This document shows, one piece after another, positions 1 to 37,484 of a stretch of DNA of 37,484 nt. The stretch is taken from NCBI GenBank assembly GCA_017557525.1, contig JAFYYN010000021.1, positions 1-37,484 on the forward strand, read 5' to 3'. Position numbers and translations under genes: made by a program. The notes below the pieces were generated by a model, which was not told the origin of the DNA, did not search any database, and saw nothing but the letters and a program-made list of their open reading frames with translations. This DNA is from Lachnospiraceae bacterium. Lineage in GTDB: Bacteria; Bacillota; Clostridia; Lachnospirales; Lachnospiraceae. The number at the start of each line of letters is the position of its first letter. The stretch's first letter is position 1.

Positions 1-14
1 GGCAAATAAAAAAA

Positions 15-136
15 GGCTCTTTAGAGCCAGCCTGTGACCGCAGTGCGGAAGGCGGACTATTCAGAGCCTCTTTAGAGGCAAGCTGGTAACAGCGGCTTAT
101 AGCCGCAGAGCAAACCACCAGCTTAGCTGGTGGTTT
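15..136. repeat. Array of five small perfect hairpins, two-unit repeat
   Basis: Five perfect dyads follow one another: 15-28 (GGCTCT/AGAGCC), 38-48 (CCGCA/TGCGG), 66-79 (GCCTCT/AGAGGC), 92-106 (GCGGCT/AGCCGC) and 112-136 (AAACCACCAGCT with its complement). The first four read as two copies of one layout: a six-bp hairpin with a TT loop, a short CTG-containing linker, then a GC-rich hairpin. The stems differ between copies but stay paired. No gene lies here. It could be the non-coding end of an IS200/IS605-type element, which carry such subterminal hairpins, or an intergenic palindromic repeat; I cannot tell which because the window starts here. Confidence 0.5.
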
Positions 137-156
137 TGATTCTATGACCATAGCTA

Positions 157-193
157 TATAAAAAAGAGGAAATCTTTCGTTCGATTTCCTCTT
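157..193 (-). terminator. Rho-independent terminator of metH
   Basis: On the minus strand an 11-bp perfect stem (AAGAGGAAATC at 183-193, complement at 164-174) with an 8-nt loop is followed by six T residues. It starts 12 bases after the metH stop codon, which is the expected position for the end of the metF/metH transcript. Confidence 0.85.
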
Positions 194-204
194 AGCTATA
201 TTAT

Positions 205-2841
205 TTATTTACCGAAAATCTCTTTAGCATATTTCACAGTATCCATTGCCTGTGGAGAGTATCTGTCAGCGCCAATTTTATCGGCATATTCCTGAGTGAG
301 AACTGCACCACCAACCACGACCTTACAGAAAGGTGCTTTTTCTCGGAGCTGTTTAATAGTTTCTTCCATGCTGACAACAGTTGTGGTCATCAGGGCGCTT
401 AAGCCCACAAGCTTGATATTTTGTGCGACAACGGTATCAACTATGGTTTCGGGAGCAACATCCTTACCGAGATCAATAACGGTATAATCATAATTCTCGA
501 GCAGAACCTTAACTATATTCTTACCGATATCGTGGATATCCCCTTTGACAGTAGCCATAACAATAGTCCCTTTGGATTCGCCCTTTGTTCCATTTACGGC
601 ATAGTATTTTTTGATTTCATCAAAAGCGGATTTGGCGGCATCTGCGCTCATAAGAAGCTGAGGCAGGAAGGTTTTCTTTGCTTCAAAGCTTTTGCCGACA
701 GTATCTAGGGCAGGTATCAGGTTATTATCGATTATCTCGATGGGAGCCACACCGGCAGAAAGCATATTTTTGCATTCTATACCCGCCTTGTCAATCATGC
801 CTTTTGTAACGGCTGTAAAAAGCGGTGATGCATTGGCTACCGTTCCGGATTCGCCAGAATTAGCCTGGCCTGTTGACATACCGGCCTGTCCTGTATTCAT
901 AGCCTGAAGCACGTTATTACCAGATGTACCGGCTGAATTTGAGAGACCACCTTTAGGAGCAGTATATGGATCAGTCTTTTCGCTGTATTTCTCTATATAT
1001 CTGAGACACTGTGCATCGAGGTTCCTTAATGTGAGAAAACTGTCATAGGCAGCAATAAGCCTTTCATCCAGAGGGTTGATAATGCCTGCACTCAAACCGT
1101 TTTCCATAGCAAGCGTAAAGAAGGTTGAGGTCATAATACTTCTCAAGGGAAGCCCAAAACTTACATTTGATACGCCCAGAACGGTATTTACACCATATTC
1201 GTATCTTAACGTTCTTAACGCTTTGAGTGTAGTATTAGCGTTTGTTGTATCGGTACTGACCGTCATGGTCAGGGTATCGAAAATAAGATCCTTTTTATCA
1301 ATGCCGTATTCTGCAGCCCGGGCAATTATCTTTTCGGCAATAGCCACACGAGCTTCGGCAGTTTCGGGGATACCTGACTCATCCAGAGTCAGGCAGACAA
1401 CAGCTGCACCATATTTCTTTGCGAGAGGAAGAACTGCCTCCATGCTTTCCTGCTTGCCGTTAACACTGTTTAAAAGAGGCTTTCCGTTATAAATACGTAA
1501 GGCTCTTTCCATAGTCTTAACGTCTGAGGTATCAATCTGCAGGGGAAGAGTACTGATGGCAGTAATTTCTTCTATTGCGGTTTCCATCATCTCACATTCG
1601 TCGATTTCGGGGAGCCCGACGTTTACATCGAGAATATCCGAACCAGCCTCTTCCTCGGCGATAGCTTCGTTAATAATATAATTGATATCCTTATCCCTCA
1701 AAGCCTGTTTTAAGGCTTTCTTTCCGGTAGGATTAATCCTTTCACCGATAAGCAAGGGCTTGTCTCCAAAATAAACCGCATGTGTATATGAAGAAATAAC
1801 GGTAAGATTTTTAGAAGTGATTGCAGACAGGGGAATTCTGAAATATCCGGGCAGGTTCTCGTAAATATTGGCATCTTTTATTAAGTTGATGCCGGATGAA
1901 GGCTCTAAAATCTCTGAAACTGGCTGGATAACTGATATATCAGAACAATTTTCTTCGCAGAGTTTTACTGCAGAGCCGATATGTTCGGGAGTTGAACCGC
2001 AGCAGCCTCCGGCAATGCATACACCACCCTTAACAAGCTCTACAATATCTTCCGCGAATTCATCGGGCAGAACATCGAAAGTAGTCTTGCCGTTCACAAC
2101 CTTGGGCAGACCTGCATTAGGCTGAACAATGATGGGCGTGGAACAAACCCTGGTGATGACAGGGAGAAACTTTAAAAACTGTTTAGGCCCAAAACCGCAG
2201 TTCATACCTAAAACATCAACTCCGAGACCTTCGACCAGAGCAACATATGCCTCAAGATCACCGCCGGTGAGAAGCCTGCCGTTCTCATCCGGTGCAACAG
2301 ACACAAAGATGGGTAGGTCAGAGTTCTCTTTAGCTGCTATGATTGCAGCTTTGAGATCATAAAGATCCGTAAAGGTTTCAAAGAACAGGATGTCAGCACC
2401 GGCGTTTACACCTGCACGGACAATTTCGGCATAAGCTTCCTCGGCTTCATCAAAAGAGACGTTGCCTATGGGCTTTAATAGTTTTCCTAAAGGGCCTACA
2501 TCTAGTGCGGCAAAGTGAGGTTTTTTAGCATAAGCGCTGTCAGAATCTTTTTCAAAAGAATTAATAGCATCACGAACAAGCCTGATACCTGTACAAACAA
2601 GGGTATCAAGATCGTAGTCACAATGCTCCAATTTATATTTATTACACCCGAAAGTATTTGCAGTAATAATGTTGGAGCCGGCATTTAAATATCTGGTGTG
2701 TATGTTTATGAGAACCTCAGGACGAAGGATATTCCATGTTTCAGGGATCTCGCCACCCTTTAACCCTTCAGCCTGGAGCAGGGTACCCATGGCTCCGTCA
2801 GAGAAGAGTAGTTCTTTTCCTATGTAATCTCGTATATTCAT
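205..2841 (-). CDS. metH: Cobalamin-dependent methionine synthase, without reactivation domain
   Basis: This enzyme transfers a methyl group from 5-methyltetrahydrofolate via cobalamin to homocysteine, giving methionine. Residues about 1-300 form the homocysteine-binding barrel with the zinc cysteines in GMNCGFG (C215) and GGCCGS (C280, C281). Residues about 360-610 are the pterin-binding barrel (GERINPTG, DVNVG). Residues about 675-878 are the cobalamin cap and Rossmann domains with the cobalt-ligand motif GDIHDIGKN (H770). At 878 residues it lacks the C-terminal AdoMet-binding reactivation domain of E. coli MetH; that domain is the next gene upstream (start 13 bp away). A Gly/Ser/Asn/Gln-rich stretch at about 630-672 is an unusual extra linker between the pterin and cobalamin parts. 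The start has a GGAGA site. Confidence 0.95.
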   Translation of the reverse strand: MNIRDYIGKELLFSDGAMGTLLQAEGLKGGEIPETWNILRPEVLINIHTRYLNAGSNIITANTFGCNKYKLEHCDYDLDTLVCTGIRLVRDAINSFEKDSDSAYAKKPHFAALDVGPLGKLLKPIGNVSFDEAEEAYAEIVRAGVNAGADILFFETFTDLYDLKAAIIAAKENSDLPIFVSVAPDENGRLLTGGDLEAYVALVEGLGVDVLGMNCGFGPKQFLKFLPVITRVCSTPIIVQPNAGLPKVVNGKTTFDVLPDEFAEDIVELVKGGVCIAGGCCGSTPEHIGSAVKLCEENCSDISVIQPVSEILEPSSGINLIKDANIYENLPGYFRIPLSAITSKNLTVISSYTHAVYFGDKPLLIGERINPTGKKALKQALRDKDINYIINEAIAEEEAGSDILDVNVGLPEIDECEMMETAIEEITAISTLPLQIDTSDVKTMERALRIYNGKPLLNSVNGKQESMEAVLPLAKKYGAAVVCLTLDESGIPETAEARVAIAEKIIARAAEYGIDKKDLIFDTLTMTVSTDTTNANTTLKALRTLRYEYGVNTVLGVSNVSFGLPLRSIMTSTFFTLAMENGLSAGIINPLDERLIAAYDSFLTLRNLDAQCLRYIEKYSEKTDPYTAPKGGLSNSAGTSGNNVLQAMNTGQAGMSTGQANSGESGTVANASPLFTAVTKGMIDKAGIECKNMLSAGVAPIEIIDNNLIPALDTVGKSFEAKKTFLPQLLMSADAAKSAFDEIKKYYAVNGTKGESKGTIVMATVKGDIHDIGKNIVKVLLENYDYTVIDLGKDVAPETIVDTVVAQNIKLVGLSALMTTTVVSMEETIKQLREKAPFCKVVVGGAVLTQEYADKIGADRYSPQAMDTVKYAKEIFGK

Positions 2842-2854
2842 AAATAAATCTCCA

Positions 2855-3607
2855 TTATAGAACTCCGATAACAGCGGTAATGCTTTTGGAGGGGCTCATA
2901 AGCAGGGCGGAATTAAGGCTCATGCCCAGATTTTTCTCTAATTGCAGAAGTTTGAAAAAATCATTCTGGTGGTTTAGGCTAAAATCCCCATAGCCGGGAC
3001 TGAACCGCATCTTAAATCGAACGCTATCATCAGGTTCTTTAGCTGTGACAGAAACCATACTATCACTAGTCTCGGCAGGAGAATTTGCAAAACCGGAACA
3101 GCTTAACTCCTGTTTAATACTTTCTGTCATATCATCTGCAAAAGCCTCGATCGCTGCGGCGCCAACAGCCTGCAGGATAGCAGGTTTGATAGTGGACCGG
3201 CCCGAAAACCTTCGTATCAGCATATCGGCACCGGGACCTATAGTAGCAGCAAAAAGGATAGCAAACCTGCATTCCTTAATGTGAGCGGAGAGCTTGGCAC
3301 TTTTGATAACGAGTAAAGGCTCCGAGTTGTCATCAGGATTTTCATTTGCATCCAAAGAAGTTTGATCGAGAGCATTACAGCTGTAGCGGTTAAGAGAACA
3401 TATATCATCTTTAACGCGTAAACTGTACATCTCGTAAGCGCATCTCGGAGTGATAACCTCTTTCATTTTACTTGTGAGATCATCAACCATTTTCTCTAAC
3501 TCATCATCCAGTGGCACTTCACCGCCAAAATGATAACCAAGGTAGTGATAAATCTCTTTTTTATCAATATTTAGTTTTTTCCCGTTGTTTAAACTTGATA
3601 TATTCAT
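2855..3607 (-). CDS. MetH reactivation-domain protein (stand-alone)
   Basis: A 250-residue protein that resembles the C-terminal AdoMet-binding activation domain of cobalamin-dependent methionine synthase. Key evidence is the motif RFSPGYGDF near residue 210, the counterpart of the RPAPGY AdoMet-binding motif of E. coli MetH, and ATIGPGAD near 120. It precedes metH by 13 bp on the same strand, so the two probably form a complex that reductively remethylates oxidised cobalamin. Two hydrophilic Asp/Asn/Ser-rich insertions (about residues 78-95 and 177-197) are longer than I expect for the family. No Shine-Dalgarno sequence precedes the ATG; a TATAAC box lies only 12 bases upstream on the minus strand, so a very short leader is possible. 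Confidence 0.85.
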   Translation of the reverse strand: MNISSLNNGKKLNIDKKEIYHYLGYHFGGEVPLDDELEKMVDDLTSKMKEVITPRCAYEMYSLRVKDDICSLNRYSCNALDQTSLDANENPDDNSEPLLVIKSAKLSAHIKECRFAILFAATIGPGADMLIRRFSGRSTIKPAILQAVGAAAIEAFADDMTESIKQELSCSGFANSPAETSDSMVSVTAKEPDDSVRFKMRFSPGYGDFSLNHQNDFFKLLQLEKNLGMSLNSALLMSPSKSITAVIGVL

Positions 3608-3765
3608 TTCGTGATTTTGTTATACTTGATAAAAAAATGTTGTGAGTTCAATCGAAGAACCAACTGTACTGCTGATTAAATTATTACATAATCATAAATG
3701 TCATGAATATAATGAAAACAATCAGAGAACCATCCGAGTGATTGCATCACTTGGGTAATTGGAGA

Positions 3766-4009
3766 GGGCAGGCGGGTGTTTACATGGGATAAAACCATAA
3801 AGCGTGCAGAGGATATGCTACGTTTGCAGATGTATCGGAGCAAGGCAAAAATCGGTTATCCAAACCGATTTTTGAGTGTAGCACAAGTGCGTCCGGTATC
3901 AAGCGGACGCACGGTTGCAAACGTCCGAAGCGGAGATACGTATGAAAACGTATAGCATATCCCTGCTAAGCGGTAGTGGGTTTTAGACCATGTAAACACC
4001 CGCCTGCCC
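3766..4009 (+). ncRNA. Structured element copy A (putative RNA or MITE)
   Basis: The 412-bp gap between the reactivation gene and metF holds this 244-bp element. It is bounded by perfect 22-bp inverted arms (3766-3787 and 3988-4009), extended inward by a GA/GA tandem mismatch and seven more pairs. Inside are a long helix (GGATATGCTA at 3811 with TAGCATATCC at 3953), a perfect 11-bp hairpin with loop ATCCA (3847-3873) and a perfect 9-bp hairpin (GTGCGTCCG/CGGACGCAC, 3887-3912). The core matches the inverted copy at 17322-17571 with compensatory stem changes. It begins 10-12 bp beyond the metF stop and reads antisense to metF. A TATAAT box at 3708-3713 could serve a plus-strand promoter but I see no good -35. 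I do not recognise this as a named RNA family. Confidence 0.6.
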
Positions 4010-4018
4010 GTTCAAGAT

Positions 4019-4888
4019 TTACCTCGGTGCAATAAACGACAGATTTTTGAAGATCTCCCCCGCAATCTCCGGATGATTCATCGTATAGATATGCACACAA
4101 TTAACCCCATTGGCGAACAGATCGATAATCTGCTCGGTAGCATATGCAATACCTGCCTGCTTCATAGCCTCCGGGTTATCACCGTAATGATCAACGATCA
4201 TCTTAAAGCGGGGCGGAACCAGATTACCGGAAAGAGAAATGATCCTGCCGATCTGGGTTTTGTTGGTAACGGGCATGATACCGGCATCAATCGGCACATC
4301 GATCCCCTTCTTTAGTAGCTTATACATGTAGTTGTAAAGGATATTATTATCAAAAAACATTTGGGTGATCAGAAAATCACAGCCGGCCTCAACCTTTCGC
4401 TTGGTATATTCCAAATCCTCATCAATGGACTTTGATTCTGGATGTCCTTCGGGGTAACATGCACCTGCAATACAGAAATCGCCCATGGATTTGATCTCAG
4501 CCATAAGATCCTCAGAGTGATGAAAGTCCTTAGAAGGCTCGAAGCCGCTGTCTGCAGGAATATCGCCTCTTAGAGCAAGGATATTATTGATGCCGCAGCG
4601 TTTGTACTCAGAAATCATGTCCCTTACGGTCTGCTTGTCGGAAGAAACACAGGTCAGATGTCCTAAAGCAGGGATGTTGCAGACATTCTGTATTTCATTG
4701 GCAAGATCAACGGTATATTTGCTGGTACCGCCTGTAGCGCCGTAGGTAACGCTCATATAGTCGGGCTTAAGGGCAGCGGTGTCAGCAACGACCTTCTTAG
4801 CAGCCTCAAGGTTTTCCCACTTTTTGGGAGGAAAAAGCTCACAGCTGATATGTGGTTTGTTATCCTTTAAAAAATCGATGATCTTCAT
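4019..4888 (-). CDS. metF: 5,10-methylenetetrahydrofolate reductase
   Basis: MetF reduces 5,10-methylene-THF to 5-methyl-THF, the methyl donor for MetH encoded just downstream. The 289-residue product has the family's TIM-barrel landmarks: SCELFPPK near the N terminus, YMSVTYGATGG, a LALRGD segment, ITQMFFDN and a terminal segment NGVNCVHIYTMNHPEI. I start it at 4888, after AAGGAGAACCGTAAAT. A longer reading to 5023 adds 45 residues rich in Phe/Ile/Leu that precede the ribosome binding site and have no counterpart in MetF, so I reject it. Its stop lies about 10 bp from structured element A. Confidence 0.95.
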   Translation of the reverse strand: MKIIDFLKDNKPHISCELFPPKKWENLEAAKKVVADTAALKPDYMSVTYGATGGTSKYTVDLANEIQNVCNIPALGHLTCVSSDKQTVRDMISEYKRCGINNILALRGDIPADSGFEPSKDFHHSEDLMAEIKSMGDFCIAGACYPEGHPESKSIDEDLEYTKRKVEAGCDFLITQMFFDNNILYNYMYKLLKKGIDVPIDAGIMPVTNKTQIGRIISLSGNLVPPRFKMIVDHYGDNPEAMKQAGIAYATEQIIDLFANGVNCVHIYTMNHPEIAGEIFKNLSFIAPR

Positions 4889-5013
4889 ATTTACGGTTCT
4901 CCTTATTTGATGAACATATGAAATGATAAAAGACAGTAGAAATGTCAGCAGAGAGAAAAATATAAAGAAAAAATAAAATATTGCAATATAAGCAAAGTTA
5001 CACAGTTTTCTGC

Positions 5014-5042
5014 TTGCTAACAAATATCAAATATAGTATAAT
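5014..5042 (+). promoter_or_regulatory. Sigma-A-type promoter for the VanZ-like gene
   Basis: TTGCTA (5014-5019), a 17-bp spacer and a perfect TATAAT (5037-5042) lie 60 bp before the VanZ-like start, in an A+T-rich divergent intergenic region shared with metF. Confidence 0.65.
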
Positions 5043-5102
5043 AAAAAATTATGGAAAAGTAAATAAAAATTTCGTCGGATTTGCGGAGTAAAAGTACGTT
5101 AA

Positions 5103-5609
5103 ATGAACAAAAAGTCAAGAAAACGGCGTGTAATCTGGGGGATTATATTTTTAACCTATATTACACTTCTAATATATTTTTTATTTTTTAGTGATACCTT
5201 CGGCAGGACGGTTGCTTATGATGAGTACAGATATAATCTTAAACCGTTTGCAGAGATAAACAGATATTTTACAAAGGTAAAAGAAAAAGATTATTTAATG
5301 TTTTTTATAAACATAATCGGGAATATCCTGCTGTTTGTCCCATTTGGGATACTTTTTCCCTTTGTTTCCTCGAAAGAGGGCTTTAAAAGGGGCAGAAACT
5401 TTTTTGTAACCCTGCTGGTTTCAGTATTGTTCTGTTTCCTGATAGAGGATATACAGCTGATTACAAAAGTCGGAGTATTTGATATCGATGACATCATAAT
5501 GAACACAACGGGTGCTGTCATAGGATATATCCTGTACAGACTGACCTTTGGATTTGAAAATAAGAGGCTGAAAAACAGAAGAAAGGCCGGAGAGTGCTGC
5601 AGGGAGTGA
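5103..5609 (+). CDS. VanZ-like membrane protein
   Basis: A 168-residue integral membrane protein of the VanZ-like family. It has an N-terminal hydrophobic helix (about 9-29), the family signature NIIGNILLFVPFGILFPF at about 63-80, a third helix around 94-112 with the conserved acidic EDIQ, and a last segment with DIDDIIMNTTGAVIGYILY. VanZ was named for low-level teicoplanin resistance but most family members have unknown envelope roles; nothing here indicates glycopeptide resistance. The only SD candidate is GGAG 14 bases from the ATG, so translation may be weak. It is followed 34 bp later by another small membrane protein on the same strand. Confidence 0.85.
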   Translation: MNKKSRKRRVIWGIIFLTYITLLIYFLFFSDTFGRTVAYDEYRYNLKPFAEINRYFTKVKEKDYLMFFINIIGNILLFVPFGILFPFVSSKEGFKRGRNFFVTLLVSVLFCFLIEDIQLITKVGVFDIDDIIMNTTGAVIGYILYRLTFGFENKRLKNRRKAGECCRE

Positions 5610-5643
5610 TGGAAACACAAAACCGGTTATGCATGGAGGGATA

Positions 5644-5967
5644 ATGAAAAGGACAAAAAGGGAAAACAATGTCCAGTTTAGAAAGAGCGGGTATTCCGCA
5701 AAAGCCATAGCGGCTTTGATAGCAGGGATACTTACAATGATAGTTTTCCTGATACTGGTATTCTATTCCGGGATAAAGGAAGAAACGCCTAAGGCTTTTG
5801 CAGTCTGCGGAACTGCTGCTCTTGTAGTAAGCTTTATAGGACTCCTGGTCTCGATGAAATGTGTGAGAGAACAGGATGGCGGATATAAGGTGCCCTATGC
5901 GGGGATGGCGATAAACGGTATAACGTTTCTGACATATATCGTAACCTATATTTTAGGTATCGTTTAA
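5644..5967 (+). CDS. Small membrane protein, DUF6142-like
   Basis: A 107-residue protein with a basic N-terminus (about 20 residues) and three predicted transmembrane helices (about 20-41, 50-70, 82-105). Layout and sequence (KKxSxKAIAAL start, GMxxNGITFL near the end) recall the small DUF6142-type membrane proteins of Lachnospiraceae; I make that assignment from memory and with moderate certainty. Function is unknown. I choose the ATG at 5644 because GGAGGG ends three bases before it; an in-frame ATG at 5629 has no ribosome binding site. Confidence 0.65.
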   Translation: MKRTKRENNVQFRKSGYSAKAIAALIAGILTMIVFLILVFYSGIKEETPKAFAVCGTAALVVSFIGLLVSMKCVREQDGGYKVPYAGMAINGITFLTYIVTYILGIV

Positions 5968-6063
5968 TAATTTACATTTTTGTTTCATCGTGGTCAAAAG
6001 GTTTTCACAATTGAATCTTAGAATTTAAAAGGTACTATCAAAAGTGTTTACCGGAGGTTTATA

Positions 6064-9000
6064 GTGGAAAAGAAACGAATTTTTAAGAAAATAGCGGTTT
6101 TACTTGTTATGGCTCTGGTCATAACGTCTTTGCCTAACATACAGATCTGGGCTAAGAAGACAGTGAAAGGCGTGGTAAGCGCTACCGAGCTGTATATGCG
6201 TTCCGGCCCGGGTACCGATTATAAGAATATTACGGTCGGGGAAGAAAAGGTTGTCCTGGTAAAAGACCAGGAAGTAACGATCGTGGGAGAAAGAGACGGC
6301 TGGTACCATATTAAAGCAACCTTTATGGATACTCAGGTTGAGGGATATTCACTTGGCCAGTGGATAACCGTTACCAGCGGAACGGTAAAGGCAGAGACAG
6401 GAGATTTTAAGGAGATCACCCCGACTCCGACACCTACTCCTTCACCAACTCCAACCCCTGTACCTACTGCTAAGGGTACTGTAACTGCATCAGAACTAAA
6501 CGTTCGTAAAGGACCCGGAACTGATTACGAGATTGTCCAGGTAAAAAGCGAAAATGCAGTTCTAAAAAAGGATCAGGCAGTTACCATATTGGGAGAAAAA
6601 GACGGCTGGTATCATATTACAGCAAAGATAAATAAAAAGAAGGTAGAAGGATACTGTCTGGGTGATTATATAACCATAACCAAGGGTACGGTGGTATCCG
6701 AGACGGATAACCCTGAGACAACGCCTACGGTTACAGAGACGCCAACTCCTTCTGCATCTCCTGATGTAACTGTTACACCAAAGCCTACAGATACACCTGA
6801 GGATAACGGGGAGATACCTGTGGATACTCCTTTCCCTACAGAGATGGTCAATCCTCTTCCTGAGGGTCTCGCAGTAAGCGATACCGGTGTTGTGACGGAC
6901 AACGAAGGAAATGAGTATGAAATAGCTGCATATAAATACTCTTCAAAGTATAATCTGATGGGTGTTGTCACATCGGAGCTCTTAAATTTCAGAGTAAGTG
7001 CCGATGCGGGCAGTGCAGTGCTGGGTGTTTTACCCAGGGATACAGTGGTACATCTTGTGGGATCAACCACCAATTTCCAGGATATAAACGGAGAGGAAAG
7101 AGAAATCCGCTGGTACAAGGTTATGACCCTGATCGACGGAGAGCCTGCCAGGGGATATGTAATGTCCGATTATGTAAGGCTTAACTACAGTACTCCGTTT
7201 ACAGTTACTACAAAATATTCAAAACAGGTACTAAAGCCGGTGCCCATATCGGGAGGCAAAAATGTAAAGACCTTAGCAGGGACAAAGGTTAAGCTTGCTA
7301 AAAAGTCAAAGATTCAGATACTGGCTGAAAAGCAGACCGATACAGGAAAGTGGTTTTATGTACAGGCAACCTATAAAAATGAGACGGTAAACGGCTGGAT
7401 TCCCGAAAACAGGATAAAGTTTGAGAGCAATGCAAAAACCATAGAGATAAATTACTATAAACAGAAGGAAAAACCTGCTGTGGTTACAGTTACAGAGGCA
7501 CCTCCTGTTGTTATAACCGGCACACCGACCGATACACCTACAACGACTCCTGCGCCTACGGGCATAGACATTACGGGGGATCCCGAGATTTCTCCGACTC
7601 CGGAGCCGACTCCGACACCTCCGCCCAAGGAGAATGTGGAAAATCCCAATGCGGTGATCAAGAATGCTGCGGCACTTTCCGTTAAAACAGAGCCTAAGTA
7701 TTCTGCACCTGCACTCTTTACAGAGGATAAGGTACCGGTATTTGTATACTCGGGACAGGAAGTAAGAGTGATTGAGACAGCCTTTGATTCTGAGAATCTC
7801 TGGTGTCTAATAGAGCTGAAATTCAATGACAGAGTATATGAAGGATATGTCAATTCGATCTATATCGAAGCAGACGAAACAGTAAATCTTTCAGGCAGCG
7901 GAGCCAATACGAATGCAACAGTACTTTCTTTTGAGGAGGCTCTGACTGCTGAGGGTTTTCCCGAAAGCTATAAGACGTTTCTACGCGAACTCCATGCACA
8001 GTATCCCAGCTGGAAATTTAAGGCCTTTAACACAGGTCTTGACTGGGAGGAGGCTGTGAGAAAAGAATCTGTAGTGGGAGAAAATCTTATTCCCAATACA
8101 AAAAGCGTAGAATGGAAGTCCCTGGAGGCGGGTGCTTATAGCTGGAAGGATGACAAATTCACCGTTTTTGACGGTTCATCGTGGGTTACTGCCTCCAAGG
8201 AAGCCATAAGCTATTATATGGACCCACGTAATTTCTTAGATCATGAGAGTATTTTTCAGTTTGAGGTTTTAGATTATAACCCTTCCTATCAGAGTAAGGA
8301 AGGAATAGCCACAATCCTTAAAAATACAGCTATGAACGGTACTTCTTTTATATACACCGATGAGCTTGGGAATGAAAGAAGTATTTCATATGCAGATGCA
8401 TTTGCCATGGCAGCAGAGTATTCGGGCGTAAGTCCGCTGCATCTGGCTTCCCGTGTAAAGCAGGAAGTAACCCTTGGGAAAAATGCCATGAGCAACAGCG
8501 TAACCGGTACTGTTTCAGGACTTGAAAATCTGTACAATTTCTACAACATAGGAGCCTATCACAGTACAGAGGCAGGCGGGGCAATTGCCAACGGGCTCCG
8601 CTTTGCAAGGGATGGTTCAAGCAGCGACGCGCTTAATACAAAGTGTCTGATACCCTGGAACAACAGGCTAAGATCACTGTTTGGCGGAGCGTTTTATATT
8701 GGAAACAACTATATCAACAGAGGTCAGAACACCATTTATCTTCAGAAATTTAATATGACCTCTAATTCCACCTATCAACACCAGTATATGGCGAATGTGG
8801 AAGCTCCTTATTCGGAAGGTAAAAGAGTTTTTGCAGCCTACGAAAATCCTCAGGAAGTACCGATAGTTTTCCTTATACCGGTATATTTAAATATGCCTGA
8901 TGAGCCATGTCCCGTACCGGCTAAGGCATATAATCCCAATAACTGGCTTAAAACTCTTAAGCTTTATGACAAAAACGGAGATACACTGTCGCTTACACCT

Positions 9001-9534
9001 ACATTCTCAGTAACAAGGGATGCGGAATATAATCTGATAGTCGGATATGAAACGGATTATATTAAGATAAATACCTCTACGGTAAGTTCTCTTGCCAAGG
9101 TAATCAGCGAGGAATATGCATATCCTGTGGTCGGAGAAAACAGGGTTGTGATAAAGGTACAGGCTGAAAACGGGGATATAAGGGAATATGTTATCAATTT
9201 AGTAAGAGAGGCGTATGTTGAGCCAACTCCTACGGAGACACCTACAGAAACACCTACAGAAATACCTACGGAAATTCCTACTGAGACTCCGACAGATATT
9301 CCTACGGAAACTCCTACAGATGCACCTGTGGATACCCCTACGGAAGCACCTGCAGAGACTCCGACCGAAACACCGACTGAGACCCCTGCCGACACTCCCG
9401 ATGTGCCCGGCACACCTTCGGAAACGCCGACAAATACTGAGACACCTTCGGAACAGCAGACGGATACACCGACACAGACAGAGGCTCCTCCGACTGCTAC
9501 ACCTGAGGAGGTTGTGGGCGAGCCGTTGCCCTAA
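6064..9534 (+). CDS. Secreted multi-SH3 N-acetylglucosaminidase with cadherin-like domain
   Basis: A 1156-residue exported cell-wall hydrolase starting at GTG after GGAGG. Order: signal peptide 1-30; bacterial SH3 domains at about 35-105 and 135-207 (both with RSGPGTDY/RKGPGTDY and DGWYHI), a Thr/Pro linker at 118-135; further SH3-like units at about 295-375, 380-455 and 528-602, with Pro/Thr linkers at 215-265 and 470-525; a glucosaminidase domain of the mannosyl-glycoprotein endo-beta-N-acetylglucosaminidase type at about 630-945 (LASRVKQE with candidate catalytic E801, then YNFYNIGA); a cadherin-like beta-sandwich at about 960-1050; and a tail of about 100 residues of T-P-[TE]-E repeats. 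There is no LPXTG or C-terminal membrane helix, so the SH3 units presumably hold it on peptidoglycan. It likely cleaves glycan strands during wall turnover. Confidence 0.88.
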   Translation: MEKKRIFKKIAVLLVMALVITSLPNIQIWAKKTVKGVVSATELYMRSGPGTDYKNITVGEEKVVLVKDQEVTIVGERDGWYHIKATFMDTQVEGYSLGQWITVTSGTVKAETGDFKEITPTPTPTPSPTPTPVPTAKGTVTASELNVRKGPGTDYEIVQVKSENAVLKKDQAVTILGEKDGWYHITAKINKKKVEGYCLGDYITITKGTVVSETDNPETTPTVTETPTPSASPDVTVTPKPTDTPEDNGEIPVDTPFPTEMVNPLPEGLAVSDTGVVTDNEGNEYEIAAYKYSSKYNLMGVVTSELLNFRVSADAGSAVLGVLPRDTVVHLVGSTTNFQDINGEEREIRWYKVMTLIDGEPARGYVMSDYVRLNYSTPFTVTTKYSKQVLKPVPISGGKNVKTLAGTKVKLAKKSKIQILAEKQTDTGKWFYVQATYKNETVNGWIPENRIKFESNAKTIEINYYKQKEKPAVVTVTEAPPVVITGTPTDTPTTTPAPTGIDITGDPEISPTPEPTPTPPPKENVENPNAVIKNAAALSVKTEPKYSAPALFTEDKVPVFVYSGQEVRVIETAFDSENLWCLIELKFNDRVYEGYVNSIYIEADETVNLSGSGANTNATVLSFEEALTAEGFPESYKTFLRELHAQYPSWKFKAFNTGLDWEEAVRKESVVGENLIPNTKSVEWKSLEAGAYSWKDDKFTVFDGSSWVTASKEAISYYMDPRNFLDHESIFQFEVLDYNPSYQSKEGIATILKNTAMNGTSFIYTDELGNERSISYADAFAMAAEYSGVSPLHLASRVKQEVTLGKNAMSNSVTGTVSGLENLYNFYNIGAYHSTEAGGAIANGLRFARDGSSSDALNTKCLIPWNNRLRSLFGGAFYIGNNYINRGQNTIYLQKFNMTSNSTYQHQYMANVEAPYSEGKRVFAAYENPQEVPIVFLIPVYLNMPDEPCPVPAKAYNPNNWLKTLKLYDKNGDTLSLTPTFSVTRDAEYNLIVGYETDYIKINTSTVSSLAKVISEEYAYPVVGENRVVIKVQAENGDIREYVINLVREAYVEPTPTETPTETPTEIPTEIPTETPTDIPTETPTDAPVDTPTEAPAETPTETPTETPADTPDVPGTPSETPTNTETPSEQQTDTPTQTEAPPTATPEEVVGEPLP
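9220..9530 (+). repeat. Coding Thr-Pro-Glu tail repeats
   Basis: Degenerate 12-base units of the form CCTACGGARACW encode tandem T-E-x-P/T-P-T-E tetrads at the C terminus of the glucosaminidase (residues 1053-1156). Synonymous variation between units argues against very recent slippage. The tail probably works as an extended, possibly glycosylated spacer. Confidence 0.8.
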
Positions 9535-9627
9535 AATACGAACTCTAAAACACGGCTCTGTTTTGCGAAACAAACCGGAGTACGCTTAAAGTTAGATAAA
9601 AACAATAGGAAAGGCGGTGACTGCTGC

Positions 9628-10929
9628 ATGAACAAAACGCTAAAGGTTAGATTCGTGCAGACAGTCTGCCTTTCTCTCTTTTTTGTTTTAGTATCCGGCA
9701 TTTTAAGAGTTCAGGCTTCAAGTGCCGATATCGTAATCTCATCTGACCAAGACAGTTATTCAAAAGGAGATTATGTCGATATATATATTGATATCGAGGC
9801 CGAAGTATTCCCCGGAGATTTTGAGGGATATCTGCTTTATCCTTCTGAAATGTTGGAATATGTTTCAGGTCCCGAGCTTGCATCGGGGGGAGAGGGTGTA
9901 ATAAAGCTGAATGACAGCGTTACTTCGTCTTCCAGAAATGACAGGAGATATTCGCTTAGGTTTAGGGCACTGGGTACCGGGGAAGCAAAAATATCTTTCA
10001 GGGATACTCCGGAGCTTTATGAGTTTGAAGAAGGATATCTGATGTCGGTTTCCGTAAGTGAGATGACGGTAAAGATAGAAAGCTCGAAAAGTGCTTCGGC
10101 GGATAACTCGCTTGCGGTACTGAAAATCAGTCCCGGCACACTTGCACCCGAGTTTTCAAAAACAGTGAGTGTTTATGAGACAACGGTAAAAGAAGATGTT
10201 GAAAAGCTTATAGTCAGTGCAGCGGCAACGGATACAAATGCAACGATAGAGGTATCGGGAAACCAGAAACTTGAGATCGGTGAAAACAGGATTGAAATAA
10301 AGGTTACTGCTGAAAACGGAGAAAGCAAAACCTATGTAATTAAGTGTATCAGGGAAGGCGAAACTCAAGGGTCAGAAAATAATAGCGGAGACCGGCAGGA
10401 AACCGGCAACTCAACAGAAGAAAAACCTGAAAACCCGGATAACGATCAGGATTCGCGGGAAAATCAGATTTTAAAAAACGGTATAAGTGCAATAGAAGAT
10501 GGGGGAAAGACAAAGCTTTATATCAATAATGAGTATGAGCTTGTAACCGATACCACGGGCATTGAGATACCGGAGGGATATAAGAAGACATCGATGGTTA
10601 TCGATGGGGTAAGCATACCGGTATATTTCAGCGAGGATGCTGATACATATATGCTCCTGCTTTTAAAGAATACTAACGGGGAGATATCGTTATATAACTA
10701 CGACCGGACTGAAAAAACCATTCAGAAATACCTTGGAAAAAGTACGGAAACAACAGTAAAGCATGTAATGACAGATTCTATAGAAGCGTTGGAACTTGCA
10801 AACAGTTATGAAAAAAGCCTGAGTACCCTGACCCTGATAATAGCCGTTTTAAGCGGTATTTCCATGGCACTCTTGATAGTTGTCATAAGGATGGCACTTA
10901 AATCTAAGGGCGATGGAAATGATCTTTGA
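9628..10929 (+). CDS. Membrane-anchored cohesin/cadherin-like surface protein
   Basis: A 433-residue exported protein. Signal peptide at 1-31 (ends VQA/SSA); an N-terminal beta domain at about 33-150 resembling cohesin/Big-type folds (DQDSYSKGDYVDIYIDIEA); a cadherin-like beta-sandwich at about 160-245 ending ENRIEIKVTAENGESKTYVIKCIRE; an Asn/Glu/Asp-rich linker (about 248-285); a second beta region (290-395); and a single transmembrane helix at about 404-426 followed by Lys/Arg, so it is anchored with a short cytoplasmic tail. The cadherin-like domain is closely similar to that of the glucosaminidase just upstream, suggesting the two cooperate at the wall. It precedes mcsA by 55 bp with no obvious intervening promoter. 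Confidence 0.75.
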   Translation: MNKTLKVRFVQTVCLSLFFVLVSGILRVQASSADIVISSDQDSYSKGDYVDIYIDIEAEVFPGDFEGYLLYPSEMLEYVSGPELASGGEGVIKLNDSVTSSSRNDRRYSLRFRALGTGEAKISFRDTPELYEFEEGYLMSVSVSEMTVKIESSKSASADNSLAVLKISPGTLAPEFSKTVSVYETTVKEDVEKLIVSAAATDTNATIEVSGNQKLEIGENRIEIKVTAENGESKTYVIKCIREGETQGSENNSGDRQETGNSTEEKPENPDNDQDSRENQILKNGISAIEDGGKTKLYINNEYELVTDTTGIEIPEGYKKTSMVIDGVSIPVYFSEDADTYMLLLLKNTNGEISLYNYDRTEKTIQKYLGKSTETTVKHVMTDSIEALELANSYEKSLSTLTLIIAVLSGISMALLIVVIRMALKSKGDGNDL

Positions 10930-10984
10930 TCTAAGATAAAAGCAGAGGTCTTTGGGGAAAAGCCAAAATAGTAAGGAGAAAAAT

Positions 10985-11731
10985 ATGCTTTGTGATATAT
11001 GCCAGACGCGTCAGGCAAAAATATTTTATACAGAGATAGTTAACGGGCAGAAAAAAGAGCAGCACTTGTGTGAGCAGTGCGCTTCGGAGTATACCGCGGT
11101 GCCTATCAATGACATTCTTGGAGGACAGGGCCTTTCTTCCATAGGCAGCATTCTTTCAGGAATCTTAAGCAGCTATTCAAAGGCAAAGGGAAAGAGTCTG
11201 CCTAGCGAAAAACGTGGAGAGACTACGTGCCCGGAATGCGGCACCTCGGAATCGGAATTCTTAAAGACCGGCAGGACAGGGTGCCCTGTTTGCTACAATG
11301 TTTTCCGGGATATGATCGCTAAGAACTTTAAGACCATGCAGGGAGGCATGACGCATACCGGCAAGGAGCCTGCATTTGCCAAATTCATACAGATAGATGA
11401 TGCTATTGCATCGGAAAACAGGGAATCTGTAAGAAGTCTTGAAAGAACGCTTAATCTGGACTCGGATGAGGAAATGATCGAAATCACCGAGAATAAGACC
11501 AGGAAGAAAGCTGATCCTAAGGATACTGCAGAAAAGGCAAAGAAGGCTGATAAGCTTGAAACCTTGAGACAGAAACTGAAAAATGCCATAGCGGAAGAGG
11601 ATTACGAGCTGGCGGCAAAGCTCAGGGACAGCATAAAATCGCTGGAGGATAAAGGCGCTAAAGATAAAAGTCCTAAGAAGGGCGAAACAAAGACAAAGAA
11701 AGTTCCCAAAAGCGGGAAGTCTTCCAAATAA
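10985..11731 (+). CDS. mcsA: McsA-like zinc-binding activator of the McsB/ClpC system
   Basis: A 248-residue protein beginning MLCDICQTRQAKIFYTEI, with two treble-clef type zinc units: CDIC...CEQC at 3-31 and CPEC...CPVC at about 81-104, as in McsA. The C terminus carries a UVR motif (about 200-232, LRQKLKNAIAEEDYELAAKLRD) followed by a Lys-rich tail. In Bacillus McsA activates the arginine kinase McsB and modulates CtsR. I start it at 10985 after AAGGAGAA rather than at an upstream in-frame codon at 10952. mcsB follows after 11 bp. The upstream gene is not ctsR, which is unusual for this operon. Confidence 0.88.
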   Translation: MLCDICQTRQAKIFYTEIVNGQKKEQHLCEQCASEYTAVPINDILGGQGLSSIGSILSGILSSYSKAKGKSLPSEKRGETTCPECGTSESEFLKTGRTGCPVCYNVFRDMIAKNFKTMQGGMTHTGKEPAFAKFIQIDDAIASENRESVRSLERTLNLDSDEEMIEITENKTRKKADPKDTAEKAKKADKLETLRQKLKNAIAEEDYELAAKLRDSIKSLEDKGAKDKSPKKGETKTKKVPKSGKSSK

Positions 11732-11742
11732 GAGGATTATAG

Positions 11743-12819
11743 ATGAGAAAAAGAAGAATAAAATGGTACTATGACCAGGGAGCATACCATGAGGTAGTAC
11801 TTTCAGGGTCAGTAATGCTGGCCAGGAATTTTGCAGATTATAATTTCCCTGCAAAGCTTGATAATGATGACGCTGCAAAGGTAGTCGAGGAGCTGAGGGG
11901 CTATACCTCGGAGCTAAGCGCAAAGATGGGCGGAGAGTATTACTCCTGCAGGATGGAGAAGCTTTCAAATGTGGATAAGGATGCCCTGATAGAAAGTCAT
12001 GCGATCACGCCTTCACTTAAGAGAAAAAAAGAGCCCGCAGGGCTTATATTGTCCGAGGACGAGAGCGTGAGCATCATGATAAATGATGAGGATCATGTGC
12101 ATATCCAGGCGATAAAAGCAGGATACAACTTAAAAGAGGCATTTAAGACCGCCAACGTCATTGATGACTTTCTTGATGCCAAGAAGCCTTACTGCTTCAG
12201 TGACAAATACGGTTATCTTACCTCACGTCTGCAGGATGCGGGTACCGGTCTTCATGCCTCATATATGCTATCCCTCCCGGGTATTACCATGAGCGGAAAG
12301 GCGGATGCTCTTCAGGAAGAGATTTCCAGGTTTGATGTAACCTTAAAAGGCATATATGGTGAGGGCTCAAAGAGCGCAGGCTTTATTTTCCAGGTGTCAA
12401 ACAGGAAAACCTTAGGTATGAACGAAAATGAGATAATTGAAAACTTAGAGCAGGTGACCGCGCAGATAGTGGATATAGAAAGAAGACTGCGCCGGGAGGT
12501 GCTTAAAAATATCGGAATTGATCTTAAGGACAGGATATACCGGTCATACGGAGTGCTAAGGTATGCCAAAAACCTTGCACAGAAGGACGCAATGGTCCTT
12601 TTGGCTCAGCTAAAGTTTGGCTGCGATCTTGGCATAATACAGGTTAAAGGCGGGGGAAATGCACTCCATAAGCTTATGATAGAGACACAGCCCGGAAATC
12701 TTCAGACCTGCTTAAAGAAGACAATGGGAAGCGTGCAGAGGGATGAACAGCGCGCAAAATATCTTAATGAACATCTTCCGGAGCTGATAATACCGGAGGA
12801 GGACGGAACGGAGGACTGA
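11743..12819 (+). CDS. mcsB: McsB-like protein, probable pseudo-arginine-kinase
   Basis: By position, 358-residue length and overall similarity (IYGEGS, SNxxTLGxxExEIIENL, RSYGxL, DLGII) this is McsB, which phosphorylates protein arginines to mark substrates for ClpCP. But the nucleotide site is degraded. The SSRIR motif of active McsB reads SGSVM (21-25); the Arg of EDHIR is H120; the Arg of RASVM is H171; the Arg of RGLYGE is K202; and the active-site loop CPTNxGTG reads SRLQDAGTG (161-169), without Cys. The histidine at 85 and the acidic NDEDH (114-118) remain. The phosphoarginine pocket RDxxRA is intact as RDEQRA (333-338). I infer a catalytically dead adaptor or reader. It follows mcsA by 11 bp and abuts clpC. 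Confidence 0.85.
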   Translation: MRKRRIKWYYDQGAYHEVVLSGSVMLARNFADYNFPAKLDNDDAAKVVEELRGYTSELSAKMGGEYYSCRMEKLSNVDKDALIESHAITPSLKRKKEPAGLILSEDESVSIMINDEDHVHIQAIKAGYNLKEAFKTANVIDDFLDAKKPYCFSDKYGYLTSRLQDAGTGLHASYMLSLPGITMSGKADALQEEISRFDVTLKGIYGEGSKSAGFIFQVSNRKTLGMNENEIIENLEQVTAQIVDIERRLRREVLKNIGIDLKDRIYRSYGVLRYAKNLAQKDAMVLLAQLKFGCDLGIIQVKGGGNALHKLMIETQPGNLQTCLKKTMGSVQRDEQRAKYLNEHLPELIIPEEDGTED

Positions 12820-12822
12820 GTT

Positions 12823-15282
12823 TTGTACGAGAAATTTACTGAGGCGGCCAGACAGGTAATGAAAACAGCTGAGGAAATCTCAGAGCAGCTCGGACATAAT
12901 TATATGGGTACCGAGCATATCCTGATAGGTCTGCTTGATACAGAGGGAGTAGCCTCAAAGATACTTGTGACCAACGGCCTTGACAAGGACAAGCTGATGG
13001 AGCTTATAGATCAGCTTATAGCCCCTGACGGGAAAGTTGGATTTGCAGAGATAAACAATATAACCCCAAGAGCAAGGGGAGTTATAGCCAAGAGCTACGA
13101 TGTGGCAAAGCGTTTTAAAAGTGCACAGGTCGGTACCGAGCATATTTTGCTTTCACTGATCACGGAGACTGACTGCATTGCCATAAGGCTTTTAAATACT
13201 ATAGGTATAGATATCAGAAAGATATATACCGACTGCCTTCAGGCAATGGGTGTAAATCCTGCAGATGCAAGGATGAATTCTCCTAAAGGGAAAGCTGAAA
13301 GAGGAGCTACACCTGTTTTGGACAGGTACTCCAGAGATCTGACAAGGCTTGCATCGGAAGGAAAGCTTGACCCTGTAGTTGGCCGTGAAGAAGAGATCAG
13401 ACGTGTGGTACAGATCCTTTCGAGACGTACTAAGAACAACCCCTGCCTTGTTGGAGAACCCGGCGTAGGCAAGACAGCTATCGTTGAGGGCCTGGCTCAG
13501 AGGATATCAGAAGGCGATGTCCCGGATACTGTAAAAAACAAAAGAGTTGTTACGCTTGATCTTTCGGGTATGGTAGCCGGTTCGAAATATCGTGGAGAAT
13601 TTGAAGAAAGAATAAAGGCAGTAATAAATGAAGTAATAGCCTCCGGCGAGGTTATCCTTTTCCTTGACGAGCTCCATACTATAATTGGAGCAGGCGGAGC
13701 AGAGGGCGCACTGGATGCCTCAAATATCCTTAAGCCTTCACTTTCGCGCGGAGAATTACAGCTTATAGGTGCAACCACCCGCGAGGAATACAGAAAGTAT
13801 ATCGAAAAGGATGCAGCTCTGGAACGCCGTTTCCAGCCTGTGGATGTGGATGAACCTACTTTGGAGGAGGCTTTGACCATCCTTAAAGGGCTACGTCATG
13901 CTTACGAGGAGCATCATAAGGTTACGATCACGGATGAAGCTTTAAATGCTGCAGTCAAGCTGTCCTCGAGATATGTTAATGACAGATTCCTGCCTGACAA
14001 GGCAATAGACTTAATGGATGAGGCAGCATCGCGTGTAAGGCTTGATGCTTTCTCGGATTATCCCCAGAAGAAAAAGGCTGAGGATAAATTAAAGGAGCTC
14101 GAGAAAGAGAAGGAAGAGGCTGTTAAGAACGAAGAGTTTGAAAAGGCCGGTACCATAAAGAATAAGCAGAACAGGCTTAAAAAGGAAATTGCAAAGCTCG
14201 AAGAAGAGATGGCAAAAGCCCGCGAAAATCAGGCTCTGTTTGTGACTGATGAGGATATCGCAGCAGTTATTTCAACCTGGACAAAGATACCAGTTAAAAA
14301 GCTTGAAGAGGAAGAAAGCGAGCGCTTAAGAAAGCTCGAGGAAATCCTTCATAAGCGCGTGGTAGGTCAGGAGGAGGCTGTAACTGCCATAGCTAAGGCT
14401 ATCCGCAGAGGCCGTGTCGGATTAAAGGATCCCAACAGACCTATTGGTTCATTCCTGTTCTTAGGTCCTACAGGCGTTGGTAAGACCGAGCTTTCAAAGG
14501 CTTTGGCAGAAGCTGTTTTCGGCACGGAAAATTCCATGATAAGAGTTGACATGTCCGAATACATGGAAAAGCACAGCGTTTCCAAGATGGTTGGTTCACC
14601 TCCTGGATATGTGGGATACGATGAGGGCGGTCAGTTAAGCGAAAAGATCAGGAAGAATCCATATTCCGTAGTGCTCTTTGATGAGATAGAAAAGGCACAT
14701 CCCGATGTGTTCAATATCCTGCTTCAGGTACTTGACGACGGTCATATTACGGATGCTCAGGGCAGAAAGGTTTCCTTTAAAAATACCATCATCATCATGA
14801 CATCAAATGCGGGAGCACAGAATATCATAGCTCCAAAGACCCTGGGCTTTGCCGGTGAGCAGGATGACAAGGCTAATTATGATCGCATGAAGAACGGTGT
14901 TATGGAAGAGGTGCGCCGTATATTTAAGCCCGAGTTCCTTAACCGTATCGATGAGATAATCGTATTCCATTCACTTACACGTGAAAATATAAGGGAAATC
15001 GTATCCATTATGTTCGACAGGATCGCAAAGAGGGCTTTAAGCGAGCTGAATATCAAGCTTAAGTGTGATGCAGCATTTGTGTATCATATTGCTGAAAAGG
15101 GCTTTGATGAGAAATATGGTGCAAGACCCTTGAGGCGCGCCATCCAGAATGAGGTTGAGGACAGGATGAGCGAGGAGATACTTGCAGGCAATATCAAGTC
15201 CGGTGATTCGGTGACCATAGGGTTCGATGCAGTTAAAAAAGAGACCACATTTAAACGCAGGGCGGGACGTAGTTCCAAGTAA
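12823..15282 (+). CDS. clpC: ATP-dependent Clp protease ATPase subunit ClpC
   Basis: The 819-residue Hsp100 unfoldase that feeds ClpP. Residues 1-145 hold two Clp-N repeats, each with GTEH; these carry E31 and E106, matching the phosphoarginine-binding glutamates E32 and E106 of Bacillus ClpC. D1 has Walker A GEPGVGKT (211-218) and Walker B VILFLDE (277-283); the middle domain at about 410-470 is a coiled coil with a UVR-like segment; D2 has GPTGVGKT (548-555) and VVLFDE (616-621), plus the [11 protein letters not shown] pore region. The start is TTG at 12823, three bases after the mcsB stop and within reach of the GGAGG inside the mcsB end, implying translational coupling. Confidence 0.96.
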
Positions 15283-15327
15283 TCCGTCACTGTGAAAAAT
15301 TAAATAAATATAAATTGAAAAAATATG

Positions 15328-15356
15328 TGGAAAAATGTAAAATTTTCTGATAGAAT
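15328..15356 (+). promoter_or_regulatory. Promoter for the small conserved gene
   Basis: TGGAAA (15328-15333), a 17-bp spacer and TAGAAT (15351-15356) lie 45 bp before the ATG in an A+T-rich 118-bp gap after clpC. A separate transcript from the clp operon is therefore likely. Confidence 0.5.
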
Positions 15357-15400
15357 AAATGTGGGGAATTTTGACCGCATAATATATTTTGGAGGATACT

Positions 15401-15814
15401 ATGGAAGTCGTTAAGTCATTGATTCAGAGTGAGAAGGATGGGACGCTTAGTTTTGGTGATTTTTCCTTAAAGGAGAAACAGAAGAAGTCAGACTTTAAGC
15501 ATGACGGAGATTTATATAAGGTTAAGTCTTTTAATGAGATCACAAGACTGGAGAGAAACGGAGCATTTGTTTATGAGTCTGTTCCCGGAACGTCTGTGTT
15601 TAATCTTAAGGTTTCTGATAAAGAGATCGGCTTTAGCCTGACAGGCAAGGGTGATATCCAGATAACAATGGAGCTTCAGGCTGAAAAGGATTACGAAGTT
15701 GTCGTTGCAGGTGAGAGCCTGGGCGTTATGAAGACCAATCTGGGCGGAAAGCTCACATTCAGTGTTGAGGCTGATGAGGCTGCTAAGAAAGAAGTTAAGA
15801 TCGTAGAGAAATAA
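15401..15814 (+). CDS. Small conserved Lachnospiraceae protein, beta-rich
   Basis: A 137-residue cytoplasmic protein with no signal or membrane segment. It begins MEVVKSLIQSEKDGTLSFGD and contains FVYESVPGTSVFNLK and GVMKTNLGGKLTFSVE. It is acidic and beta-strand rich. Homologues in Lachnospiraceae are, as I recall, sometimes labelled endosialidase, but nothing in the sequence supports a catalytic function and I would treat it as unknown. The start at 15401 has GGAGGAT directly upstream; the TTG at 15389 overlaps that ribosome binding site and is rejected. Its own promoter and terminator make it a monocistron. Confidence 0.75.
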   Translation: MEVVKSLIQSEKDGTLSFGDFSLKEKQKKSDFKHDGDLYKVKSFNEITRLERNGAFVYESVPGTSVFNLKVSDKEIGFSLTGKGDIQITMELQAEKDYEVVVAGESLGVMKTNLGGKLTFSVEADEAAKKEVKIVEK

Positions 15815-15818
15815 TTTT

Positions 15819-15844
15819 ATGCGGCTGTTTAATGGCAGCCGCAT
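15819..15844 (+). terminator. Hairpin terminator after the small conserved gene
   Basis: A perfect 9-bp stem ATGCGGCTG/CAGCCGCAT with an 8-nt loop starts 5 bases after the stop codon. The following tract (ACTTATGTTTATT) is only moderately T-rich, so termination may be partial. Confidence 0.6.
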
Positions 15845-15944
15845 ACTTATGTTTATTCCTAGAATAATGGGTGAAGCTGTCTAAAGAAGCAGACAGATGA
15901 GGTGTTTACTTAGATAAGAGTAAAAGGTTAAGGAATCAAGTATT

Positions 15945-17309
15945 ATGGGGAAACAAAAGAGTGTCTTTTTCTGCAAGGAATGCGGCGCCGAGTCACCAAA
16001 GTGGCTTGGACAGTGCCCAGCCTGCAAAGCGTGGGACAGTATGGTGGAGGAGCCTGTTGCGCCTAAGAGCAAGGCTGTTAAAACACCGAGCGGTCCAGGA
16101 CTTAAACTTAAGGCTGTTCCTGAGAAGCTTTCGCAGATAGAGACTCATACAGATACAAGGATCATTACCGGCATAGAGGAATTTGACAGAGTATTAGGGG
16201 GAGGGATAGTTGATTCCTCCCTTGTTTTAGTTGGCGGCGACCCCGGCATAGGTAAGTCAACTTTACTTCTTCAGGTCTGCAAGGTACTGGTCGGGATGAA
16301 GCTTAATGTGCTGTATATTTCAGGTGAGGAAAGCGTTCATCAGATAAAAATGAGAGCTGACAGACTGGGTAAATTTGAGGGAGAGCTGGAGCTCCTTTCA
16401 GAAACCTGTCTGGATAACATAGAAGAAATAGTTATTGAAAAAAGACCTAAGGTTGTGATCGTGGATTCGATCCAGACCATGTATCGAGAGGACATTGCCG
16501 CATCTCCCGGAAGTGTCAGCCAGGTTAGGGAGACCACAGGTTCTTTGCTCAGGCTCGCTAAGGGTTATGGTGTAACTATTTTCATAGTCGGACATGTGAC
16601 CAAGGAGGGTGTTGTGGCCGGTCCGAGAGTCCTGGAGCACATGGTTGATACCGTGCTTTACTTTGAGGGAGATAATTCGTCTGATTACAGGGTACTCAGA
16701 GCCGTAAAAAACAGGTTTGGTTCTACGAATGAAGTAGGTGTTTTCGAGATGAGGGGGGATGGCCTTAGAGAGGTCAGGAATCCTTCCGAATACATGCTTG
16801 CAGGTACTCCGGTGGGTGAACCGGGGTCGGTTATCACGGCGACTATCGAGGGTACAAGGCCTATAATGCTGGAGATACAGGCTCTGTGCTGCCAGACGGC
16901 GCTTAATATCCCAAGGCGTACGGCTGTGGGTATTGATTACAACAGGGTTAATCTCTTGCTTGCTGTTTTAGAGAAAAAACTGGGGCTTAAGCTCTCGTTC
17001 TGCGACGCCTATGTTAATGTTGCAGGCGGTATGAGGGTAAATGAACCGGCCTTGGATCTGCCTATCATTATGGCTCTGCTTTCCAGTTACTCGAATAAGC
17101 CTTTAGGGGAGAAAACGATCTGCTTTGGTGAGGTCGGGCTTACCGGGGAAATTAGAGGTGTTTCGCAGGCTGAGCAGCGCGTGACGGAGGCTAAGCAGCT
17201 GGGGTATGAGACTGTGATCCTGCCGAAGGTGAATATGAAGGCGGTGTCCGGCAGCGGACTTAAAATCGTTGGGGTATCGCATATTTCCGAGTTGATGAGA
17301 CTGTTCTGA
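15945..17309 (+). CDS. radA: DNA repair protein RadA/Sms
   Basis: A 454-residue hexameric RecA-like helicase that assists branch migration in homologous recombination. It shows the N-terminal four-cysteine zinc finger (C10, C13, C24, C27; CKECG...CPACK), Walker A GGDPGIGKST (97-106), the RadA-specific KNRFG motif (about 256-260), and a C-terminal Lon-like domain with ALDLPIIMALLSSY. radA after clpC is a familiar Firmicute order. disA, its usual next neighbour, is absent; structured element B begins 12 bp after the radA stop instead. Confidence 0.96.
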   Translation: MGKQKSVFFCKECGAESPKWLGQCPACKAWDSMVEEPVAPKSKAVKTPSGPGLKLKAVPEKLSQIETHTDTRIITGIEEFDRVLGGGIVDSSLVLVGGDPGIGKSTLLLQVCKVLVGMKLNVLYISGEESVHQIKMRADRLGKFEGELELLSETCLDNIEEIVIEKRPKVVIVDSIQTMYREDIAASPGSVSQVRETTGSLLRLAKGYGVTIFIVGHVTKEGVVAGPRVLEHMVDTVLYFEGDNSSDYRVLRAVKNRFGSTNEVGVFEMRGDGLREVRNPSEYMLAGTPVGEPGSVITATIEGTRPIMLEIQALCCQTALNIPRRTAVGIDYNRVNLLLAVLEKKLGLKLSFCDAYVNVAGGMRVNEPALDLPIIMALLSSYSNKPLGEKTICFGEVGLTGEIRGVSQAEQRVTEAKQLGYETVILPKVNMKAVSGSGLKIVGVSHISELMRLF

Positions 17310-17321
17310 GGTATCAAGGGG

Positions 17322-17571
17322 ACGGGTTAACGGATACAGATAAAAATACAAAACCGATTACCGCTCACAGGGATATGCTAATCGCCCAAATATGCATCTT
17401 TGCTGCGAACACTTGCAACCGTTCGTCCGCCTGATGCCGGACGAACTAGTGCTGCGTTCAGAAATCGATTTGGATAATCGATTTCTGCCTTGCAAAGATA
17501 CAAATTTTGACGAAGCATATCCAGCTGTTCGCTTTATGGTTTGTATTTTTACCTATATCCGTTAACCCTGT
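17322..17571 (-). ncRNA. Structured element copy B (putative RNA or MITE)
   Basis: This 250-bp element fills most of the 384-bp gap after radA. Long imperfect inverted arms (17322-17355 and 17538-17571) pair over about 30 bp. Read on the minus strand the core matches copy A: a hairpin with loop ATCCA on a 12-bp stem (17459-17487), a 9-bp hairpin GTTCGTCCG/CGGACGAAC (17421-17446), and the GGATATGCT/AGCATATCC helix (17514-17522 with 17371-17379). Stem sequences differ from copy A but remain paired. Two non-Watson-Crick positions in the arms are C-A and A-C on the plus strand but G-U and U-G on the minus strand, so the minus strand looks like the functional RNA, antisense to radA. Confidence 0.6.
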
Positions 17572-17693
17572 TGAATGATAGACTTTCAGAACAGTCCATG
17601 AAAATGGGATTATCGGAAATATGCAATAAATTGAGAAAAAGGGAAAAGCTATAAACTAAAATAGAAATAATAACATTAAAAAATAGGGATAAT

Positions 17694-19427
17694 ATGTTTA
17701 AGAAAAAAACAATTATAATATCAATAGTGCTTGTACTAGTTTTAGTAGTATTGTTTATAGGTTTCAAACTCTTGGTCAAGGTTGGGAATCCGAAATATTT
17801 CTATAATTATCTGCATGACGCGGCCGGAAGCCTTGCGGTGGAGTCATATTCGGCGAATGCCAAGGGGGCGGATGACGGGAAGGCTAAGCCCACTGAGAAT
17901 ACGGATCCGGAAAGCAAGGGTGTTATTCAGAAAATCGAGGTTAATGGCGAGATTGTCAGTTCATATGAGAGAGCTGAGAAGATCATGTTCTCTGACGATC
18001 TGCTTAAAGCCATTTCGGATATCCCCGGCATGATTACCTTCAGGGGCAATTATTCAAGGTCTAAGTCCTCCACGGGAACTGCATCGGTAAAAAATGAGAA
18101 GTTTGCTGAAAACAAGTGGACATATAATACTGGAAAGATTTTGAAAAGTAATGGTGTTGATTACTGGTCAGGAAACGGTTGGACCGGTCAGCCGCTGCTT
18201 GCTAAGTGGAGCAAGGAGACTAAGGCGGTCATGAATATGAATGACTCTGCCAAGTCTAAGGATGGTCTTATTGAGGTTATTTATCCCGGTATGGACGGAA
18301 GCATTCATTTCCTCGATATGGAAACCGGTGAAGAGACGAGACCTGAGATTTATGTCGGTATGACCTTTAAGGGTACTGCTTCTCTGTATCCTGACGGAAA
18401 AACTCCTCTGCTTTTCTGCGGCTCGGGAGATGCCCAGACAGGTCCGTTTGGTGAAAATGTTTCACAGAGATTTTATGTATACTCTCTCATAGACGGCAAG
18501 CTGCTTTATGAAGGCGGATACAATGATGATTTTGCACCGCGTATCTGGCATGCTTATGACAGCTCGCCTGTGATCGACCCGGTTACTGATACTTTGATCT
18601 ATCCGGGTGAAAATGGTGTAATTTATACTATGAAGCTGAATACAAAATACGATGAGAGTGCCGGAACTTTAAGTGTTAACCCATCAGATATCGTGAAATT
18701 TACCTTTGATATTCCGGATAAATATGCTGAAGGCGGTACCTTATGGGGCAGTGAAAGCAGTGCATGTGTTTGGAACGGATACCTTTTTATCGGCGATAAC
18801 GGTGGCTCTATTTATTGTCTCGATTTAAACACCATGAAAATGGTATGGATAAATGACGTAGCTGAGGATATTAATTCCTCACCGGTCTTTGAGACTGATG
18901 GCGGCAATCATTATCTGTATGTAGCCACAACCCTGAAATACGGCTATAATTCCCATAATATGGGTAAGGCATCCATCTACAAGTTGAATGCAATGACAGG
19001 CGAGATCATCTGGAGAAAGCCCTATGAGGTACATACTGTAAAGGGTTATGCAGGCGGAGTTTTATCCACCGGAGTACCGGGGACAGGGAATGTTTCAGAT
19101 TATATTTTCTATTCGGTTTCAAAAACGCCTGATCTTGAAGGCGGATATCTGGTAGCACTTGACAAACGTACCGGAGAGGAAGTCTGGAAAAAGAAGCTGG
19201 AGATGTACTCGTGGAGCTCAACGATATTATTTACATCGGAGCAGGGAAAAACTTATCTGATACAGGGATGCCAGAATGGTGACCTGCTGCTTATGGATGC
19301 TAAAACAGGAGACACTTTGGACTTACTGAATTTTGGTTCGGGTATCGAAGCTACTCCGGCTCTGTACGGTAACAGGCTGGTACTGGCTACAAGAAGTGAG
19401 AAAATTATAGGTGTGAAGCTCGAGTGA
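17694..19427 (+). CDS. Membrane-anchored PQQ-like beta-propeller protein
   Basis: A 577-residue protein with one N-terminal transmembrane helix (about 6-27) after a Lys-rich start, a charged linker (about 55-85), and a beta-propeller of PQQ/BamB-like repeats from about 140 to the end. Repeat hallmarks are the blade endings with a Gly-x-x-x-W pattern: MDGSIHFLDMETGEE, GSIYCLDLNTMKMVW, SIYKLNAMTGEIIWRKP, GYLVALDKRTGEEVWKKK, GDLLLMDAKTGDTLD. The domain should sit outside the membrane and bind a partner or polysaccharide; no quinoprotein active site is evident. The ribosome binding site (AGGG at 17685) is modest. It stands alone between two structured gaps. Confidence 0.8.
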   Translation: MFKKKTIIISIVLVLVLVVLFIGFKLLVKVGNPKYFYNYLHDAAGSLAVESYSANAKGADDGKAKPTENTDPESKGVIQKIEVNGEIVSSYERAEKIMFSDDLLKAISDIPGMITFRGNYSRSKSSTGTASVKNEKFAENKWTYNTGKILKSNGVDYWSGNGWTGQPLLAKWSKETKAVMNMNDSAKSKDGLIEVIYPGMDGSIHFLDMETGEETRPEIYVGMTFKGTASLYPDGKTPLLFCGSGDAQTGPFGENVSQRFYVYSLIDGKLLYEGGYNDDFAPRIWHAYDSSPVIDPVTDTLIYPGENGVIYTMKLNTKYDESAGTLSVNPSDIVKFTFDIPDKYAEGGTLWGSESSACVWNGYLFIGDNGGSIYCLDLNTMKMVWINDVAEDINSSPVFETDGGNHYLYVATTLKYGYNSHNMGKASIYKLNAMTGEIIWRKPYEVHTVKGYAGGVLSTGVPGTGNVSDYIFYSVSKTPDLEGGYLVALDKRTGEEVWKKKLEMYSWSSTILFTSEQGKTYLIQGCQNGDLLLMDAKTGDTLDLLNFGSGIEATPALYGNRLVLATRSEKIIGVKLE

Positions 19428-19470
19428 TGGTTTCGACCAAAGACTTCATCCTGATGGGAATATATTGTTA

Positions 19471-19573
19471 AGCGTAGCGTGAGTCATGTCGAACGCTAAA
19501 GCATTCGACGTACGATGCCCCTATGGCGGAGAGATGTCTGCAAAGCAGACTGATGTGGTATAGATGGGGTATA
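19471..19573. repeat. Structured intergenic element with nested hairpins
   Basis: The 204-bp gap between the propeller gene and the solute-binding gene contains GTCGAA-c-GCT/AGC-a-TTCGAC (19488-19509), a perfect GTCTGC-AAA-GCAGAC hairpin (19536-19550), and a surrounding imperfect stem pairing CCCCTAT (19518-19524) with ATAGATGGGG (19560-19569). A near-identical GTCTGC hairpin recurs at 24233-24247. I see no gene here. It looks like a dispersed palindromic repeat. Confidence 0.45.
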
Positions 19574-19631
19574 ATTATACGAGTTAGTATATTTACGAGT
19601 ATAGAATGATTATTTATGGAAAGAAAAACAT

Positions 19632-20528
19632 ATGGGAACAAAAAATAAATTATTTACTGTACTTGCCTGTTTTTTAGTCCTGGTCCTGCTGGCAGGAGCC
19701 GGTGCATTTAAGACAAAGGCAAAGACATCAACTGTTGCAGATAAGACGGAAACTTCCTCTGTCAAGATAAAGAAGCTTGGCGGAGTGGCATGCAGGATGC
19801 CGGAAAACAGTGCCCTCGTTTTCTTTGGAAGCACCTTTGGCATGAAGTTAACCGGCTATAAGGCATATAAGAACTTTGATGAAGCACTGTTTGCTTTAAA
19901 ATCGGGTGAAAATGATGCCATCTGGGCATGTGATGTAAGTGCAGATTATCTGCTTAAGAAATATGAGGGCCTGGAACTGGTTGATGCCGATCTGACATCG
20001 GATATACAGAAGACCGAAGCTGCCAGATTTAGCTTTGGCATGGCATTAAAGAAGGATTTCGGTGAAAAGCTCCGGGAACAGATAAATGATGCTCTTGCAA
20101 GCCTGAAAGCAGACGGGACTTTGGAAGTGCTTGTTTCAAAATATGTTGATAATGCTGAATATTATGAAACAGAAAGCGGAAAAAAGGAACGTTTTTATCG
20201 CGACAAAATGAAGACAGCATCCGGTAACGGGACCATTAAGGTAGGAATTTCAGGTGCGGTGCCACCGCTGGAATTATTGGATGAAGATGTGGAGCCCTAC
20301 GGTTTTTGCGTAGCTCTTATGAATGAAATTGGACAGAGGCTGAATAAAAAGATCAAGTTTGTTTATGTTGATAATGAAACAGCCTTTACCTCGCTTATGA
20401 GCGGCAAGATTGATATGTTATTCGCATATGGTACCAGCCCCACAACCACCGAGGCTAAACCGGGCCATATCATGACGGACGGATATCTCGACATGCAGAG
20501 GTACAGACTTATAAAACTAAGCAAGTGA
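19632..20528 (+). CDS. ABC solute-binding protein, apparently circularly permuted
   Basis: A 298-residue exported protein of the family-3 (polar amino acid type) solute-binding fold, preceding a matching permease. The order of lobes is odd. Residues about 45-178 resemble the second half of a normal protein, ending with the typical C-terminal INDALASLKADGTLEVLVSKYV; residues about 200-298 resemble the first half, starting with the typical mature N terminus GTIKVGISGAVPPLELLD, then YGFCVALMNEIGQRL and SGKIDMLFAY. The signal segment (6-26, LVLVLLAGAGAF) has a lipobox-like LAG but no Cys, so it is not a lipoprotein; it is either released or held by an uncleaved helix. No ATPase gene is adjacent. 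Confidence 0.75.
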   Translation: MGTKNKLFTVLACFLVLVLLAGAGAFKTKAKTSTVADKTETSSVKIKKLGGVACRMPENSALVFFGSTFGMKLTGYKAYKNFDEALFALKSGENDAIWACDVSADYLLKKYEGLELVDADLTSDIQKTEAARFSFGMALKKDFGEKLREQINDALASLKADGTLEVLVSKYVDNAEYYETESGKKERFYRDKMKTASGNGTIKVGISGAVPPLELLDEDVEPYGFCVALMNEIGQRLNKKIKFVYVDNETAFTSLMSGKIDMLFAYGTSPTTTEAKPGHIMTDGYLDMQRYRLIKLSK

Positions 20529-20583
20529 CAAATAAACATTTATTGTGTAAATATAGTTTATAGGAACAGAGGGTAAAGTTTGA

Positions 20584-21267
20584 ATGAAGACTTTTGTAAA
20601 TAATATTTTTAATGCGATATCAGACAATCTGATTTCGGGCGGTGCATATTATCTCATAGCTAAAGCGGCAGTTGTTACGGTTTTGATCATTCTGGTTGCA
20701 TGGATTATTGCAGGGATCGCAGGCATAGGTATCAGTTATCTTATGACCTACGAGAAAAAGGTGGTTTCGAGGATCGGAAGAGCGATCAGCTTTATTTTCA
20801 GAAGCGTACCGGTGCTCCTTTCGGTATGGCTGCTGCACTACTGTGTATTTGGCAGCAGTACCATGAGCGGTATCATTACAGCCGGTCTTTCAATAGGTTT
20901 GTACGGAGCCGGACATCTGGCTGAGATCATTTCAGAGAGCGTTAAAAAATCTCAGTCAAGAATGCATAACGGGATGAAGAATAAGCTCGAAAGATTCTAT
21001 TTCCGCATGGTTGTTCCTCAGGCTTTGGAGGATTCTCTTTTCCAGGTAAAGAGGTTGGCAATACAGCTTTTACAATGGACGACCATAGCAGGGTATATTT
21101 CAGTAAATGATCTTACAGAGGTTATGTATGGCATCGGACACAGGACAATGTATCCCTTCTTCTCGATAGCATTTACCGCAATCATATATATGCTGATAAC
21201 GATAGCTGTTGAGGGAGTATTTAAACTGATAGGGAAGAAGCTTAAGGCAACTAATGACAAAAAATGA
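20584..21267 (+). CDS. Amino-acid-type ABC transporter permease
   Basis: A 227-residue membrane protein with about five helices and the cytoplasmic coupling segment RFYFRMVVPQALEDSLFQVKRLAIQLLQWTTIAGYI near 138-172, equivalent to the EAA loop of His/Glu/Met family permeases. It has SVPVLLSVWLLHYCVFG and GLYGAGHLAEII, matching the RGTPLLVQ and AYxAEIxRG regions of the family in degenerate form. It lies 55 bp after the solute-binding gene, with AGAGGGTAAAG as ribosome binding site. The cognate ATPase must be encoded elsewhere. Confidence 0.8.
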   Translation: MKTFVNNIFNAISDNLISGGAYYLIAKAAVVTVLIILVAWIIAGIAGIGISYLMTYEKKVVSRIGRAISFIFRSVPVLLSVWLLHYCVFGSSTMSGIITAGLSIGLYGAGHLAEIISESVKKSQSRMHNGMKNKLERFYFRMVVPQALEDSLFQVKRLAIQLLQWTTIAGYISVNDLTEVMYGIGHRTMYPFFSIAFTAIIYMLITIAVEGVFKLIGKKLKATNDKK

Positions 21268-21285
21268 TTATGTGAGGTGTTGTAC

Positions 21286-22020
21286 ATGAAAAAGGAAGAA
21301 ATTTTAAAAAAGGTTGATCATACACTTCTTGCACAGGGTGCAACCTGGGATGAGATAAAGGTAATATGTGATGATGCGATAAAATACGGAACTGCAAGTG
21401 TTTGTATACCTTCATCATTCGTGAAACAGGTGGCAGAGTATTTTTTAAAATTTGAGACACAGGGAAATGGTAGTGGAAAGAAAGATGGTACAGGAGCAAT
21501 TTCTGATGGAAAGATATCATGTGGACCGGAAATGCCCGCAGTCTGCACGGTAATAGGCTTCCCTAACGGATACTCAACTACAGCAACAAAGGTATTTGAA
21601 ACCGAGGACGCCATAAAGAACGGGGCTGATGAGATCGATATGGTCATAAATATCGGCTGGGCAAAGGCAGGTCTTTGGGATAAATTAGAGGAAGAAATCA
21701 GGGAAATAAAAAAAGCTTGTGGCGACAATATTTTAAAGGTTATCATCGAGACATGCCTGCTTAATGACAGCGAAAAGATTGAAATGTGCCATGTGGTAAC
21801 TAAGGCAGGCGCAGATTACATCAAGACTTCTACAGGCTTCGCCGGTGGTGGAGCAACCTTTGAGGATGTAAAATTATTTAAGGAAAATGTAGGTCCTGAT
21901 ATAAAGATAAAGGCAGCAGGCGGAATCTCATCATTCGAGGATGCTGAGAAATTCATCGAGCTTGGTGCGGACAGACTCGGAACCAGCCGATTGGTTAAAA
22001 TATTGAAATCCACAAATTAA
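21286..22020 (+). CDS. deoC: Deoxyribose-phosphate aldolase
   Basis: A 244-residue class I aldolase that splits 2-deoxyribose-5-phosphate into glyceraldehyde-3-phosphate and acetaldehyde. It shows DHTLL near the start, [19 protein letters not shown], the Schiff-base lysine in YIKTSTGF, and KAAGGI. Next to cdd it forms a deoxynucleoside salvage pair. A Gly/Ser/Lys-rich insertion of about 25 residues (roughly 50-75, [11 protein letters not shown] region) sits between the YFLKFE helix and the [10 protein letters not shown] strand and accounts for the extra length over the usual 215-225. Start at 21286 follows GAGGTG; an upstream GTG at 21277 overlaps it. Confidence 0.93.
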
Positions 22021-22065
22021 AAATGTCTATCGTGATATTTAAGATTGATTGGTGGGGGCAAATAT

Positions 22066-22548
22066 ATGAGTACAGATTTAAGAGAAAAGGATACAAAGGT
22101 TCCGTCCAATAAACTCCATAATTTTCTGGTTGCGGAAAGCCTGATAGATGAGCTTGTAAAAAGAGCTTTCGGTATGAGGCAGTTTGCTTATACTCCGTAT
22201 TCGGGGTTTAAGGTTGGAGCTGCGCTTCTTGCAAAAAACGGAGATATCTACGGTGGCTGTAATATTGAAAATGCAGCCTACGGACCTTCAAACTGTGCAG
22301 AGAGGACTGCGTTTTTTAAGGCTATAAGTGAGGGTGTTAGAGAATTTGCTGCGATAGCGATAGTCGGAGGTCCGGAAGAAGGAGTAAAGGATTTCTGTGC
22401 TCCCTGTGGTGTCTGCAGACAGGTTATGGCTGAGTTCTGTTCGCCTGAGGAGTTTTATATTATCCTTGCAAAAAGTCCTGAAGAAAAGAAGATTTTTACA
22501 CTTGAACAGCTTTTTCCGGAGAGCTTTACACCAAATGATCTTAAGTGA
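22066..22548 (+). CDS. cdd: Cytidine deaminase
   Basis: A 160-residue zinc enzyme deaminating cytidine and deoxycytidine. It has YSGFKVGAAL, the active-site segment NIENAAYGPSNCAERTA with Cys ligand and catalytic Glu, and the second zinc pair in PCGVCRQ. An N-terminal extension of about 25 residues (charged, before the catalytic domain) is longer than usual. Start at 22066 follows a GGTGGGGG purine tract. It follows deoC by 45 bp, so the two are probably cotranscribed. Confidence 0.93.
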   Translation: MSTDLREKDTKVPSNKLHNFLVAESLIDELVKRAFGMRQFAYTPYSGFKVGAALLAKNGDIYGGCNIENAAYGPSNCAERTAFFKAISEGVREFAAIAIVGGPEEGVKDFCAPCGVCRQVMAEFCSPEEFYIILAKSPEEKKIFTLEQLFPESFTPNDLK

Positions 22549-22625
22549 CCGGCAGGCTGTCGCATGGTGCGTTGCAGGGCAGAGGTTTGACAATAAATGA
22601 CTAAAAATCGGCAATATTATTAATG

Positions 22626-22666
22626 ACATAAAGGATTTTTTCGGTTATTCTTTATGTTGTGTTTTT
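22626..22666 (+). terminator. Terminator after cdd
   Basis: ACATAAAG (22626-22633) pairs with CTTTATGT (22650-22657), followed by TGTGTTTTT. The remaining 218-bp gap before the polymerase gene is A+T-rich at its 3' half and shows no gene. Confidence 0.55.
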
Positions 22667-22766
22667 GTCGTGATTTTTTATGTTATAAGGTTCGCATATT
22701 TTAGCATATCGGATTTTATCTGTTATGCGGTATATACAGGGTAAAAGTAATACAGGGGTTTGTCAG

Positions 22767-23513
22767 ATGGCGGTACAGCAGGTTTTTAAAAGGTACGAAA
22801 AAAAATATAAGCTTAACAGTGAGCAGGAGAAAAAACTCTTAGAAGCTGTGGACGGCCGTATGATCATGGATCAGTACGGGGAGCATACCATCTGCAATAT
22901 CTATTTTGATGATGATATTTTCAGTCTTATAAGGCGTTCGCTTGATAAGCCGATGTACAAGGAAAAGCTGAGACTCCGTACCTACGGTGTACCCGAAGAC
23001 GGTGACCATACCGCATTTGTTGAAATAAAAAAGAAATACGACGGCGTGGTGTACAAGAGACGGGTTTCCATGAAACTTAAGACCGCCGAAAAATATCTTT
23101 ACGAGGGTATACATCCCAAAAAGGATTCGCAGATTTTAAGAGAGATAGACTGGTTTTTAAAGCTGCATGCTCCGGTAAAGCCTAAGGTTGTACTGACATA
23201 CAAGAGAAGGGCATTCTATGAAAAGGATTTCCCGGATTTCCGTATGACCATAGACAGGGACATTACCTGCAGGTTCGATGACCTTGATCTTAAAAAAGGG
23301 GTGGGCGGACAGAAACTGTTTGATGAGGATACATCACTTTTAGAAATAAAGATACCCGGTATCATGCCGCTCTGGATGAGCAAGATACTTGCGGAACTGA
23401 AAATATATCCGGTTTCGTTTTCTAAATACGGAACATACTATAAGACTACACCGGAGTTAAATCATTTAAAGGTTTTATCCGGCAACGAGAAAGAAAAAAA
23501 GGTTACAGGGTGA
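22767..23513 (+). CDS. VTC-domain polyphosphate polymerase
   Basis: A 248-residue protein of the VTC/triphosphate-tunnel fold. It begins MAVQQVFKRYEKKYKLN, and shows the tunnel residues typical of the family: the EKKY start, KLRLRTYG, FVEIKKKYDGVVYKRR, LTYKRRAFYE, FRMTIDRDITCR and LLEIKI. Yeast Vtc4 makes polyphosphate from ATP with this domain; bacterial members are assumed to do likewise but few are tested. The start at 22767 has AGGGG nine bases upstream; an ATG at 22725 lacks a site. It is followed by a DUF4956 membrane protein and a carbohydrate-binding lipoprotein, a recurrent trio in Clostridia. Confidence 0.85.
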   Translation: MAVQQVFKRYEKKYKLNSEQEKKLLEAVDGRMIMDQYGEHTICNIYFDDDIFSLIRRSLDKPMYKEKLRLRTYGVPEDGDHTAFVEIKKKYDGVVYKRRVSMKLKTAEKYLYEGIHPKKDSQILREIDWFLKLHAPVKPKVVLTYKRRAFYEKDFPDFRMTIDRDITCRFDDLDLKKGVGGQKLFDEDTSLLEIKIPGIMPLWMSKILAELKIYPVSFSKYGTYYKTTPELNHLKVLSGNEKEKKVTG

Positions 23514-23547
23514 CGGTCGGGCACTGTGTTACACAAGGAGGAGAAAA

Positions 23548-24219
23548 ATGTTTGACAGTATCATTGAGTCGGTTTATGCTGCTACGGGAAAGGAGTTCCT
23601 GATCTGTTCGGGAGTTTCCCTTGTACTCGGACTGCTTTTAGCTCTGGTCCATATGTATAAGAACGATTATTCCAAGAATATGATCATCATGCTCGTTATC
23701 CTGCCGTTTGCAGTGCAGACCATGCTGATGCTTGTAAAGGGAAGCTTTGGTACATCTATAGCGGTAATGGGAGCGTTCAGTTTAGTCAGATTCAGATCTG
23801 CTCAGGGAAATGCGAGAGAGCTTTCAAGCATCCTTTCGGGTGTGACCATGGGCCTTGCAATGTCGCTTGGTTATATTGGTATCGCTGTATGTGTATTTGT
23901 GTTTACAAGCGTTGTGATCATTGTGCTTTCAACCGTTAATTTCGGTGTAAAGAAAAACTGTGACAGAACATTAAAGATCACAATACCCGAGGATCTTGAC
24001 TACGAGGGTGTTTTTGATGATATTTTTGATAAATATACTACTAAATGTGAGTCTGTAAAGGTACGTACCACTAATATGGGCAGCCTCTACGAGCTTACTT
24101 ACAGCATAGTATTAAAGAAGGATGTAAGCGAAAAGAGCTTTATTGACGAGATCCGCTGCAGAAACGGAAATCTGACTGTAATGTGCGGACGTCCCGTAAC
24201 ACCCAGGGATGAGCTGTAA
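23548..24219 (+). CDS. DUF4956 membrane protein
   Basis: A 223-residue protein with helices at about 18-38, 44-64 and 100-130 and a soluble C-terminal ferredoxin-like domain (about 140-223). The central GSFGTSIAVMGAFSLVRFRSAQGNARELS is the family's most conserved feature. The gene has an excellent AAGGAGGAG site and starts 34 bp after the VTC polymerase, its usual partner. The likely role is a channel or scaffold for the polymerase product, an inference from context. Confidence 0.85.
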   Translation: MFDSIIESVYAATGKEFLICSGVSLVLGLLLALVHMYKNDYSKNMIIMLVILPFAVQTMLMLVKGSFGTSIAVMGAFSLVRFRSAQGNARELSSILSGVTMGLAMSLGYIGIAVCVFVFTSVVIIVLSTVNFGVKKNCDRTLKITIPEDLDYEGVFDDIFDKYTTKCESVKVRTTNMGSLYELTYSIVLKKDVSEKSFIDEIRCRNGNLTVMCGRPVTPRDEL

Positions 24220-24232
24220 TTCGTCATAAGGT

Positions 24233-24285
24233 GTCTGCGAAGCAGACGAAACCTTGTGACACGGCTCCATCATGTAGTGATGGAG
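24233..24285 (+). promoter_or_regulatory. Two hairpins upstream of the lipoprotein gene
   Basis: GTCTGC-GAA-GCAGAC (24233-24247), enclosed by AAGGT/ACCTT, is followed by a perfect 8-bp hairpin CTCCATCA/TGATGGAG (24265-24285). Neither has a T-tract, so they look like RNA-stability or processing structures, or dispersed repeats, rather than terminators. The first repeats the 19536-19550 hairpin with one loop change. Confidence 0.45.
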
Positions 24286-24317
24286 TAATACCACCAAGTT
24301 TTGGGAGATTAGAAAAA

Positions 24318-26039
24318 ATGAGAAAAAATAACAAGCTTGCAGTAAAGGCATTCACCTTTCTTGTGTGCCTGACAGTTCTTACCGGTTGTACAACCGGTAA
24401 CGGTGATTCAAAAGGAACCGGTGATGATACACAGGTGACTGCTACTGCCGAACCGGGAAATGACAGCAATACGGGTAACAAAACAGAGGATGGGAATAAT
24501 TCAACCGTTGTTACTCCCGGTACGGAAGATGGAAATTCAGGTTCCGGTAATACGGACACCGGTAACAGTGACGGAAAGAGCGGTTCCGGCAGTGATGATC
24601 AGAGCGGAAACAACAGTACAGTTTCAGATGTAAATATCCCTGCTTCAGCTACATTTAAGACCATCAGTATAGACTATAAGACAAAGGACATGGAAACCTC
24701 CTATGTTCCCGGGGATTGTACTTCAATCATCTTTTCTGATAATGATATCAAGGTTGTAGGAAAAGAAACTGAAATAAATAACGTAAACGGCAAGCAGATT
24801 GTAAAGATCATCAAGAAGGGTGATTATCTTATCTCGGGTTCCTGCTCTAACGGTCAGATCATAGTAGAAGCCAACAAGGAGAAAGACGTAAGACTTATCC
24901 TTAACGGGCTTACTCTTACCTGTAACGATTCAGCACCCATATATGAAAAGCAGTGCGATAAGATGGTTATCACATTGGCTGACGGTACAGAAAATGTTTT
25001 ATCAGATACCTCACAGTATGTTTATGAGGATACAGAGAAAAAGCAGCCCGACGCAGTTATATTTGCAAAAGATGATCTGGTTATAAACGGAAACGGTACA
25101 CTTAAAGTTAATTCAAGCTATATGGAGGGTATTCACAGTACCGATTCTGTAAAGCTTATCTCCGGAAATATTTCCGTACGTTCGGCAGATAACGGAGTAC
25201 GTGGTAAGGAAGGTGTGATCATCAAAGAAGCTAACCTTGAGGTAACCTCAAAGGGAGACGGCATCAAGACCACCTATTCCGATAATACCAGCCTTGGTTA
25301 TGTCATCATTGAAGGCGGGGATATCAAGCTTTATACCGCTAAAGATGCTATACAGGCAACCGGGCATATCCAGATCACCGGCGGTACCATTGATATAACT
25401 ACCGATAACGGGGTGGCTCATGCCGGTTCCGATGAGGAAAGCAAGAGCGCCAAGGCTATAAAGACCGATAACAATATCTATATCAAGGGAGCCGAATTAA
25501 AGATAGATGCTGCAGAAGACGCTGTCAAGGCTAACGGAAATGTGATCATCGATGGCGGAAAGATCTCAATTGGTACCTATGAGGATGCTATACAGGCTGA
25601 TGAGGCAGTTGTCATAAATGACGGTACTGTTGATGTAAACAGGTCAGCAAAGAGCATAAAGGGCAAGAGCGTAACCATTAACGGCGGAAATGTAAATGTG
25701 AAATCCGAGGAGACAGGAATCAGGGCGTCAAGCGGTAAAGATGATAATGAAGATTCTAAGGTGATATTTGGAGAGGATGATCCTTTTGCAGTAAACAAGG
25801 ATGTATATATTGCAGTGACAGGCGGTACGGTATTTATTTATGCGGATGAAGGCTTATGTCTTAAATCTGATGGGGATCTGTATGTAACAGGAGGAACTGT
25901 AACTGTGGATGGATTCCTGGCAGGCGACGGAGGCACGATATCTTTTGACGGTACAGCCTATGTAACCGGAGGAACTGTAGAGAATAAAGCAGAAGGGATT
26001 GTTATCAATAATGAGATAATGAATCTCAATAATAAATAA
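24318..26039 (+). CDS. Carbohydrate-binding beta-helix lipoprotein (Cthe_2159-like)
   Basis: A 573-residue lipoprotein: signal ending LTVLTGC (lipobox Cys at about 22), a low-complexity Gly/Asn/Ser/Asp linker (about 23-110), then parallel beta-helix repeats rich in IxGGxI and AxDAIxA patterns (KGDGIKTTY, AKDAIQATGHIQITGGTIDI, AEDAVKANGNVIIDGGKI, YEDAIQADEAVVINDGTVDV). This matches the carbohydrate-binding family typified by Clostridium thermocellum Cthe_2159. The start at 24318 follows GGGAG; a reading from 24231 would run through the two hairpins and hide the signal peptide. It completes the trio with the VTC polymerase and DUF4956 genes. Confidence 0.83.
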   Translation: MRKNNKLAVKAFTFLVCLTVLTGCTTGNGDSKGTGDDTQVTATAEPGNDSNTGNKTEDGNNSTVVTPGTEDGNSGSGNTDTGNSDGKSGSGSDDQSGNNSTVSDVNIPASATFKTISIDYKTKDMETSYVPGDCTSIIFSDNDIKVVGKETEINNVNGKQIVKIIKKGDYLISGSCSNGQIIVEANKEKDVRLILNGLTLTCNDSAPIYEKQCDKMVITLADGTENVLSDTSQYVYEDTEKKQPDAVIFAKDDLVINGNGTLKVNSSYMEGIHSTDSVKLISGNISVRSADNGVRGKEGVIIKEANLEVTSKGDGIKTTYSDNTSLGYVIIEGGDIKLYTAKDAIQATGHIQITGGTIDITTDNGVAHAGSDEESKSAKAIKTDNNIYIKGAELKIDAAEDAVKANGNVIIDGGKISIGTYEDAIQADEAVVINDGTVDVNRSAKSIKGKSVTINGGNVNVKSEETGIRASSGKDDNEDSKVIFGEDDPFAVNKDVYIAVTGGTVFIYADEGLCLKSDGDLYVTGGTVTVDGFLAGDGGTISFDGTAYVTGGTVENKAEGIVINNEIMNLNNK

Positions 26040-26045
26040 CAAAAC

Positions 26046-26096
26046 AAAAATGTCGGACAATTATCGGTAATAACTGATAAAAAGTCCGGCATTTTT
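26046..26096 (+). terminator. Strong terminator after the lipoprotein gene
   Basis: A 13-bp stem (26046-26058 with 26084-26096, one G-T pair) enclosing a smaller TTATC/GATAA hairpin and ending in ATTTTTAT, seven bases after the stop. The A-run on the 5' side makes it potentially bidirectional. Confidence 0.85.
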
Positions 26097-26169
26097 ATGT
26101 TATCTAAATTGAACAAAAAATATTGGTACATATCCCTAAAATTTCTAACTGATGTTTTTGATTTTTTTA

Positions 26170-26198
26170 TTGAAGACTTGACAGGAATATGTTATGAT
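26170..26198 (+). promoter_or_regulatory. Promoter of carB
   Basis: TTGAAG (26170-26175), a 17-bp spacer and TATGAT (26193-26198). The predicted start of transcription is near 26205, giving a leader of about 117 bases before carB. The TTGACA at 26178 is too close to the -10 to be the -35. Confidence 0.6.
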
Positions 26199-26205
26199 AC
26201 ATCTA

Positions 26206-26292
26206 ATGGGCATTTGGGGGTTGCCGTAAGCCCGGCACCCTGCCCCGCCATTATGACCGGTTACTTCCCTTCGCCGGGGAGTGGATGCCGGG
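26206..26292 (+). promoter_or_regulatory. Structured leader of carB with alternative stems
   Basis: CCCGGCA (26231-26237) can pair with TGCCGGG (26286-26292), enclosing a 7-bp hairpin ACTTCCC/GGGGAGT (26263-26282). The CGGCA part can instead pair with TGCCG at 26222-26226 in a local hairpin, so the two folds exclude each other. A seven-codon reading frame (MGIWGLP, 26206-26229) begins at the predicted transcript start and ends inside the upstream stem. No U-tract terminator is present, so any control would act otherwise. It matches no riboswitch I know. Confidence 0.4.
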
Positions 26293-26321
26293 TACGAAGA
26301 TGAAAAAACAGGAGGCAGATC

Positions 26322-29300
26322 ATGGGAAAAAGAAATGATATCAACAAAGTACTCATTATCGGTTCGGGTCCTATCATTATAGGACAGGCATGTGAATTTG
26401 ACTATTCGGGAACTCAGGCTTGTAAGGCATTACGCAAGCTGGGTTATAAAATTGTTCTCGTAAATTCGAATCCTGCAACTATTATGACCGACCCTGATAC
26501 GGCTGACGTTACATATATTGAGCCCCTTAACGCTAAGAGGCTTGAACAGATTATTGAAAAAGAACGACCGGATGCTATTCTGCCCAATCTAGGTGGTCAG
26601 TCCGGTCTTAATTTATGCTCCGAGCTCGGAAAGCTGGGAGTGCTTGATAAATACGGTGTAAAGGTTATCGGTGTACAGCTTGATGCAATCGAGCGTGGTG
26701 AGGACAGAATAGAGTTCAAGAACACCATGAATAAGCTCGGTATCGAGATGGCTAGATCTGAGGTTGCATACTCAGTAGACGAGGCACTTGCGATTGCTGA
26801 CAAGCTCGGATATCCCGTAGTACTTCGTCCTGCATACACTATGGGTGGTGCCGGCGGCGGACTTGTTTATAATACTGAAGAATTAAAGCTAGTTTGTGAG
26901 CGTGGTATCCAGGCATCCTTAGTAGGTCAGGTACTTGTTGAAGAGTCCATCATGGGCTGGGAGGAGCTTGAGCTCGAGGTAGTAAGAGATGCAAAGGGTC
27001 AGATGATCACAGTCTGCTTCATCGAGAATATCGATCCCATGGGTGTACATACCGGTGATTCCTTCTGTTCAGCACCTATGCTTACTATTAGTAAGGAAGT
27101 ACAGGCACGTCTTCAGGAGCAGGCATACAAGATCGTAAACGAAGTACAGGTTATCGGCGGCACTAACGTACAGTTCGCACATGACCCTGTAAGCGACAGG
27201 ATTATCGTTATCGAGATCAACCCCAGAACATCACGTTCATCAGCACTTGCTTCCAAGGCTACAGGATTCCCTATCGCTATGGTATCTGCTATGCTGGCAT
27301 CAGGACTTACTCTTGATGAGATCCCTTGCGGTAAGTACGGATCACTTGATAAGTATGTTCCTGACGGTGATTACGTAGTTATCAAGTTTGCTCGTTGGGC
27401 ATTTGAGAAGTTCAAGGGCGTACAGGATAAATTAGGTACTCAGATGCGTGCCGTAGGCGAGGTAATGAGCATCGGTAAGAATTATAAGGAAGCATTCCAA
27501 AAGGCTATCAGAAGTCTTGAGACCGGCAGATACGGACTCGGCTTTGCAAAGACCTTCCACGATATGGATCTTAAAGAGCTCTTAAAGCTTTTAAAGAATC
27601 CTTCAAGCGAGAGACAGTTTATCATGTATGAGGCACTCCGCAAGGGCGCTTCAATAGATGAGCTCTATGCACTTACAAAGATAAAGAAGTATTTCATCGA
27701 GCAGATGTTAGAGCTTGTTAAGGAAGAGGAAGCTCTGATAGCTATGAAGGGTTCGGTTCCTTCAACAGACGTTTTAAGACAGGCTAAGCAGGACGGCTTC
27801 TCAGATAAATACCTTGCAAAGCTCCTTGAGGTTAGCGAGGATGACGTTAGAAAGGCAAGAGTTGATGCCGGTATCGTAGAGCGTTGGGAAGGCGTACATG
27901 TAAGTGGTACAGAAAACAGTGCATATTACTACTCAAGCTACAATATCCCCGAGGGTAAGGGTGCGGAAGCAGTAGATAACGGAAAGAAGAAGATAATGAT
28001 CCTCGGCGGCGGACCTAACCGTATCGGCCAGGGTATCGAGTTTGATTACTGCAGCGTACATGCAGCGCTTTCACTTAAGAAGCTTGGTTTTGAGACAATC
28101 ATTGTAAACTGCAACCCTGAGACAGTTTCAACAGACTACGATACATCGGATAAGCTCTACTTTGAGCCGCTGACATTAGAGGATGTATTAAGCATATATA
28201 ATGAAGAAAAGCCCGTGGGTGTTATCGCTCAGTTCGGCGGACAGACACCTTTGAACCTTGCTTCACAGCTTCAGGCAAACGGCGTAAAGATCTTAGGTAC
28301 CACACCTGAGGTTATTGACCTTGCTGAGGATCGTGACAGATTCCGTGCTATGATGGAGAAACTTGAAATCCCCATGCCTGAAGCAGGCATGGCAGTAAAT
28401 GTTGACGAGGCTATAGAGGTAGCTGAGAGGATTGGATATCCTGTTATGGTACGTCCTTCATACGTACTTGGCGGACGTGGTATGGAAGTCGTTTATGACA
28501 GAGATACCTTAAAAGAATACATGGCAGCAGCAGTTGGCGTAACACCCGACCGTCCTATCCTTATAGACAGATTCCTCCGTCACGCTACAGAGTGTGAGGC
28601 AGATGCGATCTGTGACGGACAGCATGCATATGTTCCCGCTGTTATGGAGCATATCGAGCTCGCAGGTATCCACTCAGGAGACTCAGCTTGTATCATTCCT
28701 TCGCTTAATCTGTCACTTAAGAATATCAAGACTATTGAGGATTATACAAGAAAGATAGCAGAGGAGCTGCATGTACAGGGACTTATGAATATGCAGTACG
28801 CTATCGAAAACGACAAGGTTTATGTTATCGAGGCTAACCCCAGAGCATCACGTACCGTGCCGCTCGTTTCAAAGGTTTGTGCTGTTAACATGGTACCTAT
28901 CGCTACAGAGATCATCACAAAGGAGATCACAGGTCGTCCTTCACCCATACATGACTTAAAGGAAAGGGATATTCCTTACTACGGAGTAAAGGAAGCAGTA
29001 TTCCCGTTCAATATGTTCCCTGAGGTTGACCCTGTACTCGGACCCGAGATGCGTTCTACCGGTGAGGTACTCGGTATCTCAGACAACTTCGGTGAGGCAT
29101 TCTTTAAGGCTGAAGAGGCTACACAGACAGTACTTCCTCTTGAAGGAAAGGCACTGGTTAGCGTAAACGACAGAGATAAGACTGAGGTACTTGAGGCAGT
29201 CAGAGACCTGGCTGAAGCAGGATTTACATTTGTTGCTACAGGCAAGACCTACGAGCTCATCAAGGCAGCAGGCTTTACCGTAGAAAAGATTGACAAGCTT

Positions 29301-29549
29301 GGCGAGGGCCGTCCCAATGTGGAGGATATCATCATCAACAAGCAGGTACAGCTCATCATCAACACCCCTGCAGGTAAGAAGGCAGGTAACGATGGCAGCT
29401 ATATCCGTAAATCAGCTATCAGAGAGCATGTACCTTACATCACTACCATGGCAGCAGCTAAGGCAGCAGCTAAGGGTATCCTTGCAGTAAAGCACGGACA
29501 GACATCACCTATAAGATCACTTCAGGAATTACACGCATCTATTAAATAA
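26322..29549 (+). CDS. carB: Carbamoyl-phosphate synthase large subunit
   Basis: The 1075-residue enzyme that makes carbamoyl phosphate from bicarbonate, ammonia and two ATP for arginine and pyrimidine synthesis. Both duplicated synthetase halves are present: GSGPIIIGQACEFDYSGTQA and GGGPNRIGQGIEFDYCSVHA mark the two pre-ATP-grasp starts; GGAGGG and GGRGME the ATP-binding loops; EINPRTSRSSALASKATG and EANPRASRTVPLVSKV the metal-binding strands. The C-terminal allosteric MGS-like domain spans about 935-1075. AGGAGG precedes the ATG. The small subunit carA is not adjacent, so subunits are encoded apart or carA lies outside the window. Confidence 0.97.
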   Translation: MGKRNDINKVLIIGSGPIIIGQACEFDYSGTQACKALRKLGYKIVLVNSNPATIMTDPDTADVTYIEPLNAKRLEQIIEKERPDAILPNLGGQSGLNLCSELGKLGVLDKYGVKVIGVQLDAIERGEDRIEFKNTMNKLGIEMARSEVAYSVDEALAIADKLGYPVVLRPAYTMGGAGGGLVYNTEELKLVCERGIQASLVGQVLVEESIMGWEELELEVVRDAKGQMITVCFIENIDPMGVHTGDSFCSAPMLTISKEVQARLQEQAYKIVNEVQVIGGTNVQFAHDPVSDRIIVIEINPRTSRSSALASKATGFPIAMVSAMLASGLTLDEIPCGKYGSLDKYVPDGDYVVIKFARWAFEKFKGVQDKLGTQMRAVGEVMSIGKNYKEAFQKAIRSLETGRYGLGFAKTFHDMDLKELLKLLKNPSSERQFIMYEALRKGASIDELYALTKIKKYFIEQMLELVKEEEALIAMKGSVPSTDVLRQAKQDGFSDKYLAKLLEVSEDDVRKARVDAGIVERWEGVHVSGTENSAYYYSSYNIPEGKGAEAVDNGKKKIMILGGGPNRIGQGIEFDYCSVHAALSLKKLGFETIIVNCNPETVSTDYDTSDKLYFEPLTLEDVLSIYNEEKPVGVIAQFGGQTPLNLASQLQANGVKILGTTPEVIDLAEDRDRFRAMMEKLEIPMPEAGMAVNVDEAIEVAERIGYPVMVRPSYVLGGRGMEVVYDRDTLKEYMAAAVGVTPDRPILIDRFLRHATECEADAICDGQHAYVPAVMEHIELAGIHSGDSACIIPSLNLSLKNIKTIEDYTRKIAEELHVQGLMNMQYAIENDKVYVIEANPRASRTVPLVSKVCAVNMVPIATEIITKEITGRPSPIHDLKERDIPYYGVKEAVFPFNMFPEVDPVLGPEMRSTGEVLGISDNFGEAFFKAEEATQTVLPLEGKALVSVNDRDKTEVLEAVRDLAEAGFTFVATGKTYELIKAAGFTVEKIDKLGEGRPNVEDIIINKQVQLIINTPAGKKAGNDGSYIRKSAIREHVPYITTMAAAKAAAKGILAVKHGQTSPIRSLQELHASIK

Positions 29550-29567
29550 TTATATACGGAGAATTCG

Positions 29568-30794
29568 GTGAAAAAGCATACTATCAGACAATATTTATTT
29601 AAGGTATTAGCATTGGTACTGACAGCAGTAATACTGTTGGAGATTCCCTGCACATATGTCAGGGCTGATGAAACAGAGATCGGCTTTAATTACACGTCAA
29701 AAAAGATTTATACAGGGAAAAGCTTTAAGCTGGTTTTAAACAATGCTCCCGCCAAGATCAAATGGTGGGCAAGCGCAGATGAGAGTATTGCTACAGTATC
29801 AAAGAAGGGCGAGGTTACAGGCGTAGCCCCCGGAACTGTAAAGATAAAGGCAAAGTGCAATGATGTAAAATACACCTGTGTGGTTACCGTAGTAGATCCC
29901 TATATCAAGGTAGAGAAAAACTATTTCAAGGTCGGGACTACCATGACTGCAACAATGAAGGGAGCAAAGCTGCTTAATTATGTTTCCAATTCTCCCAATA
30001 TTGTATCAGTAGATAAGGATGGTACTCTTACTGCTAAGGCAAAGGGTACAGCAACCATAACGGCATATTGCAAGAACGGGAAAAATTATAGTGTAGAGCT
30101 GCATGTATATGAGGATATCAAGATAATAGAAAATCCTACATTTGATGACTTGGCACCTACTACTCACATGACATTTGAGGAGCTGGTCGGTGATACAGGC
30201 GAAAGAGGATATCCCAAGGCTATGCCTACACCCGATACCTACAGAATCGTGGTAGACCTGTACTGGAAAGTTGTTATGGTATATGCAAGGGACAAGGAAG
30301 GTAATTATACAGTGCCTGTAAGATACATGATCTGCTCACCAGGAGCATCGGGACACAGTACCCGTCAGGGAGTGTTCAAGATGAAGGGAACCAGGGTAAG
30401 ATTCTCCAGATTTAACGGACTTACCGTATGGGCACAGTACTGGAGCCTGATCGTCAGCGCAACATATTTCCATTCAATATTGTATAATTCCGGAAATGCA
30501 AATGACTATACGGATTCGTATAATAAGCTTGGCCAGGCCGTTTCACACGGCTGTGTAAGACTTCCGGTACCGGATGCAAGATGGATATATTACAATGTGG
30601 CACCCGGAACAGAAGTTGAGATCAGAGCCGGTTCTTCAAAGGATGAGGAAACAAAGGCAATCAGGGAGCAGTTAAAGCTTGCACCCATGCCTTCAACACG
30701 TACAAAAATGACCGCAGGAGACATCCCTTGGACAGATAACTGGGAGATTGATGAGGTACCCCAGGACTTCGAGTATGTTTACGTACCGCAGTAA
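29568..30794 (+). CDS. Secreted L,D-transpeptidase with Ig-like domains
   Basis: A 408-residue exported enzyme starting at GTG after ACGGAGAA. Signal peptide 1-33; two Big_2-type Ig-like domains (about 37-108 and 112-181, TVSKKGEVTGVAPGTVKIKAK and VDKDGTLTAKAKGTATITAY); and a YkuD L,D-transpeptidase domain at about 222-355 with the catalytic SHGCVRLP (Cys329). It forms 3-3 peptidoglycan cross-links or attaches proteins to the wall, acting outside the membrane. The Ig domains probably hold it to the wall. It is 18 bp after carB, close enough for readthrough. Confidence 0.92.
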   Translation: MKKHTIRQYLFKVLALVLTAVILLEIPCTYVRADETEIGFNYTSKKIYTGKSFKLVLNNAPAKIKWWASADESIATVSKKGEVTGVAPGTVKIKAKCNDVKYTCVVTVVDPYIKVEKNYFKVGTTMTATMKGAKLLNYVSNSPNIVSVDKDGTLTAKAKGTATITAYCKNGKNYSVELHVYEDIKIIENPTFDDLAPTTHMTFEELVGDTGERGYPKAMPTPDTYRIVVDLYWKVVMVYARDKEGNYTVPVRYMICSPGASGHSTRQGVFKMKGTRVRFSRFNGLTVWAQYWSLIVSATYFHSILYNSGNANDYTDSYNKLGQAVSHGCVRLPVPDARWIYYNVAPGTEVEIRAGSSKDEETKAIREQLKLAPMPSTRTKMTAGDIPWTDNWEIDEVPQDFEYVYVPQ

Positions 30795-30947
30795 AACCTA
30801 TAGGTTGAACCGGGAACCAAGTAAAATCAAGGCTTTTAAGTATTTTTGAATGATTTAGTACAACGTTTGTACAACAAAATTTCAAACAGGGATTGCCGTT
30901 TTATACCGCAATATGCCGTTTGACTGAAAAGATTCTAAACAATTTAA

Positions 30948-30993
30948 GGACACTTTCTAAAAAACTATGGATTTTAGAAAGTGTCCATTTTTT
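30948..30993 (+). terminator. Long perfect-stem terminator at the edge of the accessory region
   Basis: A perfect 15-bp stem (30948-30962 with 30972-30986) with a 9-nt loop, then ATTTTTTG. It marks the end of the core genome block; the rest of the 312-bp gap (30795-31106) holds only a TTAACGG direct repeat and the start-stop site below. Confidence 0.85.
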
Positions 30994-31020
30994 GTCTGGA
31001 TTAACGGTGATTAACGGCGG

Positions 31021-31090
31021 AAGGAGGTATTTTTTTATGTAGCAGCGGCGGCAGGAACGATGTACAACAGTAAAGGTTTTATTGACTTAA
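31021..31090 (+). other. Strong Shine-Dalgarno with ATG-TAG start-stop
   Basis: A consensus AAGGAGGT (31021-31028) is followed eight bases later by ATG TAG. The frame stays open after the amber codon for 15 more codons to TAA at 31088-31090, just before the AGGAGG of the next gene. It may be a leader peptide inactivated by a nonsense mutation, a minimal start-stop ribosome stalling site, or chance. Confidence 0.4.
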
Positions 31091-31106
31091 GCACAGGAGG
31101 ATGAAA

Positions 31107-31385
31107 ATGAGTTACTTAAGTGATAAGGGATGGGGAACAAAGTTCCCCTATGACCTTATAAGAGTGAGGGTACAGGCTAACACGTCATACCAGATAAAAA
31201 GGATCATGGAGACGATAGGCAAGGAAAAAGGCCTGGTCGAGATGGACAGGTCCGAGATAATGGCTAATTCAGGGGAAGGCCCCAAATTGAGGATGTTTGC
31301 CACTTTTAAGGATCTGAAGGCAGAAAAACGTGAAACTCAGAAAAACAGGAAACAGAACAAATGGTACAACGAACTTAAATTATGA
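31107..31385 (+). CDS. Conserved hypothetical protein upstream of parA
   Basis: A 92-residue basic protein: MSYLSDKGWGTKFPYDLIRVRVQANTS, with a Lys/Arg-rich C-terminal third (DLKAEKRETQKNRKQNKW). No membrane segment or motif I recognise. The start at 31107 sits six bases after AGGAGG; the ATG at 31101 touches the ribosome binding site. It precedes parA by 25 bp. Similar small proteins occur in the replication/partition region of Lachnospiraceae mobile elements, as far as I remember. Confidence 0.6.
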   Translation: MSYLSDKGWGTKFPYDLIRVRVQANTSYQIKRIMETIGKEKGLVEMDRSEIMANSGEGPKLRMFATFKDLKAEKRETQKNRKQNKWYNELKL

Positions 31386-31410
31386 ATGAAAAACGGAGGT
31401 AGATCAGCTT

Positions 31411-32223
31411 ATGTGTAAGGTAATTTCAGTATGTAACCAGAAGGGCGGTGTGGCCAAGACCACTACCGTGGTAAATTTAGGAGTAGGACTTGCAAGGGAA
31501 GGCTTCAGAGTGCTGTGCATCGATAATGATGCACAGGGCTCCCTTACGGCAAGCCTTGGCTATAAGGAACCAAACAATATAAAGTATACACTTGCAACCG
31601 TAATGGACAGGATAATGGAGGATGAAGATTATGATCCCGCTGAAGGGATCCTGCATCATCAGGAAGGCGTGGATCTTATGCCGGCAAACTATAAGCTGTC
31701 GGCTATGGAACTGAAGATGACAGGCGAGGTAATGGGAAGGGAGTATATTCTTAAAGATTATATCGAAGCAGTAAAGGATCGGTATGACTGGATAATAACC
31801 GATTGTGCCCCTACGCTGAGCATTCTGACCATAAATGCCCTGTCAGCAGCTGACAGTGTCCTGATACCTGTACAGACCAGTTTCCTTTCTATAAAAGGTC
31901 TTGAACAGCTGATAAGGAAAACCATAATGAAAATGGTCACTCATAAGATCAACCCGGATTTAAGGATAGAAGGGATCCTGTTCACGCTGGTTGACGGGAG
32001 GACCAATTATTCAAAGGAGATAATAAGTGCCATAGAGGAAAACTATGGTGGCAGTGTAAGGATATTTGAAAAGCCTATACCGCAATCAGTACGTGTGGCT
32101 GAATGTTCATCAGAAGGAGTAAGTATATATAAGTATGATCCTAAAGGTAAAGCAGCATTAGGCTATGAATCACTTACCAGAGAGATAATAGAAAATGCAG
32201 GGATTGGGGGTGATCATAGATGA
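31411..32223 (+). CDS. ParA/Soj-family partition ATPase
   Basis: A 270-residue MinD/ParA ATPase for segregation of a plasmid or integrative element. It has the deviant Walker A NQKGGVAKTTT (residues 8-18, Ala in place of the usual Gly, signature Lys kept), Walker A' CIDNDAQGSLTASLG, and Walker B WIITDCAPTL. There is no N-terminal helix-turn-helix, so it is of the Soj or type Ib kind. It overlaps the next gene by ATGA, the usual parA-parB arrangement, but that gene is truncated, so the partition system is probably not functional. Confidence 0.9.
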   Translation: MCKVISVCNQKGGVAKTTTVVNLGVGLAREGFRVLCIDNDAQGSLTASLGYKEPNNIKYTLATVMDRIMEDEDYDPAEGILHHQEGVDLMPANYKLSAMELKMTGEVMGREYILKDYIEAVKDRYDWIITDCAPTLSILTINALSAADSVLIPVQTSFLSIKGLEQLIRKTIMKMVTHKINPDLRIEGILFTLVDGRTNYSKEIISAIEENYGGSVRIFEKPIPQSVRVAECSSEGVSIYKYDPKGKAALGYESLTREIIENAGIGGDHR

Positions 32224-32390
32224 GCAGATATATGAGAAGCAATATAAAGATTAATTCTTTTGCAGACCTGATAGCACCGGACGATAAAGAAGTGAACGAG
32301 ATACCTCTTGAGGATCTTCATGAGTTTAAAGATCATCCTTTTAAAGTTCTGGATGATGACAAGATGAAAGAACTGGTTGAGAGCGTATGA
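32220..32390 (+). pseudogene. Truncated parB (5' fragment)
   Basis: Starting in the ATGA overlap with parA, 56 codons read MSRYMRSNIKINSFADLI...IPLEDLHEFKDHPFKVLDDDKMKELVESV, which is the N terminus and first strand/helix of a ParB/Spo0J nuclease-like domain. In an intact ParB this continues to the ERR/GHRR box and helix-turn-helix. Here it stops at TGA and gives way directly to an unrelated reading frame (DUF5688), so DNA-binding and CTP-binding parts are missing. Confidence 0.85.
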
Positions 32391-32911
32391 TGATGCCACC
32401 CATGGATCCAGATAAGATGATGTTTGTTCTGACCAGTGATGACAAGATGTACGGAGCAAAGCAGCTTCTCAATACCGAGAGGATGGATGACATAGCAGGA
32501 CAGCTTGGAGGGGACTTCGTAGTACTGCCTTCAAGCGTGCATGAAAGCATCATCCTGCCTAACGCTGCCGGTATAGACAGGGGAGAGCTTGAGGGGATAG
32601 TACAGTCTGTAAACTCGACTGTGCTGGAAGCACAGGACTTCCTGTCGGATAATGTATACTGTTATGATGCCCAGGAGCATGAACTCCTCCGTGCAGATCA
32701 TTATCAGGACAGGCAGGCTGAAAAGAGCCGTATGGCTGCAGTCAGTGAGAAAGAGGCAGCTTACGGGTTGGGTGATGTCAAGGAAGCAAAGGCAGAGAAA
32801 CCTCGTGAAAAAGTATCTGTCAAGGAACAGATAGCCGAGAAGAAAGCCATTATATCCCATAATACGGCAGAAAAGGCTTCACCGGTAAGAAATCATAACA
32901 AGGAATTATAA
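32387..32911 (+). pseudogene. DUF5688 protein, 3' portion only
   Basis: A 174-codon frame beginning at the parB stop (ATGATGATG) whose body matches the C-terminal half of DUF5688 proteins: MMFVLTSDDKMYGAKQLLNTERMDDIAGQLGGDFVVLPSSVHESIIL. DUF5688 proteins are usually about twice this length, with an N-terminal half that is missing here, and no good ribosome binding site precedes it. It may still be translated by coupling to the parB fragment. The C terminus ends in a Lys/Glu-rich tail (EKVSVKEQIAEKKAI) also found in the RadC-like protein downstream. Function of the family is unknown. Confidence 0.7.
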
Positions 32912-32931
32912 AGCAAAACAGAAATTTCACC

Positions 32932-32961
32932 GGGCCGGTATGGGAACATGCCGGTCCTTTT
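32932..32961 (+). terminator. Terminator after the DUF5688 fragment
   Basis: An 11-bp stem with two G-U pairs (32932-32942 with 32947-32957) capped by a GGAA tetraloop and followed by TTTTCT. The G-U pairs fit use on the plus strand. Confidence 0.75.
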
Positions 32962-32978
32962 CTATATGGAGGGACATA

Positions 32979-33140
32979 ATGAGAGATTCGGAAAACAGGC
33001 AGGAAATCGTAAGGAATGTGAATTCCCTTAAGGACATCAGGGATGTCATATCAGAAGTTCATAAGAAGGAACCGTTAGCGATGATATCAGTGAAAATGGA
33101 TATTTTGGAGGAGAAAAAAGATGGCAGGCCAACAGTATGA
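32979..33140 (+). CDS. Small protein upstream of the JAB gene
   Basis: A 53-residue product, MRDSENRQEIVRNVNSLKDI ... KKDGRPTV, hydrophilic and probably helical. The start has GGAGGG with a 5-base spacer. Its end overlaps the JAB gene by 20 bases, and the JAB ribosome binding site (GGAGGAG) lies inside it, so translation is coupled. I do not recognise a family. Confidence 0.55.
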   Translation: MRDSENRQEIVRNVNSLKDIRDVISEVHKKEPLAMISVKMDILEEKKDGRPTV

Positions 33141-33696
33141 ACTAAAGCAGGTACAGGTACGTCTCCGGCTAGCCGAAGCGGAACCTCTGTACAGCACGGA
33201 GCCCATAACGGACTCAGATCGGGCGGTGAATGTAATGGCAAGAGCACTTGCAGAGATGGATAGGGAGTATGTATGCGTAGTTAACTTAGATACCCGTAAA
33301 CAACCTTTGAATTTCAATATAGTGAGTATCGGGGACGTTGATCAATGTTGTATCCCTATCCAGAATGTGTTTAAAGCGGCTATTTTGTCCAATGCAAAGT
33401 CTGTTATAGCCATACACAACCACCCGTCAGGTTCCTTGATTCCGAGTCAGCCCGACCTTGAAGTCACAAAAAGGATGGTGGAGGCCGGCCGGATCATCGG
33501 GATACCGGTAACTGACCATATAATAGTGGCAGGAAGTACCGCTGATCATACCAGCATCCGAAAGAGTAACCCGGAAGTTTTTACTTCCTTGGTGGCGGAA
33601 CGGGGAAGGGTGTCTGTGAAGGAGAAGATAGCAGAAAAGAAGACTGAAATTGCCTTGAAACAAAGTCTGTCCCATGTCAGAAGCCAGGAACGATAA
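33121..33696 (+). CDS. RadC-like JAB/MPN domain protein
   Basis: A 191-residue protein made of the RadC MPN (JAB) metalloprotease-like domain alone, with the metal motif HNHPSGSLIPSQPDLEVT and the later HIIVAG. It lacks the N-terminal helix-hairpin-helix of chromosomal RadC. Such short versions are common on plasmids and integrative elements; their activity is unknown despite the old DNA-repair name. The C-terminal tail ERGRVSVKEKIAEKKTEI repeats the tail of the DUF5688 fragment. Confidence 0.85.
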   Translation: MAGQQYELKQVQVRLRLAEAEPLYSTEPITDSDRAVNVMARALAEMDREYVCVVNLDTRKQPLNFNIVSIGDVDQCCIPIQNVFKAAILSNAKSVIAIHNHPSGSLIPSQPDLEVTKRMVEAGRIIGIPVTDHIIVAGSTADHTSIRKSNPEVFTSLVAERGRVSVKEKIAEKKTEIALKQSLSHVRSQER

Positions 33697-33698
33697 CC

Positions 33699-33743
33699 AA
33701 GCACAACTCATGGCAGGAAATGCTGTGGGCTGTGCTTTTTTTT
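33699..33743 (+). terminator. Terminator after the JAB gene
   Basis: AAGCACA (33699-33705) pairs with TGTGCTT (33731-33737) around an inner CATGGCA/TGCTGTG stem, ending in eight T residues. Confidence 0.88.
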
Positions 33744-33891
33744 GCCGAAAATAGTGAAAAAGAACCCCAAAAAGAACAAAAGTTCTGTGTAGCAGGCATA
33801 GTTATAGTACAGGTACATGGTGTAGAATAAGGAAAACACAAAGGAGGAAAATACAAAAACAAGTATAGAAAACACAGAAAAGGAGAAACTT

Positions 33892-34011
33892 ATGGAAAAA
33901 CTGATATATTGGATAAAAAGAATGATAAAAGGCAATAACAAGTATTGTAACTGCTGGTGCTGTACCTGCCGTCACTATAAGAAGTGCAAGATGGAGGGTT
34001 TCAGAAAGTGA
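33892..34011 (+). CDS. Tiny cysteine-rich protein
   Basis: A 39-codon frame in the gap before the WYL gene: an N-terminal amphipathic/basic segment (MEKLIYWIKRMIKGNNK) followed by CNCWCCTCRHYKKC, six cysteines in 14 residues. AAGGAGAAACTT gives a near-ideal ribosome binding site. The cysteine spacing suggests a metal-binding knuckle. I know no family for it. It is well separated from its neighbours by a terminator upstream. Confidence 0.55.
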   Translation: MEKLIYWIKRMIKGNNKYCNCWCCTCRHYKKCKMEGFRK

Positions 34012-34089
34012 GCCACGTTCTATAAACTTCCCATGCATATCTGCCGATATATACCTATATGGGTAATTGCAAAAAAGGGGGTATCGGAT

Positions 34090-35088
34090 ATGCCAAAGGG
34101 AAAGAAGCAGAAACTAAAGTTATACTATCTAGCCAATATTATGCGCAAGAAGACTGATGATGAACATGGTATTACCATAAAAGAAATGCAGATGTACCTT
34201 GCAAAGCACGAGTGTACTGCTGACAGAAAGAGTCTGTATGACGATCTGGCGGCACTAGAAGTTATGGGACTTGATATCATAGGCGAACAGATAGGTGGCA
34301 GCTATGAGTATCATATAGGCAAGAAGGAATTTGACATAGCAGAACTGAAGCTCCTGGTGGATGCTGTCCAGTCCTCAAAGTTCATAACAGAAAGAAAGTC
34401 AAATGACCTCATAAAGAAGCTTATTGCTTTAGCAAGTGATTATGAGGCAGAACAGCTCAAACGTCAGGTAGTGGTGCAGGGGCGTGTCAAGAACATGAAC
34501 GAAAGTATTTACTATGTGATTGATGATATCCACCGAGCTATAGGTGAAAACTGCCAGATTATGTTTGAATACATGCAGTGGAACCTCAAAAAACAGTTGG
34601 TGCCAAAGCGAAAAGAACCATACCGTGTAAGCCCATGGGCACTCATATGGTCGGAGGAGAACTATTACCTTGTGGCATATGATGAGGCTGAAGACCGCAT
34701 AAAGCACTTCCGTGTAGACAAGATGAAGAGCATCTCGGTTCTTCAGGAGAAGAGGAAGGGTAAGGGTAAGTTTGACGAATCCGGACTTGCGGCATATTCT
34801 ACCATGAACTTTGGTATGTTCGGGGGAGAAGAAAGAGATGTTAAGATAGAGTTTAAGAATGAGATGGTCGGCGTAATCATAGACCGTTTCGGAAAGAATA
34901 TAATAATACATCCGTCAGAAAAGGACGGTTGGTCGCATACTACGGTTAAAGTAGCAATAAGTCGGCACTTCTTTGGGTGGATATTTGCACTTGGAACGGG
35001 TGTAGAGATTACAGGTCCAGTTGATGTGGTTAAAATGTTTGAGAAAGATTTAGATGATAGAAAAAAGCAGTTAAAAGCTAAAAAGTGA
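34090..35088 (+). CDS. WYL-domain transcriptional regulator
   Basis: A 332-residue regulator: an N-terminal winged helix-turn-helix (about 8-75, LYYLANIMRKKTDDEHGITIKEMQMYLAKHE...DRKSLYDDLAAL), a WYL domain (about 135-240) with YRVSPWALIWSEENYYLVAYDEAEDRIKHFRVDKM, and a C-terminal WCX extension. WYL proteins sense ligands such as nucleic acids and often control neighbouring phage-defence genes, which fits the nuclease and methyltransferase downstream. I start it at the ATG at 34090, preceded by AAGGGGG, rather than at 34033, which has none. Confidence 0.9.
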   Translation: MPKGKKQKLKLYYLANIMRKKTDDEHGITIKEMQMYLAKHECTADRKSLYDDLAALEVMGLDIIGEQIGGSYEYHIGKKEFDIAELKLLVDAVQSSKFITERKSNDLIKKLIALASDYEAEQLKRQVVVQGRVKNMNESIYYVIDDIHRAIGENCQIMFEYMQWNLKKQLVPKRKEPYRVSPWALIWSEENYYLVAYDEAEDRIKHFRVDKMKSISVLQEKRKGKGKFDESGLAAYSTMNFGMFGGEERDVKIEFKNEMVGVIIDRFGKNIIIHPSEKDGWSHTTVKVAISRHFFGWIFALGTGVEITGPVDVVKMFEKDLDDRKKQLKAKK

Positions 35089-35123
35089 GAATTTTCTTTA
35101 TAAAACAGGTATAATAGTAAATT

Positions 35124-37112
35124 ATGAAAGAAACATTTGAAAGTTATTGTAAGAACAATGGTATGGAATACCTAATTGATGAATGGAATTTCGAAAAGAA
35201 TGCTTCTTTAGGTATGTATCCAGCTAATATAGCACCTAAGTCGAACAAGAAAGCTTGGTGGAAGTGTAGAAATTGTGGCAACACATGGGATTCTGTTATT
35301 TCGAGTAGAACTGGGCAGTCGCAATGTGGTTGCCCTTATTGTTCGAATGAAAAACTGTTATCTGGATTTAATGATCTTGCTACGAAATGTCCGGAATTGC
35401 TGGATGAATGGTTATATGAAAAAAACGATGCAAATGGCATATTCCCAGATAAGATATTACCTGGAACAGATAAAAAAGTTTGGTGGAAGTGCAAGTTGGG
35501 ACATACTTGGGAAGCACAAGTAAATACACGAGTAAATGGTTGTGGATGTCCTTATTGCAGTAATCCGCCTAAACGTATTTTTAGTGGATTTAACGATCTT
35601 GCAACTAAATGTCCTACAATTGCTAAAGAATGGGATAATGAAAAAAATAAGATAAAACCAACAGATATTGGGATAGGATACAGTCAGGAGAAAGTATGGT
35701 GGAGATGTCCATTTGGGCACTCTTATCAGGCAACAGTATATAGTCGTACCGGGAAAAACCATAATGGCTGTCCTATATGCAGTAAAGAGAAGCATTCCTC
35801 TTTTTCAGAACAAGCCCTGTACTACTATGTTAAGAAATATTTTCCGGATGCGATAAATTCTGATAGGGAGACTGTAGGAATGGAATTGGATATCTATATT
35901 CCTTCTGTTAGGACTGCAGTAGAATATGATGGTAATAAATGGCATCTGAATAGTACTACTGAAGAAAAAAAGAATGAAGTCTGTAAAAAAGCAGGTATAG
36001 TATTAATCAGGGTTCGTGAAGAAGGGCTAAAATTATATGATAATTGTATAGGCATAGTTAGATATGGTCATAAAAATGTTAATGAACTTTCAAGTGCCAT
36101 AAAAAGAGTCCTGATTCAGATAGATAAATCACGGGAATATAATATTGATGCTGAAAGAGATGCTATAGAGATATATAGTCAGTACATATTAACTCGCAAA
36201 CAGCAAAGCCTGCAGAATAAGTACCCTGAAATAGCCAAAGAATGGCATCCAACGCTCAATGGGACACTTACACCTCAAATGGTAAGCCCGGGAGCTGAGA
36301 AGAAGGTTTGGTGGCTTTGTTACAATGGACATAGTTATCGGGCTGTAATCTATAGGCGTACTTCAAAATCATCTTGTGGATGTCCATATTGTAGCGTTCC
36401 TGCGAAAAAGCTTCTTAAAGGGTTTAATGATTTATCAACTAAGTATCCCGAAGTAGCAAAAGAATGGCATCCAACAAAAAACGGAGATTTAAGTCCGGAT
36501 GGATTTCTTCCAGGATCGCATCAAAAAGTATGGTGGAAATGTTGTAAGGGACATGAATGGCAAGCTGAAATAAAAAGCAGAGCTACAAGGAATGATGCAG
36601 TAGGTTGCCCTAAATGTGCTAGAGAAAGTGCTCGCAATAGAACTCGAGCTTCGACGGGAGAAAATGATCTTCTTACATTGTTTCCAGAACTATGTAAAGA
36701 ATGGGACTATGAAAAGAATCAAGAAATAGGCCTTTATCCGGAAAGAATGAAACCGGGATCAAATAAAAAGGCTTGGTGGAAATGTAGCAGATGCGGCGGT
36801 AGCTGGGATGCTGTGATACATACTCGGACTAAACTAAACGCTGGATGTCCATATTGTGGGAAAAATCCATTAAGGGTTCAATGTGGAGTAAATGACTTGG
36901 CAACTCGGTGCCCTGAAATAGCTGTAGAGTGGCATCCTATAAAAAACGGGTCAGTAACGCCGGATAAGGTATACTGCACCTCAAATAAAAAAGCATGGTG
37001 GAAATGCAGGGTTTGCGGCCATGAATGGGAAACTGTTATTAGCGTTAGGACAAGGATGGGATGCGGCTGCCCAAAGTGTAAAAGAAAACGAAACAACGGA
37101 AAGTTAGAATAA
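35124..37112 (+). CDS. Seven-zinc-ribbon protein with embedded restriction-like nuclease
   Basis: A 662-residue protein made of seven copies of a roughly 70-residue zinc-ribbon unit of the DUF4379 kind (EW..EKN...P..I.PGS.KK.WWKC..GH.W.A.I..R....CPYC): units begin near residues 18, 92, 166, 370, 444, 522 and 598. Between units 3 and 4 (about 225-335) is a Vsr/PD-(D/E)xK-like nuclease domain with E229, MELDIYIP (E254, D256), AVEYDGNKWH (E267, D269) and LIRVRE. The ribbons probably read DNA and place the nuclease. The coding sequence is visibly more A+T-rich than the core genes. TATAAT at 35110-35115 is only 8 bases before the ATG and there is no Shine-Dalgarno sequence, so the message may be leaderless. 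Confidence 0.82.
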   Translation: MKETFESYCKNNGMEYLIDEWNFEKNASLGMYPANIAPKSNKKAWWKCRNCGNTWDSVISSRTGQSQCGCPYCSNEKLLSGFNDLATKCPELLDEWLYEKNDANGIFPDKILPGTDKKVWWKCKLGHTWEAQVNTRVNGCGCPYCSNPPKRIFSGFNDLATKCPTIAKEWDNEKNKIKPTDIGIGYSQEKVWWRCPFGHSYQATVYSRTGKNHNGCPICSKEKHSSFSEQALYYYVKKYFPDAINSDRETVGMELDIYIPSVRTAVEYDGNKWHLNSTTEEKKNEVCKKAGIVLIRVREEGLKLYDNCIGIVRYGHKNVNELSSAIKRVLIQIDKSREYNIDAERDAIEIYSQYILTRKQQSLQNKYPEIAKEWHPTLNGTLTPQMVSPGAEKKVWWLCYNGHSYRAVIYRRTSKSSCGCPYCSVPAKKLLKGFNDLSTKYPEVAKEWHPTKNGDLSPDGFLPGSHQKVWWKCCKGHEWQAEIKSRATRNDAVGCPKCARESARNRTRASTGENDLLTLFPELCKEWDYEKNQEIGLYPERMKPGSNKKAWWKCSRCGGSWDAVIHTRTKLNAGCPYCGKNPLRVQCGVNDLATRCPEIAVEWHPIKNGSVTPDKVYCTSNKKAWWKCRVCGHEWETVISVRTRMGCGCPKCKRKRNNGKLE

Positions 37113-37133
37113 ATGCAAAGGTTAGGATTTTTA

Positions 37134-37178
37134 TTGACTTGAAGTATGCGTTTTGATATACTTTTTTGTTGTTATAAT
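37134..37178 (+). promoter_or_regulatory. Promoter and dyad upstream of the methyltransferase
   Basis: TTGACT (37134-37139), 17 bp, TATACT (37157-37162) form a good promoter; a second TATAAT lies at 37173-37178. An inverted repeat AAGTAT/ATACTT (37142-37147 and 37158-37163) overlaps the spacer and -10, as an operator would. Followed by TTTT it could alternatively end the upstream transcript. Confidence 0.5.
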
Positions 37179-37241
37179 AGACTATAAGTTGGGTGATATT
37201 ATGAAGTTCATACCAGATGAAATTAATGGAGGTAGCGTAAA

Positions 37242-37484
37242 ATGCCTATTTTAGACTGGATAGGAAAAGATAAAGTAGTTAATCATCATCTTGATGTACC
37301 ATATCATGTTCTTGAACGCGAATATAGCTTTGATGAAAAGGGGAAACATGATGAGGATAACGGAAGTGAAAATATGATTATTCATGGGGATAATTTGTTG
37401 GCACTTAAGTCTCTTTTACCCAAATATGAAAATGGTATTGATTGCATCTATATTGATCCACCTTACAATACCGGAAAAGAAAAC
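37242..37484 (+). CDS. Site-specific DNA adenine methyltransferase, N-terminal part
   Basis: The window ends inside this gene after 81 codons. MPILDWIGKDKVVNHHLDVPYHVLERE...ENMIIHGDNLLALKSLLPKYENGIDCIYIDPPYNTGKEN has the HGDNLxALKSL substrate segment and the catalytic DPPYNTG (motif IV) of beta-class N6-adenine methyltransferases, as in type III Mod subunits. GGAGG stands nine bases before the ATG. A 17-codon frame (37201-37254) overlaps its start and could couple translation. A restriction subunit would be expected beyond the window. Confidence 0.88.
   Translation, partial: MPILDWIGKDKVVNHHLDVPYHVLEREYSFDEKGKHDEDNGSENMIIHGDNLLALKSLLPKYENGIDCIYIDPPYNTGKEN

Follow-up and report, generated by a model that had tools for sequence, protein, structure and literature searches.

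A dispersed, structure-defined repeat family of Lachnospiraceae with a forked palindromic architecture

Introduction

MITEs and composite repeats such as ERIC and BOX are non-coding, occur dispersed and fold into long stems close to the ends of genes. REP, BIME and REPIN sequences are described, in the parts of the literature used here, as intergenic, multi-copy and palindromic, often placed behind genes and patchy between species (PMC3733652; PMC6006769).

Here, we investigate two look-alike elements, copies A and B, in a 37,484-nt stretch of Lachnospiraceae DNA (contig JAFYYN010000021.1 of assembly GCA_017557525.1; in the following, the window), together with their relatives. Most copies span about 230-470 bp and form a long stem with two apical hairpins. 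As with the REP/BIME/REPIN sequences and their RAYT (TnpA-REP) enzymes, as far as covered by the above sources, the forked element is intergenic, multi-copy, palindromic, often found behind genes and patchy across species. It differs from these repeats, given there as 20-65 nt long, by its size, its two-hairpin head and its subfamily-specific arms. Likewise, the REP definition of a simple palindrome of 20-40 bp does not fit it, due to both its size and its two apical hairpins. With MITEs, ERIC and BOX it shares that it is non-coding and dispersed with a long stem fold near gene ends, but the family lacks the common terminal inverted repeat of MITEs, i.e., its arms differ between subfamilies. 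In some genera, the element carries C then GTC at one end and CA or CCA at the other and thus, relative orientation aside, resembles the CGTC-tagged REPs; these are likewise said to be without a dedicated transposase (PMC3733652) and differ in having stems of 8-9 bp and loops of 4-5 nt. The copies represent a family of REP/MITE-type repeats whose forked architecture is new; it is patchy in Lachnospiraceae and apparently not described before: no prior description of a forked-palindrome family was found in the literature searched, which leaves aside preprints and most subscription journals.

Results

The two copies of the window

The features of both copies and their neighbours are as follows, where 'strand A' denotes in the remainder the strand read as in copy A.

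3766-4009, plus strand: copy A, 244 bp; plus is the better-folding strand; limits read from the sequence
3766-3787, plus strand: 5' arm of copy A, 22 bp, perfect complement of 3988-4009; sequence specific to the copy or subfamily
3788-3796, plus strand: internal loop with tandem G.A (GA opposite GA at 3986-3987) and P2 strand, the latter pairing with 3979-3985
3811-3818, plus strand: 5' strand of P4, GGATATGC, pairing with 3955-3962; inner pairs near invariant
3840-3931, plus strand: forked apical domain, basis of the covariance models R1 and R2 and place of the model match
3846-3874, plus strand: apical hairpin HP1, loop ATCCA
3887-3912, plus strand: apical hairpin HP2, ATCA in its loop, which is also the commonest loop in other genera
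3988-4009, plus strand: 3' arm of copy A, ending 9 nt from the stop codon of the MTHFR gene
4019-5023, minus strand: MTHFR gene (metF)
15945-17309, plus strand: RadA-like ORF (Pfam)
17324-17568, minus strand: copy B, 245 bp; limits read from the sequence; 3' end 14 nt past the stop codon of the RadA-like ORF
17402-17493, minus strand: match of the apical-domain covariance model in copy B

Thus, the same end of the element faces the neighbouring stop codon in both copies. A preceding sequence-only reading had reported the two elements with their stems, loops and conserved single-stranded blocks, all of which are present, and had rightly seen no ORF in them. It had also described terminal arms that differ completely yet are self-complementary; we find arms of about 22 bp that differ between subfamilies and still pair.

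Both copies fold far better than shuffled sequences. For copy A, the RNA folding energy is -136.2 kcal/mol compared to a mean of -70.8 among 200 dinucleotide shuffles (z -13.1), and copy B reaches z -15.0 in the same setup. Folded as DNA, strand A of copy A yields -85.7 (z -16.2) and its complement -75.6 (z -13.5). Given these z-scores and the covariation reported below, chance is excluded as the source of fold and pairing. Among all 81 copies extracted from the genus, 80 show at least 24 pairs at the base of the predicted fold; the remaining one (L039) shows 12.

Strand A is the better-folding strand in most copies, both as RNA (77/81 within the genus, 56/72 from other genera) and as DNA (80/81 and 55/72, respectively), where elements from other genera outside 220-500 bp or containing N were dropped, leaving 72. 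In 31 of 80 copies, the internal loop by P2 is a tandem G.A; 27 have Watson-Crick pairs there and 22 have neither; the reverse complement of the G.A form was never found in these 80. This one-way tandem G.A and the better folding of strand A make the fold as a whole strand-specific, whereas the arms in other genera are strand-neutral (see below).

The sequence-only reading had not recognised a named family in the elements, which agrees with our screen: no Rfam 15 family matches the elements of the window at gathering score. In 20 stretches from other genera, RNase P and FMN are the only families to pass the gathering score, and both lie outside the elements. A known Rfam family is therefore rejected for every element tested. 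A microRNA model covers the element of locus L321 below the threshold.

Copies within the genus

A DNA search found 13 strong places in the genome of the window, including copies A and B (cores of at least 180 positions), and matches in 9 of the 24 genomes of the genus. The covariance model R1, which represents the apical 92 nt, yields 127 matches within the same 9/24 genomes (14, 11, 30, 20, 1, 22, 6, 4 and 19 per carrier), such that the further copies expected in relatives do exist. Of 87 profile matches in the genus, we kept the 81 with at least 180 positions, of which 80 are distinct and were aligned; reference rows were chosen by hand (59/80 in alignment A2, 44/62 in A1). Close paralogues carry the same arms, i.e., arms travel with the element, and otherwise the arms differ by subfamily. 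HP1 of this genus has A5/T5 at its base. Two short derivatives (L016, and L018 from the window's own genome) keep the arms and part of the stem and have lost most of the forked head.

Copies in other genera

Searched with plain DNA, 299 genomes of the family yielded the window's own genome only, and R1 provides weak but structured matches in other genera. We then used R2, a broader model of the forked head built from 19 curated rows. It matches in 19/397 genomes of the family, representing 16/334 genera, with 3 to 10 matches in several genomes. Applied to 391 genomes drawn from the class, some of them of the same family, it again finds the own genome only; both searches were run with Infernal's stricter filters. 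When named genomes were scanned with a pattern, 62 stretches were returned, of which 61 are in assemblies titled Lachnospiraceae, several of these from rumen or omasum according to their titles, and one (L117) in a contig titled Ruminococcus. The region beside the latter element shares 73% identity with the L018 flank along 1.4 kb; judged from this sequence, the Ruminococcus label may be a binning error. The degenerate pattern has no match in viral contigs (a close variant of it catches 49/81 copies), phages and plasmids hold no match to copy A, and plasmids none to the L244 element. On these searches, carriage by phages or plasmids is rejected.

Elements of all genera have in common the long stem, HP1, recurring junction bases and, for the most part, ATCA as the loop of HP2. 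Outside the own genus, the junction mostly reads CTGAG before HP2 and CGAAT after it. Since the flanking arms are not part of R2, we scored their pairing against 3000 control positions. Within the 78 matches from other genera, 70 exceed the 99th and 49 the 99.5th percentile of the control, and aligned arms reach 80-200 nt in many elements. The 8 matches below the 99th percentile include the single g86 match, which is without arms and doubtful, and 2 of the 4 g47 matches, also without arms. Under the same control, none of the 81 own-genus outer arms of 22 bp passes the 99.5th percentile and a minority passes the 99th. On reading, two further hits were judged to be false matches, namely a terminator-like repeat (L236) and a tRNA-like sequence (L242). 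Locus L343 was left out of the arm, gene-arrangement, leader, stop-codon and strand-fold counts for other genera.

Judged by eye, copies within a genome resemble each other along some 40-80 nt preceding the 5' arm in G275, G236 and G058. Such a leader-like stretch is seen at L285-L300, L301-L309 and L310-L316, is C-rich in G049 and was not seen in the own genus.

Covariation and arm pairing

Next, we studied whether the compensatory changes that had been noted between two copies hold at scale. Within the genus (59 copies), both partners have changed in 54 of the 61 pairs compared to 29.1 +/- 2.3 in shuffles, a value reached by 0/500 shuffles, where the copies are related such that these counts are not independent events. 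Overall, 95.6% of the cells pair, and sliding the partner strands against each other destroys the covariation. For 75 distinct rows from other genera, the covariation score is 0.912 vs. 0.231 in shuffles.

To what extent this reflects an RNA can be judged from the mismatches, i.e., from G-U (G-T) pairs relative to A-C. In the own genus, HP1 holds 2 G-U among 959 cells (99.6% Watson-Crick), and HP2 holds 5 G-U and 4 A-C among 800 cells (97.8%). The own-genus arms lean to G-U (78 G-U vs. 39 A-C; 38 vs. 18 when isolated), as does the apical domain of other genera (58 G-U vs. 18 A-C). Arm pairing in other genera (75-95%) falls well short of perfect in some of them. The isolated mismatches of these arms, i.e., those flanked by at least 3 Watson-Crick pairs on either side, comprise 53 G-T, 56 A-C and 107 others (78 elements). 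A count over all 8439 aligned arm cells, which takes in internal loops and flanks, agrees on this evenness: 85.9% are Watson-Crick, 213 are G-T, 210 A-C and 770 other mismatches, the latter about the share expected of random mismatches (71 elements, with duplicates removed and at least 40 aligned arm cells required). The even split between G-T and A-C shows no preference for either strand, which is what upkeep of the arms at the DNA level would predict.

We also compared 12 non-redundant pairs of close copies. They show 15 double Watson-Crick changes, of which 5 are transversions, and 45 single changes (20 G-U, 11 A-C, 14 other). Singles thus outnumber doubles, i.e., arms pass through mismatched states and correction is not immediate. 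By region, only HP2 has more doubles than singles (7 vs. 3); the outer arms show 26 singles, 5 double Watson-Crick changes and 5 other doubles. Adjacent double changes were observed 2 times vs. 0.30 expected (p 0.03). Template switching can yield double changes without RNA selection (PMC8794818). The hairpins treated there resemble our data in their double Watson-Crick changes, including the two adjacent ones; they belong to RNA genes, whereas here dispersed intergenic repeats are concerned and single changes are common too.

We favour, without considering it proven, an upkeep of the arms at the DNA level rather than RNA selection acting on one strand. The sequence-only reading took compensatory change as strong evidence for a selected structure. 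This stands insofar as the structure is maintained; a selected RNA does not follow from it as it stands, given the rarity of G-U in HP1, A-C being as frequent as G-U among isolated mismatches of other genera, and the alternative of template switching. The excess of single over double changes and the G-U lean of own-genus arms leave room for an RNA.

Position relative to genes

Elements are intergenic and often lie just behind gene ends, as judged from mechanical ORF calls (at least 80 or 100 aa; 100 aa for arrangement and site counts). Stop codons within 30 nt are found at the strand A 3' end for 19 of 55 distinct genus sites (by copy 36/81) compared to 7 at the 5' end (p 0.03). For other genera, respective numbers are 27/73 and 0/73, where elements below 220 bp were dropped from stop-codon and arrangement counts. 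No stop codon within 30 nt is observed for 29/55 genus sites and 46/73 other-genera elements. In other genera, a stop codon facing the 5' end is never nearer than 79 nt, such that the end bias there may partly be due to an asymmetric element, given the similar 40-80 nt before the 5' arm. Divergent gene pairs rarely flank the element (3/81 and 7/73), and the commonest arrangement (36/81 and 24/73) places strand A antisense to both neighbours. Where the 3' end faces a stop codon, the mRNA strand is usually the worse-folding one. Neither strand shows a consistent T-run at the element ends, which is why an intrinsic terminator is rejected.

Filled and empty sites

The possibility of a mobile family had been raised along with the question of empty sites, and such sites exist: orthologous positions are filled in some relatives and empty in others. 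Behind metF (420 nt read in 9 readable genomes; G011 unreadable), the element is present in G000, G004, G017, G007 and G020 and absent in G002, G006, G009 and G013. Behind the RadA-like gene, 12 loci out of 23 fetched were examined: G000 and G004 carry the element and the other 10 lack it. At the site of L058, an element of G011, the genomes G007 (92 and 76% identity in the flanks) and G020 (79 and 73%) have a 17-nt spacer devoid of a palindrome, and G014, which also lacks the element at the L085 site, has other DNA. In addition, three copies at unrelated sites of G011 are 95-97% identical, arms included. The combination of filled and empty orthologous sites with recent paralogues, as found for mobile elements, supports mobility of the palindrome family. 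On the other hand, 15/55 distinct genus sites are occupied in two or more genomes; a retained function would explain this as well as mobility does, and it is counted against the mobile reading.

Elements at some shared sites have diverged much further than the gene next to them; for L030 and L083, flanks are at least 91% identical, whereas the elements are not among the 45 most similar pairs and thus less than 76% identical. No target-site duplication was seen in flanks and empty sites inspected by eye, among which there is no close strain pair. That arms are copied from the target at insertion is not supported, since the empty L058 site is without palindrome and near-identical copies keep their arms across sites. 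Apart from the element, query positions 551-588 at L058 represent a 30-40 nt repeat that recurs with 97-100% identity at several places in G014 and G007.

Candidate partner enzymes

Neither a mobilising protein nor an autonomous copy was found. Of the 9 carriers in the genus, 7 have Y1 transposase genes, as do 5 of the 15 non-carriers (12/24 genomes in total), i.e., a weak association. Unlike in REP/RAYT systems, no forked element lies beside the transposase gene at any of 25 Y1 loci within the stretch read.

RAYT-type transposase genes (sorted by score and ORF length) were found flanked by GACGGTTC...TGTCA palindromes at four loci (L193, L201, L202, L203). Palindromes similar to GACGGTTC also enclose the forked element in the G011/G007 subfamily (L054, L058, L068, L073, L081, L084, L085), and in genus g74 they are part of the arms at 2 of 12 places (L322, L341). 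No RAYT-type gene was found in G004, G011 and G020 (incomplete genomes), which hold 33, 21 and 19 matches of the forked element. Some elements begin with CA before the arm and end with GTC after it, the latter in some genera only (8/9 elements in G049, none in G058).

Discussion

Our preferred, though tentative, interpretation is that copies A and B are non-coding, dispersed, structure-defined repeats of Lachnospiraceae, namely a giant REP/MITE-like non-autonomous mobile palindrome that is read as folded single-stranded DNA. The better-folding strand would be recognised via its forked head by a protein, either as single-stranded DNA or as an extruded cruciform. This protein would copy or move the element; a single-strand-handling transposase such as Y1/HUH is our leading guess. 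Template switching, or mismatch correction within the hairpin, might re-establish arm complementarity at the DNA level, such that arms could drift fast yet stay paired. The place behind stop codons is probably where insertion is tolerated and possibly affects the 3' end of the gene's transcript. We consider it unlikely that the family goes beyond this and forms a new class of mobile element, with a forked single-strand DNA fold, a protein of its own and one arm rewritten from the other, i.e., a palindrome inherited as structure and not as sequence.

The main rival is a structured functional RNA, either a small RNA or a cis element, on the better-folding strand and spread by duplication. The conservation of unpaired motifs and loops across genera, the high covariation score there and the better folding of strand A fit it well. 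So does the G-U lean of own-genus arms and of the apical domain elsewhere, as in an RNA, which counts against the DNA palindrome. Still, we regard an RNA as rather unlikely, though ahead of the two rivals discussed next: the long arms of other genera lack a G-U excess and HP1 has almost none, arms of 80-200 nt are hard to explain by RNA selection, and the commonest gene arrangement would make the RNA antisense to both neighbours. The DNA palindrome reading does not need the RNA.

If the element instead acted in 3'-end control, i.e., as a very stable hairpin that follows the stop codon by a few nt, stops exonucleases, ribosomes or transcription arriving from either side and is selected per gene, then the proximity of its 3' end to stop codons and the rarity of divergent placement would follow, as would its presence behind MTHFR in five species despite largely unalignable upstream flanks. 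Given that the same sites are empty in related species, that no T-run marks the element ends and that the mRNA usually carries the worse-folding strand, we find this improbable. Least probable among the readings considered are REPINs moved by the RAYT enzymes with GACGGTTC palindromes of the same genomes, with the forked head as their cargo. The enclosed G011/G007 subfamily, the same type of palindrome at RAYT-type genes and in g74 arms, and the CA and GTC ends point in this direction; against it, few of the copies read carry such palindromes and three genomes yielded no RAYT-type gene.

With 81 extracted copies in one genus and 78 matches in others, the family is a large natural set of long hairpins and thus a test bed for how palindromes stay matched. 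Its covariation is overwhelming and yet possibly not the result of RNA selection, which calls for caution when RNAs are discovered by covariation. If the family is mobile, a repeat that is widespread in gut and rumen has a partner enzyme still to be found.

Forked elements also occur as opposite-strand pairs. The pair at L289 has a 303-aa ORF between its elements (no Pfam match at E 0.001). Further pairs are located at L295, L300, L313, L316, L317, L320, L322, L333 and L334, with the two elements, as at L289, a few hundred bp to 1.7 kb apart.
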